NCBI RefSeq assembly: GCF_020886115.1
Contig: NZ_AP025185.1
Coordinates: forward strand, 1,922,001 to 1,986,000
Source of the DNA: Flavobacterium ammonificans
GTDB taxonomy: Bacteria > Bacteroidota > Bacteroidia > Flavobacteriales > Flavobacteriaceae
Direction of reading: 5' to 3'
DNA: 64,000 nucleotides
Shown here one piece after another: positions 1 through 64,000 of this stretch. Each line of letters begins with the position of its first letter. The first letter of the stretch is position 1. The notes below the pieces were generated by a model. That model ran no database searches, was not told the DNA's origin, and saw only the letters and a list, made by a program, of their open reading frames with translations. The translations under genes were made by a program, and so were the position numbers.

Positions 1-165
1 ACTTATGCTGAACCAGGTGTAAAAGGAAACACTGCAACAAATGCTACAAAGTCAGCAACTGTTGAAACTGGAGCAACTGTAAACGTACCTTTATTTATTA
101 ATGAAGGAGATAAAATTAAAATTGATACCGCTTCAGGATCGTATATGGAGCGTGTTAAAGAATAA
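1..165 (+). CDS. efp: Elongation factor P, C-terminal part (cut by window edge)
   Basis: The first 54 codons in frame 1 run from the window edge to a TAA stop. They encode the C-terminal OB-fold of elongation factor P: a [19 protein letters not shown] stretch, then [15 protein letters not shown] and the closing [13 protein letters not shown] binds the ribosome between the P and E sites and rescues stalling at polyproline. The N-terminal domain with the modifiable tip residue lies outside the window. The LpxD-like gene follows on the same strand after a hairpin. Recognition rests on the conserved C-terminal motif. Confidence 0.93.
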
Positions 166-180
166 ACCATAAACTAATAC

Positions 181-214
181 TAAAGGTTGATTATTAAATG
201 ATAGTCAACCTTTA
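181..214 (+). terminator. Hairpin after efp
   Basis: A perfect 10-bp inverted repeat (TAAAGGTTGA and TCAACCTTTA) with a 14-nt loop lies 15 bases after the efp stop. Only a short mixed T/A tract follows, so this is a weak intrinsic terminator or a partial read-through point before the LpxD-like gene. Confidence 0.5.
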
Positions 215-233
215 CTATTTTAAATAGAAATCA

Positions 234-1163
234 ATGAAATTTCCTAAACAACATACACTTCAAGAAATCGCAAGTCTTATTCAATGTGAATTTGTAGGTG
301 ATTCAAACTTTCCTGTTTTAGGGATGAATGAGATTCATGTTGTTGAACCAGGAGACATTGTGTTTGTTGATCATCCCAAGTATTACGATAAAGCATTACA
401 ATCCAAAGCTACTATTGTTTTAATCAATAAAAAAGTAGATTGTCCAGAAGGAAAAGCCTTATTGATTTCAGAGGATCCATTTCGAGACTTCAATACCTTA
501 ACAAGGCATTTTATGCCATTTCAAGGAGCAAATGTTTCCATTGCAGCGACTGCTAAAATCGGGATTGATACACAAATCCAACCCAATACTTTTATCGGTA
601 ATCATGTCACCATTGGAACAAATTGTTTGATTCACTCGAATGTAGCAATTTACGATCATACAGTAATTGGTGATAATGTAATTATACATGCCGGTACTGT
701 AATTGGTGCTGATGCTTTTTATTACAAAAAACGTGCAGAAGGTTTTGATCAATTGCTTTCAGGCGGTAGAGTAGTAATTGAGAATAATGTAGGTATAGGT
801 GCGCTTTGTACCATAGATAAAGGAGTTACGGGCGATACAACTATTGGAGAAGGAACCAAAATTGACAATCAAGTTCATGTTGGCCACGATACAGTTATAG
901 GTAAAAAATGTTTAATTGCTTCACAAACTGGTATAGCAGGTTGTGTTATTATTGAGGATGAAGTGACACTTTGGGGACAAGTTGGTACTACAAGTGGAAT
1001 AACTATTGGTGCTAAAGCAGTGGTAATGGGACAAACAGGTGTAACCAAGTCTATTGAAGGTGGCAAATCTTATTTTGGAACACCAATTGAAGAATCGAGA
1101 GAGAAATTAAAACAATTAGCTAATATTAAACGAATTCCTGAAATTTTAAATCAATTAAAATAA
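234..1163 (+). CDS. lpxD: LpxD-like UDP-3-O-acylglucosamine N-acyltransferase
   Basis: This 309-residue protein has an N-terminal LpxD-type domain (about 1-95) and then a left-handed beta helix of hexapeptide repeats (about 100-270, for example IGNHVTIGTN and VIGDNVIIHAGTVIGAD). The segment DNQVHVGHDTVIG matches the LpxD active-site region, with His218 at the position of the catalytic His. LpxD transfers a 3-hydroxyacyl chain to the 2-amino group of UDP-3-O-acylglucosamine in lipid A synthesis. It is somewhat shorter than typical LpxD (about 340). The site next to efp and sucD is outside the usual lpx cluster, so it may be a second copy with a different substrate. Its stop overlaps the next start (TAATG). 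Confidence 0.8.
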   Translation: MKFPKQHTLQEIASLIQCEFVGDSNFPVLGMNEIHVVEPGDIVFVDHPKYYDKALQSKATIVLINKKVDCPEGKALLISEDPFRDFNTLTRHFMPFQGANVSIAATAKIGIDTQIQPNTFIGNHVTIGTNCLIHSNVAIYDHTVIGDNVIIHAGTVIGADAFYYKKRAEGFDQLLSGGRVVIENNVGIGALCTIDKGVTGDTTIGEGTKIDNQVHVGHDTVIGKKCLIASQTGIAGCVIIEDEVTLWGQVGTTSGITIGAKAVVMGQTGVTKSIEGGKSYFGTPIEESREKLKQLANIKRIPEILNQLK

Positions 1164-1525
1164 TGGCCTCAAAAAAACTAATTCAAAATTTTTACAAATC
1201 AGATGCACTAATTGATGCTGACGTAATGAAGGAATATCTTCATCCTGAAATAATTTTAGATTGGAATAGTAGTAAAGGTTTTGTTCAATTGAATTATGAA
1301 TCTATTCTAAATCTTTCTCTTGAATTAAGTAAAGCGTACGTTCGTTCAAAGGTAAGAATTAGTCATATTCTTGCTGAAAACGACCTAGTATCTGTTCGCT
1401 ATTCCCATTATGTAAAAACGATTGAAAATCCTCGTGAAGAAATGTTTTTAGCAAATTTTATAGTTATTTGGCAAATAAAAGACGATAAATTGTATCGAGG
1501 GTATCAAATGAGTCAAATTTCTTAA
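1163..1525 (+). CDS. NTF2-like (SnoaL-type) small protein
   Basis: This is a 120-residue soluble protein. An N-terminal helix region (KKLIQNFYKSDALIDADVMKEYLHPEIILDW) is followed by alternating strands, ending in a typical NTF2-fold strand pair (FLANFIVIWQIKDDKLYRGYQMSQ). NTF2-like proteins are cone-shaped domains that may be enzymes or ligand binders, and the function of this one is unknown. The start overlaps the stop of the LpxD-like gene by one base, so the two are translationally coupled. No signal peptide is visible. Confidence 0.65.
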   Translation: MASKKLIQNFYKSDALIDADVMKEYLHPEIILDWNSSKGFVQLNYESILNLSLELSKAYVRSKVRISHILAENDLVSVRYSHYVKTIENPREEMFLANFIVIWQIKDDKLYRGYQMSQIS

Positions 1526-1566
1526 TTTATTTTCAATTTAAAAGTTAGAAAATAATTTCAAAATCG

Positions 1567-1574
1567 TATTTTTG
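1567..1574 (+). promoter_or_regulatory. -7 promoter box of sucD
   Basis: TATTTTTG matches the Bacteroidota sigma-A -7 consensus TAnnTTTG. It lies 36 bases upstream of the sucD start. A TTAG about 18 bases further upstream is only a poor -33 match. Confidence 0.65.
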
Positions 1575-1610
1575 CGTATCAAATTTAAAAAATCACATAA
1601 AAAATAGATC

Positions 1611-2483
1611 ATGAGTGTTTTAGTTAATAAAAATTCCAAAATAATTGTTCAAGGTTTTACAGGTAGTGAAGGAACATTTCACGCGTCTCAAATGATTGAA
1701 TACGGAACCAATGTTGTAGGTGGAGTTACTCCAGGTAAAGGCGGTTCAACGCATTTAGACCGTCCCGTTTTTAACACAGTAAAAGATGCAGTAGAACAAG
1801 CTGGTGCTGATACCTCTATTATTTTTGTACCACCTGCTTTTGCTGCTGATGCGATTATGGAAGCAGCTGATGCTGGAATTAAAGTTATTATAGCTATCAC
1901 TGAAGGAATTCCTGTTGCTGATATGATCAAAGCTAACAGTTATGTCAAAGAAAGAAACGCTCGTTTGATAGGTCCTAACTGTCCAGGAGTTATTACTGCT
2001 GATGAAGCAAAAGTAGGTATTATGCCAGGTTTTGTTTTCAAAAAAGGAACTGTTGGAATTGTGTCAAAATCAGGAACTTTAACGTATGAAGCTGCTGATC
2101 AAGTTGCTAAACAAGGATTAGGAATTACTACTGCTATTGGTATTGGTGGAGATCCAATTATTGGAACAACAACAAAAGAAGCAGTTGAATTATTAATGAA
2201 CGATCCTGAAACTAACTGTATTGTAATGATTGGAGAAATTGGTGGACAATTAGAAGCAGATGCTGCTAAATGGATCAAAGCTGATGGAAATCGCAAACCA
2301 GTTGTTGGATTTATTGCCGGAGTTACTGCTCCAGCAGGTCGTACAATGGGGCACGCTGGTGCAATTGTAGGAGGTTCTGATGATACCGCTGAGGCTAAAA
2401 AGCAAATTATGAGAGAAAACGGAATTCACGTGGTTGACTCTCCAGCTGAAATTGGTAAAAAAGTAAAAGAAGTTTTAGGTTAA
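1611..2483 (+). CDS. sucD: Succinyl-CoA synthetase alpha subunit
   Basis: This 290-residue protein is full length for SucD. The CoA-binding Rossmann domain is N-terminal ([12 protein letters not shown], about 13-24). The ligase domain carries SKSGTLTYE and the phosphorylated active-site His in GHAGAIVGG (His248). With the beta subunit SucC it interconverts succinyl-CoA and succinate with nucleotide triphosphate formation in the TCA cycle. sucC is not adjacent, as is common in flavobacteria. It has its own promoter box and a strong downstream hairpin, so it is probably monocistronic. Confidence 0.97.
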
Positions 2484-2505
2484 TCCTAAATACAATATAC
2501 AATTT

Positions 2506-2535
2506 AAAATACCTCACGGTTTCGTGGGGTATTTT
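2506..2535 (+). terminator. Intrinsic terminator after sucD
   Basis: The arms AAAATACC-T-CACG and CGTG-G-GGTATTTT enclose a GTTT loop, giving a 12-bp stem broken by one T/G position. It starts 22 bases after the sucD stop and its 3' arm ends in TTTTG. Confidence 0.75.
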
Positions 2536-2558
2536 GTTTAATAAATACAGTAAATATA

Positions 2559-2987
2559 ATGTACAAAGAATTAAAAAAGTTTAAAGTAACCAAGAGTTTT
2601 ACTTTTGGTCAAGAAGATAGTTTAGAAGAGGTTTGTAATGCTCCAGAAAGCGCTAGTGGAATTTTCTTAGTATATGCTTTTGAAGGTGATGAGAAAGAAT
2701 TGATTATGGTAGGTTCTACTGGTACAGTTCAAAATGATGGTGCGTTAAAAAGTAAAAATGGCGGATTGTATGACAAAATTGTAAATGGTCATCAATTTGC
2801 TAAAACAGGAAGAAAATATTCTTGGCCAGCCCAAATGAAATTAGAAAATATAGAACGATTAGAAGTAGTTTGGTACGTTACTTTCAACGATAAAGTTAAA
2901 GTAATCCCTACCTTTATAGAAGGTCAAGTTTTACAAAATTTCTTAGACGATAAAGGAAGTTTACCAAGATGGAATGTAGCATTTTAA
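2559..2987 (+). CDS. Orphan protein, possible GIY-YIG-like fold
   Basis: This 142-residue soluble protein is not a family I can name with certainty. Residues 33-60 (GIFLVYAF, then ELIMVGSTG) resemble the two short strands of the GIY-YIG nuclease fold, and a GGLYDKIVNGHQF segment follows where that fold has its helix. The usual catalytic Arg and Glu pattern is not clear, so nuclease activity should not be assumed. It lies alone between the sucD terminator and a bidirectional terminator. Confidence 0.55.
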   Translation: MYKELKKFKVTKSFTFGQEDSLEEVCNAPESASGIFLVYAFEGDEKELIMVGSTGTVQNDGALKSKNGGLYDKIVNGHQFAKTGRKYSWPAQMKLENIERLEVVWYVTFNDKVKVIPTFIEGQVLQNFLDDKGSLPRWNVAF

Positions 2988-3006
2988 TTCTTACTTGATA
3001 ATAAAT

Positions 3007-3035
3007 AAAAAAAGCGCCTAATTGGCGCTTTTTTT
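3007..3035. terminator. Bidirectional terminator between convergent genes
   Basis: A 12-bp stem (seven A then GCGCC, paired with GGCGC then seven T) with a TAATT loop lies between the plus-strand gene ending at 2987 and the minus-strand peroxidase ending at 3034. It has U-tracts in both directions. Confidence 0.9.
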
Positions 3036-4218
3036 ATTGTTTGAATGGACTAGACCATTTTGGATCAACGTAGACATTTGTTCCGGTTAGTGTTTTTATA
3101 AAGGCAGTCAGCGCATTTACTTCTGTTGCAGTTATGTTTAATTGTTGTCCATAACCATTAGGCCTCAACCTTGGATCTAAATTACTGTTTCCTGGAGCTA
3201 AATTAATATTTCCATAATGTCCTATTACATTTTGCAAAGTAGCAAAACTTCCTGTGTGCATCATAGGTCCATTAGGAGTTCCATCCGCCTTAAGTAAATC
3301 TCGTAAAGAGGGAGATCTTGTGTTAGTAATATCAATTCCAGTTCCATTAAGAACTCCAATTACGCCATTATTTCTAGTGTTGGGATCTATATCAAATTCA
3401 GGAGCTGCATGACAACCTGCGCACCCAAAACCACATGAAGTTCTAACACCATTAGCATCAAAAACGGGTGGTGTTAAAAATAAATTTTTTCCTTGATTTT
3501 CTTGGGCTGTAAAATTAGGAAATGCTTGATTGTCATTTTGTACAGTGCTACGTCCAGCATCGTATTTTGAATCAAAAGATTGAATACTTCTTATAAATTG
3601 TGCCAACGCATTTTGCAATTTAGATTCTGTAATTTCCTCAGATCCATACACATATTTGAATAGTTCTTTGTAATAACCAATTCCTTGTAATTTTGTAATC
3701 AAAGTAGTGATAGACCCATCACCACTTGTACCACTAAACCCCATTTCAATATGATTTTTTATAGGATCAGAAGTTTGTAATTCTAATGTAGCGGCTCTTT
3801 CATCCCAAAAGAATTTTCTTTCATTTGAAAATCTAGAATTGATTAATCGCATAGAATGTCTCGTTGTTGTTCCATTTACTCCATCGCTAGCAATAGCATC
3901 ATCACTAAATGCATTGGCTTGAATATGACAAGAAGAACATGAAATAGTATTGTTGGAAGATAAGTTTTTATCATAGAACAATACTCTACCTAATGTCGCT
4001 CCTTTATCTGATATTGGATTACCAGATGTGTTGTCTTTAGTTATATAAGCCGGTTTGGATTGATTGGCATAATTATATAAATTATTGAGGTCAATTTTTC
4101 CTGCAAAAGCAGTAATTACATTAGGATAGCTATCAGTTGTATCAATGTCTGTTGAATTACTACAAGCAAATAGAGTCAAAATACTTCCTAAGTACATTAG
4201 AGAAGTTAATTTTTTCAT
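3034..4218 (-). CDS. Di-haem cytochrome c peroxidase family lipoprotein
   Basis: This 394-residue protein carries a lipoprotein signal peptide (lipobox LFAC, Cys19). It has two CxxCH haem c motifs, CSSCH (Cys94, Cys97, His98) and CAGCH (Cys266, Cys269, His270), in the layout of the CcpA/MauG family. An FFWDERAATLELQTSDPI segment typical of the family lies between them. Members reduce hydrogen peroxide with electrons from small c-type cytochromes, or act in MauG-like oxidations. It is probably anchored on the periplasmic side of a membrane. No partner gene is adjacent. Confidence 0.88.
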   Translation of the reverse strand: MKKLTSLMYLGSILTLFACSNSTDIDTTDSYPNVITAFAGKIDLNNLYNYANQSKPAYITKDNTSGNPISDKGATLGRVLFYDKNLSSNNTISCSSCHIQANAFSDDAIASDGVNGTTTRHSMRLINSRFSNERKFFWDERAATLELQTSDPIKNHIEMGFSGTSGDGSITTLITKLQGIGYYKELFKYVYGSEEITESKLQNALAQFIRSIQSFDSKYDAGRSTVQNDNQAFPNFTAQENQGKNLFLTPPVFDANGVRTSCGFGCAGCHAAPEFDIDPNTRNNGVIGVLNGTGIDITNTRSPSLRDLLKADGTPNGPMMHTGSFATLQNVIGHYGNINLAPGNSNLDPRLRPNGYGQQLNITATEVNALTAFIKTLTGTNVYVDPKWSSPFKQ

Positions 4219-4395
4219 AGATTTAGATTTTTAAGATTTGAGATTTATTAATAACGTAAATAAATATAATTAATTGTAATTTAAATTGCATTCATATAAA
4301 ACTTTAATAAATCATTATGATTTTAAATTTTCTTTAATGACTTATAGTTTAACTTTTAATTCTAATTGCTCTTTTTTTAACACTACAATTATTCC

Positions 4396-4403
4396 TATAT
4401 TTG
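4396..4403 (+). promoter_or_regulatory. -7 promoter box of fabG
   Basis: TATATTTG matches TAnnTTTG and lies 78 bases upstream of fabG, in the 263-bp AT-rich gap between divergent genes. I see nothing else definite in that gap. Confidence 0.55.
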
Positions 4404-4481
4404 AAAAATAATATTCATCCTTATTAAGGATTTGAATTCTTTGTTATATCTATTGAATAAAAATACTATTTAGTTTATATT

Positions 4482-5228
4482 ATGAAATTACTTGAAGGAA
4501 AAGTGGCTATCATTACAGGTGCCAGTCGCGGAATTGGAAAAGGAGTTGCAGAAGTTTTTGCAAAACATGGAGCTAATATTGCATTTACGTACAGTTCATC
4601 TGTAGAATCAGCTATGGCTTTAGAAAATGAATTGAATGCTATGGGCATTAAAGCCAAAGGCTATCAATCTAACGCAGCTGATTTTAACGAAGCACAAATT
4701 TTTGTTGACGCTGTGATTGAGGAATTTGGTACGATTGATGTTTTAATCAACAATGCCGGGATTACTAAAGATAATTTGTTAATGCGTATGTCTGAAGCGG
4801 ATTACGATCAAGTAATTGATGTAAATTTAAAATCGGTTTTTAATATGACAAAAGCGATTCAAAAAACATTTTTAAAGCAACGTTCTGGCTCCATTATCAA
4901 TATGAGTAGCGTAGTAGGAGTAAAGGGTAATGCGGGTCAAGCCAATTATGCCGCATCTAAGGCTGGAGTTATAGGTTTTACAAAATCTGTGGCTTTAGAA
5001 TTAGGGTCAAGAAATATCCGTTGTAATGCAATTGCACCTGGTTTTATTGAAACTGAAATGACAGCTAAATTAAGTCCTGAAGTAGTTCAAGGTTGGAGAG
5101 ACGGAATTCCGTTGAAACGTGGTGGAACTACTGATGATGTAGCTAATGCTTGTCTTTTCTTCGCTTCAGATATGAGTGCTTTCGTAACTGGTCAAGTACT
5201 TAATGTTTGTGGTGGAATGTTAACATAA
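4482..5228 (+). CDS. fabG: 3-oxoacyl-ACP reductase
   Basis: This 248-residue short-chain dehydrogenase has the NADP-binding motif TGASRGIG (12-19), NNAG (90-93) and the catalytic Ser143, Tyr156 and Lys160 (YAASK). Length and the C-terminal GQVLNVCGGM match FabG, which reduces 3-oxoacyl-ACP in fatty-acid elongation. It stands alone, away from other fab genes, which is usual in this group. The vWA membrane protein follows after 51 bases. Confidence 0.92.
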   Translation: MKLLEGKVAIITGASRGIGKGVAEVFAKHGANIAFTYSSSVESAMALENELNAMGIKAKGYQSNAADFNEAQIFVDAVIEEFGTIDVLINNAGITKDNLLMRMSEADYDQVIDVNLKSVFNMTKAIQKTFLKQRSGSIINMSSVVGVKGNAGQANYAASKAGVIGFTKSVALELGSRNIRCNAIAPGFIETEMTAKLSPEVVQGWRDGIPLKRGGTTDDVANACLFFASDMSAFVTGQVLNVCGGMLT

Positions 5229-5279
5229 CAGTTTGCTACTAGTTTGAATAAATTATTTGAACTATAATTCAATAAAAAA

Positions 5280-7307
5280 ATGGAGACCAACACAATCCTA
5301 TTACTGATCATTTCTGTTTTGATTGCTGCGGGTTTAGCTTTTTTTCAATACATCTACAAAGCTAAAAATAAATCTAATTTGAATTTGTTTTTGGCTTTTT
5401 TGCGTTTTATTACTTTTTTTGGACTTTTTATTTTAATAATTAATCCAACTGTAACTAGAAATACATTTAAAACTGAAAAAACACCTTTAGTTATAGTAAT
5501 GGATAATTCCAGTTCTATACCTTTTTTAAATGCTAATAAAGAAGCTTTAGCTAGTTATCAAAAATTAGTAAATCATCCAGCTTTACAAGAAAAATTTGAA
5601 ATTCAGTCCTATCAATTGGACTCTGACTTGCAGCTTTCCAATTCATTTAATTTTAAAGGAAAACAAACTAATTTAGAGGCTGCAGCGCGTTTATTACAAA
5701 AAAATTACAAAAACAAATCATTCCCTACAGTACTATTAACTGATGGAAATCAAACCAATGGGAACGAATATGAATTTAGTTTTGATCCATTAAATAAAGT
5801 ATTTCCCATTGTTTTAGGGGATACTACCAAAGTAACGGATTTGAAAATTACCCAAGTCAATGTCAATAAGTATGCTTTTTATAAAAACCAATTTCCAGTT
5901 GAAATATTTGCAGCCTATTCAGGTAAAGAAGCAATCACAGCTAATTTTAAGATTTTTCAGGGAAAATCAATACTCGTTAATCAAATAATTTCATTCTCAC
6001 CACAAAAGAAAACTGCAGTAGTTCAAGTAGTATTACCAGCAAATAAAATTGGACTACAGCTTTACAAAGCTCAAATTATTGCATCTAAAAAAGAAAAAAA
6101 TCCATTTAACAATACTTCTAGCTTTGCCGTAGAAGTAATGGATCAAAAAACTGAAATAGCATTACTATCTGCAATTAATCATCCCGATATTGGAGCTTTA
6201 AAACGCACGATTGAATCTAATGTACAACGAAAGGTAACTGTAATTAAACCGCAATATATCAACGAATTAAAAAATTATAAACTTGTTATTTTTTACCAGC
6301 CTAACAAACAATTTAATACTGCATTTGAAACTACTAAACAAGCTGGTTTAAATTCGTTCATAATAACAGGTACATCGACTGATTATTCGTTTTTAAACCA
6401 ACAACAATCTGATGTAGTTTTCAAAATGTCCAATCAAATGGAAGACTATTTTGCTAATTTCAATTCGCAGTTTACTCTTTTTTCATCTGAAAATATAGGT
6501 TTTGAATCATTTCCGCCATTGCAAAATAGTTTTGGAACTATAAATGCTAAAGGGAATAGTTCGGTGCTACTTTCTTCAAAAATTAGAGGTATCGATACAG
6601 AATCACCGATGTTAGTTTTTTCGGAGAATCAAGGGAAACGTACAACCTATCTTTTTGGTGAAAATAGTTGGAAATGGCGCGCTCACTATTTTATTGAAAA
6701 TCAAAATTTTGAAAAATACGATACTTTTATAGATAAAATAATTCAATATTTATCCACTAATTCAGTTAAGCAATCGCTTGTAGTGGAACATCAATTAATT
6801 TATAACTTAGGAGATCCAATAGAAATCAGTGCGTATTATTTAAATAAAAATTTTGAATTTGACGAGAAAGCTAGATTTGAAATTTCCATTGTGAATACAA
6901 CATCAAAAATGAATAGAAAATACGATTTTAGTAGGGCTTCGAATTCATTTAAAGTTAATTTGGAATCACTTCCTGCTGGTAAATATAATTTCACCATCAC
7001 AGAATTAAACTCAAAAGAACGCTATTCAAATACGTTAGAAATTTTGGATTTTGATGTTGAAAAACAGTTTGTTAATCCTGATGAATTTAGATTACAACAA
7101 CTTGCCAATTATACAAAAGGAAGCCTTTTCTATCCAGATAAAACGGATCAATTAATACATAAATTGCTTGCTGAATCAGAATACCAATCGATTCAAAAAG
7201 AAGTAGTGATTAAATCACCACTTATCGAATGGGTAAGCCTATTAATTTTTCTTTTATTCATTCTTTCATTGGAATGGTTTGTAAGAAAATATAATGGTTT
7301 ATTGTAG
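5280..7307 (+). CDS. Membrane protein with von Willebrand A domain
   Basis: This 675-residue protein has two N-terminal membrane helices (about 5-25 and 37-56) and one C-terminal helix (about 650-668). The large region between them should be periplasmic. A vWA domain starts near residue 68 with a MIDAS motif DxSxS (Asp75, Ser77, Ser79) and later TVLLTDGNQTNG. Distal beta-rich segments follow. The layout resembles the BatA/BatB or DUF4159-associated membrane vWA proteins of Bacteroidota, but no MoxR ATPase or Bat neighbour is present. Function is unknown. It ends four bases from the convergent sulfatase gene with no terminator between them. Confidence 0.75.
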   Translation: METNTILLLIISVLIAAGLAFFQYIYKAKNKSNLNLFLAFLRFITFFGLFILIINPTVTRNTFKTEKTPLVIVMDNSSSIPFLNANKEALASYQKLVNHPALQEKFEIQSYQLDSDLQLSNSFNFKGKQTNLEAAARLLQKNYKNKSFPTVLLTDGNQTNGNEYEFSFDPLNKVFPIVLGDTTKVTDLKITQVNVNKYAFYKNQFPVEIFAAYSGKEAITANFKIFQGKSILVNQIISFSPQKKTAVVQVVLPANKIGLQLYKAQIIASKKEKNPFNNTSSFAVEVMDQKTEIALLSAINHPDIGALKRTIESNVQRKVTVIKPQYINELKNYKLVIFYQPNKQFNTAFETTKQAGLNSFIITGTSTDYSFLNQQQSDVVFKMSNQMEDYFANFNSQFTLFSSENIGFESFPPLQNSFGTINAKGNSSVLLSSKIRGIDTESPMLVFSENQGKRTTYLFGENSWKWRAHYFIENQNFEKYDTFIDKIIQYLSTNSVKQSLVVEHQLIYNLGDPIEISAYYLNKNFEFDEKARFEISIVNTTSKMNRKYDFSRASNSFKVNLESLPAGKYNFTITELNSKERYSNTLEILDFDVEKQFVNPDEFRLQQLANYTKGSLFYPDKTDQLIHKLLAESEYQSIQKEVVIKSPLIEWVSLLIFLLFILSLEWFVRKYNGLL

Positions 7308-7311
7308 TAAT

Positions 7312-9405
7312 TTATTTCTGGTACTTCTTTTTCTTCAATAAATCGGAAGCTGTTTGATAATATGAAATCGTTTCTCTGACTAAATCGGTTCTTGTTTTAT
7401 TCAAAACCTCTTGATCATAATTGAGTTGAAATTCAGGAGCCATTTTCTGATCGGGTTTCAAACTCAATTGGAATTGTTTAACTTCTTGTTTTGGGGAAAT
7501 GATTGTTAATACATCATCTTTTATTAAACCTAAATCTTGGTAAGTAGCAATTAATGCTCTGGGTTTATAATCAGATTGAAGTACGTCTTGTCCGTAAAAT
7601 TTACTTTGATAATTAAAATTCAATAATCCCATTAAGGTAGGCATTACATCAATTTGCGACATCAATTGTGTGTATTTTTGCGGTGCAATAAATCCAGGAC
7701 TATATATTAATCCAGGAATTCTGTATTTGTCTAAAGGAAGTTCAGTTTTTCCAGCACTAGATGCACAGTGGTCAGCGACAATAACAAAAACGGTATTCTT
7801 AAACCAAGATTGTTTTTTAGCCAGTGTAAAAAACTGTTTTAATGCATAATCGGTATATTTTACTCCACCAGCTCTGGACTTAGCGTCACCTGGTATATCA
7901 ATTTTATTATTCGGATAGGTAAAGGGTCTGTGATTACTCACCGTCATCCAATGGTTAAAGAAGGGTTTCCCTGATTCTGATTCAGTATTCATTATTTGAA
8001 TGGCTTTATTAGCCATATCCTCATCACAAACACCCCAAACATTAGAAAAAGTAATTTCGTGCGGACTCAAAGTTTTCTTATCAACTATATCATAACCATT
8101 ACCTGTAAAGAAATCTTCCATATTATCAAAGAAAGCATCACCACCATACAGGTATTTTACATTATAACCTTTTTGCTTAAAGATATTTCCAGTAGAAAAT
8201 TTATTTTTATTATCTTTTCGTTTCACTACACTTTCTCCAGCTGTAGGAGGAAAACAAAGTGTAACAGCTTCAAGTCCTCGAACGGTTCGGTTCCCAACAG
8301 CATACAAATTAGTAAATTGTAAACTTTCTGAAGCTAGCTTGTCTAAGTAAGGAGTAATATTATTTTCATTTCCATACGCTTTCATAAAATCAGCACTGAA
8401 GCTTTCAATAGTAATTAAGACAACATTTTTATGAATTTCTTGTCCTTTTCCAATAATTTTTCTAGTTGTTGATTCATTTTCAATTCCATTGATTTGATTT
8501 TTCAAAATAGCATATGCTTCATTACTTGGAATCGTTTTATAAAATTTAAAATAATCCAATTCACTATTTAGGAAAGCTAAATAAAATTTATAAATCCCAT
8601 TAGATTGTAACTCATTAGCAAAAATATTCTGAGAGTTTTCTTTTGTTGCCAAATATGGAATTGTAGTCAATGAAAGGCCTAAAATAACAAAATACAAACC
8701 TGAAATTTGAATTTTTTCAGTGAAAGAAGGAATAGCTTCTATGTAGGTTTTAGAATATTTTACTATAAAGTAAGTGATTATTCCAGAAGTTATAAATAGT
8801 ACTGTAAATAGAGGAATTACAGGATACGATTCCATAATATTCCCAATAACTTCGTTTGTATATACTAAATAATTCACAGCAATAAAATTGTATTTTACGC
8901 CAAATTCATTCCAAAAGAAAAACTCACTAATAGCATTTTGAAGTATTAAAGTGACAAAAAGAAAAATCACAAAGGAAAACAACCAAAAACGAATGGTGTT
9001 TCTGTATTTTGGAAGGAATAATAATAGACCAAAAAGTAGTGTTTTAAGTCCGATAAAAGCCATTCCTATTTCAGGTAAAGCACCACCATATTCGTTTAAA
9101 ATAGTATTTCCAAAAGCAATATATAAGAACAAACCAACAAGCAATCCAAAAATAATATAACCTGCTGGTTTGAGATATTTTGAATTGGATATGAAAATCA
9201 AGTACAACCATAGCAAACCGCTTAAGACTGTAAAAACTAAAAAGTCAGATAGAATTCCGAATGTAAAAATTTTGATTATATCAAAACCAGAAAATGAAGC
9301 CTGTGTGATGGGATGGAATAATAATACTATTCTTAAGATGAGGCTTACTAGTATGTAGAATAAAGTTAAAGAATAAAAAGGAGAAAGTTTTTTAACGAGT
9401 GGCAT
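7312..9405 (-). CDS. LTA-synthase-like membrane sulfatase
   Basis: This 697-residue protein has about five N-terminal membrane helices (within 1-270) and an alkaline-phosphatase-superfamily domain (about 320-640). That domain contains NVVLITIESFSADF, NRTVRGLEAV with the likely nucleophilic Thr, and VIVADHCASSAG with metal-binding Asp and His. LtaS-type enzymes transfer phosphoglycerol or phosphoethanolamine groups to envelope glycans or lipids. In Gram-negative Bacteroidota the substrate is unknown, since lipoteichoic acid is absent. The divergent upstream region carries CTTAAG repeats that could also regulate this gene. Confidence 0.88.
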   Translation of the reverse strand: MPLVKKLSPFYSLTLFYILVSLILRIVLLFHPITQASFSGFDIIKIFTFGILSDFLVFTVLSGLLWLYLIFISNSKYLKPAGYIIFGLLVGLFLYIAFGNTILNEYGGALPEIGMAFIGLKTLLFGLLLFLPKYRNTIRFWLFSFVIFLFVTLILQNAISEFFFWNEFGVKYNFIAVNYLVYTNEVIGNIMESYPVIPLFTVLFITSGIITYFIVKYSKTYIEAIPSFTEKIQISGLYFVILGLSLTTIPYLATKENSQNIFANELQSNGIYKFYLAFLNSELDYFKFYKTIPSNEAYAILKNQINGIENESTTRKIIGKGQEIHKNVVLITIESFSADFMKAYGNENNITPYLDKLASESLQFTNLYAVGNRTVRGLEAVTLCFPPTAGESVVKRKDNKNKFSTGNIFKQKGYNVKYLYGGDAFFDNMEDFFTGNGYDIVDKKTLSPHEITFSNVWGVCDEDMANKAIQIMNTESESGKPFFNHWMTVSNHRPFTYPNNKIDIPGDAKSRAGGVKYTDYALKQFFTLAKKQSWFKNTVFVIVADHCASSAGKTELPLDKYRIPGLIYSPGFIAPQKYTQLMSQIDVMPTLMGLLNFNYQSKFYGQDVLQSDYKPRALIATYQDLGLIKDDVLTIISPKQEVKQFQLSLKPDQKMAPEFQLNYDQEVLNKTRTDLVRETISYYQTASDLLKKKKYQK

Positions 9406-9415
9406 TTTTTTAAAT

Positions 9416-9423
9416 CAAATTTA
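9416..9423 (-). promoter_or_regulatory. Possible -7 box of the sulfatase gene
   Basis: On the minus strand this reads TAAATTTG, matching TAnnTTTG. It is only 10 bases from the ATG, which would give an almost leaderless transcript, so the assignment is tentative. Confidence 0.3.
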
Positions 9424-9455
9424 AATAAATAGTAACGTTATATACTTCAATTTAA

Positions 9456-9472
9456 CTTAAGAATAGCTTAAG
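9456..9472. promoter_or_regulatory. Direct-repeat operator, CTTAAG pair (distal)
   Basis: Two perfect CTTAAG hexamers start at 9456 and 9467, 11 bp apart. The CTTAAG-N5-CTTAAG geometry, one helical turn, is typical of OmpR/PhoB-family regulators (compare the PmrA box YTTAAK-N5-YTTAAK). It lies between the divergent sulfatase and thioredoxin genes. Confidence 0.6.
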
Positions 9473-9503
9473 ATTTCACTGGCTATTAAGTTGCTAGGAT
9501 TAA

Positions 9504-9531
9504 CTTAAGTTTAGCTTAAGTTTAGCTTAAG
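9504..9531 (+). promoter_or_regulatory. Direct-repeat operator, CTTAAG triplet (proximal)
   Basis: Three perfect CTTAAG hexamers start at 9504, 9515 and 9526, each 11 bp apart with the same TTTAG spacer. They end 37 bp before the -7 box at 9569. The encoded OmpR-type regulator (12738-13400) is the obvious candidate ligand. Confidence 0.7.
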
Positions 9532-9568
9532 AAATCTCTATTGCAAAATATTCACGCTAAATCTGTGT

Positions 9569-9576
9569 TATTTTTG
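9569..9576 (+). promoter_or_regulatory. -7 promoter box of the thioredoxin/ApbE/TCS operon
   Basis: TATTTTTG matches TAnnTTTG and lies 26 bases upstream of the ATG at 9603. No good -33 box is present at normal spacing (a TTG is 25 bp upstream), which fits an activator-dependent promoter. Confidence 0.6.
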
Positions 9577-9602
9577 TATAACTATAATTTAAAACTTCAT
9601 CG

Positions 9603-10037
9603 ATGAAAAAAATCCTCTTACTTTCCCTTTTATTATTTTTCAAAATAAGTTTTTCGCAAAATTGGAAAAGTTCTTTTGAGGAAGCGAAGTCTCAAGCATT
9701 AGCTGAAAACAAAAATATAGTTTTGGTTTTTTCTGGATCAGATTGGTGCGCTCCTTGTATCAAATTAGATAAAGCCGTTTGGCAATCTGAAGAGTTCAAA
9801 AAAGAATCCGAATCGAATTGGGTAATTTACAAAGCTGATTTTCCAAAGAAAAAAGCAAACCAATTAAGCCCTACATTAACTGAGTCAAATAAACTATTAG
9901 CAAGTAAATACAATACTTCGGGTAATTTCCCTTTAGTGGTTTTATTAGATAAAAACGGAACTGTTTTAGGTATTGAAGGATATAAGAATTATTCCGCCTC
10001 TAATTATATTAAATTAATTCATTCATTCGAAAAATAA
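9603..10037 (+). CDS. Exported thioredoxin-fold protein
   Basis: This 144-residue protein has a Sec signal peptide (about 1-19, ending FSQ) and a thioredoxin fold with WCAPC at 48-52 inside VLVFSGSDWCAPCIKLDKAVW. That places it with the periplasmic thioredoxin_7/DsbD-gamma-like proteins that reduce or isomerise disulfides in the envelope. It is the first gene of the operon behind the CTTAAG boxes and overlaps the ApbE start by one base. Its partner may be the DUF4266 lipoprotein, which ends in CGC. Confidence 0.85.
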   Translation: MKKILLLSLLLFFKISFSQNWKSSFEEAKSQALAENKNIVLVFSGSDWCAPCIKLDKAVWQSEEFKKESESNWVIYKADFPKKKANQLSPTLTESNKLLASKYNTSGNFPLVVLLDKNGTVLGIEGYKNYSASNYIKLIHSFEK

Positions 10038-11020
10038 TGAAATTTAACATCGCAATTGCCTTACTAATTATCAGTCTAAATTCTTTTGGACAAACAGAAT
10101 ACAAACGTAAAGTTTCCATGTTAGGAAGTCCGTTTGAAATTACTGTTGTAGCCAAAGACACAATAGAAGGGAAGCAGTTTGCAGATTTAGCAATCACAGA
10201 GGTTAAACGTATAGAAAATTTAATTTCTGATTGGATTCCAACAACCCAAATTTCATTAGTTAATAAAAATGCTGGTGTTCAAGCCATAAAAGTAGATTCC
10301 GAAGTATTTGAATTAGTTGAAAGAGCCATAAAAATTTCACAATTAACTGATGGTGCTTTTGACATTTCGTATGCCTCTATGGATAAAATTTGGAAATTCG
10401 ATGGTAGCATGAAAGAAATGCCTTCAGAAGAGGCAATAAAAAAATCAGTGTCGAAAATTGGCTTTAAGAACATTCTTTTAAATAAGCAAGATCAAACTAT
10501 TTTCTTAAAAAACGAAGGAATGAAATTAGGACTTGGTGGGATAGGCCAAGGCTATATTGCTGATAAAGTTAAAGATAAGTTACTCTCTAACGGTTGTAAG
10601 TCTGGAATAGTTAATGTTTCTGGCGATATCAATGCGTGGGGTAAACAAAGCAATCAAAAACCTTGGACTGTCGGAATTGTAAATCCAATGAATAAGAACA
10701 AAGTATTTGCCACTTTCCCTTTAGAGAATAGTTCTGTAGAAACCTCTGGGAATTATGAGAAGTATGTTCTATTTAATGGGATACGATATTCTCATATTAT
10801 TGATCCAAGAACTGGATATCCAGCTACAGGAATAGTAAGTGTATCGGTTTTTTCTAAACAAACTGAAATCGCTGATGCTTTAGCAACCGGAATTTTTGTT
10901 TTGGGGGTAGAAGTAGGTTTGAATCTAGTAAACCAATTAAAAGGGATCGAATGCATTATTGTTGATGATAAAGGCAAAATTCATTCTTCCAAAGGAATTG
11001 ACATTAAAAAATATAAATAA
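10037..11020 (+). CDS. apbE: FAD:protein FMN transferase (ApbE family)
   Basis: This 327-residue protein has a signal peptide (about 1-18, ending SFGQ). ApbE motifs include GLGGIGQGYIADK, SGDINAWG, HIIDPRTGYP and a metal-binding DALATGIFVLG. ApbE hydrolyses FAD and attaches FMN by a phosphoester bond to a Thr or Ser in periplasmic proteins. I found no obvious flavinylation target motif in the neighbouring proteins, so the substrate may be encoded elsewhere or the motif may be divergent. The gene is coupled to the thioredoxin gene and lies seven bases before the DUF4266 gene. Confidence 0.92.
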   Translation: MKFNIAIALLIISLNSFGQTEYKRKVSMLGSPFEITVVAKDTIEGKQFADLAITEVKRIENLISDWIPTTQISLVNKNAGVQAIKVDSEVFELVERAIKISQLTDGAFDISYASMDKIWKFDGSMKEMPSEEAIKKSVSKIGFKNILLNKQDQTIFLKNEGMKLGLGGIGQGYIADKVKDKLLSNGCKSGIVNVSGDINAWGKQSNQKPWTVGIVNPMNKNKVFATFPLENSSVETSGNYEKYVLFNGIRYSHIIDPRTGYPATGIVSVSVFSKQTEIADALATGIFVLGVEVGLNLVNQLKGIECIIVDDKGKIHSSKGIDIKKYK

Positions 11021-11026
11021 ACAACC

Positions 11027-11239
11027 ATGTTAAAAAAAATCTGTTTAACCCTCTTAGTACCGTTTGTATTACAGTCATGTACTGTTGTTAAAGAATATGA
11101 AAAAGAAAAAATCAATGATATTGATATGAAAATAGCTGCGCGAACGTCGGAGCGATATGAAACTACGTTTCAGGTATATCGAGAAGCTGCTGCTGGAGCG
11201 AATGGCGGGAAATCTGGCGGTGGTTGTGGCTGTAATTAA
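11027..11239 (+). CDS. DUF4266 small lipoprotein with CGC tail
   Basis: This 70-residue protein has a lipoprotein signal (lipobox LQSC, Cys18), a short charged helical part, and a Gly-rich tail ending GGGCGCN (Cys67, Cys69). It matches my recollection of DUF4266, whose role is unknown. After processing only about 53 residues remain. The paired tail cysteines look suited to metal binding, disulfide formation or modification. The neighbours are a thioredoxin, ApbE and a DUF3570 outer-membrane protein, suggesting one envelope module. Confidence 0.8.
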   Translation: MLKKICLTLLVPFVLQSCTVVKEYEKEKINDIDMKIAARTSERYETTFQVYREAAAGANGGKSGGGCGCN

Positions 11240-11258
11240 TGAATTCAATAAATTGAAA

Positions 11259-12719
11259 ATGAAAAAATATTTAATATATAGTATATTGTTCCTTTCGGTA
11301 ACAACATTTGCTCAAACCCAAACCGCAACTCCTACATTCAAAAAAAGAGTTTTGGAAAGTACCGAAGTTGATTTTTTGGCAAGCTATTATGTTCAAGATG
11401 GTTCAAGATCAGCAGTTTCAGGCGGAATTGGTTCTGAGAAGTTAACCGACATTGCTTCAAATATTACTATTGCTATGCCACTCAATGATGATGACGTACT
11501 AACCGTAGATGTCGGAATTTCAGCCTATTCTTCAGCCTCCTCTAGTAATATTAATCCGTTTAATTCTTCTGGCGCATCAGGTGGAAACGGAGATGATGAT
11601 GATGACGATGATAGAAATGGTTATGCTAATACAGGTGTTAGTCCACAGCCCTACGGAAGTCCTTGGCAAGCCTCATCAGGCGCTTCAAGAAGTGATCAAC
11701 TAGTTTCAGTAATGGCCAATTACAGTCACAGCAGTGATTCAAGAAATTTTATATGGAATGCCGATGTTTCTTTCTCTAATGAGTATGATTATACCTCTGT
11801 CGGATTTGGTGGTGGAGTTGCCGCTCTTTTTAATGAAAAAAACACTGAAATTAGTGTAAAGGCTAATGCCTATTTAGACCAATGGCGACCTATTTACCCA
11901 ACAGAGCTTCATGAATACTCCAAATACGGAACTAATTTATTATCACAAGGCTATTTTAATGGAGTAACTGTTTATAACGAAAATGGCGTGGCAGCTACTG
12001 AAAATTATTTACCAAGTAATTTTAAAGATTTGGCTTTAACCAATAGAAACTCTTATTCGGCCTCTTTTGGCTTTTCTCAAATAGTAACTAAACGTCTTCA
12101 GCTTTCATTGTTTTTTGATGTTTTACAACAGCAAGGATTATTATCGACTCCCTATCATCGGGTTTATTTTGCTGACAAGTCTAACTTTTACATTGGTCAA
12201 TCTCAGTTTATTTCTAGCTATGAAAACAATGCCAATACTGGAGTATTTAAATTAGCAGATGACATTGAGCGATTGCCAAATAACCGATTCAAATTACCCG
12301 TTGGCGCACGTTTGAATTATTACATTAATGAGCATTTTATTTTAAGAACCTATTACAGGTATTATTCTGACGATTGGAATATTCACGCGCATACTGCAAG
12401 TATAGAGTTGCCTATCAAACTTTCAGATAAATTTACTGTATTTCCAACCTTTAGGTACTACACTCAAACAGAGTCAAAATTTTATGCGCCTTACGAAAAA
12501 CATCTTTCTTCGGAACAATTTTATACTTCTGATCCAGATTTAGCTACCTTTGATACCAAGCAAATAGGTTTTGGAATCAATTACACCGATATTTTTGCCA
12601 CATCAAAAATTTGGCAATTTGGACTAAAAAATATTGATTTTAGGTTTCATCAGTATGATCGTTCTGACCGACTTAAGGCTAGTATAGCTACAATTGCTTT
12701 TAAATTTATAATGCAATAA
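11259..12719 (+). CDS. DUF3570 outer-membrane beta-barrel protein
   Basis: This 486-residue protein has a signal peptide (MKKYLIYSILFLSVTTFAQ, 1-19). Many alternating aromatic/hydrophobic strands and a C-terminal strand suggest an outer-membrane beta barrel. Seven consecutive Asp residues (112-118) sit in a Gly/Ser-rich loop and could bind divalent cations. The frame is open from 11157, but that start would overlap the DUF4266 gene and hide the signal peptide, so I place the start at 11259. DUF3570 has no established function. Confidence 0.82.
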   Translation: MKKYLIYSILFLSVTTFAQTQTATPTFKKRVLESTEVDFLASYYVQDGSRSAVSGGIGSEKLTDIASNITIAMPLNDDDVLTVDVGISAYSSASSSNINPFNSSGASGGNGDDDDDDDRNGYANTGVSPQPYGSPWQASSGASRSDQLVSVMANYSHSSDSRNFIWNADVSFSNEYDYTSVGFGGGVAALFNEKNTEISVKANAYLDQWRPIYPTELHEYSKYGTNLLSQGYFNGVTVYNENGVAATENYLPSNFKDLALTNRNSYSASFGFSQIVTKRLQLSLFFDVLQQQGLLSTPYHRVYFADKSNFYIGQSQFISSYENNANTGVFKLADDIERLPNNRFKLPVGARLNYYINEHFILRTYYRYYSDDWNIHAHTASIELPIKLSDKFTVFPTFRYYTQTESKFYAPYEKHLSSEQFYTSDPDLATFDTKQIGFGINYTDIFATSKIWQFGLKNIDFRFHQYDRSDRLKASIATIAFKFIMQ

Positions 12720-12737
12720 ATAGAGTATAAAAGAAAC

Positions 12738-13400
12738 ATGAGAATTTTAATTGTTGAGGACGAAATTGGAATTGTTCAATTCTTACAACAAGGGTTGGAA
12801 GAAGAAGGATATACTGTTACAACAGCTTCCGATGGTGAACAAGGACTTCAACTTCTTTTTAAAGAAAAATTTGATTTAGTATTGCTAGATTGGATGCTAC
12901 CAAAAATGACAGGTATAGAAGTATGTAAGACATTTAGACAACACAATACAACTACAGCAGTTATTTTTTTAACAGCTAAAGACACCATTCAAGAAACAAT
13001 AGAAGGCCTAAGAGTTGGTGCGAATGACTATATCAAAAAACCGTTTAGCTTTGATGAATTGTTAGAGCGAATGAAAGTTCATTTTCGTACTTTAGAAAAA
13101 GTGGAGACTCTTCATTTAGGGCCAGTTGAAATTAATCTAAGTCAACATCTTGTGTTAGTTAATAAGAAAGAAGTAAGTTTAACTAATCGAGAGTATGATT
13201 TACTACATTACTTAGTTAAAAATAAAGGAAAAGTATGCACACGAACTCAAATAATTGAAGATGTTTGGGATATTCATTTTGATTATGACACAGGAGTTAT
13301 TGATGTGTTTATGAATTCCATTCGAAAAAAAATTAACTTTAAAAAAGAAGAAGACTACATCAAAACCATTCGTGGTGTGGGGTACATTGCAAACGATTAA
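12738..13400 (+). CDS. OmpR-family response regulator
   Basis: This 220-residue regulator has a receiver domain (1-117; acidic Glu7, Asp8, Glu9; phosphoacceptor Asp51 in LLDWMLPK; Lys near 101 in IKKPF). A winged-helix DNA-binding domain follows (about 125-218; LTNREYDLLHYLVKNKG and TIRGVGYI). It lies 18 bases after the DUF3570 gene and two bases before the kinase gene. Winged-helix regulators of this class bind direct repeats spaced about 11 bp, matching the CTTAAG boxes upstream of its own operon and of czcA. This suggests autoregulation and control of metal efflux. Confidence 0.93.
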   Translation: MRILIVEDEIGIVQFLQQGLEEEGYTVTTASDGEQGLQLLFKEKFDLVLLDWMLPKMTGIEVCKTFRQHNTTTAVIFLTAKDTIQETIEGLRVGANDYIKKPFSFDELLERMKVHFRTLEKVETLHLGPVEINLSQHLVLVNKKEVSLTNREYDLLHYLVKNKGKVCTRTQIIEDVWDIHFDYDTGVIDVFMNSIRKKINFKKEEDYIKTIRGVGYIAND

Positions 13401-13402
13401 CT

Positions 13403-14791
13403 ATGATGCAACTTTCCTTTAAAAATAAAATTGCCTCCCTTTACATAGTAACAACTGCACTATTAATTGCTTTTGTTTTTTGTGTTATTTATATTAGTGT
13501 AAGCTATACTATGTACAGTGATATCAATGAAGATATTGAAGCAGAATCTCAAAAACATCTGACAGAAATTGCTGTAAGTAATAATAGTTTTCGTCTCATC
13601 CATCTTGAAGAATGGATGGAAAGAGAACATAATACAGAGGATGTTAATCCTGTCTACGTACAATTTATCGACAATAAAAAGAATGTTGTTGAAAAATCTC
13701 CTAACCTCAAAAGAAATCTTCAATTTAATTCTGAAATTCCATTCAATACACTCTTTGATTATCAATTGGATGGAAAAGCTGTACGCCAAATACAATTACC
13801 AATTTATGAGGGGAAATTGATTATAGGTTACCTAATGGTAGCCATGTCTTTGGAAAACACCTATTTAGTTCAAAATAATTTGTTAGAAGTATTGACAATT
13901 GCCTATCCAACAATTTTAGGAATTCTATTTCTAATTGCGCGTTTGATTGCTGGACGAAGTATAAAGCCAATTAATGCTATAATCAATACTGCTAATGAAA
14001 TTACAAAAGATAATTTAAAATCAAGAATTCCTTTACCGAGAACCAAAGATGAATTATTTATTCTATCCCAAACCATTAATGATTTATTAGATCGTTTAGA
14101 AACAGCTATAGAACGAGAAAAACAATTTACTTCAGATGCCTCGCATGAGTTAAGAACACCCCTAACGGTAATAAAAGGTACTTTAGAAGTTTTAATTAGG
14201 AAACCAAGAGCTACCAAAGAATATGAAGAAAAGATTAATTTTTGCGTTGCAGAAGTAGATCGATTAAATCATCTAGTAGATCAATTACTATTACTTGCGC
14301 GTTACGAAAATGAAAAGCAGTCATTCAAGAATGAGAAAGTATATTTAAATGGTATCATTCAAGATATTTTAGTTCGAAAGGCATCTTTACTTAAGTTAAA
14401 AGATATTAAAATTCATCTAAAAATGGAAGAGGACTATTATTGTGAATCAGACAAGCAATTTGTTTCAATAATAATCACCAATTTAATTTCTAATGCAATC
14501 AAATATTCTAACCAAAGTGATGCCATTGAAATTCATTTAAATCAAAGAAAACAAGAAATAATTTGTTCTATTATTGATAATGGAATTGGAATATCCCCAG
14601 CTGATTTAGAAAAAGTATTTCAACCTTTCTTTCGATCAAAAGCATTAAATCACCCAAGTATTAAAGGAATAGGCGTGGGATTATCCATAGTGCAACGATT
14701 ATGTTCTCTTCTGTCCATTGGTATTAATTTAACGAGTGTTGAAAATGCGGGAACCAAAGTTGAATTAGTTTTTCAAGAATCGTCTAATTAA
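13403..14791 (+). CDS. Membrane sensor histidine kinase
   Basis: This 462-residue kinase has two membrane helices (about 12-33 and 163-183) flanking a periplasmic sensor of about 130 residues. HAMP-like and HisKA regions follow, with phosphoacceptor His248 in SDASHELRTPLT, then a HATPase domain (N box NLISNAIKYS, G1 IIDNGIGI, G2 GVGLSIV). The sensor has no CxxC or His-rich motif that would name the ligand. Gene content suggests metal or envelope redox stress. ATG codons at 13403 and 13406 are both possible starts. Confidence 0.92.
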   Translation: MMQLSFKNKIASLYIVTTALLIAFVFCVIYISVSYTMYSDINEDIEAESQKHLTEIAVSNNSFRLIHLEEWMEREHNTEDVNPVYVQFIDNKKNVVEKSPNLKRNLQFNSEIPFNTLFDYQLDGKAVRQIQLPIYEGKLIIGYLMVAMSLENTYLVQNNLLEVLTIAYPTILGILFLIARLIAGRSIKPINAIINTANEITKDNLKSRIPLPRTKDELFILSQTINDLLDRLETAIEREKQFTSDASHELRTPLTVIKGTLEVLIRKPRATKEYEEKINFCVAEVDRLNHLVDQLLLLARYENEKQSFKNEKVYLNGIIQDILVRKASLLKLKDIKIHLKMEEDYYCESDKQFVSIIITNLISNAIKYSNQSDAIEIHLNQRKQEIICSIIDNGIGISPADLEKVFQPFFRSKALNHPSIKGIGVGLSIVQRLCSLLSIGINLTSVENAGTKVELVFQESSN

Positions 14792-14803
14792 TCCTTCATC
14801 AGC

Positions 14804-14820
14804 ATTAAGTAATTCTTAAG
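14804..14820 (+). promoter_or_regulatory. Direct-repeat operator upstream of czcA
   Basis: ATTAAG (14804) and CTTAAG (14815) are 11 bp apart, the same layout as upstream of 9603. The site ends 21 bp before the -7 box at 14842 and so overlaps the -33 position, as expected for an activator of the OmpR/PhoB class. Confidence 0.6.
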
Positions 14821-14841
14821 ATTTAGATTATATTTATGACT

Positions 14842-14849
14842 TACTTTTG
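14842..14849 (+). promoter_or_regulatory. -7 promoter box of czcA
   Basis: TACTTTTG matches TAnnTTTG and lies 23 bases before the czcA ATG. The -33 position is taken by the CTTAAG direct repeat. Confidence 0.6.
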
Positions 14850-14872
14850 AAGTACATAAATAGTATTCAATT

Positions 14873-17800
14873 ATGCTCGAAAAAATTATAGCATTTAGTT
14901 TAAAAAACAAACTGATTATTCTACTCTTTACATTAGGAGTTTTTAGTTTTGGAATTTATTCTGTTTTCCAAATTTCGATTGGTGCAGTTCCTGATGTAAC
15001 TAATAATCAAGTGCAAGTAATTACTACTTCTAGAAATCTTTCTACACAAGATATTGAACAGTTTATTACCTATCCAGTTGAAATCGAAATGGCTAATTTA
15101 CCTGGCGTAAAAGAAATTAGGTCTATTTCTAAGTTTGGATTATCAGTGGTTACTATTGTTTTTGAAGATGATTTAGGAACCTATTTACCACGACAATTAA
15201 TTGCTGAAAAAATTAAATCAGCTTCCGAAAAAATCCCTGCCGGTTTCGGCACCCCTGAAATGGGGCCAATAACCACTGGCTTAGGAGAAATTTACCAATA
15301 TACTCTTGAAGTTAAACCCGAATTTAAAGATAATTATTCTGTTACCGATTTACGAACTATTCAAGATTGGATAGTTAAACGACAATTGTCTGGAATCAAA
15401 GGTGTAGTAGAAATCAATACTTGGGGTGGTTTTTTAAAACAATATGAAATCGCCATAATTCCAGAACGTTTAAAAGCGATTAATATAAGCATGACAGATG
15501 TTTTTGTGGCTTTGGAAAAAAACAATAGTATCGCTGGTGGAGCCTATATCGAAAAAGTAAATCAAAGTTATTTCATTCGAGCTGAAGGAAAAGTAAATTC
15601 ACTTGAGGATATTGAAAATATTGTAGTTAAAAATACCAATGGTATTCCAGTTTACATTAAAAATATTGCTGAAGTTAATTTTGGACATGCAAATCGTTTC
15701 GGCGCTATCACAGGGAATGGTGAGGGTGAAAAGGTATTAGGACAAGTAATGATGTTAAAAGGTGGAAACTCTAAGCAAGTTATTACTGATGTCAAAAATC
15801 GGGTGGCTGAAATTCAAAAGACATTACCGGAAGGTGTTTATATCAATGGTTTCTTGGAACGAAGCGAATTGGTGGGTAAAACTACTTTCACAGTGGCAGA
15901 AAATTTAATTCTAGGTTGTTTAATTGTAATTTTTGTAGTGGTGCTATTATTGGGAAATTGGCGTTCGGGATTGGTAGTTGCATCTGTAATTCCATTATGC
16001 TTATTATTTGCTATTTCGTTCATGAATATTTTTGGAATTGATGCCAATTTGATGAGTTTAGGCGCTATAGATTTCGGAATTATTATTGATGGAGCGGTAA
16101 TTATTGTAGAATTTATTGCATTCCAAATAGCAAGTAAATCGGCAAGTTTAGTTGGACTATCAAAAGAAAAACAACAAATAGAAATTGACCAAATCACTTT
16201 TAAAAGCGCATCTAAAATGATGAATTCGGCAGTTTTTGGACAGTTAATTATTTTGATCGTTTTTATACCTATTTTGTCTTTATCAGGAATTGAAGGTAAA
16301 ATGTTCAAGCCTATGGCAATGACATTTAGCTTCGCTTTATTAGGTGCAATGCTTTTGTGTTTTACATACGTTCCTGTAGTGGCATCGATTTTTTTAAAGC
16401 CTAAAGAAGAAAATCCAAATTCGTTTTCTCATCAATTGATTCATAAATTCAATTCGATATATTTACATATTATTACTTGGTCTTTGAGTAATACTAAAAA
16501 AGTACTGTTGGGCGCTGTAGGACTTTTGTTATTTTCTATTGTAATTTTCACTAGAATGGGTGGCGAATTTATTCCGACACTAGACGAAGGCGATTTCGTA
16601 ATTCAGCCTGTTTTAAAAACGGGAACTTCATTGACAAAAACTATTGCTACTACTACAAAGATTGAACAAATTATTTTGAAAAATTTCCCTGAAGTTAATC
16701 AAGTGGTGAGTAGGATTGGTGCTGCCGAAGTACCAACAGATCCAATGTCAATGGAAGAAAGCGATATTATTGTCAAATTAAAACCAAAATCAGAATGGGT
16801 TTCTGCCGAATCCAAAGATGAGTTAGCTGACAAAATCAAAACTGCAATTGAAACTCAAATTCCGAATATGGAAATTGAATTTACACAACCTATCGAAATG
16901 CGATTTAACGAATTGATTTCTGGAACACGTTCTGACGTAGCTGTGAAGTTATTCGGTGAAGATTTGAATATTTTGGCTAGTAAAGCTCATGAAATTCAAA
17001 ATGCAATTAAAAATGTGGAAGGTGCTTCGGATATTATTATTGAAAAAACCGAAGGATTACCACAAATGTTAGTACAATATGATCGCTCAAAAATAGCTCG
17101 TTACGGATTAAATATTGCCGACTTAAACGACATGATAGCGCTTAGTTTTGCCGGTAAAACAGTCGGAAATGTATTTGAAGGCGAAAAACGATTTGACATG
17201 GTGGTGCGTTTAGATAAGATAAACCGAAAGGATATTGAAGACTTACAATATTTATACATTTCAACTCCAAACGGACAACAAATTCCGTTAAATGAATTAG
17301 CTACAATTGAGTATTCTCAAGGTCCTGCAAAAATTTCAAGAGACAATACCAATAGAAGAATTGTTGTTGGTATTAATGTAAGAAATAGAGATTTACAAAG
17401 TGTAGTTACTGATATTCAAAATATAGTTAGTTCAAAGATACAGCTACCTGCAGGTTATTATATAAAATATGGAGGGCAATTTGAAAACTTAGAATCTGCA
17501 AAAACCAGATTGCTAATTGCTGTTCCTATAGCTTTATTCTTAATTTTTATTCTATTGCATTTTGCTTTCGGTTCTATCAAAGAGGCGTTGATGGTGTATT
17601 CAGCAATTCCACTTTCTGCTGTAGGTGGTATTTTATTTCTATGGCTGCGTGGTTTACCGTTTAGTATTTCGGCAGGAGTTGGTTTTATTGCTCTTTTTGG
17701 AATTGCAGTGTTAAATGGAATTGTTTTAATTGAGCATTTTAAAGAACTTAAGCACAGCGGAATGAAAGATATGGATCAATTAATACTAAAAGGTACTACA

Positions 17801-19204
17801 GATCGTTTGCGACCTGTTTTGTTGACTGCCGCCGCTGCAGCTTTAGGATTTTTGCCAATGGCAATTTCAACCTCTGCCGGTGCTGAAGTACAAAGACCTT
17901 TGGCCACTGTCGTTATTGGAGGCCTAGTAACTGCAACATTTTTAACCTTAATTGTACTACCTATACTTTTTAAAGTTTTAGATAAAAAAGATTTTAAAAA
18001 GCCGCAATTTAAAGTGAATAACAAAGCAATCATTCTATTCTTTTTATTGAGTTGTTCATTTCTAAGTGCTCAAAATACAAGCGCCGAACGAGAACGAATT
18101 ATCAATTTAGCAATCGATAATAATAAAGAAATTAAAGCGGCTCAATTGCAACTTGATAAAGCAAAAGCAGCTATTCAATCTGCCTATTCATTTGATAAAA
18201 TGAATGTGTATTATAGTTATGATCAAAATAACTTAGCATTGAATGTATTACCACTTCGAGTTTTTGGAGTACAGCAACGTTTCGATTTTCCTACTGTTTA
18301 TGGTGCCAAGAAAAAAGTGCTGACTTCAGAATACGACAAAGAAAAAGCGCGTTATGATTTACTGAAAAACAAACTAAATTTAGCGGTTTCAAAGGTTTAC
18401 GAGGAAATTGTTTTCTTGCAAAATCAGGAGAAACGCTATGGCTATTTGGATAGTTTATATCAAAATTTTTCTAAAGCAAGTAATCGTCGTTTTGAGTTGG
18501 GAGAAACTAATTATTTAGAAAAAATAACGGCTCAAGCTAAAGCGGGACAAATTCAAACAAAGAAAACTCAAATTGAAAAAGATAAAATAGCCCAATATGA
18601 GCTTTTGAAATCTTTAGTACAATCAGATGAAACTATTCTAATTTCCAATACTAATTTAACTCCGATTGTAGATTTAGCAAATACTTCCAATACAGGTTTT
18701 CATTCTATTTATTTAGAAGAAGTTACTAAAACCTATAAAAATGAGATTTCATTACAAAAAAGTAATTGGTTACCTGATATTAACATTGACTATTTTCAAG
18801 GTAGAAATAATGGTTTATCGCAGTCGCTTTATGGTTTTCAATTAGGAGTTGCAATACCCATTTTATTTACAGGAACAACTTCAAAAATTAAAGTGGCTGA
18901 ATTAGAATTACAAAGTTGGCAGCAGCAAAAAATAAATGAAGAGCAAAAAATGTCGAGCTATTTAATCCAAAAGAAAAATGAGTTGGCAAAATTCCAAGAA
19001 GCTATAAATTACTACCAAAAACATGGTAAGAAATTATCAGACGAAATAATTAAAGTGGCTAATTTGAGTTATAAAAATGGAGAAATTGATTTCTTCCAAT
19101 ACATTCAAAGTTTAGAAAATGCTTCTTCAATTCAGTCGGATTACTTAGAAACAGTACTGCAATTTAATTTGACTCAACTAGAATTAAACTACCCTAATTT
19201 TTAA
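14873..19204 (+). CDS. czcA: CzcA-type metal efflux pump fused to TolC-like channel
   Basis: This is a 1443-residue fusion. Residues 1 to about 1040 form an RND pump of the heavy-metal efflux class. The helix-4 signature DFGIIIDGAVIIVE (Asp400, Asp406, Glu413) is the form found in divalent-cation CzcA pumps, not the CusA form, so Co, Zn or Cd is the likely substrate. About residue 1050 a new hydrophobic stretch ending SFLSAQN resembles a cleavable signal peptide. From 1065 to the end the sequence is a TolC/CzcC-like outer-membrane factor rich in coiled coil. The adaptor gene follows 10 bases later. RND-OMF fusions of this kind occur in other Bacteroidota. Confidence 0.93.
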   Translation: MLEKIIAFSLKNKLIILLFTLGVFSFGIYSVFQISIGAVPDVTNNQVQVITTSRNLSTQDIEQFITYPVEIEMANLPGVKEIRSISKFGLSVVTIVFEDDLGTYLPRQLIAEKIKSASEKIPAGFGTPEMGPITTGLGEIYQYTLEVKPEFKDNYSVTDLRTIQDWIVKRQLSGIKGVVEINTWGGFLKQYEIAIIPERLKAINISMTDVFVALEKNNSIAGGAYIEKVNQSYFIRAEGKVNSLEDIENIVVKNTNGIPVYIKNIAEVNFGHANRFGAITGNGEGEKVLGQVMMLKGGNSKQVITDVKNRVAEIQKTLPEGVYINGFLERSELVGKTTFTVAENLILGCLIVIFVVVLLLGNWRSGLVVASVIPLCLLFAISFMNIFGIDANLMSLGAIDFGIIIDGAVIIVEFIAFQIASKSASLVGLSKEKQQIEIDQITFKSASKMMNSAVFGQLIILIVFIPILSLSGIEGKMFKPMAMTFSFALLGAMLLCFTYVPVVASIFLKPKEENPNSFSHQLIHKFNSIYLHIITWSLSNTKKVLLGAVGLLLFSIVIFTRMGGEFIPTLDEGDFVIQPVLKTGTSLTKTIATTTKIEQIILKNFPEVNQVVSRIGAAEVPTDPMSMEESDIIVKLKPKSEWVSAESKDELADKIKTAIETQIPNMEIEFTQPIEMRFNELISGTRSDVAVKLFGEDLNILASKAHEIQNAIKNVEGASDIIIEKTEGLPQMLVQYDRSKIARYGLNIADLNDMIALSFAGKTVGNVFEGEKRFDMVVRLDKINRKDIEDLQYLYISTPNGQQIPLNELATIEYSQGPAKISRDNTNRRIVVGINVRNRDLQSVVTDIQNIVSSKIQLPAGYYIKYGGQFENLESAKTRLLIAVPIALFLIFILLHFAFGSIKEALMVYSAIPLSAVGGILFLWLRGLPFSISAGVGFIALFGIAVLNGIVLIEHFKELKHSGMKDMDQLILKGTTDRLRPVLLTAAAAALGFLPMAISTSAGAEVQRPLATVVIGGLVTATFLTLIVLPILFKVLDKKDFKKPQFKVNNKAIILFFLLSCSFLSAQNTSAERERIINLAIDNNKEIKAAQLQLDKAKAAIQSAYSFDKMNVYYSYDQNNLALNVLPLRVFGVQQRFDFPTVYGAKKKVLTSEYDKEKARYDLLKNKLNLAVSKVYEEIVFLQNQEKRYGYLDSLYQNFSKASNRRFELGETNYLEKITAQAKAGQIQTKKTQIEKDKIAQYELLKSLVQSDETILISNTNLTPIVDLANTSNTGFHSIYLEEVTKTYKNEISLQKSNWLPDINIDYFQGRNNGLSQSLYGFQLGVAIPILFTGTTSKIKVAELELQSWQQQKINEEQKMSSYLIQKKNELAKFQEAINYYQKHGKKLSDEIIKVANLSYKNGEIDFFQYIQSLENASSIQSDYLETVLQFNLTQLELNYPNF

Positions 19205-19214
19205 TTAAATTTTC

Positions 19215-20333
19215 ATGAAAAAGATACTATATATATTAGCTGTTTCTTCCATTTTATTGGGGTGTAAAGAAGCTACAAAAAAAGAAATTACGCCCAAAGA
19301 TGATGGGCTAATTGCGATTACATCGGCTCAATTTGAGTCGATAGGTATTCAAATAGACAGTCCAAAAGAGCGTGCATTTGATGTCAATTGTAAGGCATCG
19401 GGAAAAATTGATGTTCCACCACAAAATAGGGCACAAGTGACTACATTCATTGGAGGTTATGTGAAATCTACTCGACTATTAGTTGGAGATAAAGTTCGTA
19501 AAGGACAAACACTCATTACATTAGAAAGTACAGAATATTTAGACATTCAAAAGGAATATCTTGAAGTTGCTGAACAGATTAAGTATTTGAAATCCGAATT
19601 CGCCCGACAAAAAACATTGTTTGACGAAAAAATTAGTTCGCAAAAAAATTATTTAAAAGCAGAAAGTGAGTATCGAAGAGCAAAAGGAATGTATCAAAGT
19701 TTAAGAGAAAAACTGCTGCTTCTCAATATTAATCCGACGCATGTTGAAAAAGGGAAATTAACTTCATTTGTAACTATTTCGTCTCCAATTTCTGGAGATA
19801 TTGTGGTTATGAATGCCGCTATTGGTAGGTATCTAGCACCATCGGACGTAATTATGGAAATTGTAGATACACAGCACTTACATTTGGAATTGGCGGTGTT
19901 TGAAAAAGACATATTAAATGTAAAAGTGGGACAGAAAATACAATTTAAGGTACCTGAAGCTTCCAAAGAAATATTCCCGGCCGAAGTACATTTAGTAGGT
20001 AAATCCATTGAAGGAAATGAAAGAACAATTAATGTTCATGGACATCTAGATGAGAAAATTAAACAAAAATTATTGACCGGTATGTTTGTTGAGGCTTCAA
20101 TTACAACCAGTTCAAAAAACGGATTAGCACTACCTTTTGACGCTGTTATTAGTGAAAACAATAAAAATTATGTACTTTTATTAGAAAGCGCAAAAAACAA
20201 TTCTTACAGTTTCAAAAAAGTAGCAGTTAAAATAGGAGAAAAGAATAGCTCTTTTATAGAAGTAATTCCGAACAATCTAATCAATTCTTCATCTAAAATT
20301 GTAGTAAAAGGCGCTTTTGATATTGCAAACTAA
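19215..20333 (+). CDS. RND efflux periplasmic adaptor (CzcB-like lipoprotein)
   Basis: This 372-residue membrane fusion protein has a lipoprotein signal (LLGC, Cys17). Barrel-sandwich halves flank a coiled-coil hairpin (about 100-160). A lipoyl-like motif (GGYVKSTRLLVGDKVRKGQTL) and the later SPISGDIVVMNAAIGRYL are visible. It links the inner-membrane pump to the outer-membrane channel encoded just upstream in the fused gene. No His-rich metal-binding N-terminus is seen. The VIT1-type gene begins eight bases after its stop. Confidence 0.9.
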   Translation: MKKILYILAVSSILLGCKEATKKEITPKDDGLIAITSAQFESIGIQIDSPKERAFDVNCKASGKIDVPPQNRAQVTTFIGGYVKSTRLLVGDKVRKGQTLITLESTEYLDIQKEYLEVAEQIKYLKSEFARQKTLFDEKISSQKNYLKAESEYRRAKGMYQSLREKLLLLNINPTHVEKGKLTSFVTISSPISGDIVVMNAAIGRYLAPSDVIMEIVDTQHLHLELAVFEKDILNVKVGQKIQFKVPEASKEIFPAEVHLVGKSIEGNERTINVHGHLDEKIKQKLLTGMFVEASITTSSKNGLALPFDAVISENNKNYVLLLESAKNNSYSFKKVAVKIGEKNSSFIEVIPNNLINSSSKIVVKGAFDIAN

Positions 20334-20340
20334 TTACGCT

Positions 20341-21459
20341 ATGGATGTAAATAAATTAAAAAAGCAATTGCAAATTGAAGTAGATACTGCTTTTTTATAT
20401 GATAGCATTGCTTCCATTCAAACTGATATTAGTTTGAAGCGGGTTTTGAATAGTTTGGCTGAAATAGAAAAGGGACATGCACATCACATGTTGAATAAAA
20501 TAGTGACTTTTGATACCAATTATCAAATGCCATTGCCTTCTTCTAAAGCCAAGTTTCAACTGAAAGTAGGAAAGCTATTTGGCTACAGTTCTATCATTAG
20601 TAGTTTGGCCAACATTGAAAAACAATTTGCTGTTAATACTATTAAGAATAAAATCGAACAAGGCGAAAAGCTAACCGGATTTGAACACAATCACTTGAAT
20701 ATTATCGAAGCAGTCAATAATAATGAGGCGTTGAACGTTTCTGGTGGATTGTTATCCAAGTTTGAAAGTCGCCATAAATCTGTAGGTGGAAATGCATTAC
20801 GAGCAGCGGTACTAGGATCAAATGACGGACTAGTTTCTAATATGAGTTTAGTTATGGGAGTAGCTGGCGCAGCCGTTTCTAATGATACCATTCTATTAAC
20901 AGGAACCGCAGGACTTTTGGCTGGGGCAATTTCGATGGCTTTAGGCGAATGGCTATCAGTACAAAGTTCAAGAGAATTGAATCAACGTCAAATTGAATTA
21001 GAAACAGAAGAATTAGAAGCTTCTCCCGAAGAAGAGAAAAAAGAATTGGTTTTATTGTACCAAGCCAAAGGTATGAATGCAGCCGATGCACAAAAATTAG
21101 CAGACAAAGCATTTGAAAGCCCAGAGACTGCCATTGATGCAATCATTAATGAGGAATTAGGAATTGACAAAGATGAATTAGGAGGTTCGGCATGGGAAGC
21201 TGCGACAGCCTCCTTTATTTTATTTGCCATTGGAGCCATCATTCCGTTGTATCCATTTATCTTCTTAGATGGTAGAAGCGCTATTTTACTAAGTATTGGA
21301 AGTAGCGTAGTGGGTCTTTTTGGGATTGGAGCAGCAATTACTTTATTGACAGGTAAGAGTATTTTATTTTCTGGATTTAGACAAGTTGCTTTTGGATTGG
21401 TAGCCGCAGCAGTAACCTATGGAATTGGAACTTTAATTGGAGTTTCACTAGCAGGATAA
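20341..21459 (+). CDS. Ferritin-like domain fused to VIT1/CCC1 transporter
   Basis: This 372-residue protein has an N-terminal ferritin/rubrerythrin-like four-helix domain (about 1-135) with candidate di-iron ligands in AEIEKGHAHH. A VIT1/CCC1 membrane domain follows (about 145-372), starting AVLGSNDGLVSNMSLVMGVAGA, with about five helices. Such fusions move Fe(II) or Mn(II) across membranes. The frame opens at 20317, but that overlaps the adaptor gene, so I place the start at 20341. Membership in the czc operon suggests a shared metal-stress response. Confidence 0.88.
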   Translation: MDVNKLKKQLQIEVDTAFLYDSIASIQTDISLKRVLNSLAEIEKGHAHHMLNKIVTFDTNYQMPLPSSKAKFQLKVGKLFGYSSIISSLANIEKQFAVNTIKNKIEQGEKLTGFEHNHLNIIEAVNNNEALNVSGGLLSKFESRHKSVGGNALRAAVLGSNDGLVSNMSLVMGVAGAAVSNDTILLTGTAGLLAGAISMALGEWLSVQSSRELNQRQIELETEELEASPEEEKKELVLLYQAKGMNAADAQKLADKAFESPETAIDAIINEELGIDKDELGGSAWEAATASFILFAIGAIIPLYPFIFLDGRSAILLSIGSSVVGLFGIGAAITLLTGKSILFSGFRQVAFGLVAAAVTYGIGTLIGVSLAG

Positions 21460-21484
21460 TTTTTAACTTTAATATTTATTAACT

Positions 21485-21973
21485 ATGAATGACGCACATT
21501 TACACATGGTAGTAAACCATTTTCCGATTGTTGGAACTATTGTAGCAATTGGAATTTTAATTGCAGGATTATTAAACAAAAACCAATCGATTATTAATAC
21601 TGCTTATGTATTATTTATTATTGGAGCTGTTTTTGGTATTTTGAGTATGAATACAGGAGAAGGAGCAGAGGAACTAGTAGAAGACATGCCAGGGATTGGT
21701 TGGAAAATCATCCATGAACACGAGGAATTAGCTGAAAAAATGGCTTTATTATTAGATGTTTTAGGAATTTTATCTTTAGTTGGTTTTTATTTCCAATATA
21801 AAAACAATCCCAAACAGAAATTAGTTTCCTACTTACTATTAGTTTTAAGTATCGCTAGTCTTTTTGTAATTCAAAAAGTAGGTACCTCTGGTGGTGAAAT
21901 TCGTCATACTGAAATACGAAATGAATCTAATGCTACTCATAATTTAAAAACAGATAATAAACATGACGAATAG
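21485..21973 (+). CDS. DUF2231-like four-helix membrane protein
   Basis: This 162-residue protein has about four membrane helices and starts DAHLHMVVNHFPIVG, close to the HP..VHFPI motif of DUF2231-type proteins. A C-terminal GTSGGEIRHTEIR follows. The His residues near helix ends could bind haem or metal, but no function is known. It is the last gene of the czc operon. A 5-bp hairpin with T-rich tail overlaps its stop (21963-21980) and may be a weak terminator. Confidence 0.65.
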   Translation: MNDAHLHMVVNHFPIVGTIVAIGILIAGLLNKNQSIINTAYVLFIIGAVFGILSMNTGEGAEELVEDMPGIGWKIIHEHEELAEKMALLLDVLGILSLVGFYFQYKNNPKQKLVSYLLLVLSIASLFVIQKVGTSGGEIRHTEIRNESNATHNLKTDNKHDE

Positions 21974-22143
21974 TCATTTTTAAATTACTACTATTTCTCA
22001 GAATTTATTAATACTTTAAAAATAAATATTGTGTTTATTTTATAAATACGTTATTTATTTTTAATTATTTTATATTATTCGCAATAAACTTATTATTCTT
22101 TTAATTTATTATCTACTATATCGTTTTCGTTATTTTATTTGAT

Positions 22144-22151
22144 TATTTTTG
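22144..22151 (+). promoter_or_regulatory. -7 promoter box of pckA
   Basis: TATTTTTG matches TAnnTTTG, 40 bases upstream of the pckA ATG. It sits inside a palindrome (ATTATTTT-TG-AAAATAAT, 22142-22159). The rest of the 218-bp gap is very AT-rich with no other clear feature. Confidence 0.55.
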
Positions 22152-22191
22152 AAAATAATAGAACGTTGATTATTTTTAAATACAATAGAAG

Positions 22192-23796
22192 ATGAAAAAC
22201 ATCAAAATTATTCAAGAATTACAAGGATTAGGGATAACAGGTTACCATGAAGTTTCGTACAATCCTAGTTATGAAGATTTATTTCAAGCAGAGGTTTCTC
22301 AAAGAAGAAAAGGATATGAAAAAGGAGCATTAACAGAAACTGGTGCAGTAGCAGTTAAAACCGGAATATTTACAGGTCGTTCACCAAAAGACCGTTATAT
22401 TGTAAAAGACGATATCACAAAAGATACTATTTATTGGGATGATAAAGTTAATTTTCCGACAACTCAAATGATTTGGCATGATTTGAAAAAGTTGGTATTA
22501 AAACAACTTTCTACATCTCCCAAACTTTATGTTGTTGATGCTTTTTGTGGTACAAATCCAGACACTCGATTAAAAGTTCGTTTTGTTATGGAAGTAGCAT
22601 GGCAAGCGCATTTTGTAACCAATATGTTTATTCGTCCTTCTGTTTACGAATTAGAAAACTTTGGTGAGCCTGATTTTGTGGTAATGAATGGATCCAAAAC
22701 AACCAATCCAGATTGGCAAAAACAGGGACTTAACTCTGAAAACTTCGTTGTATTTAATCTTACCGAAAAAATCCAAATTATCGGTGGTACTTGGTATGGT
22801 GGAGAAATGAAGAAAGGAATGTTTGCCATGATGAATTATTATTTACCATTAAAAGGAATGGCATCTATGCATTGTTCAGCTAATGTTGGAGAAGATGGAG
22901 ATGTTGCTGTATTCTTTGGACTATCTGGAACAGGAAAAACTACGCTTTCTGCTGATCCTAAACGTTATTTAATTGGAGATGATGAGCACGGTTGGGATGA
23001 TAATGGCGTATTTAATTTTGAAGGAGGCTGTTATGCTAAAGTAATAGACTTGTCTGAACAAAATGAACCTGATATTTGGCGAGCTATTAAAAGAGACGCT
23101 TTGCTCGAAAATGTAATGGTAGATGAATACGGTGAAATTAATTATCATGACCATTCAATTACTGAAAATTCAAGGGTTTCCTATCCAATATATCATATCA
23201 ATAAAATTGTCCTTCCTTCAAAGGCTGGGCATGCTAAAAAAATTATTTACCTTTCTGCAGATGCCTTTGGGGTATTACCTCCAGTTTCTATTTTAGATGA
23301 AGATCAAGCACAATACCACTTTTTATGTGGTTACACTTCAAAATTAGCTGGAACTGAAAGAGGAATTACTGAGCCAGTACCTTCGTTTTCTCCTGCTTTT
23401 GGGGAAGCTTTTTTAACACTTCATCCAACTATGTATTCAAAAACACTAATTGGCAAAATGAAAAAGCATGGTGCCAAAGCTTATTTAGTGAACACAGGAT
23501 GGAATGGAACTGGTAAACGTATTTCATTAAAAAATACTAGAGCAATTATAGATGCAATCATCAGTGGGGAAATTGAAAAGTCCTCGACAACTGAAATTCC
23601 TTATTTGAACTTAACTATTCCAAATGAGTTGCCAAATGTAAGTGAAGGTATTTTAGATCCTAGAGATACGTATGAGGACAAAAAAGAATGGGAACGAAGA
23701 GCTAAAGATTTAGCAGCTCGTTATATTAAAAACTTTGAACAGTACACTGATAATGAAGAGGGAAAACGTTTAGTTAAGGCTGGTCCTAAACTCTAA
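22192..23796 (+). CDS. pckA: Phosphoenolpyruvate carboxykinase (ATP)
   Basis: This 534-residue enzyme is full length for ATP-type PEPCK. It has the kinase P-loop [11 protein letters not shown] (near 243-253), GDDEHGWDD for metal and substrate, and the Arg-containing [14 protein letters not shown]. It converts oxaloacetate and ATP to phosphoenolpyruvate and CO2, the entry to gluconeogenesis, which suits a bacterium growing on peptides and acetate. It is monocistronic, with its own promoter and the his leader promoter downstream. Confidence 0.97.
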
Positions 23797-23863
23797 TTTA
23801 CCTTATTTAACAATTTTTCCAATTTAAGTTGGATTTATGCCGCTTAACTTTATTTTAATTGTA

Positions 23864-23871
23864 TATATTTG
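23864..23871 (+). promoter_or_regulatory. -7 promoter box of the his operon
   Basis: TATATTTG matches TAnnTTTG. The leader-peptide ATG lies 20 bases downstream and hisG about 190 bases downstream, leaving room for an attenuator. No clear -33 box is visible. Confidence 0.7.
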
Positions 23872-23891
23872 CACTCTAAATTAATTAGGTT

Positions 23892-23951
23892 ATGTTATTA
23901 ATTCAATTACATCATCATCATTCACAAAATTGCTCTCAAGCGATGTGTTAA
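23892..23951 (+). CDS. His operon leader peptide
   Basis: A 19-codon reading frame encodes MLLIQLHHHHSQNCSQAMC and ends in TAA. Four consecutive His codons (23910-23921) sit upstream of a terminator, as in attenuators of histidine operons. A ribosome stalled on these codons would leave 23935-23942 free to pair with the terminator's 5' arm. A ribosome reaching the stop would cover that segment. The position between a promoter box and hisG makes this call strong. Confidence 0.92.
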   Translation: MLLIQLHHHHSQNCSQAMC

Positions 23952-24011
23952 TGGTATGCGTGTATGTCACATATTTAAAAACCCGTTTGAGTACATCAAA
24001 CGGGTTTTTTT
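23935..24011 (+). promoter_or_regulatory. His operon attenuator (antiterminator and terminator)
   Basis: Terminator: arms CCCGTTTGA (23982-23990) and TCAAACGGG (23996-24004) with a GTACA loop, extended by five A and followed by seven T. Antiterminator: CTCAAGCG (23935-23942, inside the leader frame) can pair with CGTTTGAG (23984-23991), 8 bp with one G-U, which destroys the terminator's 5' arm. The two structures are mutually exclusive. Low charged tRNA-His should stall the ribosome on the His codons and allow read-through into hisG. Confidence 0.88.
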
Positions 24012-24062
24012 ATTGTATCCGTTGTACTCAAATCTAAACTAAAAGCTAAAAAAACAAAAACA

Positions 24063-24920
24063 ATGAGTACGTTAAAAATTGCCATTCAAAAATCAGGAAG
24101 ACTAAACGAAGACAGTATCCAAATCCTAAAAGACTGTGGAATTTCTATCAACAATGGAAATGATCAATTAAAAGCAACTGCTTCTAATTTTCCATTGGAA
24201 GTTTTATACCTTAGAAATTCGGATATTCCTCAATATTTAATCGATGGAGTAGTAGATGCTGCTATTGTAGGCGATAATCTTTTAGTCGAAAAAGGAAAAA
24301 ACATTCAAGTAGTAGAAAAATTAGGTTTTTCAAAATGCAAAGTTTCTGTTGCTGTACCCAAGAACTTTGAATACAATTCTGTTAATGATTTAGAGGGTTT
24401 GCGAATTGCTACTTCTTACCCAAATACCGTTTTGGATTTCTTTAATTCCAAAAATATTGCAGTTTATTTGCACCAAATTTCAGGTTCGGTCGAAATTGCA
24501 CCTAATATTGGTTTGGCAGATGCTATCGTAGATATTGTTTCAAGTGGTAGTACTTTGTTTAAAAACAATTTAAAGGAAGTTGAAGTAATATTTAAAAGTG
24601 AGGCTGTTTTAGCGGTTTCGCCAAAAATGACTTCTGAAAACAAAGTAATTTTAAACAAATTACAATTCCGAATCCAATCCGTTTTAAGAGCACGTAAATC
24701 AAAATACATTTTAATGAATGTACCGAACGATAAAATAAAAGAAATCAGTTCCATTTTACCCGTTTTAAAAAGCCCAACGGTTATGCCATTGGCACAAGAA
24801 GGTTGGTCAAGTGTTCACACTGTTATTGAAGAGGATCGTTTTTGGGAAGTAATCGACGAGTTAAAAGCCGCTGGAGCGGAAGGTATTCTGGTTTGTCCAA
24901 TTGAAAAAATGGTGTTGTAA
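24063..24920 (+). CDS. hisG: ATP phosphoribosyltransferase (long form)
   Basis: This 285-residue enzyme starts MSTLKIAIQKSGRLNEDS and carries DIVSSGSTLFKNNL, the PRPP-binding loop. The extra C-terminal domain (about 215-285) marks the long hexameric HisG that is feedback-inhibited by histidine and needs no HisZ. It catalyses the first step of histidine synthesis. It is the first structural gene after the attenuator, so the pathway is controlled both by attenuation and by feedback. Confidence 0.96.
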   Translation: MSTLKIAIQKSGRLNEDSIQILKDCGISINNGNDQLKATASNFPLEVLYLRNSDIPQYLIDGVVDAAIVGDNLLVEKGKNIQVVEKLGFSKCKVSVAVPKNFEYNSVNDLEGLRIATSYPNTVLDFFNSKNIAVYLHQISGSVEIAPNIGLADAIVDIVSSGSTLFKNNLKEVEVIFKSEAVLAVSPKMTSENKVILNKLQFRIQSVLRARKSKYILMNVPNDKIKEISSILPVLKSPTVMPLAQEGWSSVHTVIEEDRFWEVIDELKAAGAEGILVCPIEKMVL

Positions 24921-24942
24921 TCGTTTAAATACTAAAAACACA

Positions 24943-26235
24943 ATGAATAAAATATACAATCCAAAACAGGAAAACTGGGCTTCTTTATTAGAGAGACCTA
25001 CTAAAACTGTGGACGATATCGAAGCAACAGTAAAAGAAATTTTTGCTGCAGTACAATCAAAAGGAGACGAAGCTGTAAATCAATATACAGCAAAGTTTGA
25101 CGGAATTGCTTTGGAAAACAATTTGGTTTCCAATGCCGAAATAGAACAAGCTATTGCTGCAGTTTCTGACGAATTGAAAGCAGCTATTCAATTGGCTAAA
25201 TCAAATATCGAAAAATTCCACCAAGCGCAAAAAACCAATCGTGTTAGCGTTGAAACTACGGAAGGGGTTCAATGTTGGCAAGAAAAACGTCCTATTCAGA
25301 AAATTGGATTATACATTCCTGGCGGAACAGCGCCTTTGTTTTCAACAGTGTTGATGTTGGCTATTCCAGCTGCAATTGCTGGATGCAAAGAAGTAGTATT
25401 GTGTTCGCCTCCCAATAAAAACGGCAATTTAAATCCTGCTATTTTGTACGCTGCAAACTTATGTGGGGTAACTAAAATTATAAAAGTAGGTGGAATTCAA
25501 GCGATAGCGGGAATGACTTTTGGAACAACTACTATTCCGAAAGTGTATAAAATATTTGGACCCGGAAATCAATATGTAACGGTGGCAAAACAATTAGCAA
25601 CTCAATTTGGCGTAGCCATTGATATGCCTGCTGGACCATCGGAATTGTTAGTCGTAGCCGACGATAGTGCTGTACCCGCTTTTGTAGCGTCTGATTTATT
25701 AAGTCAAGCTGAACACGGAACTGATAGTCAAGTGATATTAGTTTCGACTTCTAAGAAAATGATAGACGCAGTTGAGCAAGAGGTACAATCACAATTGGCA
25801 GTTTTGCCAAGAAAGGCAATTGCAGAAAAAGCGATAGCTAATTCCAAATTGATTTATGTCGAAAATGCAGCAATTGCTTTAGATTTAATTAACGAATACG
25901 GTCCGGAACACTTTATAGTGTGTACTGAAAACGATGATTTTTATGTGGATAATATCGAAAATGCGGGTTCGGTTTTCATAGGCAATTATACTCCAGAAAG
26001 TGCTGGTGATTATGCTTCGGGAACCAATCACACGCTACCAACGAATGGTTATGCTAAAAATTATAGTGGCGTCAACTTGGATAGTTTTATGAAATCTATG
26101 ACGTTTCAAAAGATTTCTGAAAAAGGGATTCAAAACATTGGAAATGCCATCGAAATTATGGCAGAAAAAGAAGGATTACAAGCGCACAAAAATGCGGTTA
26201 CATTACGTTTAAATGCGATTGAAAATGGAAAATAA
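24943..26235 (+). CDS. hisD: Histidinol dehydrogenase
   Basis: This 430-residue enzyme oxidises histidinol to histidine in two NAD-dependent steps with a bound zinc. Family motifs include KIGLYIPGGTAPLFSTVLMLAIPA, FGPGNQYVT, DMPAGPSELLV, the zinc and catalytic region SQAEHGTDSQ, and GPEHFIV. The frame opens at 24901, but that overlaps hisG. The ATG at 24943 gives the usual length and a typical N-terminus (MNKIYNPKQENW). Confidence 0.96.
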   Translation: MNKIYNPKQENWASLLERPTKTVDDIEATVKEIFAAVQSKGDEAVNQYTAKFDGIALENNLVSNAEIEQAIAAVSDELKAAIQLAKSNIEKFHQAQKTNRVSVETTEGVQCWQEKRPIQKIGLYIPGGTAPLFSTVLMLAIPAAIAGCKEVVLCSPPNKNGNLNPAILYAANLCGVTKIIKVGGIQAIAGMTFGTTTIPKVYKIFGPGNQYVTVAKQLATQFGVAIDMPAGPSELLVVADDSAVPAFVASDLLSQAEHGTDSQVILVSTSKKMIDAVEQEVQSQLAVLPRKAIAEKAIANSKLIYVENAAIALDLINEYGPEHFIVCTENDDFYVDNIENAGSVFIGNYTPESAGDYASGTNHTLPTNGYAKNYSGVNLDSFMKSMTFQKISEKGIQNIGNAIEIMAEKEGLQAHKNAVTLRLNAIENGK

Positions 26236-27277
26236 ATTTGATATCAATTCTTTAGTTCGTGAGAACGTTAAAGCAATGAAGCCATATTCTTCGGCGCGAG
26301 ATGAATTTGAAGATTTTGACACAACTGAAATGATTTTTTTGGATGCCAATGAAAATCCGTTTGAAAATGGCGTGAATCGTTATCCAGACCCACAGCAAGC
26401 GACGGTTAAATCGGTTTTAGCTGAACAAAATGGAGTGGATAAAAATCAAATCTTGTTAGGAAATGGAAGTGATGAAGTGTTGGATTTATTGTTTCGTGCT
26501 TTTTGCGAACCTAAAATTGACAATGTAATTACGTTGCCGCCAACCTACGGAATGTATGGGGTTTTGGCCAATCTAAATGCAATTGAGAATAGAGAGGTTT
26601 TACTTTCTACTGATTTTCAGCCACAATTAGATGCGATTATGAAAGTAGTGGATACAAATTCCAAAATGATTTTCCTTTGTTCGCCTAACAATCCAACTGG
26701 AAATTCTTTTTCAGAGGAAAGTGTTCACTATTTACTAGATAATTTCAACGGATTAGTCGTGATTGACGAAGCCTATATTGACTTTTCAGACAAAGCGTCT
26801 TGGATACAAAAAATCAAGGATTATCCTAATTTAATTATAACCCAAACCTTGTCTAAAGCCTATGGTTTGGCAGGAATAAGATTGGGTATTTGTTACGCTT
26901 CTGCAGCAATTATTGCGGTTTTGAATAAAATAAAACCGCCTTATAATGTTAATGAATTGACACAAAAAAGAGCTTTAGAACGTTTGGCTAGTCCAAACCA
27001 AATAAAAGAAGAAATCAACTTCATAATAGCGCAAAGAGAGCAGTTACTTAAAGTAATAAATGAAGTAAATTTTGTTTCAAAAATATATCCAACTGAGGCT
27101 AATTTCATTTTGATTAAAGTTGATAATGCCAATCAACGCTATGATGAGTTAATTGCTAAAGGAATTGTAATTCGAAATAGAACGACGCAACCTTTATGTG
27201 AAAACACCTTGCGTTTGACTATTGGAACAGAAGAAGAAAATCAAAAATTAATAGACGCTTTAAAAAGCTTAAATTAA
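26225..27277 (+). CDS. hisC: Histidinol-phosphate aminotransferase
   Basis: This 350-residue fold-type I PLP enzyme has DANENPFENGVNRYPDP at the N-terminus, SPNNPTGN, VIDEAYIDF and the PLP lysine in TLSKAYGLAGIRLG. It transaminates imidazole acetol phosphate to histidinol phosphate. The frame is open from 26213. I prefer 26225 (MENKFDINSL), which still overlaps hisD by 11 bases and indicates coupled translation. Confidence 0.95.
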   Translation: MENKFDINSLVRENVKAMKPYSSARDEFEDFDTTEMIFLDANENPFENGVNRYPDPQQATVKSVLAEQNGVDKNQILLGNGSDEVLDLLFRAFCEPKIDNVITLPPTYGMYGVLANLNAIENREVLLSTDFQPQLDAIMKVVDTNSKMIFLCSPNNPTGNSFSEESVHYLLDNFNGLVVIDEAYIDFSDKASWIQKIKDYPNLIITQTLSKAYGLAGIRLGICYASAAIIAVLNKIKPPYNVNELTQKRALERLASPNQIKEEINFIIAQREQLLKVINEVNFVSKIYPTEANFILIKVDNANQRYDELIAKGIVIRNRTTQPLCENTLRLTIGTEEENQKLIDALKSLN

Positions 27278-27290
27278 ATTCTTGAAAACA

Positions 27291-27911
27291 ATGATAACTA
27301 ATATAGAAACCTATTTTGAAGAAGGTTGTGGTCGCTGTTCCAAAATGGCTACTCCTTTGTGCAGAGTACGAACTTGGGAAAACGAGTTACAATTGTTGAG
27401 AAGTATTATTTTAGAATGTGGTTTGGTAGAAGAGTTGAAATGGAGTCATCCGTGTTATACTTTCAACAAAAAAAATATTGTAATACTGGGAACAACAAAA
27501 GCAAATTGTGTTCTAGGTTTTTTTAAAGGTGTTTTATTGGAAGATAGTCAAAAAATCTTGGTTGCCCAAACGGAAAATATGCAGTCTGCAAGACAATTAC
27601 AATTCACTAATACAGAGCAAATTGTAAATATAGAAAACACAATAAAAGCCTATATTTTTGAGGCAATAGAGGTAGAAAAATCGGGAGTTAAAGTACCAAT
27701 AAAAGAACCTATTTCGATTGCAATTCCTGAAGAATTTCAATACTTTTTAGATATGGATGAAGAACTAAAGACAGCATTTGAGGGATTAACTCCAGGAAGA
27801 CAGAAAGGCTATTTGCTACATTTTTCAGAACCCAAACAATCTAAAACCAAAACGGCTCGAGTAGAAAAATGGATGAATCAAATAAAACGTGGAAAAGGAA
27901 TGCATGATTAA
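27291..27911 (+). CDS. YdeI/OmpD-associated family protein inside the his operon
   Basis: This 206-residue soluble protein has an N-terminal DUF1801-like part (WENELQLLRSIILECGLVEELKWSHPCYTFNKKNIVILG). The C-terminal segment (EFQYFLDMDEELKTAFEGLTPGRQKGYLLHFSEPKQSKTKTARVEKW) is typical of YdeI-like proteins. It has no known role in histidine synthesis, although it lies between hisC and hisB in the same direction with short gaps. A TTG at 27282 could add three residues, but the ATG at 27291 is preferred. Several Cys residues cluster near the N-terminus (CGRC, Cys24). Confidence 0.8.
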   Translation: MITNIETYFEEGCGRCSKMATPLCRVRTWENELQLLRSIILECGLVEELKWSHPCYTFNKKNIVILGTTKANCVLGFFKGVLLEDSQKILVAQTENMQSARQLQFTNTEQIVNIENTIKAYIFEAIEVEKSGVKVPIKEPISIAIPEEFQYFLDMDEELKTAFEGLTPGRQKGYLLHFSEPKQSKTKTARVEKWMNQIKRGKGMHD

Positions 27912-27943
27912 AAGTTGTTTCTTACTACTAAATTAAAATAAAA

Positions 27944-29077
27944 ATGAAAAAAGTATTATTTATAGATCGTGATGGAACCATCGTAATTGAACCTGCTGAT
28001 TATCAATTAGACAGTTTAGATAAATTAGAATTTTACCCAAAAGCCTTTCAGTATTTGGCTAAGATTGCCAACGAATTGGATTATGAATTGGCAATGGTAA
28101 CCAACCAAGACGGATTAGGAACCGATAGTTTTCCAGAAGATACATTTTGGCCTACACAGAATTTCATTTTAAGAGCGTTTGAAAACGAAGGCGTTTTATT
28201 TGATGATATTTTCATAGACCGTTCGTTTCCAGCTGACAATGCGTCAACTCGTAAACCTCGTACTGGAATGTTGACCAAATATATTGACAATCCGAAATAT
28301 GATTTAGCTAATTCATTTGTCTTAGGCGACCGAATTACAGATGTTGCATTGGCAAAGAACTTAGGTGCTAAAGCTATTTTCTTAAATCAACAAGAAGGTT
28401 TAGGAAGTGAAGAAATCAAAGAAAATGAAGATTTTAGCGATGTTATTTCCTTACAAACCACCGATTGGAAAACCATTTATGAGTTTTTAAAATTAGAGGC
28501 TCGATCAGCAAGTATCGAAAGAAAAACAAACGAAACGGATATTTTTATCCAACTTAATTTAGATGGAACTGGGAAAAGTAAAATCGACACTGGGATTGCC
28601 TTTTTTGATCACATGTTGGACCAAATAGCTCGTCACGGTCAAATGGACTTAGAAATTACTGTTAAAGGCGATTTAGAGGTTGACGAACACCATACAATTG
28701 AAGATACTGCCATTGCTTTAGGAGAAGTTTTTGCAAAAGCATTAGGAAATAAATTAGGAATTGAACGCTACGGTTTTTGTTTGCCAATGGACGATTGCTT
28801 ATCGCAGGTAGCCATTGACTTTGGAGGAAGAAATTGGTTGGTTTGGGAAACCGAATTCAAACGCGAAATGGTGGGCAAAATGCCAACTGAGATGTTTTAC
28901 CACTTTTTCAAATCGTTCTCTGATGGTGCCAAAGCCAATATCAACATCAAAGCGGAAGGAACTAACGAACATCATAAGATTGAAGCTATTTTCAAGGCTT
29001 TCGCCAAAGCTATTAAAGTAGCTGTAAAACGCGATACTGAGAAAATGATTTTACCAAGTACCAAAGGAATGTTATAA
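27944..29077 (+). CDS. hisB: Histidinol-phosphatase / imidazoleglycerol-phosphate dehydratase
   Basis: This 377-residue bifunctional enzyme has an N-terminal HAD phosphatase (about 1-165, DRDGTIV with nucleophile Asp8, and [15 protein letters not shown]). The C-terminal dehydratase (about 185-377) carries the Mn-binding motifs [10 protein letters not shown] and NEHHKIEA. It performs steps six and eight of histidine synthesis. The fusion is the same arrangement as in Enterobacteria and is common in Bacteroidota. Confidence 0.96.
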
Positions 29078-29078
29078 A

Positions 29079-29140
29079 ATGCTTCGAGCTTTCAGCTATC
29101 GGTATTCTGCCCAAAGCTCAAAGCCCTAGGCCCAAAGCAT
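29079..29140. repeat. hisB-hisH spacer repeat (GCCCAAAGC units)
   Basis: The 68-bp spacer contains GCCCAAAGC twice (29109-29117 and 29130-29138), 21 bp apart with a related CAAAGCC between them. Its ends form a short inverted repeat (ATGCTT at 29079, AAGCAT at 29135). The base composition is richer in G and C than in neighbouring spacers. I infer a member of a dispersed intergenic repeat family. Confidence 0.5.
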
Positions 29141-29145
29141 ATAAA

Positions 29146-29727
29146 ATGAAAATTGTAATCATCAATTACGGTGCAGGAAATATCCAAAGTATTCTGTTTG
29201 CTATAGAACGTTTGGGATATACAGCCGAGTTAACTAATAATCCATACGAGATTGAACAAGCGGATAAAGTCATTTTTCCTGGAGTTGGAGAAGCGAGTTA
29301 TGCCATGCAAAAACTCAAAGAAAGTGGTTTGAATAGTTTGATTCCAACATTGAAACAACCCGTATTAGGGATCTGTTTAGGGATGCAGTTGATGTGTCAA
29401 CACTCCGAAGAAGGAAATACAGAGGGCTTAGGCATTTTTGATGCGAATGTCATTCGGTTTTCTAACAAGGTGAAAGTCCCTCAAATGGGGTGGAACCAAA
29501 TTTATAATTTGAAATCGCCTTTGTTTGAAGGAATTAACAATAACGAATACATGTATTTAGTGCACAGCTATTATGTTCCCAATTGCAGCGAAGCCATTGC
29601 TAATACCAATTATGATGTAGAATATGCTTCAGCATTACAAAAAAATAATTTTTACGGAACCCAATTTCACCCAGAAAAAAGTGGCGATATTGGCGAACAA
29701 ATCCTTGGAAACTTTTTAAAGTTATAA
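29146..29727 (+). CDS. hisH: Imidazole glycerol phosphate synthase, glutaminase subunit
   Basis: This 193-residue class I glutamine amidotransferase has catalytic Cys77 in LGICLGMQLMC and the His/Glu pair in GTQFHPEKSG. It feeds ammonia to HisF. It is separated from hisB and hisA by repeat-bearing spacers. Confidence 0.95.
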   Translation: MKIVIINYGAGNIQSILFAIERLGYTAELTNNPYEIEQADKVIFPGVGEASYAMQKLKESGLNSLIPTLKQPVLGICLGMQLMCQHSEEGNTEGLGIFDANVIRFSNKVKVPQMGWNQIYNLKSPLFEGINNNEYMYLVHSYYVPNCSEAIANTNYDVEYASALQKNNFYGTQFHPEKSGDIGEQILGNFLKL

Positions 29728-29734
29728 ATTTAAA

Positions 29735-29769
29735 ATATCGCATATCAAATATCACAAATCGAATATAGT
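29735..29769. repeat. hisH-hisA spacer, degenerate 7-bp tandem repeat
   Basis: Five consecutive heptamers fit ATATCNN with drift: ATATCGC, ATATCAA, ATATCAC, AAATCGA, ATATAGT. The last unit abuts the hisA ATG. Confidence 0.55.
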
Positions 29770-30495
29770 ATGAGAATAATACCAGCCATAGATATCATTG
29801 ACGGAAAATGTGTTCGTTTATCCAAAGGGGATTACGATACTAAAATCATATACAACGAAAACCCACTTGAAGTAGCCAAATCCTTTGAAGCGCACGGAAT
29901 TGAGTATTTACATTTGGTGGATTTAGATGGCGCCAAGTCAAGCAAGATTGTGAATTATAAAATTCTAGATCAAATTGCTACACAAACCCAATTGAAAATT
30001 GATTTTGGTGGTGGATTGAAATCGGATGCTGATTTGAGGATTGCTTTTGAATCGGGGGCGAACCAAATTACAGGTGGAAGTATTGCCGTGAAAAATAGAG
30101 CTGTTTTTGAACAATGGATAGCTGAATATGGTTCGGATAAAATCATTTTAGGAGCAGATGCTACCAATGAAAAAGTAGCCGTTTCAGGTTGGTTAGAAGA
30201 CTCTAATGAAGATTTAATCCCCTTTATTCAAGACTATCAAAGTAAAGGAATTGAGTATGTCATTTGTACGGATATTGCTAAAGACGGAATGTTGGCTGGA
30301 CCAAGTTTTGATTTGTATGCTAAAATTTTGGCAACAGCCAAAGGAATTAAATTAATTGCCTCGGGGGGTATTTCTACTTTTGATGAATTACCACAATTAG
30401 CCGAATTAGGTTGTGAAGGAACCATCATTGGGAAAGCGATTTACGAAGGAAGGATTTCGTTAAAACAATTAGAGAACTATGTATTAAACCAATAG
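29770..30495 (+). CDS. hisA: Phosphoribosylformimino-AICAR-P isomerase
   Basis: This 241-residue TIM barrel has catalytic Asp8 in [15 protein letters not shown] and a second acid in [13 protein letters not shown]. Half-barrel phosphate motifs (DFGGGL and ASGGIS) are present. It performs the Amadori rearrangement that produces the HisF/HisH substrate. The position between hisH and hisF is standard for the operon. Confidence 0.96.
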
Positions 30496-30500
30496 ATTAT

Positions 30501-30562
30501 TTCGCAAAGTTTCGCAAAGTATAGCACAAAGAGGCACTAAAATCTTTGTGATTCTTTGCGAA
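30501..30562. repeat. hisA-hisF spacer, CGCAAAG tandem and inverted repeat
   Basis: TTCGCAAAGT occurs twice in tandem (30501-30520). CTTTGCGAA (30554-30562) is the inverse of the second copy, and an inner pair CACAAAG (30525-30531)/CTTTGTG (30544-30550) nests inside. This forms a long interrupted hairpin. Further degenerate copies (CTTGGTG, CTCTGTG) follow up to hisF. Confidence 0.6.
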
Positions 30563-30594
30563 GTCTTGGTGAATCTCTGTGAAACAAAAAAATA

Positions 30595-31350
30595 ATGCTT
30601 ACAAAAAGAATCATTCCTTGTTTGGATATCAAAAACGGAAGAACGGTCAAAGGGGTCAATTTTGTGGACTTACGCGATGCGGGAGATCCTGTCGAATTGG
30701 CTAAAATCTATTCTGATGAAGGAGCGGATGAATTGGTTTTCTTGGATATTTCAGCTACAGAAGAAGGCCGTAAAACTTTGGTGGATCTAGTTCGCAAAGT
30801 AGCAGCTACGATTAATATTCCGTTTACTGTAGGTGGTGGAATCGCATCTGTAGAAGATGTAGAAATATTGTTGCAAAACGGTGCAGATAAAGTATCTATC
30901 AATTCTTCTGCGGTAAAAAATCCACAACTGATTACAGATTTAGCTCAGAAATTTGGTAGCCAATGTGTAGTTGTTGCTATTGATGCAAAACAAATTGATG
31001 GCGAATGGATAGTGCATTTAGTAGGTGGTAAAGTGCCTACAGATATTAAACTTTTCGATTGGGCAAAAGAAGTAGTAGCACGTGGTGCAGGAGAAATCTT
31101 GTTTACCTCAATGGATCATGACGGAACTAAAAATGGATTTGCTAACGAAGCTTTGGCTACATTGTCGCAATTGGTAAATATTCCTATTATTGCTTCAGGT
31201 GGAGCTGGGAATATGCAACATTTTATAGATACCTTTGTCGAAGGAAAAGCAGATGCTGCTTTAGCAGCCAGTGTTTTCCATTTCAAAGAAATTGAAATTA
31301 AGACCTTAAAAAAAGAATTACAAAATAATCATATTGAAGTTAGAATTTAA
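30595..31350 (+). CDS. hisF: Imidazole glycerol phosphate synthase, cyclase subunit
   Basis: This 251-residue TIM barrel has catalytic Asp11 ([15 protein letters not shown]) and Asp near 130 (VVAIDAKQ). Phosphate loops TVGGGI and IIASGGAGN are visible. With HisH it makes imidazole glycerol phosphate and AICAR. Confidence 0.97.
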
Positions 31351-31354
31351 ATAT

Positions 31355-31384
31355 TACAAATTCAAAACTCATAATTCATAATTA
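31355..31384. repeat. hisF-hisI spacer, CATAATT-type short repeats
   Basis: The 39-bp spacer holds CATAATT twice in tandem with one T between units, preceded by two degenerate copies (CAAATTC, CAAAACT). It is low-complexity and different from the other three his spacers. Confidence 0.4.
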
Positions 31385-31389
31385 CACAC

Positions 31390-31989
31390 ATGAACATCGA
31401 TTTTTCAAAAAGTGCCCATGGATTAATTCCAACCATTATTCAAGATAGCGAAACCAAAGCCGTTTTAATGTTGGGCTATATGAACGAAGAGGCTTTCGTC
31501 AAAACACAAGAAACAAAAAAAGTAACCTTTTATAGTCGCTCCAAACAACGCCTTTGGACCAAAGGAGAAGAAAGTGGTAACTTTTTGAACCTAGTAAGTT
31601 TCAAAAACGATTGTGACAATGATACACTGCTAATTCAAGTTCAGCCTGTTGGACCAACTTGTCATAACGGAACCGATACCTGTTGGGCAGAAGAAAACCA
31701 ACCGAATTATGGGTTTATTTCGAATTTGGAACAAACCATCAAAACACGTCGTGACAATGCCGATGCTGAGAAAAGTTATGTGGCTTCTTTATTTGAAAAA
31801 GGAATCAATAAAATAGCTCAAAAAGTAGGTGAGGAAGCGGTAGAAGTTGTTATTGAAGCAAAAGACGACAACGATGAATTATTTTTGAGCGAGAGTGCTG
31901 ATTTACTTTTCCACTATCTTATTTTATTACAAGCCAAAGGTTTTCAACTCAATGATGTCATTGAAGTTTTGAAAAGGAGACAGAAATAA
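31390..31989 (+). CDS. hisIE: Phosphoribosyl-AMP cyclohydrolase / phosphoribosyl-ATP pyrophosphatase
   Basis: This 199-residue fusion has the HisI cyclohydrolase at the N-terminus (about 1-105; FYSRSKQRLWTKGEESGN and zinc ligands in CDNDTLLIQVQPVGPTCHNGTDTCW). The HisE pyrophosphohydrolase is C-terminal (about 110-199; KVGEEAVEVVIEAKD). It does steps two and three of the pathway. It is the last gene of the operon, followed by a strong terminator. Confidence 0.96.
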   Translation: MNIDFSKSAHGLIPTIIQDSETKAVLMLGYMNEEAFVKTQETKKVTFYSRSKQRLWTKGEESGNFLNLVSFKNDCDNDTLLIQVQPVGPTCHNGTDTCWAEENQPNYGFISNLEQTIKTRRDNADAEKSYVASLFEKGINKIAQKVGEEAVEVVIEAKDDNDELFLSESADLLFHYLILLQAKGFQLNDVIEVLKRRQK

Positions 31990-32012
31990 ATTCATTTCAA
32001 TTTCACTATTAT

Positions 32013-32042
32013 AAACCCAATAGATTCAATTCTATTGGGTTT
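32013..32042 (+). terminator. Terminator of the his operon
   Basis: A perfect 12-bp stem (AAACCCAATAGA and TCTATTGGGTTT) with a 6-nt loop ends in TTTTG, 24 bases after the hisIE stop. Confidence 0.85.
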
Positions 32043-32097
32043 TGTTTTAATTATAAATAAAATCATTTACATTTACTTTTCTATTTAATTGAAGAAA

Positions 32098-33117
32098 ATG
32101 ATATTTATCCGTCCTAAATTTACTTACCAATTAGCGGTAATTATTTCACTAATTACGCTTTCTAGTTATTCTCAAACTAAAACCTATTCCATTGCTTTTG
32201 GTTCTTGTGACAATCAAAGACTCAAAAACGAATTATGGAAATCTATTGATGAAAACCATCCTGTAGCTTGGATTTGGGGAGGTGATGATGTCTATTCAGA
32301 TACCGAAGACATGAATGAGCTTAAAGAAAATTATGCTATTCAGAAAAATGATAGCGATTATTTACAATTTATAGCCAATAAACAAATTTTAGGAACTTGG
32401 GACGATCATGATTATGGCCTTAACGATGGAGGAGAAGAATACCAGTATAAAAGAGAAAGTCAGCAATTATTATTGGATTTTTTAGGAACAGCCAAAGACG
32501 CTCCAGAACGTTTTAGAGACGGCGTTTATAATTCTAGAGTTATTAATTTTGATGGAAACAAAGTCAAAATAATCGTATTAGACACTCGCTTCTTTAGAAC
32601 TGCTGTCACAAAATCAGTGAATTCCAAAAAACGTTTACAGCCCAATCCGTATGGACAAGGAACAATTTTAGGAGAAGCACAATGGAAATGGTTAGAAGAA
32701 GAACTTTCTACATCTGATGCGCAATTCAATGTAATTGTAAGCAGTATTCAATTGCTATCGGACAAGCATGGTTTTGAATGTTGGGGTAATTTTCCGCATG
32801 AAATTGATCAATTGGAAAAATTGCTTGTGACATCAAAAGCGAAAGGCGCTTTTATCATTTCTGGAGATCGCCACATTGCCACTTTTTCTTCTAAAAAAGT
32901 CACTAACTTAAACTATCCTTTAGTAGATTTCACTTCAAGTGGATTAACACATGTCTATTCTAGTTTTTCTGGTGAAGAAAACCCTTATATAGTAGGAAAA
33001 GTGGTATCTGAGAAAAATTTCGGTTTATTGCAATTTGATTTCACAAACAATCGTGTCATCATGCAAATTCACGGATTAGAAAACAAACTTTTAGGTGAAC
33101 ATATTCAGCAATATTAA
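32098..33117 (+). CDS. PhoD-like phosphatase, exported
   Basis: This 339-residue protein has a signal peptide (ending SSYSQ) and the PhoD metallophosphatase motifs GSC, WGGDDVYSD, GTWDDHDYGLNDGG and SGDRHIATF. PhoD enzymes hydrolyse phosphodiesters and monoesters outside the cell with Fe and Ca. A TTG at 32089 could add three residues, but the ATG at 32098 is preferred. The M1 peptidase gene follows after 11 bases, so the two are probably co-transcribed. Confidence 0.88.
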   Translation: MIFIRPKFTYQLAVIISLITLSSYSQTKTYSIAFGSCDNQRLKNELWKSIDENHPVAWIWGGDDVYSDTEDMNELKENYAIQKNDSDYLQFIANKQILGTWDDHDYGLNDGGEEYQYKRESQQLLLDFLGTAKDAPERFRDGVYNSRVINFDGNKVKIIVLDTRFFRTAVTKSVNSKKRLQPNPYGQGTILGEAQWKWLEEELSTSDAQFNVIVSSIQLLSDKHGFECWGNFPHEIDQLEKLLVTSKAKGAFIISGDRHIATFSSKKVTNLNYPLVDFTSSGLTHVYSSFSGEENPYIVGKVVSEKNFGLLQFDFTNNRVIMQIHGLENKLLGEHIQQY

Positions 33118-33128
33118 ATCTTTGGATA

Positions 33129-34760
33129 ATGAATAATAAAGCGATTTACCTGTTTGTTGTGTTTTTGGTTACCAATACCATTTTGGCACAAAAATTTACT
33201 AGACAAGATAGCTTACGTGGAAGTATTACGAAAGAAAGAAGTTGGTGGGATCTAAAAAAATACCACTTGGATATCAAAGTCAATCCTTCGGATAGTACCA
33301 TTATTGGTTCAAATACAATTGATTATCAGGTTGTAGAAAAATACAATGTGATGCAAATTGATTTGCAAGAGCCAATGCAAATTACCAAAATAGTACAAGA
33401 CGGAATCCAATTGAAGTATCAAAGAGAAGGGAATATCTATCATGTATATTTGGCAGCCAATCAAAACAAAGGAGACATGAATAAACTTGTGGTTTTTTAT
33501 GGTGGAAAACCCAAAATAGCGGTTAACCCACCATGGGATGGTGGAATTACCTGGAAGAAAGATGAAAACGGAAAATCATTTATTGCCTCTTCTTGTCAAG
33601 GATTAGGCGCTAGTGTTTGGTGGCCTAACAAAGACCATATGTACGACGAAGCTGAATCGATGACGATAAGCGTCAATGTACCAAAAGGATTAATGAATAT
33701 TTCCAATGGTCGTTTGGTTAGTACCAAACCATTAAAAGACAATACGACGACCTACACTTGGCAAGTAAATAATCCAATTAATAATTACGGAGTTAATATT
33801 AACATTGGTGATTATGTGACCTTTTCAGAGAAATACAAAGGCGAAAAAGGTGATTTAGATTGTCAATACTTTGTGTTGCGAAATAATTTAGCTAAAGCCA
33901 AAAAACAATTTCAAGATGTTCCTAAAATGCTAAAGGCTTTCGAACATTGGTTTGGACCGTATCCTTTTTATGAAGATAGTTATAAATTGGTTGAAGTGCC
34001 ATATTTAGGCATGGAACACCAAAGTAGTGTGACCTATGGAAATGGCTATCAAAACGGCTATCGTGGACGTGATCTAAGCGGCACAGGTTGGGGATTGAAA
34101 TTTGATTTTATTATAATTCACGAGTCAGGACATGAGTGGTTTGCAAACAACATTACTTATAAAGATATAGCCGACATGTGGATTCACGAAAGTTTTACTA
34201 ATTATTCGGAGAGTTTGTTTGTAGAATACTATTATGGCAAAGAAGCCGGTGCAGCTTATGTTCGTGGTACTCGTAAAAACATACAGAATGACCAACCGAT
34301 TATTGGCCAATACGATGTCAACAATGAAGGTTCTGGTGATATGTATTACAAAGGTGGAAATATGTTGCATACGATTCGTCAAATAATTAATGATGACGAA
34401 AAATGGCGACAAATATTAAGAGGTTTGAACAGTACTTTTTACCATCAAACGGTAACAACTCAACAAATTGAAAACTATATTAGTGAACAAGCTGGTATTG
34501 ACTTAACGCCAGTTTTTAATCAATATTTGAGAGATACACGAGTACCCATTTTAGAATATTATTTCAAAGAAAAACAATTGGTGTATCGTTGGATTAATTG
34601 TGTGGATGGGTTTACGATACCAGTTAAGGTTGATTTAAATGGAGAATCTTTAAGAATCCTTCCGACCAAGGAATGGAAAATACAGACGCTAGCCACAACC
34701 AATTCAAAATTGACAATTGATGCTAATTATTATGTAGCAGGGTTTGATAGTAGTAATTAG
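33129..34760 (+). CDS. M1-family metallopeptidase, exported
   Basis: This 543-residue protein has a signal peptide (about 1-20, ending ILAQ). The gluzincin zinc site is HESGHEW (His331, Glu332, His335) with third ligand Glu354 in WIHESF, 18 residues later. GMEHQSSVTYG is the M1 exopeptidase-type GxMEN-like region in variant form. It is an N-terminal aminopeptidase-like protein of about half the length of full M1 enzymes, as is common for Bacteroidota exported forms. It probably acts in the periplasm in peptide uptake. Confidence 0.9.
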   Translation: MNNKAIYLFVVFLVTNTILAQKFTRQDSLRGSITKERSWWDLKKYHLDIKVNPSDSTIIGSNTIDYQVVEKYNVMQIDLQEPMQITKIVQDGIQLKYQREGNIYHVYLAANQNKGDMNKLVVFYGGKPKIAVNPPWDGGITWKKDENGKSFIASSCQGLGASVWWPNKDHMYDEAESMTISVNVPKGLMNISNGRLVSTKPLKDNTTTYTWQVNNPINNYGVNINIGDYVTFSEKYKGEKGDLDCQYFVLRNNLAKAKKQFQDVPKMLKAFEHWFGPYPFYEDSYKLVEVPYLGMEHQSSVTYGNGYQNGYRGRDLSGTGWGLKFDFIIIHESGHEWFANNITYKDIADMWIHESFTNYSESLFVEYYYGKEAGAAYVRGTRKNIQNDQPIIGQYDVNNEGSGDMYYKGGNMLHTIRQIINDDEKWRQILRGLNSTFYHQTVTTQQIENYISEQAGIDLTPVFNQYLRDTRVPILEYYFKEKQLVYRWINCVDGFTIPVKVDLNGESLRILPTKEWKIQTLATTNSKLTIDANYYVAGFDSSN

Positions 34761-34823
34761 CAGTAGGATTTCAAACCATTGGATAAACGAATATCTTCAG
34801 TAATAATGAAGGGTTTTTTTAAT

Positions 34824-34831
34824 TAAATTTG
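34824..34831 (+). promoter_or_regulatory. -7 promoter box of the dioxygenase gene
   Basis: TAAATTTG matches TAnnTTTG, 28 bases before the ATG. A weak hairpin (CTTCA/TGAAG, 34795-34811) with seven T after it lies just upstream and may terminate the M1 gene transcript. Confidence 0.5.
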
Positions 34832-34859
34832 AGAAACCGAATCAACAAACTATTGAATT

Positions 34860-35852
34860 ATGGAAGCTAACAACCAAAACATGACGCCTACAATGACTCC
34901 TACAATGGCAGCTAATGCACATGCCGATATACCGGGAAATCCATCCGTGGCTAAATCAAGTTTACATAAATTGAATGATCGCTCTAATGGCAAACCACTT
35001 CGTTTATTGACTGAAGAGCAATGGAATTTTTGGATAAACAATGGATACATTGTAATCAAAAATGCCGTACCAAAAAAAAATGCAGAACGATTGGCTAATT
35101 TTATTTGGGAATTTGAAGAAAAGGATCCGAATGATTCTTCTACTTGGTATGCACCACCAAGAGCAGAAATGCAAATGAAAGAATTGACCAATAGTGGAAT
35201 GGTGGAGTTATACAATCACCAATACCAATGGGACAACCGACAAATGCAGAAAGTATATGATGCCTTTGCTGATGTTTGGGGAACTGAAAAGTTATGGGTT
35301 ACAATCGATAGAGCCAATTTAAACTTTCCTGTACGTCCAGATCATGAATTCAAAGGATTCATCCATTGGGACTACGATCCTGAAACCAAACCGCAGATCG
35401 TACAAGGTGTAATTGCTTTGGTTGATACTACGGATGAGAATATGGGTGGTTTTCAATGTATTCCTGAATTGTTCCGTACGTATGATACTTGGAAATTAAC
35501 CCAACCTGAGGATAGACATCGTTTCCAACCTGACACAACCGATTTTAAAGATCAATTTGTAAAAGTTAAAATGGAAGTAGGCGATTTATTAATTTTTAAT
35601 AGTTTGCAACCACACGGAATTCGTCCTAATTTAACTAAAGATAAAGTGCGTATAGCGCAATATATTTCAATGATGCCTGCAGAGGAAGATAATGAAGAGT
35701 TAAAAGCTTGGCGTATCAATTCTTGGAAAAACAGAATTGCACCTGAGGGATATGCATTTCCTGGCGATCCAAGGAAATGGGAAATCACAAAACACAAAAC
35801 AGCCGAATTAAGCGATTTAGGTAAAAAGCTTTTGGGGTTAGAGAAGTGGTAA
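34860..35852 (+). CDS. Phytanoyl-CoA dioxygenase family protein
   Basis: This 330-residue soluble protein matches the PhyH superfamily of Fe(II)/2-oxoglutarate oxygenases. Candidate iron ligands are the HWDYD motif (HxD) and a distal His in SLQPHGIRPN, with a nearby Arg for 2-oxoglutarate. The substrate is unknown. The N-terminal 40 residues are polar and include a TPTMTPTM repeat. It converges with the 3-ketoglycoside operon, from which it is separated by a bidirectional terminator. Confidence 0.82.
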   Translation: MEANNQNMTPTMTPTMAANAHADIPGNPSVAKSSLHKLNDRSNGKPLRLLTEEQWNFWINNGYIVIKNAVPKKNAERLANFIWEFEEKDPNDSSTWYAPPRAEMQMKELTNSGMVELYNHQYQWDNRQMQKVYDAFADVWGTEKLWVTIDRANLNFPVRPDHEFKGFIHWDYDPETKPQIVQGVIALVDTTDENMGGFQCIPELFRTYDTWKLTQPEDRHRFQPDTTDFKDQFVKVKMEVGDLLIFNSLQPHGIRPNLTKDKVRIAQYISMMPAEEDNEELKAWRINSWKNRIAPEGYAFPGDPRKWEITKHKTAELSDLGKKLLGLEKW

Positions 35853-35871
35853 ATCTACTTTAAATAAAAAT

Positions 35872-35902
35872 GGGTATTTAATTAAAAACTAATTAAATAC
35901 CC
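35872..35902. terminator. Bidirectional terminator at end of the ketoglycoside operon
   Basis: A perfect 13-bp stem (GGGTATTTAATTA and TAATTAAATACCC) with a 5-nt loop is flanked by A-rich sequence before and CTTTTTTT after. It serves both the plus-strand dioxygenase gene and the minus-strand operon. Confidence 0.88.
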
Positions 35903-35922
35903 CTTTTTTATGTTCAAAAAAT

Positions 35923-36801
35923 TTATATTAAATTTTTAGCAATATAATCAAAACTTATTTTGATCGATTCGGCAGGATTTGGAATATAATTGGTTTCATG
36001 TTCTAAAAAGAAACGTTTCATTCCTGACAATTTAGCTTGTGCAAAAATAGCTTTGAAATCAATAGCTCCTTTGCCAATTTCTGCATTCCATTCTTTATTG
36101 GCTTTGTCCATATCTTTTACGTGCCACATTGTGAAACGCCCTGGATGTTTTTTAAATAAGTCTAATGGATTATGACCTGCTCTAACAGCCCAGTATAGGT
36201 CCAATTCAAAATCAACTAGATTAGGATCGGTTTCGTTCAATAAAATTTCGTATCCGTTAGTATCGCCAAATTGATCAAATTCAAAATCATGATTGTGATA
36301 CGCTAATTTTAAACCTGCAGCATGGCATTGTTGTGCCACTTTATTTACACCGGCTGCTAATTTTTTATAATCAGCTGCAGAAGTCCCTCTTAATTCAGGT
36401 AAAATCCATGGAATAGTAACATATTCACTTCCTAAAACTTTTGCCGCTTTGATGTAGGCATTTAAATCGCTAAGATCCCCAGTTTTAATAAAGTTATTGA
36501 AATCAAAATGATTACTTGTAGCTTTCAAACCATTGGCGTCCAGGATCGCTTTGAAATCAGTAACTGATGTTCCAAAGAAAGCATTGTCTTTTGGAGAAAA
36601 ACCAAATGTTTCCACTTCTGTAAATCCCGCTTTGGCGATTTGTGCTAAAACTCCTTTTACATCTTTAGGTAAGGTATCGCGTAAAGTCCATAATTGAATC
36701 CCTATAGCTTGTTTTTTATTTGTAAAGGCTAGGGAAGGAGCAATAGCTAAAGTACCTAGTACTAAACCACTGTTGATTAAAAATTCTCTTCTTTTGTTCA
36801 T
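35923..36801 (-). CDS. Tat-exported sugar phosphate isomerase/epimerase-like TIM barrel
   Basis: This 292-residue protein has a twin-arginine signal (KRREFLINSG, cleavage near residue 28) and an AP-endonuclease-2/xylose-isomerase-like TIM barrel. Metal-ligand segments include EVETFGF, YHNHDFEFD, DFELDLYW and MWHVKDMD. Proteins of this family in 3-ketoglycoside operons are linked to cleavage or isomerisation of 3-keto sugars. It is the last gene of the minus-strand operon and the exact reaction is unknown. Confidence 0.85.
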   Translation of the reverse strand: MNKRREFLINSGLVLGTLAIAPSLAFTNKKQAIGIQLWTLRDTLPKDVKGVLAQIAKAGFTEVETFGFSPKDNAFFGTSVTDFKAILDANGLKATSNHFDFNNFIKTGDLSDLNAYIKAAKVLGSEYVTIPWILPELRGTSAADYKKLAAGVNKVAQQCHAAGLKLAYHNHDFEFDQFGDTNGYEILLNETDPNLVDFELDLYWAVRAGHNPLDLFKKHPGRFTMWHVKDMDKANKEWNAEIGKGAIDFKAIFAQAKLSGMKRFFLEHETNYIPNPAESIKISFDYIAKNLI

Positions 36802-36820
36802 GGTTCTTATTTTTGGTTAG

Positions 36821-37705
36821 TTAAATATCACAAATCGTTATGGCTTGTTGTAGAGAGGCTAATTTATCTGGATTTTTAGGAACAAACTCTTGTCCTACAA
36901 AACCTTTGAAACCAGTTGCAGCAATTGCTGACATTATAGCAGGATAATTCAATTCTTGTGTTCCATCAATCTCATTTCTACCAGGAACACCAGCCGTATG
37001 AAAATGAGCTATATATTGAATGTTATTAATAATAGTACGAATCACATCGCCTTCATCAATTTGCATGTGATAGATATCATATAGTAACTTAAAATTGGGA
37101 GAGTTGATTCGCTTAGCGAGTTCGACACCCCAAGCCGTTCTTTCGCATTGATAATCTTTATGATCAATTCTACTGTTTAATAATTCCATTACTAAAGTTA
37201 TATTGTGCTTTTCAGCCAATGGAATTAATTTCTGTAATCCAATCACACAATTAGTCCAGCCTTCTTCATCTGATTTACCTCGGCGATTGCCACTAAAACA
37301 AATTAGATTTTTATAACCTGCTTCTGCTACTTTCGGAATCATTTCAGTATAACGCTGAATTAGTTTTTCATGAAATTGAATGTCATTAAAACCGTCCACT
37401 AAATTCAGCTCAGCACCATTACACATAGTTGAAATTAAATTGTGTTTTTTTAAAGTTGGCCAAGCTTCAGGACCTACCAAATCAATTCCTGTTATCCCTA
37501 TTTTTTTAGCTTCTATACATAAGGTTTCCAAATCTAATGAATCAAAACACCAGCGTGAAACAGAATGATTGATATTGCCTTTAAGATTTACAAAGGATGT
37601 TGATTTTGGCAAATCAAAAGCAGACAATTCTAAAGGAAAACTTAGCACAGCAGTGCTGGCAAGCATTCCTTTGATAGCTGAACGTCTATTGAGGTTGGTT
37701 TTCAT
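36821..37705 (-). CDS. Tat-exported hydroxypyruvate-isomerase-like TIM barrel
   Basis: This 294-residue protein carries a Tat-type N-terminus (NRRSAIKGMLAS, cleavage near residue 29) followed by a hydroxypyruvate-isomerase-like TIM barrel. LLYDIYHMQIDEGD and HFHTAGVPGRNE are typical of that family, with Glu and His metal ligands. A periplasmic location argues against hydroxypyruvate itself and for a keto-sugar substrate. It lies six bases downstream of the transporter gene. Confidence 0.85.
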   Translation of the reverse strand: MKTNLNRRSAIKGMLASTAVLSFPLELSAFDLPKSTSFVNLKGNINHSVSRWCFDSLDLETLCIEAKKIGITGIDLVGPEAWPTLKKHNLISTMCNGAELNLVDGFNDIQFHEKLIQRYTEMIPKVAEAGYKNLICFSGNRRGKSDEEGWTNCVIGLQKLIPLAEKHNITLVMELLNSRIDHKDYQCERTAWGVELAKRINSPNFKLLYDIYHMQIDEGDVIRTIINNIQYIAHFHTAGVPGRNEIDGTQELNYPAIMSAIAATGFKGFVGQEFVPKNPDKLASLQQAITICDI

Positions 37706-37711
37706 TATTAA

Positions 37712-38944
37712 TTAATGAGAAACTTCTGTTTTACTTTTGTCATTGAATGTCAAAGCAAATAATACAAAAACGGCTAAAGCAATTCCAGCAGGAATAATCC
37801 AAACCATTTCCCAATTGATGGTTCCTGTCGCTGTCTTATAATTATCGGTAATCCATCCCGCAACAGCAAAACCAATTAACATTCCAACACCATATGTGGC
37901 TAAAGTAATCAACCCTTGAGCAGCACTTTTATATTTTTCGCCTGCTTTCGAGTTCGTATAAATTTGCCCAGAAACAAAGAAGAAATCATAACAAATTCCG
38001 TGTAAAGCAATTCCTATAATTAGCATAAAGCTCAATTCGCCACCATTTCCATAAGCAAATAATACATAACGAATCGCCCAAGCTAACATTCCAACTAAAA
38101 TGGTTTTCTTGAAACCGTATTTAGAAAAGAATACCGGTATTAACAATAAGAATAAAGCTTCTGATATTTGACCAATAGCCATTTTTCCCGTTGGATTTTC
38201 CAATCCAGCTTCAGTTAAGAATAAATTTGCATTTTGGTAATAAAAAGCCAATGGAATGCAAATCAAAATAGAAGCAATGAAGAAAATTGCAAAGTTTTTG
38301 TCTTTCAATAATTTCAACGCATCCAATCCGATGATATCACCAATTTTAATTTTTTCATCAGATACTTTAGGTGGAGTAGCAGGTAAAGTAAAACTAAACA
38401 GTCCTAAAACTAAAGCAGCACCTCCAGCTAACAAAAAAGTATTTTTTAACATTCCTTGAGCCACATTTTCAGCTGCATCCCAATGGAAGATAAAACTAAT
38501 CGATAAACCAGCTACAATCCATCCAATAGTACCCCAAACACGAATAGTAGAAAATTCTTTTTCAGGATCTTTCATTTGGTTAAAGGCAACTGAATTCACC
38601 AATGCCAATGTTGGCATATACAAAATCATATAACTTAGAACATAGGTATAAAAAATCCCAATATCATTAGATTGGTACATTTGGTACATTAAAAATGCCC
38701 CAACTAAATGCAATACTCCCAAGATTCTTTCAGCATTAAAATAGCGATCAGCAATTAAGCCTATAATAAATGGCGCAATTATAGCTCCCCATGATTGAGT
38801 TGAAAAAATAGCTCCTACAATTGAGCCCTCAGGATCTGAAAAATTAAACTTTAAAAAAGTTCCTAAAGTTACAAACCATGCACCCCAGATAAAAAATTCT
38901 AGGAACATCATGCTTGATAATTTGATTTTATTTGTTGTATTCAT
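37712..38944 (-). CDS. NupG-like MFS transporter
   Basis: This 410-residue protein has about twelve membrane helices and resembles the nucleoside:H+ symporter (NHS) family. The N-terminus is MMFLEFFIWGAWFVTLGTFL, with the loop ADRYFNAERILG. In this operon the likely cargo is a sugar or keto-sugar released in the periplasm, by context only. It lies between periplasmic enzymes on both sides. Confidence 0.88.
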   Translation of the reverse strand: MNTTNKIKLSSMMFLEFFIWGAWFVTLGTFLKFNFSDPEGSIVGAIFSTQSWGAIIAPFIIGLIADRYFNAERILGVLHLVGAFLMYQMYQSNDIGIFYTYVLSYMILYMPTLALVNSVAFNQMKDPEKEFSTIRVWGTIGWIVAGLSISFIFHWDAAENVAQGMLKNTFLLAGGAALVLGLFSFTLPATPPKVSDEKIKIGDIIGLDALKLLKDKNFAIFFIASILICIPLAFYYQNANLFLTEAGLENPTGKMAIGQISEALFLLLIPVFFSKYGFKKTILVGMLAWAIRYVLFAYGNGGELSFMLIIGIALHGICYDFFFVSGQIYTNSKAGEKYKSAAQGLITLATYGVGMLIGFAVAGWITDNYKTATGTINWEMVWIIPAGIALAVFVLFALTFNDKSKTEVSH

Positions 38945-38979
38945 AAATAGGTTTTGGTTTGGTTAGTTGGGATTGGGAA

Positions 38980-39705
38980 TTATTTACAACCTGTAGTGGT
39001 TTGCATGGTATTCCATTCTTTAATCATAATATTTCGATACCACACATGGTCTCCGTGGTCTTGTAGCGCAATTTTACCTGATTGAAATGCAGCAAAACCT
39101 GGCCAAGTAGCAAATTTACTTCCTGCTACCAAAGCTTTAAATTTATCATCCCAAAGCATGGTTTCTACCACTTTTACTCCGTTCAATAGCATTTGTAACT
39201 TTCCGAATTTACATACAATATCAACCGAATTCCATTCACCAACAGGTTTTACAGGTTCTGAAGTACTTTTAATTAAATCGTATAAATCACCAGCTCTATG
39301 CTTTTCTATGTTCCCATCAGGATGCCCATTGTTATCCAAAACTTGCATCTCTAGACCAGTTTCGTAGGTGTTCTTAAATTTAGTTAAATCTTCATTTACG
39401 TAAAAAATAATTCCACTATTCGCATTTGCAGCCACTTTCCATTCTAATTTTAAATGGAAATTTTCATACTCTTTATCGGTTACTAGATCGCCACCTTGAC
39501 CATTTTTTGCAGCTGCTGGGTCAAAATGCAATTCGCCGTTTTCTACTTTCCAAGCAGATGTAGCTTTTTGTTTTCCGTAAGTATGCCAACCAGCTGTAGA
39601 AGTTCCGTCAAATAGAGAAACAAATCCTTTTGGTAAAGCCGTTTGTGCGTTAGCTGTTTGCATCAAAATAGTTACTAGTGCTATTTTAAAAATATTCTTA
39701 ATCAT
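38980..39705 (-). CDS. DUF1080 protein (3-keto-disaccharide hydrolase)
   Basis: This 241-residue protein has a Sec signal (MIKNIFKIALVTILMQTANAQ). The concanavalin-like DUF1080 fold shows FVSLFDGTSTAGWHTYGK, ENGELHFDP, DFHLKLEWK-like strands, and NSGIIFYVNED. The family is annotated as 3-keto-disaccharide hydrolase, cleaving glycosidic bonds next to a 3-keto sugar. The frame is open from 39738, but that overlaps the neighbouring gene. The ATG at 39705 puts the signal peptide at the N-terminus. Confidence 0.88.
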   Translation of the reverse strand: MIKNIFKIALVTILMQTANAQTALPKGFVSLFDGTSTAGWHTYGKQKATSAWKVENGELHFDPAAAKNGQGGDLVTDKEYENFHLKLEWKVAANANSGIIFYVNEDLTKFKNTYETGLEMQVLDNNGHPDGNIEKHRAGDLYDLIKSTSEPVKPVGEWNSVDIVCKFGKLQMLLNGVKVVETMLWDDKFKALVAGSKFATWPGFAAFQSGKIALQDHGDHVWYRNIMIKEWNTMQTTTGCK

Positions 39706-39716
39706 TTTAGTTTGTA

Positions 39717-41168
39717 TTATAGTGTTAAATTTTTCCAACCTTCGCGGTACTCGCGTTTTACGAATTGATTGACTTCATCAAAATTAGTAATTTTCATATT
39801 GTCATTATCCCATAACAATTTTGCAGAACGACCTGGATACACATCTTCTCCTAATTCGTCACGAACGATGTCATATCCTCTGATAGCAAGATTTGCAATT
39901 AATAAAGCTTCGGTTAACGGTCCAGCAATTTCAAATCCAGAACTTACTTCTTTCTTACCATAACCTGCAATCGCAGCATCAACCCATTGCTTGTAATGAC
40001 CTTCCATACCATCTTTTACACGAGCATATTTCTGCGCTACTTGTATATCTTCATTTCTGCTTAATGGTAATAATCTTGGATTTAATCCGTAAGTGTCACA
40101 CATCATTTTCCCTTTAGTTCCGATGAATAAAGTTCCATTTCCTCCGTCTCCAAAAATTTCATTTGGACCTAGCTCTTCAGGTCGAACCGGTTGAATACCG
40201 CCGTCCATCCAATGCACTTTAACATCACCTAAAGTTTTATCAGTTTTAGGGAAAGTTAAAGTAACATGACTTGAAGGTGGACAACTTTCTGGGAAATACC
40301 CTCGTTTAAATTCATCAACATAAACCGAACCAACACTGCATTGAACATCTTTAGCATATTTTAAATTCAATACACTAAATGGAGTTTCTAATAAGTGACA
40401 ACCCATGTCTCCTAGGGCTCCAGTTCCATAATCCCACCAACCTCTCCAGTTGAATGGTACTAATTTATCTACATAATTTTTATAAGGAGCTGTTCCTAAC
40501 CATAAATCCCAATCCAATTCTTTTGGAATAGGCTGAGTATTGGTAGACCAAGGAATACCTTGTGGCCAAACTGGGCGGTCAGTCCAAGCATAAATAGTAT
40601 GCACATCACCAATTAAACCTGCTTCATACCATTCTTTCATAGTACGAGAGGCATCATTAGAAGATCCTTGATTTCCCATTTGGGTAACGACTTTGTATTT
40701 TTTAGCAGCTTCAGTTAGGATACGAGCTTCGTAAATATCATGAGTCATTGGTTTTTGTACATAAACATGCTTACCTAATTGCATAGCTCCTAAACATTGA
40801 ATAGCGTGGTTATGATCTGGTGTAGAAACAGAAACGGCATCAAAATTTTTGTGCTCTTTGTCTAACATTTCACGCCAATCTTTGTAAAACTTTGCTTTTG
40901 GAAAAGCGTTTACACTATTAGCAGCTCTTCTTGTATCAACATCACAAAGAAAACCAATATCGGCTTTTCCACTTTTATGAAACATGGCAATATCGGATTG
41001 GCCTTTTCCACCCACACCAATGCCAGCAATTACTAAGCGGTCACTTGGTGCAACAAATCCTCTACCTAATACATGGCGAGGCACAATCATAAAGGCTGCA
41101 GCAGCCATCGCAGATGTTTTTATAAAATCACGACGATTATTCGTTGGTTTATTTTCTTCTTTTTTCAT
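39717..41168 (-). CDS. Tat-exported Gfo/Idh/MocA oxidoreductase
   Basis: This 483-residue protein has a Tat signal (NRRDFIKTSAMAAAAFM) and a Rossmann domain (IAGIGVGGKGQSDIA). The Gfo/Idh/MocA substrate-binding half includes QKPMTHDIYEARILTEAA. Export with a bound NAD recalls GH109-type enzymes and periplasmic oxidoreductases that recycle their cofactor. In the operon it may oxidise or reduce the C3 position of a sugar on the periplasmic side. It starts 38 bases after the cytochrome gene. Confidence 0.87.
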   Translation of the reverse strand: MKKEENKPTNNRRDFIKTSAMAAAAFMIVPRHVLGRGFVAPSDRLVIAGIGVGGKGQSDIAMFHKSGKADIGFLCDVDTRRAANSVNAFPKAKFYKDWREMLDKEHKNFDAVSVSTPDHNHAIQCLGAMQLGKHVYVQKPMTHDIYEARILTEAAKKYKVVTQMGNQGSSNDASRTMKEWYEAGLIGDVHTIYAWTDRPVWPQGIPWSTNTQPIPKELDWDLWLGTAPYKNYVDKLVPFNWRGWWDYGTGALGDMGCHLLETPFSVLNLKYAKDVQCSVGSVYVDEFKRGYFPESCPPSSHVTLTFPKTDKTLGDVKVHWMDGGIQPVRPEELGPNEIFGDGGNGTLFIGTKGKMMCDTYGLNPRLLPLSRNEDIQVAQKYARVKDGMEGHYKQWVDAAIAGYGKKEVSSGFEIAGPLTEALLIANLAIRGYDIVRDELGEDVYPGRSAKLLWDNDNMKITNFDEVNQFVKREYREGWKNLTL

Positions 41169-41206
41169 GGTTATTTTTTGTTAGTCAATACAAATACAAC
41201 TAAGTA

Positions 41207-41572
41207 TTATTTTTTCAATCCTAAAATATATTGCGCCATTGATTTGGCATCTTCTTTTTTCAATGATGAGTGAGCTGACATGGGCATTGTACCCCAAACA
41301 CCAGAACCTCCTTTGATAATTTTACCTGCTAAGTAATTAACATTTTTATCGTTATTTGGATATTTTTTAGCAATTTCTACATATGAAGGGCCAATTAATT
41401 TTTTATCTAATTTATGACATCCTACACAATCTGATTTTGCAATAAGTTTTTCACCATCATTAGATTGTTCTACGATAGCCGTTTTTTTGATGTATTTTTT
41501 ATCTGAATCAATAGTAGAAAAAGATGCTAAAGTCAATACGGCAAGGCCAAGTAATAAAAAGTTACGTTTCAT
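41207..41572 (-). CDS. Small c-type cytochrome
   Basis: This 121-residue exported protein has one CVGCH haem motif and a C-terminal MPMSAH region offering a Met axial ligand. The signal peptide spans about 1-20. It resembles class I cytochromes and is the natural electron acceptor for the GMC dehydrogenase encoded in the same operon. Electrons would then pass to a terminal oxidase. Confidence 0.9.
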   Translation of the reverse strand: MKRNFLLLGLAVLTLASFSTIDSDKKYIKKTAIVEQSNDGEKLIAKSDCVGCHKLDKKLIGPSYVEIAKKYPNNDKNVNYLAGKIIKGGSGVWGTMPMSAHSSLKKEDAKSMAQYILGLKK

Positions 41573-41585
41573 TTTTGTGTGTTTA

Positions 41586-42638
41586 TTATAATCCTAAATT
41601 TTTTCTGTTTAATTGGGTGTTGGTTTCCACAGCAGCAAAATCATCAAACGCTTTATCGGTTACTTTGATAATGTGTTTTTTAATAAATTCAGCCCCTTCA
41701 CGAGCACCGTCTTCTTGATTTTTAATGCAACATTCCCATTCCATAACTGCCCAACCCTTATAATCGTATTGTGCTAATTTGCTGAAAATAGTTTTGAAAT
41801 CAATTTGTCCATCACCAGGCGAACGATAGCGTCCTGCGCGGTTAGCCCAACTTTGGTATCCACCAAAAGTCCCTTGCTTACCGGTTGGGTTAAATTCAGC
41901 ATCCTTAACATGGAAGGCTTTAATACGTTCGTGATAAAAATCGATATACTGAATATAATCCAATTGTTGCAATACAAAATGGGATGGATCGTACAATAAA
42001 CAAGCTCTAGAATGATTGTTTACCGCTTTCAAAAACATTTCGTAGGTTTCTCCATCAAATAAATCTTCTCCTGGGTGAATCTCATAACAAACATCCACAC
42101 CATTCTGATCAAATTCATTCAAAATAGGCAACCAACGTTTGGCTAATTCAGCAAATCCTTCTTCAATTAATCCCGGTGGTCTTTGTGGCCAAGGGTGGAA
42201 GTATTGCCAAAGTAATGAACCACTAAAAGTAGCGTGGGCATTTAAACCTAAATTTTGAGAGGCTTTCGCAGCATATTTCATTTGTTGTACTGCCCATTCT
42301 TGACGTGCTTTTGGATTCCCACGCAAAGCAGCAGGAGCAAAGCCGTCAAAGAAATCATCATATGCGGGATGAACAGCTATTAATTGTCCTTGTAAGTGGG
42401 TTGACAATTCTGAAATTTGTAAGCCATAGGAAGCCACTTTTCCTATCAATTCATCTGCATAGGTTTTACTTTCTGCCGCTTTTTGTAAATCAATAAAACG
42501 TGCATCCAATGTTGGCATTTGAATCCCTTTGAAACCTAAATCAGCTGCCCATTGACATATTCCGTCCAATGAATTAAATGGAGCTTTGTCTCCAATAAAT
42601 TGTGCTAAAAAAACCGCTGGTCCTTGAATTGTTGTCAT
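41586..42638 (-). CDS. Cytoplasmic sugar phosphate isomerase/epimerase-like TIM barrel
   Basis: This 350-residue protein has no signal peptide. It shows a xylose-isomerase-like TIM barrel with ligand-bearing segments ELSTHLQGQL, CYEIHPGEDLFDG, LLYDPSHFVLQQ, AFHVKDAEF and VMEWECC. It likely acts on the keto-sugar after import. It is separated by two bases from the cytoplasmic Gfo/Idh/MocA gene, suggesting coupled translation. Confidence 0.87.
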   Translation of the reverse strand: MTTIQGPAVFLAQFIGDKAPFNSLDGICQWAADLGFKGIQMPTLDARFIDLQKAAESKTYADELIGKVASYGLQISELSTHLQGQLIAVHPAYDDFFDGFAPAALRGNPKARQEWAVQQMKYAAKASQNLGLNAHATFSGSLLWQYFHPWPQRPPGLIEEGFAELAKRWLPILNEFDQNGVDVCYEIHPGEDLFDGETYEMFLKAVNNHSRACLLYDPSHFVLQQLDYIQYIDFYHERIKAFHVKDAEFNPTGKQGTFGGYQSWANRAGRYRSPGDGQIDFKTIFSKLAQYDYKGWAVMEWECCIKNQEDGAREGAEFIKKHIIKVTDKAFDDFAAVETNTQLNRKNLGL

Positions 42639-42640
42639 AA

Positions 42641-43804
42641 TTATAAAACGTTAGGAGTCCATTTTTTATCAGACTGAGCTGATAAAACTACATTATCAAT
42701 AAATGCCATTCCTCTTAGACCGTCTTCAATAGAAGGGAAGTCCAACATTTCTGGTGTAGGCTCGGTACCATCTATTTTGCATCCTAATGTCAATGCAAAA
42801 TTTCTATAGATATTGGCAAAAGCTTCCAAATATCCTTCTGGATGTCCACCTGGAGTTCTACAATTGTGTCTGGCAAAAGAAGATAAATGAGTATAATTCG
42901 AACCTGCTCTTAAAATTTGCATTGGTTCTTCTAACCATTTTACAATTAAAGAGTTGGGCTCATGTTGTAACCATTCGATGCCGCCTTTTTCACCATACAC
43001 TCTAATTTTAACTGCATTTTCTTCACCAGCAGCAACTTGAGAAGCCATTAAAACACCTTTAGCACCATTGTCAAATTTCAATAAAACAGCACCATCATCA
43101 TCCATTACACGTCCTTCGACTAAAGTATTCAATTCAGCACAGATGTCAGTAATTTTTGAACCTGTAATGTATTCTGCTAAATGAGCTGCATGAGTTCCGA
43201 TATCACCCATAACTGAGCTTTTTCCAGATTTTTTAGGATCAGTTCTCCAAGCTGCTTGAGCGTTACCTTCTCTTTCGGATAATTTACTTAACCATCCTTG
43301 AGGATATTCTACCCAAACCTTACGAATTTTACCTAATTTTCCTTCTCTAACCATCGCTTTGGCTTGTTTTACCATTGGGTAACCAGAGTAGGTATGTGTT
43401 AAACAAAGAGTTAATCCTGTTTCTTTTAATTTTTGTTCCAATTGTTTAGCTTCCTCTAAAGAAAACGTAATTGGTTTTTCGATTACAACATTAAATCCGT
43501 GATCCAAAGCCATCATGGCAGGAGCGAAGTGAGCAAAGTTGGGAGTTACAATCGTAACAAAATCAATTCGCTCATCAGCTGGTAAAGCCGCTTCCGCTTT
43601 GATCATTTCTTCATAGGTTAAATAGGTTCTTGATTCAGGAAGAAACAAAGCTTTTCCTGATGCTACTGCTATTTCAGGATTGATACTTAGAGCACCACAA
43701 CTTAATTCAATTAAACCATCCATATTGGCAGCCAAACGATGTATGGCTCCGATAAATGCATCTTGGCCACCACCGACCATTCCCATTCTTAATTTTCTTG
43801 TCAT
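42641..43804 (-). CDS. Cytoplasmic Gfo/Idh/MocA oxidoreductase
   Basis: This 387-residue protein without signal peptide starts RKLRMGMVGGGQDAFIGAIHR, a Rossmann motif. It has the VIEKPITFSLEEAKQL family signature (Lys of EKP) and a catalytic-type GDIGTHAAHLAEY segment. In the proposed pathway it would reduce a 3-keto sugar to the parent hexose with NAD(P)H. The specific sugar cannot be read from sequence. Confidence 0.88.
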   Translation of the reverse strand: MTRKLRMGMVGGGQDAFIGAIHRLAANMDGLIELSCGALSINPEIAVASGKALFLPESRTYLTYEEMIKAEAALPADERIDFVTIVTPNFAHFAPAMMALDHGFNVVIEKPITFSLEEAKQLEQKLKETGLTLCLTHTYSGYPMVKQAKAMVREGKLGKIRKVWVEYPQGWLSKLSEREGNAQAAWRTDPKKSGKSSVMGDIGTHAAHLAEYITGSKITDICAELNTLVEGRVMDDDGAVLLKFDNGAKGVLMASQVAAGEENAVKIRVYGEKGGIEWLQHEPNSLIVKWLEEPMQILRAGSNYTHLSSFARHNCRTPGGHPEGYLEAFANIYRNFALTLGCKIDGTEPTPEMLDFPSIEDGLRGMAFIDNVVLSAQSDKKWTPNVL

Positions 43805-43816
43805 AATATATGTAAC

Positions 43817-45520
43817 CTAGATATTTTTTTTCTTTAATTCTTTTACTGCGTAATCAGCTGCACGAGCGGTTAAGGCCATAAATGTTAATGAAGGGTTTTG
43901 GCATGCAATAGAAGGCATACAAGATCCATCAGTAACAAATACATTACTTACTTCATGCATTTGATTCCATTTGTTTAATACAGAATCTTTAGGATCATTA
44001 CCCATGCGAGCGGTACCCATTTCGTGGATTGCCATTCCTGGATAGTAATCGTTATCATAGGTTTGGATATTTTTCAAACCAGCAGCTTCCAACATTTCAG
44101 CTGCATCGTTCATCATATCTTCACGCATTTTAGCTTCGTTATCTTTTGTTTCACAATCAATAGCTAAAACCGGCTGACCCCATTTGTCTTTTTTAGAATG
44201 ATCAATGTATACTTTGTTTTCGTAATATGGAAGCATTTCACCAAAACCACCTAATCCCATTCTCCAATGATCTGCTGGTTTTGACATATTGTTTTTGAAA
44301 TCAGCTCCAAAAGCTAATTCTGCAACATCAGCTTGCCAATTTCCACGACTTGCTCCACCTTGGTAACCAAAACCTCTTAAATAATCACGTTTGTCATTAC
44401 CATAGTTTTGGTAACGTGGAATGTAAATCCCATTTGCTCTACGTCCATAAGTGTATTTATCTTCAAATCCTTCAGCAGTACCTTCAGCTCCACAACGGAA
44501 ATGGTGATCCATTAAGTTATGACCTAATTGTCCACTTCCATTTCCTAATCCATTTGGATGAGCTTCTGAAGTAGAATTTAATAATATAAAAGTAGAACCC
44601 AATGTAGAACCGTTCACAAAAACGATTTTAGCATAAAATTCCATAGTTTCATTTGTCTCTGCATCAATGACCATAACACCTTTTGCTTTTTTGGTGTCTT
44701 TATCATAAATGATATGATTTACAATAGAGTAGGGTCTAACAGTTAATTTTTTTGTTGCCATTGCTGCTGGCAAAGTAGACGATTGTGTACTGAAGTACGC
44801 TCCAAAAGGACAACCTCTACTACACAAGTTACGGTATTGACAATTTCCTCTTCCAAGGTGAGGAACAGTTAAATTGGCTGTACGACCAATTGTCAAAATA
44901 CGTTCTCTATTATAATGTTTTTCAATTCGCTCTTTAACTGATTTTTCAACACAATTTAAGTCCATTGGAGGCAAAAATTGACCGTCAGGTAACAAAGGCC
45001 AACCTTCGTTTTGGCCACTAATCCCTGCGAATTTTTCAGCATAATCATACCAAGGTGCAATATCTTTATAGCGAATTGGCCAGTCATTTCCATGTCCATC
45101 TCTTTTATTATCTTCAAAATTGTGGTCGCTAAAACGGTAACTTTGACGTCCCCACATCAATGATTTACCACCCACATGAAATCCTCTATACCAATCAAAA
45201 CGTTTATCTTCAGTGTACGGACATTCTAAATCGTTTACCCACCATTTTTCATTAGCTTCTTGATACGGATAATCTCTAATTTGTACAGGATGAGTCTTTT
45301 TTTGTTCCTCAGTCATTTTACCTGCATGCTTGAATTCCCATGGATCTTTCATAGCTGATTCATAATCAGTAATGTGCTCAATGTTCATTCCGCGCTCTAA
45401 CATCAAAACACGTAATCCTTTTTCAGTCAACTCTTTAGCAGCCCAACCTCCACTAATACCTGAACCTATGACAATCGCGTCATAAGTATTCTGTTCTTTT
45501 AAATTCGTATTAATATTCAC
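43817..45520 (-). CDS. GMC-type dehydrogenase, catalytic subunit (glucoside 3-dehydrogenase-like)
   Basis: This 567-residue flavoprotein has the FAD motif VIGSGISGGWAAKEL near the N-terminus and the catalytic His/Asn pair in HEMGTARMG and NPSLTFMAL. A Cys-rich hinge (CQYRNLCSRGCPFGAY) may hold a 3Fe-4S cluster as in bacterial FAD glucose dehydrogenases. There is no signal peptide, so export probably depends on the Tat-bearing small subunit encoded just upstream. It would oxidise the C3 hydroxyl of glycosides and pass electrons to the cytochrome. Confidence 0.9.
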   Translation of the reverse strand: MNINTNLKEQNTYDAIVIGSGISGGWAAKELTEKGLRVLMLERGMNIEHITDYESAMKDPWEFKHAGKMTEEQKKTHPVQIRDYPYQEANEKWWVNDLECPYTEDKRFDWYRGFHVGGKSLMWGRQSYRFSDHNFEDNKRDGHGNDWPIRYKDIAPWYDYAEKFAGISGQNEGWPLLPDGQFLPPMDLNCVEKSVKERIEKHYNRERILTIGRTANLTVPHLGRGNCQYRNLCSRGCPFGAYFSTQSSTLPAAMATKKLTVRPYSIVNHIIYDKDTKKAKGVMVIDAETNETMEFYAKIVFVNGSTLGSTFILLNSTSEAHPNGLGNGSGQLGHNLMDHHFRCGAEGTAEGFEDKYTYGRRANGIYIPRYQNYGNDKRDYLRGFGYQGGASRGNWQADVAELAFGADFKNNMSKPADHWRMGLGGFGEMLPYYENKVYIDHSKKDKWGQPVLAIDCETKDNEAKMREDMMNDAAEMLEAAGLKNIQTYDNDYYPGMAIHEMGTARMGNDPKDSVLNKWNQMHEVSNVFVTDGSCMPSIACQNPSLTFMALTARAADYAVKELKKKNI

Positions 45521-45564
45521 GATATATATTTTTAAGTTTAAACTAATTTAATGGCAATGGTATT

Positions 45565-46125
45565 TTAAGAAGTAGCCCAAGCTTTTTGACCCGGTTCAAG
45601 AGGTGCACTTCCATCATATTTTCCAGGAATAGCAACATATTCACGTGCTTGAGTACAACCAATTTCAGAAGAGTAGTATCCTAAAATAGTTAAATCCCTA
45701 GCAATAGTAAAGAAAGATGGTTTTCTTTTATTTACTACAGCTTCATCTCTTAATTCCGTAACTATAGTTGTTCTTTCTTGTTCAGATGAAGCAACAAAGT
45801 TTTTACCAAACTTTGCAAAACATTTGTCATCCATAGACTTTAATCCAGCTGAAAAGAGTTCTTGCAAATTAGCAGGATAACAATCCTGAATCATCATTGG
45901 AATAAATGCTCCTAAACCAGCTGCTTTTGCACCTGGACAAGCTGAAGTCGTTGGAATAATAATCTCTGCAAATTCAGTAAGAATTGCTTCGTCTGATGCT
46001 GAAAAGTTAACCATTTTAGATTTATCTAAAACTGTAAAACTTTCAAATAAAACGCCCATTGTTGTTGCTGAAATGGCTCCTCCCATTAAATAGGCAACTC
46101 TTTTTAGTGCTTCCCTTCTTTCCAT
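45565..46125 (-). CDS. Gluconate 2-dehydrogenase subunit 3-like small subunit
   Basis: This 186-residue protein has an RR-containing N-terminus (MERREALKRVAYLMGGAISAT) that looks like a Tat signal. The domain of gluconate 2-dehydrogenase subunit 3 and glucose dehydrogenase gamma subunits follows (FAEIIIPTTSACPGAKAAGLGAFI). In such complexes this subunit carries the catalytic GMC subunit across the membrane and aids flavin assembly. It is the first gene of the ten-gene operon. Confidence 0.87.
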   Translation of the reverse strand: MERREALKRVAYLMGGAISATTMGVLFESFTVLDKSKMVNFSASDEAILTEFAEIIIPTTSACPGAKAAGLGAFIPMMIQDCYPANLQELFSAGLKSMDDKCFAKFGKNFVASSEQERTTIVTELRDEAVVNKRKPSFFTIARDLTILGYYSSEIGCTQAREYVAIPGKYDGSAPLEPGQKAWATS

Positions 46126-46661
46126 TTGGTTTAATTTAGTTGTTTTAGGTTGTTAAAAGTTATTTTATAGATACTTACAATAATAGCAAATAAAAAAACA
46201 GATTCGTTTTTTTAGTGTTAATTAATTGACAAAATTCCATTTTTTTTATTTTTTTATGAATTTTAAATCAAATTCTATAGAATAATCTTGATTATGATGT
46301 TTTTTCTAAATTATTTTTTGCTTTTTCTATTAAATTATAAACTAATTCTCAGAAAAAAAATAGTGTTTATTCTAAAATATATAATTTAAATCTTACAAAA
46401 AAAATCAAGAACCGAATCAATTTAATCTTCATTGCGTTAAAATGACATAAATCAATTATAAAATCAAAATAGTTTATACTTTCATAAAATACAAAAAAAA
46501 TAAATTATGCAAGAAAACGATTTCGCTTGCTGATTGTAAAATTAGGTGGTTAATTGAGATTTCCGTAGATAGGAATAAAAAAAGTAGATGAATTTTAATG
46601 CTATATATATATTAATCAATTATATATATAGTAAAAACTCTAAATAAAAGTAGATTATTTA
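46126..46661. other. Long AT-rich gap with AT hairpin
   Basis: These 536 bases contain no convincing gene. They must hold the promoter of the ketoglycoside operon, but only one-mismatch -7 candidates are visible (for example 46187-46194, TTTATTTG on the minus strand). A GCAAG/CTTGC hairpin (46509-46530) and a perfect 11-bp TA-rich inverted repeat (46601-46611 with 46621-46631) are the only structures. The sequence is otherwise poly-A/T-rich. Confidence 0.6.
46601..46631. repeat. Perfect TA-rich inverted repeat
   Basis: CTATATATATA and TATATATATAG flank a 9-nt loop, an 11-bp stem made almost wholly of TA steps. It lies 30 bases downstream of the minus-strand orphan gene ending at 46662, but no T-run follows on that strand. 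It is a poor terminator and may be a cruciform or an RNA end structure. Confidence 0.5.
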
Positions 46662-47048
46662 TTAGAATAATTGAAGTTGACTTTGTAACCGTTCCATTAA
46701 CATGGAGCGAATTCGTTTATTTAATCCAGATGAAACAGTGCTGTAGATTTGGTATTCCTCTAAAGTAAAAAAAGCGATAATAAGTCCCTTATAAGTATTT
46801 TGTAGTTGGCTATCCTTAGCAATAGCATTCTCAATTGTATTCATTTTTTTATCAAGAGACAAAGTGTCAAAATGAATTCTGTTTTGGTTAAGGTAATTTT
46901 TAAATACTTGAATAATCAAATCGTTTTGCAACTTTAGAATCGGGCGCAAGGTCTTATTTTGAAATTCTTCTTCAATAGACGAATGATTATCAGTTTTCCC
47001 TAAAACATCCCCACGAAATTGATGAATAAACTCGTCTCTTGAATACAT
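46662..47048 (-). CDS. Orphan soluble protein
   Basis: This 128-residue protein is not a family I recognise. It is mostly helical, with no signal peptide or membrane helix. Charged segments (EEEFQNKTLRPILKLQNDLI) and a C-terminal amphipathic stretch (LNKRIRSMLMERLQSQLQLF) are the most notable parts. The start lies eight bases after the DUF3817 gene stop, so the two form a small operon. Confidence 0.7.
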   Translation of the reverse strand: MYSRDEFIHQFRGDVLGKTDNHSSIEEEFQNKTLRPILKLQNDLIIQVFKNYLNQNRIHFDTLSLDKKMNTIENAIAKDSQLQNTYKGLIIAFFTLEEYQIYSTVSSGLNKRIRSMLMERLQSQLQLF

Positions 47049-47056
47049 AATATAAA

Positions 47057-47329
47057 TTAGCTTAAATATTTTTTCTCAACATAAAAAGTTCCAAAAGGTA
47101 CTACAGACGCCAAACAAATCATACCCGTCTTTTTAAATGACCAATTCAATTCAATTTTTGCCATTATGGCTAAAATAATATATGCCACGAACAAAACCCC
47201 GTGTGCCATTCCTATAATTTTGACAAAAATTGGTTCTTGAAAATAATATTTCATTGGCATCGCAAAAAACAACAATAGCAGGAGGGAAGCCCCTTCTAAA
47301 AAAGCAATAATTTTAAATAACTTCAACAT
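47057..47329 (-). CDS. DUF3817 small membrane protein
   Basis: This 90-residue protein has three membrane helices. The N-terminus LKLFKIIAFLEGASLLLLLFFAMPMKY and central MAHGVLFVAYIILA match the DUF3817 (YdzA-like) family, whose function is unknown. It is the first gene of a two-gene unit and shares an intergenic region with a divergent gene. Confidence 0.85.
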   Translation of the reverse strand: MLKLFKIIAFLEGASLLLLLFFAMPMKYYFQEPIFVKIIGMAHGVLFVAYIILAIMAKIELNWSFKKTGMICLASVVPFGTFYVEKKYLS

Positions 47330-47354
47330 AACTTATGTATTAAATTTTCAATCC

Positions 47355-47362
47355 CAAAAATA
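47355..47362 (-). promoter_or_regulatory. -7 box of the DUF3817 unit
   Basis: On the minus strand this reads TATTTTTG, matching TAnnTTTG, 26 bases from the ATG at 47329. Confidence 0.6.
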
Positions 47363-47405
47363 AGGAATAAGATTGATTTAAGGCATACGATTGATTAAAG
47401 TAAAT

Positions 47406-47413
47406 TATATTTG
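47406..47413 (+). promoter_or_regulatory. -7 box of the DUF6155-like gene
   Basis: TATATTTG matches TAnnTTTG. It lies 19 bases before the ATG at 47432, which supports that start over the upstream TTG at 47411. Confidence 0.65.
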
Positions 47414-47431
47414 TACAATATCAATTTCAAT

Positions 47432-47959
47432 ATGAGCAAACGCGATCTAAAAAAATACCTGTCAGAATTGAATAAGGAACAATTAGAAGAACAACTAATT
47501 GAACTTTACGAAAAATTTGTTCCAGTAAAAACGTACTATGATTTTGTTTTTAATCCAAAAGAAGATGCTCTATTAAAGGAAGCTAAACTTAAAATTTCTA
47601 ACGAGTATTATCCATTTAAAAAAAGTGGACGTGGAAGTAAACCTAAAATGAGACGGTCTATTGCTCAAAAATTTATTAAACATTTTGTAGTTCTGGGGGT
47701 TGATCCCTTTGTAATAGCAGATTTAATGCTTTATAATATCGAAATTGCTCAGACGTATTCTGGAGAGAATACAATAAAACAAGAGTTATTTTACAAAAGT
47801 ATGTTCAACTCATTCGAACAAGCTGTTGAATTCATTATTTCTAATGGTATTTATTTAGAATTTAAATCAAGAATACATTCTATTTATTTGGAAACCAAGT
47901 CACAAAAATGGTTTGTTGCATCTGAATTTGAGCGAATTATTAGTCGTTTGGAATACTAA
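47432..47959 (+). CDS. DUF6155-like protein
   Basis: This 175-residue soluble protein starts MSKRDLKKYLSELNKEQLEEQLIELYEKF, followed by VKTYYDFVFNPKEDALLKEAKLKISNEYYP. I associate this pattern with DUF6155. It is helical and basic, with no signal peptide. Function is unknown. The frame extends to a TTG at 47411, but that lies inside the promoter box. Confidence 0.78.
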   Translation: MSKRDLKKYLSELNKEQLEEQLIELYEKFVPVKTYYDFVFNPKEDALLKEAKLKISNEYYPFKKSGRGSKPKMRRSIAQKFIKHFVVLGVDPFVIADLMLYNIEIAQTYSGENTIKQELFYKSMFNSFEQAVEFIISNGIYLEFKSRIHSIYLETKSQKWFVASEFERIISRLEY

Positions 47960-48037
47960 TCCCGTTAAAAATTATTTATTTTTAATATCGCTTCCTTATT
48001 TTAGAATAATTATTACGGTTTAACTGTTTTTTAGGTG

Positions 48038-48045
48038 TATTTTTG
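48038..48045 (+). promoter_or_regulatory. -7 box of the DEAH helicase gene
   Basis: TATTTTTG matches TAnnTTTG, 20 bases before the ATG at 48065. It overlaps the earlier GTG at 48035 and so decides the start. Confidence 0.65.
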
Positions 48046-48064
48046 CAAAAATCCAAAACAAAAA

Positions 48065-49603
48065 ATGCCTCAAAACACTTTAGAACCTGAATTTGAAGAA
48101 CGAAAAGAGCTCTATGATTACCAAAAAGGGGATATAGATGCCATTTTTGAGCGCATTGACAACGCCTCTCCTCAACATCATTTATTATATCAGCTACCAA
48201 CAGGTGGTGGGAAAACAGTAATCTTTTCTGAAATTGTTCGTAGATATATTCAAAAACACGATAAGAAAGTTGTTGTATTGACGCACCGAATTGAGTTATG
48301 CAAACAGACTTCTAAAATGCTAAAAGGGTTTGGTGTTAAGAATAAAATCATCAATAGTAATGTAAAAGAGCTTCCAGATCAAAACGATTATTCTTGTTTT
48401 GTTGCAATGGTAGAAACCCTTAAAAACCGAATCAATGATGAAAAATTGCATTTGGATAATGTAGGTTTAGTGATTATTGACGAAGCACATTACAACTCAT
48501 TTAGAAAATTACTGAGTTCATTCAAAAAAGCCTTTATTTTGGGAGTTACTGCAACCCCTTTAAGTTCGAATATCAAACTTCCAATGCATCAAAACTACGA
48601 TGAATTAATTGTAGGCGATACAATACAATCATTGATTGATAAAGGATTTTTAGCAAAAGCCATTACCTATAGTTATGATGTTGGATTGACTTCACTAAAA
48701 GTAGGAATCAATGGTGATTATACGGTAAAATCATCAGATGATTTATATACCAATATGGCAATGCAAGAAAAATTATTGCATGCCTATACCGAGAAATCAT
48801 TAGGAAAGAAAACCTTAATTTTTAACAACGGTATCAATACTTCACTATATGTTTATGAAACATTTAGAGAAGCGGGGTATGATGTAAGACATCTTGATAA
48901 TACTAGCAGTACAGAAGAGCGCAAAGACATTTTACATTGGTTTAAACATACACCTAATGCAATTTTAACCTCAGTCGGAATTCTAACTACAGGCTTTGAT
49001 GAGCCAACAGTTGAGACTATAATATTGAATAGAGCAACCAAATCATTGACTTTATATTTTCAAATGATTGGACGTGGTTCAAGAAAACTAGAAAATAAAG
49101 ACGAGTTTACAGTAATTGATTTAGGAAATAATGCGGCACGATTCGGATTATGGAGTGATCCTGTCAATTGGCAGCATATATTTAAATCTCCTGAGTATTA
49201 TTTAGAGAATCTTCGTGATGATGCCGAAATTGAGCTGTATTTTAAATATGAAATGCCTCCCGAATTACGTGCAAAATTCAGCAAAACTAAAGTCGTAACC
49301 TTTGATGTAGATGAAGAACACAAACAAGTTATTCGTCAAAATTTACGTTCTAAGGTTGTACTCGAGAAGTCTTTAGAACAACACGCCACAATGTGTGTAG
49401 ACAATACTGAAGATTTGCAAGCTGCAAAAACCTTAGCACGAGAATTGGAAGAAGACATTGAATGTCGAGTAAAACGTTTCTCAAAATGTTTGAGCCAATG
49501 CAGTAAAAATTACCGCGAATGGTTAGTAGAAGATTACAAAATGAAATTGACACTTTTAATAGGGAAGAAGTACCGAGAAAAAATAATGAATGAAGCGGAT
49601 TAA
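48065..49603 (+). CDS. SF2 DEAH-box helicase
   Basis: This 512-residue protein has the SF2 motifs in order: QLPTGGGKTVIFSEIV (Walker A), VVVLTHRIEL, VIIDEAHYN (DEAH), GVTATP, TLIFNNG, TSVGILTTGFDEP and FQMIGRGSRKLEN. It resembles the RecG/UvrB/RadD-like DEAH helicases and lacks a visible nuclease domain. The C-terminal 130 residues contain several Cys (CVDNTED, CRVKRFSKCLSQC), possibly metal-binding. A DEAD-box helicase gene follows after 33 bases. Confidence 0.9.
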   Translation: MPQNTLEPEFEERKELYDYQKGDIDAIFERIDNASPQHHLLYQLPTGGGKTVIFSEIVRRYIQKHDKKVVVLTHRIELCKQTSKMLKGFGVKNKIINSNVKELPDQNDYSCFVAMVETLKNRINDEKLHLDNVGLVIIDEAHYNSFRKLLSSFKKAFILGVTATPLSSNIKLPMHQNYDELIVGDTIQSLIDKGFLAKAITYSYDVGLTSLKVGINGDYTVKSSDDLYTNMAMQEKLLHAYTEKSLGKKTLIFNNGINTSLYVYETFREAGYDVRHLDNTSSTEERKDILHWFKHTPNAILTSVGILTTGFDEPTVETIILNRATKSLTLYFQMIGRGSRKLENKDEFTVIDLGNNAARFGLWSDPVNWQHIFKSPEYYLENLRDDAEIELYFKYEMPPELRAKFSKTKVVTFDVDEEHKQVIRQNLRSKVVLEKSLEQHATMCVDNTEDLQAAKTLARELEEDIECRVKRFSKCLSQCSKNYREWLVEDYKMKLTLLIGKKYREKIMNEAD

Positions 49604-49619
49604 ATTTTTATTTAATCCG
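49596..49619 (+). promoter_or_regulatory. Intercistronic hairpin between the helicase genes
   Basis: A perfect 10-bp stem (CGGATTAAAT and ATTTAATCCG) with a TTTT loop overlaps the DEAH gene stop and ends 17 bases before the next ATG. No U-tract follows, so this is not a standard terminator. It could protect the mRNA or gate the downstream start. Confidence 0.5.
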
Positions 49620-49636
49620 ACACAAAAAACAAAAAT

Positions 49637-50968
49637 ATGGCTAACCAATTTTCTGAATTAGGAATTTCAAATCCTTTAGTAGAAGTATTAACTGAATTGA
49701 AAATTGTTGAACCTACAGAGATTCAGCAAAAAGTAATTCCGCAATTACTAGCTAACACTACTGATATAGTTGGACTTGCAAAAACTGGTACAGGAAAAAC
49801 TGCTGCTTTTGGATTACCCCTTTTACAGTTAATTCAAATTGAGAAGGCTAATATTCAAGCTGTTATTTTGGTACCAACACGTGAGTTGGGACATCAAATC
49901 CACACTAATTTAGAACAATTTTCAAAGAATATAAATGGAATTTCAATAGCAGCTACTTGCGGGGGAATCCCAATAAAACCTCAAATAGAAAGGCTAAAAA
50001 CACCTACACATATTGTTGTAGCAACCCCTGGAAGATTGATTGATTTGATCCAAAGAAAAGCAATTAACTTAAAAGATACACAATTTCTAGTTTTAGACGA
50101 AGCGGATGAGATGGTTAGTATTTTAAAAGAAAGTTTAGATGAAATAGTGGCTGAATTGCCAAAAAAACATAGAACTTTTTTATTTTCAGCTACTTTACCC
50201 GGAACTATAAAACAGTTAATTCAGAACTACTTATCTAAAAATGTAGTAGAAATTAGTGCCAATATGGAAACTATTGGCAATCAAGGAATTGATCATCATT
50301 ATATTGTAGTAGATCCTATTGAAAAATTAGATGTTTTAATGCATTTTTTAAATTCTAGAGAAGGCGAACGTGGAATTATTTTTTGTAAAACCAAAGCTGC
50401 TGTAAACAAATTAGCTAAAAATCTAGCCATCAATAAATTTTCGTCAGGAGCCATACACGGCAGTTTATCTCAAGGAATTCGTGACCGAATTATGGGACAA
50501 TTTCGTGAAGGACATATCAGTATTTTGATTGCAACCGATTTAGCTTCAAGAGGAATTGATGTAGCCGATGTTGCTTTCGTGGTAAATTACCATTTGCCAG
50601 ATGTTTATGAAGCTTATGTACATCGAAGCGGAAGAACAGCAAGAGCTGGAGCAAAAGGACTTTCATTAACCGTTTTACAAGCAGAAGAAGTTGGAGAAAT
50701 AGCTGATTTTGAAAAAGAATTAGGAATTCAATTTTCTGAATTTAAAAAACCTACAGTTGCCAGTATTGAAGAAAACAATACATTACTGTGGGCTAAGAAA
50801 ATTTTTAAAACGAAACCTAATCACGAAGTTGATTCGGAACTTAAAACTAAAGTTAAAACGATTTTTCATCATTTAACTAAGGACGAATTGATTGAAAAAT
50901 TATTGGCTAATCATTTAAAACAAATGATTACTACTACAGAACAGCCTGTTATAAAGCATAAAAGATAA
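49637..50968 (+). CDS. DEAD-box RNA helicase
   Basis: This 443-residue protein has the full DEAD-box motif set: ELKIVEPTEIQQKVIP (Q motif), AKTGTGKTAAF, VPTRELGHQ, TPGRLIDL, LDEADEM, FSATLP, IIFCKTKA, ATDLASRGIDV and HRSGRTARAG. It belongs to the general RhlE/DeaD-type helicases of RNA remodelling. The C-terminal tail (about 380-443) is basic and may bind RNA. The tandem with a DEAH helicase may be co-transcribed. Confidence 0.95.
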   Translation: MANQFSELGISNPLVEVLTELKIVEPTEIQQKVIPQLLANTTDIVGLAKTGTGKTAAFGLPLLQLIQIEKANIQAVILVPTRELGHQIHTNLEQFSKNINGISIAATCGGIPIKPQIERLKTPTHIVVATPGRLIDLIQRKAINLKDTQFLVLDEADEMVSILKESLDEIVAELPKKHRTFLFSATLPGTIKQLIQNYLSKNVVEISANMETIGNQGIDHHYIVVDPIEKLDVLMHFLNSREGERGIIFCKTKAAVNKLAKNLAINKFSSGAIHGSLSQGIRDRIMGQFREGHISILIATDLASRGIDVADVAFVVNYHLPDVYEAYVHRSGRTARAGAKGLSLTVLQAEEVGEIADFEKELGIQFSEFKKPTVASIEENNTLLWAKKIFKTKPNHEVDSELKTKVKTIFHHLTKDELIEKLLANHLKQMITTTEQPVIKHKR

Positions 50969-51022
50969 TAATTGTTTCAAGTTGGCTAGATATCGTCCTA
51001 TTTTATAATAAATATAATTGAA

Positions 51023-51057
<35 letters not shown>

Positions 51058-51117
51058 AGCTACTAATCAATTAACAAATACTACTCTAAATAAGTTAATA
51101 GTATTTTTTATTAACTC

Positions 51118-51148
51118 TTGTGTTCCCTTCTTAAAATACCTAAATTAG
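51118..51148 (+). promoter_or_regulatory. Possible promoter of the DUF294 operon
   Basis: TTG (51118) and TAAATTAG (51141, one mismatch to TAnnTTTG) are 20 bp apart, 29 bases before the ATG. A weak hairpin AAATACT/AGTATTT with T-run (51076-51110) precedes it and may end the helicase transcript. Confidence 0.4.
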
Positions 51149-51176
51149 CAATCATAAAAATTATTCCTCACACATT

Positions 51177-53096
51177 ATGAATACTGTTGCAGAACATATT
51201 GCTGATTTTTTAAAAAAATATCCGCCGTTTGATAATTTGACTTTTGAAGAATTATCAGAAATAGCGACCAATATTCGTGTTGTTAATTTAGAAAAATACA
51301 AGGCTTTATTTCAAATTGATGACAAATTACACGATTGCTTTTATGTTGTAGCTTCTGGGGTAATTCATTTGTCTGTTATAGCTGATGCTGAGGAAACTTT
51401 ATTGAACAAATGTCACGAAGGGGATATTTTTGGATTGCGTCCATTTTTTGCTAAAAACAATTATATGATGACTGCAAAAGCGCGACAAGAATGTATTGTT
51501 TATGCAATACCAATTGCAACTTTTAGACCTTTTGTAGCTAATAATCCGAATGTATTGGATTTTTTGTTGGAAAGTTTCGCAACCAATACTAATAATCCAA
51601 ACGATAAGAATATTAGAGGTAAATTACTTTCAGATAATGTGGTGTATGCTGACCAGCAATCCTCTGATTTACAGTATTTTCAATCCTTAAATTACAATAG
51701 AGTTCCGTTGACAACTTCAGCCGATGCTATCATAATGGATGTAGCAAAAACTATGGCTGAAAACCTTTCTAATAGTATTATTATAACAAATAATAATTTT
51801 ATTCCTATTGGAATTGTAACTCATACCGATATGAGCACCAAAATTGCAACGGGCCGATTCCCTATTACTGCTACCATTGATAAAATTATGACTAATCCAG
51901 TGGTTACTGTAGTAGAAAATATTTCTTTGGCAGAAGCCCAATTAGTTATGTTAAAAAATAACGTAACGCATTTAATTGCAACATCGGATGGAACCAACCA
52001 ATCTGAGGTCAAAGGAATTATTTCTGAACACGATTTAATTGTTTCTCAAGCCAATAACCCTGGAGTATTAATTAAGCAAATCAAACGAACTCAGTCTGCA
52101 GAAGATTTAAAGCAACTTCGCGAAAGATTAACTACTATTATTCAGAGTTCTATCCATAAAAACATTCCGCTTTTTCATATCTATAATATTGCAAGCGAAA
52201 TTAATTTGGCACTAATCAAACGTTCAGTTGAATTAGCTATTTTGGATCTTGGCTCCCCTCCTGCTCGTTTTGCTTGGTTATGCATTGGTAGCCAAGGCCG
52301 TAAAGAACAATTATTACTAACTGATCAAGATAGTATTTTAGTATTTGAAGATGTAGTTCCTGATAAATACAGAGAAGTTAAAGATTATTTCTTAAAATTA
52401 GCCAAGCGCTCTACAGCCAACCTAGAAAAAATAGGTTATTCATTATGTCCAAACGGTCATATGGGCAGTAATACTCTTTGGTGTAAATCACTGACTGACT
52501 GGACCAATCAATATAACAGTTGGATGAATACTCCAGGTAAAAATAGTAATGACTTGAGTAGTATTTTCTTTGATTACGAAATGGCTTTTGGGGAATCAAA
52601 GATTGAGGAAGCAATAGAAAATGTTATTTATAATAATGCCAAAAACAATACATTATTCTTTGATTTTTTAGGTAATGATGCCTTGAGAAATAATGCTCCG
52701 CTTAGTTTCTTTAAGAAATTTATTGTTGAAGAAGAAGGGCTAAACAAAGATAAATTTGATATTAAAACGCGTGCCTTACTTCCATTGATTGACAGTGCAC
52801 GACTTTTTGCATTAAGTTACGGAATTAAAGGGGTTAATAATACCTACTCTCGTTTCAAGCAATTGGCTATTGCAGATCCGCGAAATGCTGAAATTTATAT
52901 TAATTGTGCAGAAGCCTTTTTAACTTTATCCAAATTTAGAACGGTTGAAGGTTTAAAAAACGAAGATGCTGGACAATATATTAATCTAAACGAATTGAAT
53001 AAATTAGACAAAGAGCGATTGAAAAATGCACTTGCGCCAATGAGAGAACTAGAAGAGTTAATTAAAGATAAATTCCAACTTACTCAATTTTCATAA
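51177..53096 (+). CDS. cNMP-binding/CBS/DUF294 nucleotidyltransferase-like protein
   Basis: This 639-residue protein has a cyclic-nucleotide-binding domain (about 10-130), two CBS repeats (about 170-290), the DUF294 nucleotidyltransferase-like domain (about 330-470, motif GSQGRKEQLLLTDQD) and a C-terminal DUF294_C part. CBS pairs usually sense adenine nucleotides. The GSxGRxE and DxD pattern is similar to GlnD-like transferases. It is followed three bases later by a DnaQ-like gene and then convergent acs, a neighbourhood often seen with acetate metabolism. The reaction is unknown. Confidence 0.9.
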   Translation: MNTVAEHIADFLKKYPPFDNLTFEELSEIATNIRVVNLEKYKALFQIDDKLHDCFYVVASGVIHLSVIADAEETLLNKCHEGDIFGLRPFFAKNNYMMTAKARQECIVYAIPIATFRPFVANNPNVLDFLLESFATNTNNPNDKNIRGKLLSDNVVYADQQSSDLQYFQSLNYNRVPLTTSADAIIMDVAKTMAENLSNSIIITNNNFIPIGIVTHTDMSTKIATGRFPITATIDKIMTNPVVTVVENISLAEAQLVMLKNNVTHLIATSDGTNQSEVKGIISEHDLIVSQANNPGVLIKQIKRTQSAEDLKQLRERLTTIIQSSIHKNIPLFHIYNIASEINLALIKRSVELAILDLGSPPARFAWLCIGSQGRKEQLLLTDQDSILVFEDVVPDKYREVKDYFLKLAKRSTANLEKIGYSLCPNGHMGSNTLWCKSLTDWTNQYNSWMNTPGKNSNDLSSIFFDYEMAFGESKIEEAIENVIYNNAKNNTLFFDFLGNDALRNNAPLSFFKKFIVEEEGLNKDKFDIKTRALLPLIDSARLFALSYGIKGVNNTYSRFKQLAIADPRNAEIYINCAEAFLTLSKFRTVEGLKNEDAGQYINLNELNKLDKERLKNALAPMRELEELIKDKFQLTQFS

Positions 53097-53098
53097 TT

Positions 53099-53695
53099 AT
53101 GTTAGATTGGCTTAAAAATATTACTAAAGAACATCCTGAATTCTGGAAGGAATACCTATCTAAATTTGACCAAAAATCAAACCGATATGTCATTCTTTCT
53201 ACCGAAAAAACGGGATTAAATCCAGACAAAGACGTTATTCTGTCTTTTGGATGTTTTGGAGTAGTTAATGATAGTTTGCTTATTGGAGATAATTTTGAAG
53301 TAGTTCTATTACAATACAAATTTCTGCATGATAATGAACTTTCTAACGAGTTTATTGTAGAAAGTAAACTTCAAAAATTAGGAGAACCCGAAGCAATTCA
53401 ATCCTTATTACAATATATTGGCAATGCTACTTTAGTTGGATACCGAATTGATACAGATGTAGAAATAATCAATACCGCGTTAGAAAAAATGGATTGTGGA
53501 AGGCTTAAAAATGAACCACTTGATCTAGAAATTATGCATTGCAGATTGAATGACATCAATAACAAACAATTCACATTAGACGAATTATGTACTTTGTATA
53601 AAGTTCCAATAAGTGACCGAAACTCTGCATCGGAAGAAGCCTATAAAATGGGATTGTTGTTTTTAAAATTAAAATCCAGATTAGGATTAAAATAA
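53099..53695 (+). CDS. DnaQ-like exonuclease with degraded active site
   Basis: This 198-residue protein has the 3'-5' exonuclease fold. The first motif is STEKTGL (34-40), with Ser34 where the catalytic Asp of DTETTGL belongs and Glu36 kept. The second motif keeps Asp120 (YRIDTDVEII). In the third, Asn175 and Glu180 stand where His and Asp of HxAxxDA are expected (NSASEEA). It may have lost activity or kept a different one, for example nucleotide sensing. It is coupled to the DUF294 gene. Confidence 0.8.
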   Translation: MLDWLKNITKEHPEFWKEYLSKFDQKSNRYVILSTEKTGLNPDKDVILSFGCFGVVNDSLLIGDNFEVVLLQYKFLHDNELSNEFIVESKLQKLGEPEAIQSLLQYIGNATLVGYRIDTDVEIINTALEKMDCGRLKNEPLDLEIMHCRLNDINNKQFTLDELCTLYKVPISDRNSASEEAYKMGLLFLKLKSRLGLK

Positions 53696-53696
53696 A

Positions 53697-53726
53697 AAAA
53701 GGCATTATCAAATGATAATGCCTTTT
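53697..53726. terminator. Bidirectional terminator between exonuclease and acs
   Basis: Arms AAAAGGCATTATCA and TGATAATGCCTTTT (14-bp stem, minimal loop) end the plus-strand operon and the minus-strand acs gene. Confidence 0.9.
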
Positions 53727-53744
53727 ATAGTTATGACAATCAAC

Positions 53745-55652
53745 TTATAACTTTCCATCCTTTATTTCATCTACAATTTCAGGATTTAACAAAGTGGTGA
53801 TATCACCAAAATTAGAAAAATCACCTTCAGCAATTTTACGCAAAATTCTACGCATAATTTTTCCGGAACGAGTTTTAGGCAAGCCTGAAACGAACTGGAT
53901 TTTATCCAACTTAGCAATAGGCCCAATGTGGTCAGAAACGTGTTGATTAATTTCCCTACTTAAGTTATCTCGATCGCGGTACTCTCCTGTTTCTTTCAAT
54001 ATTACAAATCCATATAGGGCATTTCCTTTAATATCGTGTGGAAAGCCTACAATAGCTGATTCAGCCACCGCTGGATGTTCGTTAATTGCGTCTTCAATTG
54101 GAGCAGTTCCTAAATTGTGTCCAGAAACAATCACTACATCATCTACACGACCTGTAATTCTATAATAGCCTACCTCGTCACGCAAAGCGCCATCTCCAGT
54201 AAAATACTTCCCTGGAAAAGCACTGAAATAGGTTTCTTTATATCGTTGGTGATCTCCCCAAATAGTTCTTGCAATTCCTGGCCAAGGAAATTTGATACAC
54301 AAACTTCCTACTACTTGATTTCCTTCAATTTCGTTACGTTTATCATCCATCAAAACGGGTTGAATACCTGGCAAAGGAAGTGTTGCATAGGTCGGCTTTG
54401 TTGGCGTTACAAAAGCAATTGGTGAAATTAAAATACCACCGGTTTCAGTTTGCCACCAAGTATCTACTACAGGACATTTTTTACCACCCACGTGGTCATT
54501 GTACCAGTGCCAAGCCTCTTCATTGATAGGTTCGCCAACAGATCCGATCACTTTTAGTGATTTGAAAGGAAATTTTTGAACATAATCTAAACTTTCTTTC
54601 GCTAAAGCACGAATAGCAGTTGGAGCAGTATAAAATTGAGTGACTCTATGTTTTTCAATCACTTCCCAAAAACGACTAAAGTCTGGATACGAAGGAACTC
54701 CTTCAAAAATTAAAGTTGTAGCTCCATTTAACAACGGTCCGTATAGAATATACGAATGTCCTGTAATCCAACCAATATCAGCTGTACACCAAAAAATATC
54801 ATTCTCTTCATAGTTGAAAACATTTTTGAAAGTATAAGCTGTGTAGACCATATACCCAGCTGTAGTATGCACCATACCTTTTGGTTTCCCGGTTGAACCT
54901 GAAGTATAAAGAATGAACAAAGGATCTTCAGCATCCATTATTTCGGCAACATTATTGGTCAAAGCATCCTCTAAAAGTGGTTGCAACCATTGGTCACGTC
55001 CTTCTTTCATATGAACTGGAGTATTCGTTCTCTTCGCTACTAAAACAGAACTAACGGTTGGACAATTCAATAATGCATCATCAACGATACCTTTCAAATC
55101 AATTGTTTTATTACCTCTATACCCACCATCGGAAGTAATGACCATTTTGCATTCAGAATCGTTAATTCTTGAGGCTACTGCCGAAGCAGAAAATCCAGCA
55201 AAAACAACAGAGTGAATGGCTCCTATTCTTGCACAAGCTAAAACAGCAACTGCTAATTCTGGAATCATTGGTAAATAAATACAAACACGATCCCCTTTTT
55301 TAATACCCTGTTCTCTCAAAACATTGGCCATTTTACCCACTCTTTCGTACAAATCATTATAGGTAATATGCTGCGCTTCTTCAGAAGGATCATTAGGTTC
55401 AAAAATGATTGCTGTTTTCTCTCCTCTTTTAGCAAGATGTCTATCGATGCAATTTTTTACAATATTTACTTTAGCTTCGGTGAACCATTTAATATCGGCA
55501 TTCTCCATATCAAAGTCCACTACCTTGTCCCATTGTTGGTACCAAGTAAAGTTTTCTTCCGCTATTTTTCCCCAGAATTTTCTAGGTTCACGAATGGATT
55601 TATTATAATGTTTGAAATATTGTTCAAAATTGTCAATCTTATAGTAACTCAT
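53745..55652 (-). CDS. acs: Acetyl-CoA synthetase
   Basis: This 635-residue adenylate-forming enzyme has the P-loop-like YTSGSTGKPKGMVHT, DTWWQTETGG and the C-terminal PKTRSGKIMRR, whose Lys is the acetylation-controlled residue. It converts acetate, ATP and CoA to acetyl-CoA. Length and start MSYYKIDNFEQYF are typical. It is convergent with the DUF294/exonuclease pair. Confidence 0.97.
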   Translation of the reverse strand: MSYYKIDNFEQYFKHYNKSIREPRKFWGKIAEENFTWYQQWDKVVDFDMENADIKWFTEAKVNIVKNCIDRHLAKRGEKTAIIFEPNDPSEEAQHITYNDLYERVGKMANVLREQGIKKGDRVCIYLPMIPELAVAVLACARIGAIHSVVFAGFSASAVASRINDSECKMVITSDGGYRGNKTIDLKGIVDDALLNCPTVSSVLVAKRTNTPVHMKEGRDQWLQPLLEDALTNNVAEIMDAEDPLFILYTSGSTGKPKGMVHTTAGYMVYTAYTFKNVFNYEENDIFWCTADIGWITGHSYILYGPLLNGATTLIFEGVPSYPDFSRFWEVIEKHRVTQFYTAPTAIRALAKESLDYVQKFPFKSLKVIGSVGEPINEEAWHWYNDHVGGKKCPVVDTWWQTETGGILISPIAFVTPTKPTYATLPLPGIQPVLMDDKRNEIEGNQVVGSLCIKFPWPGIARTIWGDHQRYKETYFSAFPGKYFTGDGALRDEVGYYRITGRVDDVVIVSGHNLGTAPIEDAINEHPAVAESAIVGFPHDIKGNALYGFVILKETGEYRDRDNLSREINQHVSDHIGPIAKLDKIQFVSGLPKTRSGKIMRRILRKIAEGDFSNFGDITTLLNPEIVDEIKDGKL

Positions 55653-55747
55653 AATTCCTCTATTTTTATAAAACTATTTAATCTATGTATGGTTACAACA
55701 TTTAAATTTAATATGGGGCTAAATTTTAAAAATCAAATATTGTTCTT

Positions 55748-55755
55748 CAAATTTA
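55748..55755 (-). promoter_or_regulatory. -7 box of acs
   Basis: On the minus strand this reads TAAATTTG, matching TAnnTTTG, 96 bases from the ATG. The 5' untranslated part between is AT-rich with no clear structure. Confidence 0.45.
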
Positions 55756-55791
55756 GCAAAAAAATGGTATCCTTTTTTTATTGTAAAACTA

Positions 55792-55825
55792 AAAAAGCGA
55801 GATAGTATAAACTATCTCGCTTTTT
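55792..55825. terminator. Terminator of the leu-ilv operon
   Basis: Arms AAAAAGCGAGATAGT and ACTATCTCGCTTTTT with a 4-nt loop, a perfect 15-bp stem, lie about 195 bases beyond the ilvC stop. Orientation suits the minus-strand operon, giving it a long 3' untranslated region. Confidence 0.88.
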
Positions 55826-55861
55826 ACAAACAAAATTCAAAAAACCTAATCAATAGAACTT

Positions 55862-56010
55862 AGGAATTACATCACTTCACTTTGTTTTAAGTGAAGTAAC
55901 TGTAATTGGCACTACTTTATATCTGTTAGTCTCAAAATTGCTAACTAATTCAAAATTTGGGATTTATAATGATATAATGCCGATTAATTAACATTAAATG
56001 CGTAATTCCT
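55862..56010 (-). ncRNA. Structured 3' region of the ilv transcript (candidate)
   Basis: Between ilvC and its terminator lies a hairpin with arms ACTTCACTT (55874-55882) and AAGTGAAGT (55889-55897), extended by AATTACA (55865-55871) and TGTAATT (55901-55907) across an internal loop. AGGAATTAC (55862-55870) also pairs with GTAATTCCT (56002-56010), offering an alternative long-range stem. This may be a 3'UTR element or a processed small RNA. No known family is recognised. Confidence 0.35.
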
Positions 56011-56020
56011 GTAACTGAAA

Positions 56021-57493
56021 TTATACGATTTTTTTCATCGAAGTCATTGATTCTCTTAACCATGCCCCTACTTCTTCAACTGGATGATTACGAATGATGC
56101 TGTTCACTTCAATTAATTCTTTATTATCTACACCATTATTACCATTGTTAAATGGACGACCTATCAAATTAGATGGTGCATTTTTAACATAGTCAGCAAT
56201 TAATGGCTTGCAAGCGTGGTCAAATAAATAACATCCGTATTCTGCAGTATCTGAAATTACACGATTCATTTCAAATAATTTCTTTCTTGCAATAGTATTA
56301 GCAATAAGTGGTGTTTCATGTAACGACTCGTAATAAGCTGATTCTTCAATAATTCCAGAATCAGTCATTGCTTCAAAAGCCAATTCAACTCCAGCTTTCA
56401 CCATCGCAACCATCAATACGCCGTTGTCGTAATATTCTTGCTCAGAGATTTCAACAGCACCTGCTGGTGTTTTTTCGAAATTCGTTTCTCCAGTAGCCGC
56501 TCTCCAAGCCAATAAATTTTTATCATCATTAGCCCAGTCTTCCATCATTGTTTTAGAAAAGTGACCAGAAATAATATCATCCATGTGTTTTTGAAACAAT
56601 GGACGCATGATGACTTTCAATTCTTCTGCAACTTTGAAAGCAGCAATTTTTGCAGGATTGGACAAACGATCCATCATATTAGTGATACCTCCATGTTTTA
56701 ATCCTTCAGTGATAGTTTCCCATCCGTATTGAATTAATTTAGAAGCATATCCAGCATCTATACCTTCAGCAACCATTTTGTCAAAACATAAAATTGAACC
56801 TGTTTGTAATAAACCACAAAGGATAGTTTGTTCTCCCATTAAATCTGATTTTACTTCAGCTACAAAAGAAGAACGTAAAACTCCTGCTCTATGCCCACCA
56901 GTTGCAACAGCATAGGCTTTGGCTTGAGCCAAACCTACTCCATTTGGATCATTTTCTGGGTGAACAGCAATTAATGTTGGAACACCAAATCCTCTTTTGT
57001 ATTCTTCACGAACCTCAGAACCAGGACATTTTGGCGCGCACATAATCACAGTTAAGTCTTTGCGAATTTGCATTCCTTCCTCAACAATATTGAAACCGTG
57101 AGAATACGCTAGTGTTGCCCCTTTTTTCATTAACGGCATAATTGCAGTTACAACTGCTGTATGTTGTTTGTCTGGAGTAAGGTTACATACTAAGTCGGCA
57201 GTTGGAATTAATTCTTCATAGGTTCCCACTTTAAAACCGTTATCAGAAGCGTTTTTGAACGAAACTCTTTTATCTGCAATAGCTTCAGCACGTAAAGCGT
57301 AAGAAATATCTAAACCTGAATCTCTCATATTTAAACCTTGGTTCAAACCTTGAGCTCCACATCCTACGATTACTACTTTTTTACCAGCTAATGCTTGAGT
57401 TCCTTCTGCGAATTCTGATTGATCCATGAATTCACAAACTCCTAATTGTTCTAATTGTAATCTTAGTGGTAATGAATTGAAATAATTTGCCAT
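56021..57493 (-). CDS. ilvC: Ketol-acid reductoisomerase (class II)
   Basis: This 490-residue enzyme is the long class II form with a duplicated helical domain. It starts [23 protein letters not shown]. The NADPH motif is [21 protein letters not shown], and metal-binding acids lie in [13 protein letters not shown]. It isomerises and reduces acetolactate in valine/isoleucine synthesis. It is the last gene of the minus-strand operon. Confidence 0.96.
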
Positions 57494-57508
57494 TTTTTAC
57501 TATTTAAT

Positions 57509-58033
57509 TTATGATTGTAATTCTTCTAATAAACTGGTGATTTCCATTTTTTCTTTGGAAACCGAAATTCTTCCGGAGCGCACAAATTGCATAATTCCGA
57601 AAGGTTTTAATTTTGCATATAACTCATCAATTTCTGAACGTCTTCCCGTTTTTGAAATGACAAAAAAGTCTCTAGAAACCGTAACCATTTCGGAATGACT
57701 TTCCTTGATAATATTTTGAATTTGTCTCTCGTCAAACAATAAACTTGAATTGATTTTGAAAATTGCACTTTCTAAGAAAATTGTCTCGTCATCAATATGA
57801 TAAAACGCTTTGATAACTTCAATTTGTTTTTCAATTTGACCTACAATATTTTTAACCCATTTTTCAGTTGTATCTACTACAATTACAAATCGAGATACAT
57901 TTTCGATTTCCGATTCGGATACGTTTAAACTTAAAATATTGATATGACGTTTTAAGAATATTACTGATATTCTATTTAATAAGCCCACGTTGTTTTCTGA
58001 ATATACAGAAATGGTGAATGTTTTATTTTCCAT
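57509..58033 (-). CDS. ilvN: Acetolactate synthase small subunit
   Basis: This 174-residue ACT-domain regulator starts MENKTFTISVYSENNVGLLNRISVIFLKRHINILSLNVS. It binds valine and modulates the catalytic subunit. It starts four bases after ilvB ends, so the pair is coupled. Also called ilvH in some genomes. Confidence 0.93.
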   Translation of the reverse strand: MENKTFTISVYSENNVGLLNRISVIFLKRHINILSLNVSESEIENVSRFVIVVDTTEKWVKNIVGQIEKQIEVIKAFYHIDDETIFLESAIFKINSSLLFDERQIQNIIKESHSEMVTVSRDFFVISKTGRRSEIDELYAKLKPFGIMQFVRSGRISVSKEKMEITSLLEELQS

Positions 58034-58037
58034 AGTA

Positions 58038-59723
58038 TTAACTTAATCGGATATCAGAAACCGAAGCTCCTGTTGGAATCATTGGGAATACGTTATTTTC
58101 TTTTTCTACCAAAACTTCTAAGAAATAGGATTCTTTCGAAGCCATCATTTCGGCAACTGCTGCATCTAAATCTTCACGTTTTGTGACTTTCTTAGCTTTA
58201 ATATAATAGCCTTCGGCAATAGCGACAAAGTTCGGATTGATCATTTCGGTAGAAGCATAACGTTTGTCAAAAAACAATTGTTGCCATTGACGCACCATTC
58301 CTAAGAATTCGTTATTTAATACTACAATTTTTACCGGAACCTTAGTTTGAAAAATAGTTCCTAATTCTTGAATGGTCATTTGGAAACCTCCATCTCCAAT
58401 AATAGCAACTACTTCGCGATTGGGTTGACCCATTTTAGCACCAATGGCTGCGGGTAATGCAAATCCCATGGTTCCAAGACCTCCGGAAGTAATATTACTT
58501 TTAGAGGAATTGAATTTAGAATAACGACAGGTAAACATTTGGTGCTGACCCACATCAGATACCATAATAGCATCACCTTTAGAATGTTTGTTAATCATTT
58601 CAATGGTTTCCCCCATAGAAATTCCTTCTTTTTTGGGTTGCAATTCGTCATTAATAACTGTTTCTAATTCAATTGCATATTTCTCTTTAAATTGGTTGTG
58701 CCAAGACTCGTGTGTTTTCGCTTCCAAAAGTGGAATAATTGCAGTTAATGCTTCTTTTACATCTCCTAAAACTGCAACATCAGCTTTTACATTTTTATCT
58801 ACTTCTGCAGGATCAATCTCAAAGTGGATAACTTTAGCTTGTTTGGCATAGGTTTCTAGATTTCCCGTAACTCGGTCATCAAAACGCATTCCTAAAGCTA
58901 TAAAAACATCGCACTCGTTCGTCAAAACATTAGGTCCGTAATTTCCGTGCATGCCTACCATACCGACATTCAAAGGATGATCTGTTGGTAATGCTGATAA
59001 TCCTAAAATAGTCCACGCAGCTGGAATTCCTGTTTTTTCGACTAACGCTTTTAATTCTGCTTCTGCTTCGCCAAGTATAATTCCCTGACCAAAAACAATC
59101 ATTGGCTTTTTGGCACTATTAATTATATCTGCTGCTGCTTGTACTTGATTTAATTGTAAAGTCGGTTTTGGAACATAACTTCTAATACTGGTACATTTTT
59201 TATAACTAAAATCCAATTCGTCAAACTGTGCATTTTTAGTAATATCAATCAGTACAGGACCTGGACGACCCGATTTAGCGATATAAAATGCTTTTGCTAT
59301 TACTTCGGGGATTTCATGTGCTTCAGTAATTTGGTAATTCCACTTGGTTACAGGAGTCGAAATACTGATGATATCTGTTTCCTGAAATGCATCAGAACCT
59401 AATAAATGTTTACCAACTTGCCCTGTAATACATACCATTGGTGTTGAATCAATTTGTGCATCGGCAATTCCAGTCACTAAATTAGTAGCACCAGGACCCG
59501 AAGTAGCAATTGCAACCCCTACTTTACCAGTAGCTCTGGCAAATCCCTGAGCAGCATGCGTTGCCCCTTGTTCGTGACGAACCAGAACATGGTGTAACTC
59601 CTCTTTAAACTTATATAATTCATCGTAAACTGGCATAATGGCTCCACCTGGATATCCATAAACCAAATCTACTCCTTCTGCAAGTAGGCTTCTAATAATA
59701 GCTTCTGCGCCTGTTATTCTCAT
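58038..59723 (-). CDS. ilvB: Acetolactate synthase large subunit
   Basis: This 561-residue ThDP enzyme has the catalytic Glu in GYPGGAIMPVYDEL...VRHEQGATHAAQGFARATG and the ThDP/Mg motif GDGGFQMTIQELGTIFQTKVPVKIVVLNN. It condenses pyruvate with pyruvate or 2-oxobutyrate. Length matches the family. Confidence 0.96.
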   Translation of the reverse strand: MRITGAEAIIRSLLAEGVDLVYGYPGGAIMPVYDELYKFKEELHHVLVRHEQGATHAAQGFARATGKVGVAIATSGPGATNLVTGIADAQIDSTPMVCITGQVGKHLLGSDAFQETDIISISTPVTKWNYQITEAHEIPEVIAKAFYIAKSGRPGPVLIDITKNAQFDELDFSYKKCTSIRSYVPKPTLQLNQVQAAADIINSAKKPMIVFGQGIILGEAEAELKALVEKTGIPAAWTILGLSALPTDHPLNVGMVGMHGNYGPNVLTNECDVFIALGMRFDDRVTGNLETYAKQAKVIHFEIDPAEVDKNVKADVAVLGDVKEALTAIIPLLEAKTHESWHNQFKEKYAIELETVINDELQPKKEGISMGETIEMINKHSKGDAIMVSDVGQHQMFTCRYSKFNSSKSNITSGGLGTMGFALPAAIGAKMGQPNREVVAIIGDGGFQMTIQELGTIFQTKVPVKIVVLNNEFLGMVRQWQQLFFDKRYASTEMINPNFVAIAEGYYIKAKKVTKREDLDAAVAEMMASKESYFLEVLVEKENNVFPMIPTGASVSDIRLS

Positions 59724-59756
59724 GTCGATACTTAATTTAATTTTCTTTGGGATAAT

Positions 59757-61430
59757 TTATTTGTCAGTTACACAACCTGTAGATGCACTAGAAACTGCTC
59801 TTGCATATTTCAGTAAAACTCCCTGACTTACTTTTAATGGCGGTTGAACCCAATTCAATTTTCTTTGATTGAATTCTTCTTCAGAAATTTTTAAATTAAT
59901 GGTGTTATTTACAGCATCAATTGTTATGACATCTCCATTCTGAATTAGTGCAATACCGCCTCCATCATGGGCTTCCGGGGTAATATGTCCTACCACAAAT
60001 CCATGAGAGCCTCCTGAAAAACGTCCATCAGTAATTAATGCAACCGATTTACCTAAACCAGCTCCCATAATAGCCGAAGTTGGTTTTAACATTTCTGGCA
60101 TTCCAGGGCCGCCTTTTGGTCCGCAATATCGAATAACAACGACATTTCCAGGTTGAACTAATCCATTCTGTATTCCTGGTATGACTTCAAATTCACTTTC
60201 AAATACCACTGCAGTTCCTTCAAAATATTCTCCTTCATTTCCACTGATCTTGGCTACACAACCTTCAGTTGCTAAATTTCCATAAAGAATTTGAATGTTT
60301 CCAGATGGTTTTAATGGATTATCTATATCGTGAATTACATCCTGTCCCGCAGTTAAATCTGGAACATTCTCTAAATTTTCGGCCACTGTTTTACCAGTTA
60401 CTGTTAAACAATCTCCGTGTAAAAGACCTACTTTTAGTAAATATTTCATTACCGCTGGAACACCACCAACAGCGTGTAAATCTTCCATCATGTATTTACC
60501 ACTTGGTTTAAGATCTCCAAGAATTGGTGTCCTATCACTTATTTGTTGAAAATCATTTAGCGTAATTTCAATTCCAACAGAATGAGCCATTGCGATAATG
60601 TGCATTACCGCATTAGTAGATCCTGCTAAAACAGCAATTATAGTGATCGCATTTTCAAATGCTTTACGCGTCATAATGTCTCTAGGCTTGATATCTTTTT
60701 CTAAAAGAATTCTTATCGCTTTTCCTGCATCTAAACACTCTTGTTGCTTTTCTGGGCTTAAAGCCGGATTAGAAGAACTGTAAGGTAAACTCATTCCAAG
60801 TGCTTCAATCGCTGAAGACATGGTGTTTGCAGTATACATTCCACCGCAGGCACCAGCTCCAGGGCAAGAATTTTTGATTACTCCTTTGAAATCCTCAGGA
60901 GTAATTGTATTATTAAATTTTTTCCCTAATGCTTCAAAAGCAGAAACAATATTTAACGATTCTCCTTTCCATTTTCCTGAATGAATTGTACCACCATAAA
61001 CCATAATTGATGGACGATTCACTCGACCCATAGCAATTACAGAACCAGGCATATTCTTATCACATCCAACAACTGCAATCATTGAATCATACCATTGCGC
61101 TCCCATTACAGTTTCAATAGAATCTGCAATAACATCTCTAGAAACCAAAGAGAAACGCATTCCATCAGTTCCGTTTGACATTCCGTCACTAACTCCTACG
61201 GTATTAAAAATTAGACCTACTAAGTCAGCGTCCCAAACACTTTTTTTAATTTCTTTGGCCAAATCATTTAGGTGCATGTTACAAGTATTTCCTTCATAAC
61301 CCATGCTAACAATACCTACTTGAGCTTTATTTAAATCTTCATCTGTCAAACCGATACCGTAGAACATGGCTTGAGCAGCTGGTTGAGTTTCGTCTTGAGT
61401 AATTGTTTTACTGTATTTATTTAATTCCAT
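59757..61430 (-). CDS. ilvD: Dihydroxy-acid dehydratase
   Basis: This 557-residue enzyme has Fe-S ligand Cys residues in [10 protein letters not shown] and [18 protein letters not shown], plus the C-terminal [14 protein letters not shown]. It dehydrates dihydroxy acids to 2-oxo acids for valine and isoleucine. It lies between leuB and ilvB in one operon. Confidence 0.96.
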
Positions 61431-61484
61431 TATTTATTTTTTATTTTGAAGTTATTAGAACGAACAACTTCACTTTTAATTTCA

Positions 61485-62600
61485 CTATACTATTGTTGAT
61501 TGACCCAATTGAACAAAATCCTTTTTAAAATACAAATCGCCTTCATTAAGAATATAATTAGAAATAAAATCGCCCACTTCGTTGGTTCCAAATTGAGAAT
61601 CTACTTTTAAATCAACTGTAATTACATTATTAACAATAGCTTTTTCGACAGCTGCAATTACTTTTTTTGATTCTACATCCAAACCAAAATGTTCTAGTAA
61701 CAAGGCAACCGATAAAATTGAAGCTATTGGATTAGCAATATTCTTTCCTTTAGCTTCAGTATAACAACCATGAATAGGTTCAAATAAAGAATATTTTTCA
61801 CCTAAAGAGGCTGATGACATTAAACCGATAGAACCTGAAATAACACTAGCTTCATCCGATAAAATATCGCCAAACAAATTATCAGTTAATAAAATATCAA
61901 ACTGTCTCGGATTTACAATAATTTGCATCGAAGCATTATCAACATACATACATTCTAAAGTAACGTCTGGATATTCTGCAGCAATCTTTGTAACAACTTT
62001 TCTCCACAATCTAGATGTTTCCAATACATTAGCTTTGTCCACCAAAGTGACTTTTTTACGTCGAGTTTGTGCTGCTTTAAAAGCTAAATGTGAAATTTTT
62101 ACAATTTCATCTTCATTGTATTCACATAAATCAGATGCATAAGTACCTGAATCATTAGTTGTCTTTTTTCCAAAGTACATTCCGCCGTTCAACTCTCTAA
62201 AGACAACAAAATCAGTGCCTTCTATAACCTCTTTTTTAACAGGTGATGAATTAATTAACTTAGGATATGCCTTAATTGGTCTGATATTGGCAAATAAACC
62301 CAACTCCTTTCTAAGCTGAAGTAATCCTTGCTCTGGACGTATTTTAGATGTTGGATCAGAATCGTATTTTGGATCTCCAATTGCCCCAAATAAAATAGAA
62401 TCAGTGTTTTTACATAAGTTTAAAGTTTGCTCAGGCAATGGCTTTCCTGTTTTTTCAATTGCTATTGCACCAATCAAAGCATCTTCGAAAATAAATTCAT
62501 GTTGGTGCACAAAGGCAATAGCTTGCAATACTTTTTTTGCTTGCAAGGTTACTTCTGGACCTATTCCATCTCCTGATAATACGGCTATTTTTAAATTCAT
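61485..62600 (-). CDS. leuB: 3-isopropylmalate dehydrogenase
   Basis: This 371-residue NAD enzyme starts MNLKIAVLSGDGIGPEV. It contains the metal-binding NLFGDILSDEASVISGSIGLMSSAS and EPIHGCYTEAKGKNIANPIA. It catalyses oxidative decarboxylation in leucine synthesis. leuC and leuD are not in the window. Confidence 0.95.
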   Translation of the reverse strand: MNLKIAVLSGDGIGPEVTLQAKKVLQAIAFVHQHEFIFEDALIGAIAIEKTGKPLPEQTLNLCKNTDSILFGAIGDPKYDSDPTSKIRPEQGLLQLRKELGLFANIRPIKAYPKLINSSPVKKEVIEGTDFVVFRELNGGMYFGKKTTNDSGTYASDLCEYNEDEIVKISHLAFKAAQTRRKKVTLVDKANVLETSRLWRKVVTKIAAEYPDVTLECMYVDNASMQIIVNPRQFDILLTDNLFGDILSDEASVISGSIGLMSSASLGEKYSLFEPIHGCYTEAKGKNIANPIASILSVALLLEHFGLDVESKKVIAAVEKAIVNNVITVDLKVDSQFGTNEVGDFISNYILNEGDLYFKKDFVQLGQSTIV

Positions 62601-62611
62601 ATTAACTTAAT

Positions 62612-63775
62612 TTAAACTTCAAGACAATTACATGCTTCAACGATTTGATGTATATCGTGATCAAGGACTTCTTTTTTTATGTCGGCAAATTTCAAAAATT
62701 CAGTGTATGCAATATCCAACTGTATTTTGGTTAATTCATAACCCACTTTTTTAGCTCTGTACGCTAAGGCAGCTCGGCCACTTCTTGCGGTTAAAACAAT
62801 CGATGATTCATTAACTCCAACATCCAATGGATCAATAATTTCGTAAGTCGCTCTATTTTTAATAACGCCATCTTGATGAATTCCTGAACTATGAGAGAAG
62901 GCGTTGGCTCCTACAATAGCTTTATTAGGTTGTACCATCATTCCCATACTATCAGAAACTAAACGACTCATTTCATTTAGCTGTTTGGAATCTATGGAAG
63001 TAAATAAATTCAAATAAGGATGCTGTTTAAAAATCATAACAACTTCTTCTAAGGCAGTGTTACCTGCTCTTTCTCCTATTCCATTTATTGTACATTCTAT
63101 TTGTCTAGCACCATTTACAGCCCCAGCAATAGAATTTGCAGTAGCCATACCAAGATCATTATGACAATGGCATGATAAAATGACATTTTCAATTCCTTTT
63201 ACATTTTCTTTTAAGTACTTTATTTTCGCTCCATATTCTTCAGGCAAACAATAGCCTGTAGTGTCTGGTATATTCAAAACAGTAGCACCTGATTTTATAA
63301 CTTCTTCACAAACTTTTGCTAAAAAAGCATTGTCCGTTCTACCCGCATCTTCTGCATAAAACTCAACATCTTCGACAAATGTTTTAGCATAAGCAACTGC
63401 TGATTTTGCTCTATAAATTATATCTTCCCTTGTCGTATTTAACTTGTGAATAATATGGGATTCTGAAGTACCAATTCCTGTGTGAATACGAGGTTTTTTA
63501 GCATATTGTAAAGCCGATGCAGCAACCTCAATGTCATTTTTTACAGCCCTAGTTAAACCACAAACTGTGGCATTTTTAACTATCTTACTAATTTCTGAAA
63601 CTGATAAAAAATCGCCTGGACTTGACACTGGAAAACCTGCTTCAATTATATCAACTCCCATTTCATCTAACCTACTTGCAATAATGAGTTTTTGAGCGGT
63701 ATCTAGTTTACAACCAGGGACCTGTTCTCCATCTCTAAGTGTAGTATCAAAAATTTGAACTTTTTCCTTATTCAT
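62612..63775 (-). CDS. leuA: 2-isopropylmalate synthase (short form)
   Basis: This 387-residue enzyme has the DRE-TIM motif [12 protein letters not shown], the metal ligands HCHNDLG, and [15 protein letters not shown]. It condenses acetyl-CoA and 2-oxoisovalerate. Usual LeuA has about 510 residues with a C-terminal leucine-binding domain, and that domain is missing here. A homocitrate- or citramalate-synthase role is possible, but the leuB neighbour favours LeuA. It is the first gene of the operon. Confidence 0.88.
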
Positions 63776-63809
63776 TTTATTTTATTTAATGTAATTTCAC
63801 ATCTTATAA

Positions 63810-63817
63810 CAAAATTA
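63810..63817 (-). promoter_or_regulatory. -7 box of the leu-ilv operon
   Basis: On the minus strand this reads TAATTTTG, matching TAnnTTTG, 35 bases from the leuA ATG. The short leader has no branched-chain-codon peptide and no terminator, so attenuation is not evident here. Confidence 0.6.
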
Positions 63818-63928
63818 TCTTTATCAACTTGGTTTTAAAATCTATTTAAAGTTTATTTACTGCGCATAAAGAACTTAATTATAGCGTAAGTATTTGATAA
63901 TTAAATATTTAAATCTTATAATTTTACA

Positions 63929-64000
63929 ATGGCTAACCATCAAAAAGATTTCTTATTTGTACTAATAAAATCGCTTTCAAAGTCGGAAAAACGTCAGTTT
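63929..64000 (+). CDS. Start of an orphan protein (cut by window edge)
   Basis: The first 24 codons (MANHQKDFLFVLIKSLSKSE then KRQF) reach the window end without a stop. The SLSKSEKRQF start resembles the opening of a conserved hypothetical protein of flavobacteria. Too little is visible to name a function. It is divergent from the leu-ilv operon. Confidence 0.6.
   Translation, partial: MANHQKDFLFVLIKSLSKSEKRQF

Follow-up and report, generated by a model that had tools for sequence, protein, structure and literature searches.

Does the two-component system encoded between a divergent sulfatase-domain gene and a metal-efflux operon control its neighbours, and itself, through the repeated hexamer CTTAAG? 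The question is raised by a 64-kb stretch of the Flavobacterium ammonificans genome, here called the window, in which the first-pass annotation saw such repeats upstream of a thioredoxin/ApbE operon and ahead of czcA. We consider it quite probable that the locus represents a local metal/envelope-stress regulon of the OmpR-family regulator at 12738-13400, with three promoters, all at its own locus. The features concerned are:

7312..9405, minus strand: LtaS/OpgB-type "sulfatase"-domain membrane enzyme (PF00884), the predicted divergent target
9416..9423, minus strand: predicted sulfatase promoter -7 element TAAATTTG, a TAnnTTTG match
9445..9472, no strand: predicted operator array 1, CTTCAA-CTTAAG-CTTAAG with an 11-bp period; distances to the sulfatase -7 element 21/32/43 bp
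9504..9531, no strand: predicted operator array 2, CTTAAG three times with an 11-bp period; distances to the thioredoxin -7 element 37/48/59 bp
9569..9576, plus strand: predicted -7 element of the thioredoxin/ApbE operon, TATTTTTG
9603..10037, plus strand: thioredoxin-like (DsbH-like) protein (PF13899; NF043050 below cut-off)
10037..11020, plus strand: ApbE flavin transferase (PF02424)
11027..11239, plus strand: DUF4266 small lipoprotein-like protein, C-terminal GGGCGCN (PF14086)
11259..12719, plus strand: DUF3570 protein (PF12094); two SGAS motifs of the flavinylation type, at residues 104 and 140
12738..13400, plus strand: OmpR-family response regulator (PF00072 and PF00486; best NCBIfam family TIGR01387, below cut-off)
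13403..14791, plus strand: sensor histidine kinase (HAMP/HisKA/HATPase_c)
14804..14820, no strand: predicted operator 3, ATTAAG-N5-CTTAAG; distances to the czcA -7 element 21/32 bp
14842..14849, plus strand: predicted czcA promoter -7 element TACTTTTG
14873..19204, plus strand: RND metal pump of the CzcA type with a fused outer-membrane efflux domain (TIGR00914 above cut-off, PF02321)
19215..20333, plus strand: CzcB-type periplasmic adaptor (TIGR01730 above cut-off)
20341..21459, plus strand: VIT1-family protein (PF01988)

The pump belongs to the CusA/CzcA family (TIGR00914, 1174.9 bits, cut-off 701.45). The VIT1 gene is probably co-transcribed behind czcB; a VIT-like gene lies 3' of czcB in 23 of 32 czcB loci, the window counted; 19 of these VIT-like proteins are closely related, and the other 4 share only about 35% identity. 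The protein encoded at 7312..9405 lacks the C/SxPxR sulfatase motif, has an NRTVRG motif, and its nearest solved relatives by sequence are 3lxq and LtaP/LtaS.

CTTAAG is found at 9456, 9467, 9504, 9515, 9526 and 14815, and ATTAAG at 14804. All seven hexamers stand where the first-pass annotation had put them, and its 11-bp steps within each group are equally correct. The gap between the hexamers at 9467 and 9504 is 37 bp, and a degenerate half-site, CTTCAA at 9445, extends the 9456/9467 pair to an array of three. The other copies (3289, 9221, 9332, 12672, 14390, 17747 and 53959) are single, and each sits within an ORF of more than 450 bases, again as described before for the window. The hexamer is not over-represented there (13 observed, 20.5 expected), and N5 pairs with up to two mismatches are in slight excess (7 against 4.3 by chance; 16 of 100 shuffles reach 7).

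In the 2.41-Mb one-contig genome, the search for CTTAAG-N{0,24}-CTTAAG yielded only three N5 pairs, built from the five upstream hexamers. It is the perfect pairing of CTTAAG, not the abundance of the hexamer, that departs from chance, and spacing and place are kept in relatives. A genome-wide excess of the box is absent: with at most one mismatch there are 7 sites against 15 for the reversed pattern. Genome-wide abundance was rejected as evidence because these counts fall below the control; the evidence lies in spacing, place and register alone. Four of the seven sites are the window's own, two lie within ORFs, and one is intergenic, between a phosphodiesterase-like and a DNA polymerase I-like gene. 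The composite pattern of box and -7 element has a single genome match, the czcA promoter. With four of seven near-perfect sites in the window and one composite match, a large regulon was rejected; the regulon is small and local. In relatives, some composite-pattern matches resemble recurring, unrelated sequences, with similar matched letters across several genomes.

The loci compared are the best 80 of 578 confirmed stretches and are therefore dominated by close relatives; the promoters come mostly from one genus and are not independent. The czcA set numbers 35 loci that share 70% identity or more and lie no further than 400 bp from the kinase gene; the window and its sister strain are among them. 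Among the matches listed, the czcA box has no mismatch in 27 loci, one in 5, two in 2 and three in 1. Leaving aside window and sister strain, a perfect N5 pair occurs in 27 of 33 promoters, an N16 pair in one, and none at the other 23 spacings of the range 0-24. The box is 21-22 bp from the -7 element in 30 of 34 czcA promoters among the matches listed. In a motif-free ranking of hexamers, CTTAAG comes first for the czcA promoters and takes second place for those of the operon. Promoters with three or more mismatches, 1 of 35 at czcA and 18 of 80 at the operon, are left out of the aligned display and logo. In many loci CTTAAGTAG reads as Leu-Lys-stop at the 3' end of the kinase gene, which made coding constraint worth considering. 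Box and kinase gene share bases in 17 of the 35 loci, the first 9 bases of the box in 15 and 16/17 in 2, and this overlap may be the source of register peaks at 43 and 54 in czcA promoters. In the other 18, however, the box is wholly 3' of the stop codon, 16 times with at most one mismatch, and coding constraint was rejected as a sufficient explanation.

The offsets from box to TAnnTTTG in the window are exact: 21/32 at czcA, 21/32/43 at the sulfatase gene and 37/48/59 at the thioredoxin gene. On account of these offsets, the 9456/9467 pair is assigned to the sulfatase promoter and the triplet to the thioredoxin/ApbE/regulator operon. Pair and triplet had been read before as one site upstream of that operon; the place holds and so does the triplet, whereas the pair fits the divergent promoter better. 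What had been a "possible" link to the sulfatase gene is thereby strengthened, the box being conserved at its promoter in exact register. TAnnTTTG is described as the sigma-A -7 box of Bacteroidota, covering -12 to -5, in the portion of PMC9723704 consulted. If so, and with a predicted start site, the czcA box covers about -50 to -34; it is located at the -33 region, as proposed, but abuts the -33 element rather than overlapping it.

Half-sites end 21, 32, 43... bp 5' of TAnnTTTG at czcA and the divergent sulfatase gene, also in relatives, and at both promoters they are in helical register with the -7 element. The profile covers 42 of 61 sulfatase promoters among the matches listed, those with TAnnTTTG 15-60 bp ahead of the start codon. 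Reduced by ungapped identity to 18 non-redundant promoters (<55%), 28 of 47 half-sites fall at 21/22 mod 11, classes picked after the profile was known, and 0 of 2000 shifted-anchor trials equal this. A top-two-register test, which is free of class choice, gives 28 against a mean of 16.6 (0/2000). The register is not kept everywhere: the boxes of a second TonB-receptor type and of one sulfatase paralog (L099) depart from it. In operon promoters, N5 with at most one mismatch occurs in 42 of 78 among the matches listed (runner-up N16, 11; shuffle mean 0.2). These boxes are weaker, 18 of the best 80 of 578 having at least three mismatches, and their -7 offsets are 37/38 or 56/57, unlike the czcA register. 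The thioredoxin class, in which 12 of 20 half-sites from 7 representatives are at 37/38 and 48/49, is about half a helical turn from the sulfatase/czcA register. The earlier proposal of autoregulation plus control of metal efflux is thus upheld as to conserved boxes at both promoters, but qualified by the weaker operon boxes and their different offset.

In 61 genomes of the genus Flavobacterium there are 30 N5 pairs, 3 of them in F. ammonificans, while the other spacings average 3.75 pairs each (totals compiled by hand from per-genome totals). The 39 genomes outside the genus show no N5 excess (3 versus 3.7 per other spacing), and these three sites, one within an ORF, were rejected as chance-level. 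Of the genus genomes, 42 carry the regulator and 22 of these have a perfect box; among the 19 that lack it, one does (Fisher p = 4e-4; tables counted by eye). The scan suggested by the first-pass annotation thus disclosed one dominant spacing, promoter placement and a conserved -7 register; the random scatter or lack of conservation that would have spoken against it was not seen, N5 prevailing among spacings 0-24 in relatives. A putative direct-repeat operator of the PmrA-box type is conserved at czcA, operon and sulfatase promoters of regulator-bearing genomes.

Could all this be chance in AT-rich DNA, compounded by the kinase codons and by shared ancestry of close relatives? The overlap in 17 czcA loci and genome-wide counts no higher than the control would fit, yet 18 boxes lie beyond the stop codon, a single spacing is favoured, boxes also occur at unrelated genes, and the register holds on promoters of less than 55% ungapped identity; this explanation is strongly disfavoured and extremely improbable. 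Alternatively, the boxes might be a real operator of another regulator, a second OmpR-type or an unrelated protein, with the adjacent two-component pair a mere neighbour. One genus genome (G018) indeed has a perfect box and no regulator relative at E<=1e-80, and 9 of the 27 genus boxes outside the F. ammonificans genome are at TonB-receptor genes distant from the regulator gene. Against this, the regulator is found in 22 of 23 box-bearing genus genomes, the boxes flank its own operon, the N5 excess is missing in the 39 genomes outside the genus, and a profile search for receiver plus DNA-binding domain found only PhoB-like and RprY-like alternatives in the genome; in a fourth long match the C-terminal domain is of the LuxR type, as judged from its sequence. 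We regard another regulator as improbable.

The regulator might also control czcA and the sulfatase gene while its own operon is repressed or not directly controlled, the triplet being a leftover or a distant sulfatase site. Weaker operon boxes in another register, half a turn off in the thioredoxin class, and intergenic arrays in register with the sulfatase promoter speak for it; the triplet in the window, however, is perfect and apart from the sulfatase array, and the thioredoxin-class offsets are kept. This variant appears rather unlikely, and control of all three promoters by the adjacent regulator is preferred.

PmrA is known to control an alkaline-phosphatase-superfamily envelope enzyme (eptA/pmrC) and is linked to metal (iron). 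The parts of PMC3973317 and PMC10927774 consulted describe its box as two TTAA-centred hexamers, head to tail, 5 bases apart (YTTAAK, HTTAAD-N5-HTTAAD), a form that CTTAAG-N5-CTTAAG and ATTAAG-N5-CTTAAG both fit as putative binding sites. The comparison with the PmrA box made earlier is sound as to this form, but does not extend to the protein: the regulator belongs to the OmpR/PhoB family (PF00072 114.5 bits, PF00486 86.8 bits, both above cut-off) and reaches 149.4 bits against a cut-off of 330 for PmrA (NF007928). Its best family among those listed, CzcR/CopR/SilR (TIGR01387), gives 211.8 bits (cut-off 279.2), that of the kinase, CzcS/CopS/SilS (TIGR01386), 196.4 (cut-off 292.55); with scores below curated cut-offs, an identification as PmrA or CzcR was rejected. 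The base-contact residues His193, His195 and Asn196 of PmrA correspond to Phe, Asn and Ser in the recognition helix VIDVFMNSIRKKI, hand-aligned to the helix as published in excerpt, not to full PmrA. PmrA/BasR of enterobacteria and Acinetobacter shares TTAA-centred N5 repeats, a predicted envelope-enzyme target and a probable metal link with the present system, which differs in its predicted targets (a metal RND pump, a flavin/thioredoxin system and an LtaS-type enzyme), its Bacteroidota -7 promoter type and its recognition helix. CzcRS/CusRS/CopRS are the top-scoring families for both proteins and likewise adjoin a CusA/CzcA pump, whereas the operon here adds ApbE/DUF3570 genes. The predicted sensor structure of the kinase weakly matches the CusS sensor domain, and its periplasmic residues E48, H52 and E55, in which the first helix ends, are conserved; CzcS uses H55/D60 on its own first helix according to the available text of PMC5540610. 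The regulator is probably metal-sensing.

The kinase (13403-14791) would phosphorylate the response regulator (12738-13400), which would bind head-to-tail TTAA-centred half-sites at 11-bp spacing, CTTAAG being best. It would thereby control the czcA-czcB-VIT1 promoter, that of the divergent LtaS-type enzyme and, as autoregulation, that of the thioredoxin-ApbE-DUF4266-DUF3570-regulator-kinase operon. At czcA and the sulfatase gene the arrays end 21 bp 5' of TAnnTTTG, about -34, where a bound activator could substitute for the -33 contact of RNA polymerase; from this position, activation is likely at both promoters, in response to metal stress or to envelope stress that metal causes.

Among Bacteroidota response regulators, PhoP of Riemerella anatipestifer has TTTAACA as the most conserved motif letters and, with the motif upstream of 583 candidate targets, is global, as far as the consulted part of PMC9603813 goes. 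It shares an AT-rich TTAA-containing motif and predicted autoregulation with our system, which differs in that CTTAAG occurs as pairs and the regulon is small and local. The operon also conforms to the flavinylation cluster of PMC8238504, as far as excerpted, with all four genes, two [ST]GA[ST] motifs in DUF3570 and a C-terminal CxC in DUF4266; here, however, they form a single operon with a two-component system and adjoin a metal pump and a VIT1 gene. The excerpts call the function uncertain, report VIT1 in 25 such clusters and clusters without adjacent DsbD, and mention no two-component regulator. Our survey of the phylum found DUF4266 in 83 of 296 genomes.

Tentatively, the system may be a Bacteroidota counterpart of PmrAB with a different recognition helix, its helically phased arrays of PmrA-type half-sites coupling metal export by RND/VIT1, the LtaS-type envelope enzyme and flavin-based electron transfer by the DUF3570 system. 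If that is true, a siderophore receptor would join the regulon in some large-genome relatives, and the DUF3570 system would serve to detoxify or reduce a metal, probably iron. To our knowledge, operator sites of Bacteroidota metal two-component systems are little described, and such a box was not found among the top-ranked open-access matches listed. The fixed register of repeats and -7 element provides a testable activation model for promoters that follow the unusual sigma-A consensus of Bacteroidota. The DUF3570/ApbE electron-transfer cluster, of uncertain role in the excerpts of PMC8238504, is now tied to metal export, and its function therefore becomes testable through the choice of metal.

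As judged from sequence comparison, CTTAAG-N5-CTTAAG marks a real, conserved and small regulon, with the encoded OmpR-family response regulator as the candidate binder. The hexamers were verified at every position claimed by the first-pass annotation. The window's genome is a single contig of 2,409,408 bp (99.85% complete). It has three occurrences of CTTAAG-N{0,24}-CTTAAG, always with N5 and always at the window locus, against 18 of the reversed control pattern. N5 sites with one mismatch number 7, four of them the window's own, versus 15 for the control, and therefore the abundance of the box by itself proves nothing. Place and spacing are what count.

The locus runs on the plus strand from a thioredoxin-like gene through ApbE, DUF4266, DUF3570, response regulator, kinase, czcA and czcB to a VIT1-family gene. 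Three features, one of them on the opposite strand, are as follows.

7312-9405, minus strand: PF00884 membrane protein ('sulfatase'); by sequence, the closest proteins of solved structure are 3lxq and two lipoteichoic-acid enzymes, LtaP/LtaS
14873-19204, plus strand: CzcA-type RND pump whose C-terminus is fused to an OEP (outer-membrane efflux) domain; the single gene encodes 1443 aa
20341-21459, plus strand: VIT1-family gene immediately after czcB

A motif check of the PF00884 protein revealed no C/SxPxR, which suggests that it is probably a phosphotransferase rather than a sulfatase. The thioredoxin-ApbE-DUF4266-DUF3570 set has the composition of a flavinylation cluster described in PMC8238504, and the DUF3570 protein contains two SGAS motifs. 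Of the 32 loci having a czcB ortholog, 23 carry a VIT-like gene after it, in four of these with only ~35% identity.

Among 100 relatives, the window's genome included (61 Flavobacterium, 39 others), 26 genomes contain a perfect box. The genus holds 120 CTTAAG pairs at N0-24, of which 30 (3 from the window's genome) have N5, versus a mean of 3.75 per other spacing; the 39 genomes outside the genus show no such excess (3 vs 3.7). The reading of the box as an N5 repeat was correct. The regulator (E<=1e-80) is present in 42/61 genus genomes and in 0/39 others. Genus genomes with the regulator have a perfect box in 22 of 42 cases, those lacking it in 1 of 19 (Fisher p 4e-4). Beyond the window's genome the genus has 27 such sites; classed by inspection, they lie between kinase and czcA (8, two with a small ORF intervening), at thioredoxin operons (3, one a paralogous cluster), between regulator and sulfatase (2), at sulfatase paralogs of 31-39% identity (3), upstream of TonB-dependent receptors (9) or at unassigned places (2); none is wholly within an ORF >120 aa.

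Conservation was followed in the best 80 of 578 regulator-relative loci, for the most part from Flavobacterium. Where a czcA ortholog lies just 3' of the kinase (35 loci of this best-80 set, window included), the box is perfect in 27, while 5 loci have a single mismatch, 2 have two and 1 has three; among the 34 with a printed position, its distance to the start codon is 64-69 nt in 33, and 76 in locus L047. Coding constraint is a rival explanation, as in 17/35 of these loci the box overlaps the 3' end of the kinase gene: 15 share the leading 9 bases of the box (often read as Leu-Lys-stop) and 2 share 16/17 bases. In the remaining 18, the window among them, it lies entirely past the stop codon, and 16 of these have at most one mismatch; coding constraint alone therefore cannot account for the box, but it may contribute to the czcA half-site peaks at 43 and 54. 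With the window and its sister strain left out, perfect pairs in 33 czcA promoters of the best-80 set have N5 in 27, N16 in 1 and any of the 23 remaining tested spacings in 0. Two MAG contigs titled Crocinitomicaceae and Lentimicrobium (L005, L035) bear the locus with the same czcA box as many Flavobacterium, by transfer or misbinning. A record titled Klebsiella pneumoniae MAG (L061) contains a Flavobacterium-like thioredoxin-ApbE-regulator locus and is probably mislabelled or a mixed bin.

According to PMC9723704, TAnnTTTG is the flavobacterial sigma-A -7 box. It begins 21-22 bp past the box in 30/34 czcA promoters of the best-80 set, and czcA stands as the probable target promoter that the first-pass annotation had proposed. 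Anchored on this element, half-sites peak at 21, 32, 54 and 43 in czcA promoters (n=31, best-80 set) and at 65, 21, 43, 54, 55, 33 and 32 in sulfatase promoters (n=42). The sulfatase gene, formerly only a 'possible' target, had been under-called: in 18 of its promoters with <55% ungapped identity, 28/47 half-sites keep the register 21/22 mod 11, versus 8.0 expected from shifted anchors, and 28 was reached in 0/2000 trials. Window offsets are exactly 21/32 for czcA, 21/32/43 for sulfatase (counting CTTCAA at 9445) and 37/48/59 for thioredoxin.

Control of the regulator's own operon, also proposed, holds in outline. With at most one mismatch, and again leaving out the window and its sister strain, N5 is found in 42/78 operon promoters of the best-80 set, the runner-up being N16 (11), which is N5 plus one more 11-bp step. 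Thioredoxin-led promoters of that set (n=31) have 4 perfect boxes, 9 with one mismatch, 13 with two and 5 worse; regulator-led ones (n=49) have 6, 25, 5 and 13, respectively. Several weak operon boxes retain a core as ATTAAA-nTTTG-ATTAAA. The -7 register does not carry over: it differs in thioredoxin-led promoters (37/38, 48/49) and is mixed in regulator-led ones.

The composite TTAAG-N6-TTAAG-N21/22-TAnnTTTG matches once in the window's genome, at the czcA promoter (control 0), and 57 times in the 100 relatives versus 9 for the control; it occurs in 28/42 genus genomes with the regulator versus 4/19 without (p 0.002). Five relatives (G051, G005, G045, G047, G031) share a recurring sequence that also fits this pattern, its ATTGGCATGATTTTTTCTTTA lying between the TTAAG pair and TTTG; it looks like a different conserved promoter.

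The boxed siderophore-type receptors form two families, and the register is kept in one. Two of the nine exceed the TIGR01783 siderophore-receptor cut-off when tested over their full length; by tblastn the remaining seven are orthologs of these two. In six orthologous promoters the box stands at 66/67 and 77/78, with an extra half-site at 44 in 4/6, in the same register as sulfatase and czcA; the three of the second type have it out of register, at 94, and locus L099 has a sulfatase paralog that is likewise out of register (37/48). The relatives with boxed receptors have large genomes (loci L089, L092, L094, L102, L104, L107, L108, L113, L115).

The recognition helix of the candidate binder is nearly invariant across 81 relatives. 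A profile search of the window's genome gave 13 matches; two other regulators, PhoB-like and RprY-like, match across the full profile, and a fourth long match terminates, as read from its sequence, in a LuxR-type domain. Arrays in 11-bp steps and the form of the sites agree with the PmrA box; the residues named for base recognition by PmrA, however, differ in the window regulator (hand alignment). The regulator falls below the family cut-offs of both PmrA and CzcR.

A structure model of kinase residues 1-240 (pLDDT 81) had three PDB matches at E<=0.001. Ranks 1 and 3 are integrative models titled WALK-YYCH (9a5d) and YVAQ-MCPB (9a65), and rank 2 is the CusS sensor with silver (5ku5; E 5e-4, TM 0.49 by target, rmsd 7.2); CzcS came lower (E 0.11). 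The model hints at a PDC-like metal sensor. Where the first helix ends, three residues are conserved: E48 in 81 of 81, H52 in 77 and E55 in 80. CzcS binds zinc via H55/D60 of its first helix (PMC5540610). Together, the CusS-like match, these conserved residues and the CzcS precedent make metal sensing by the predicted sensor likely. As for which metal, the VIT1 and siderophore-receptor genes would suggest iron, and the pump family would suggest heavy metals.
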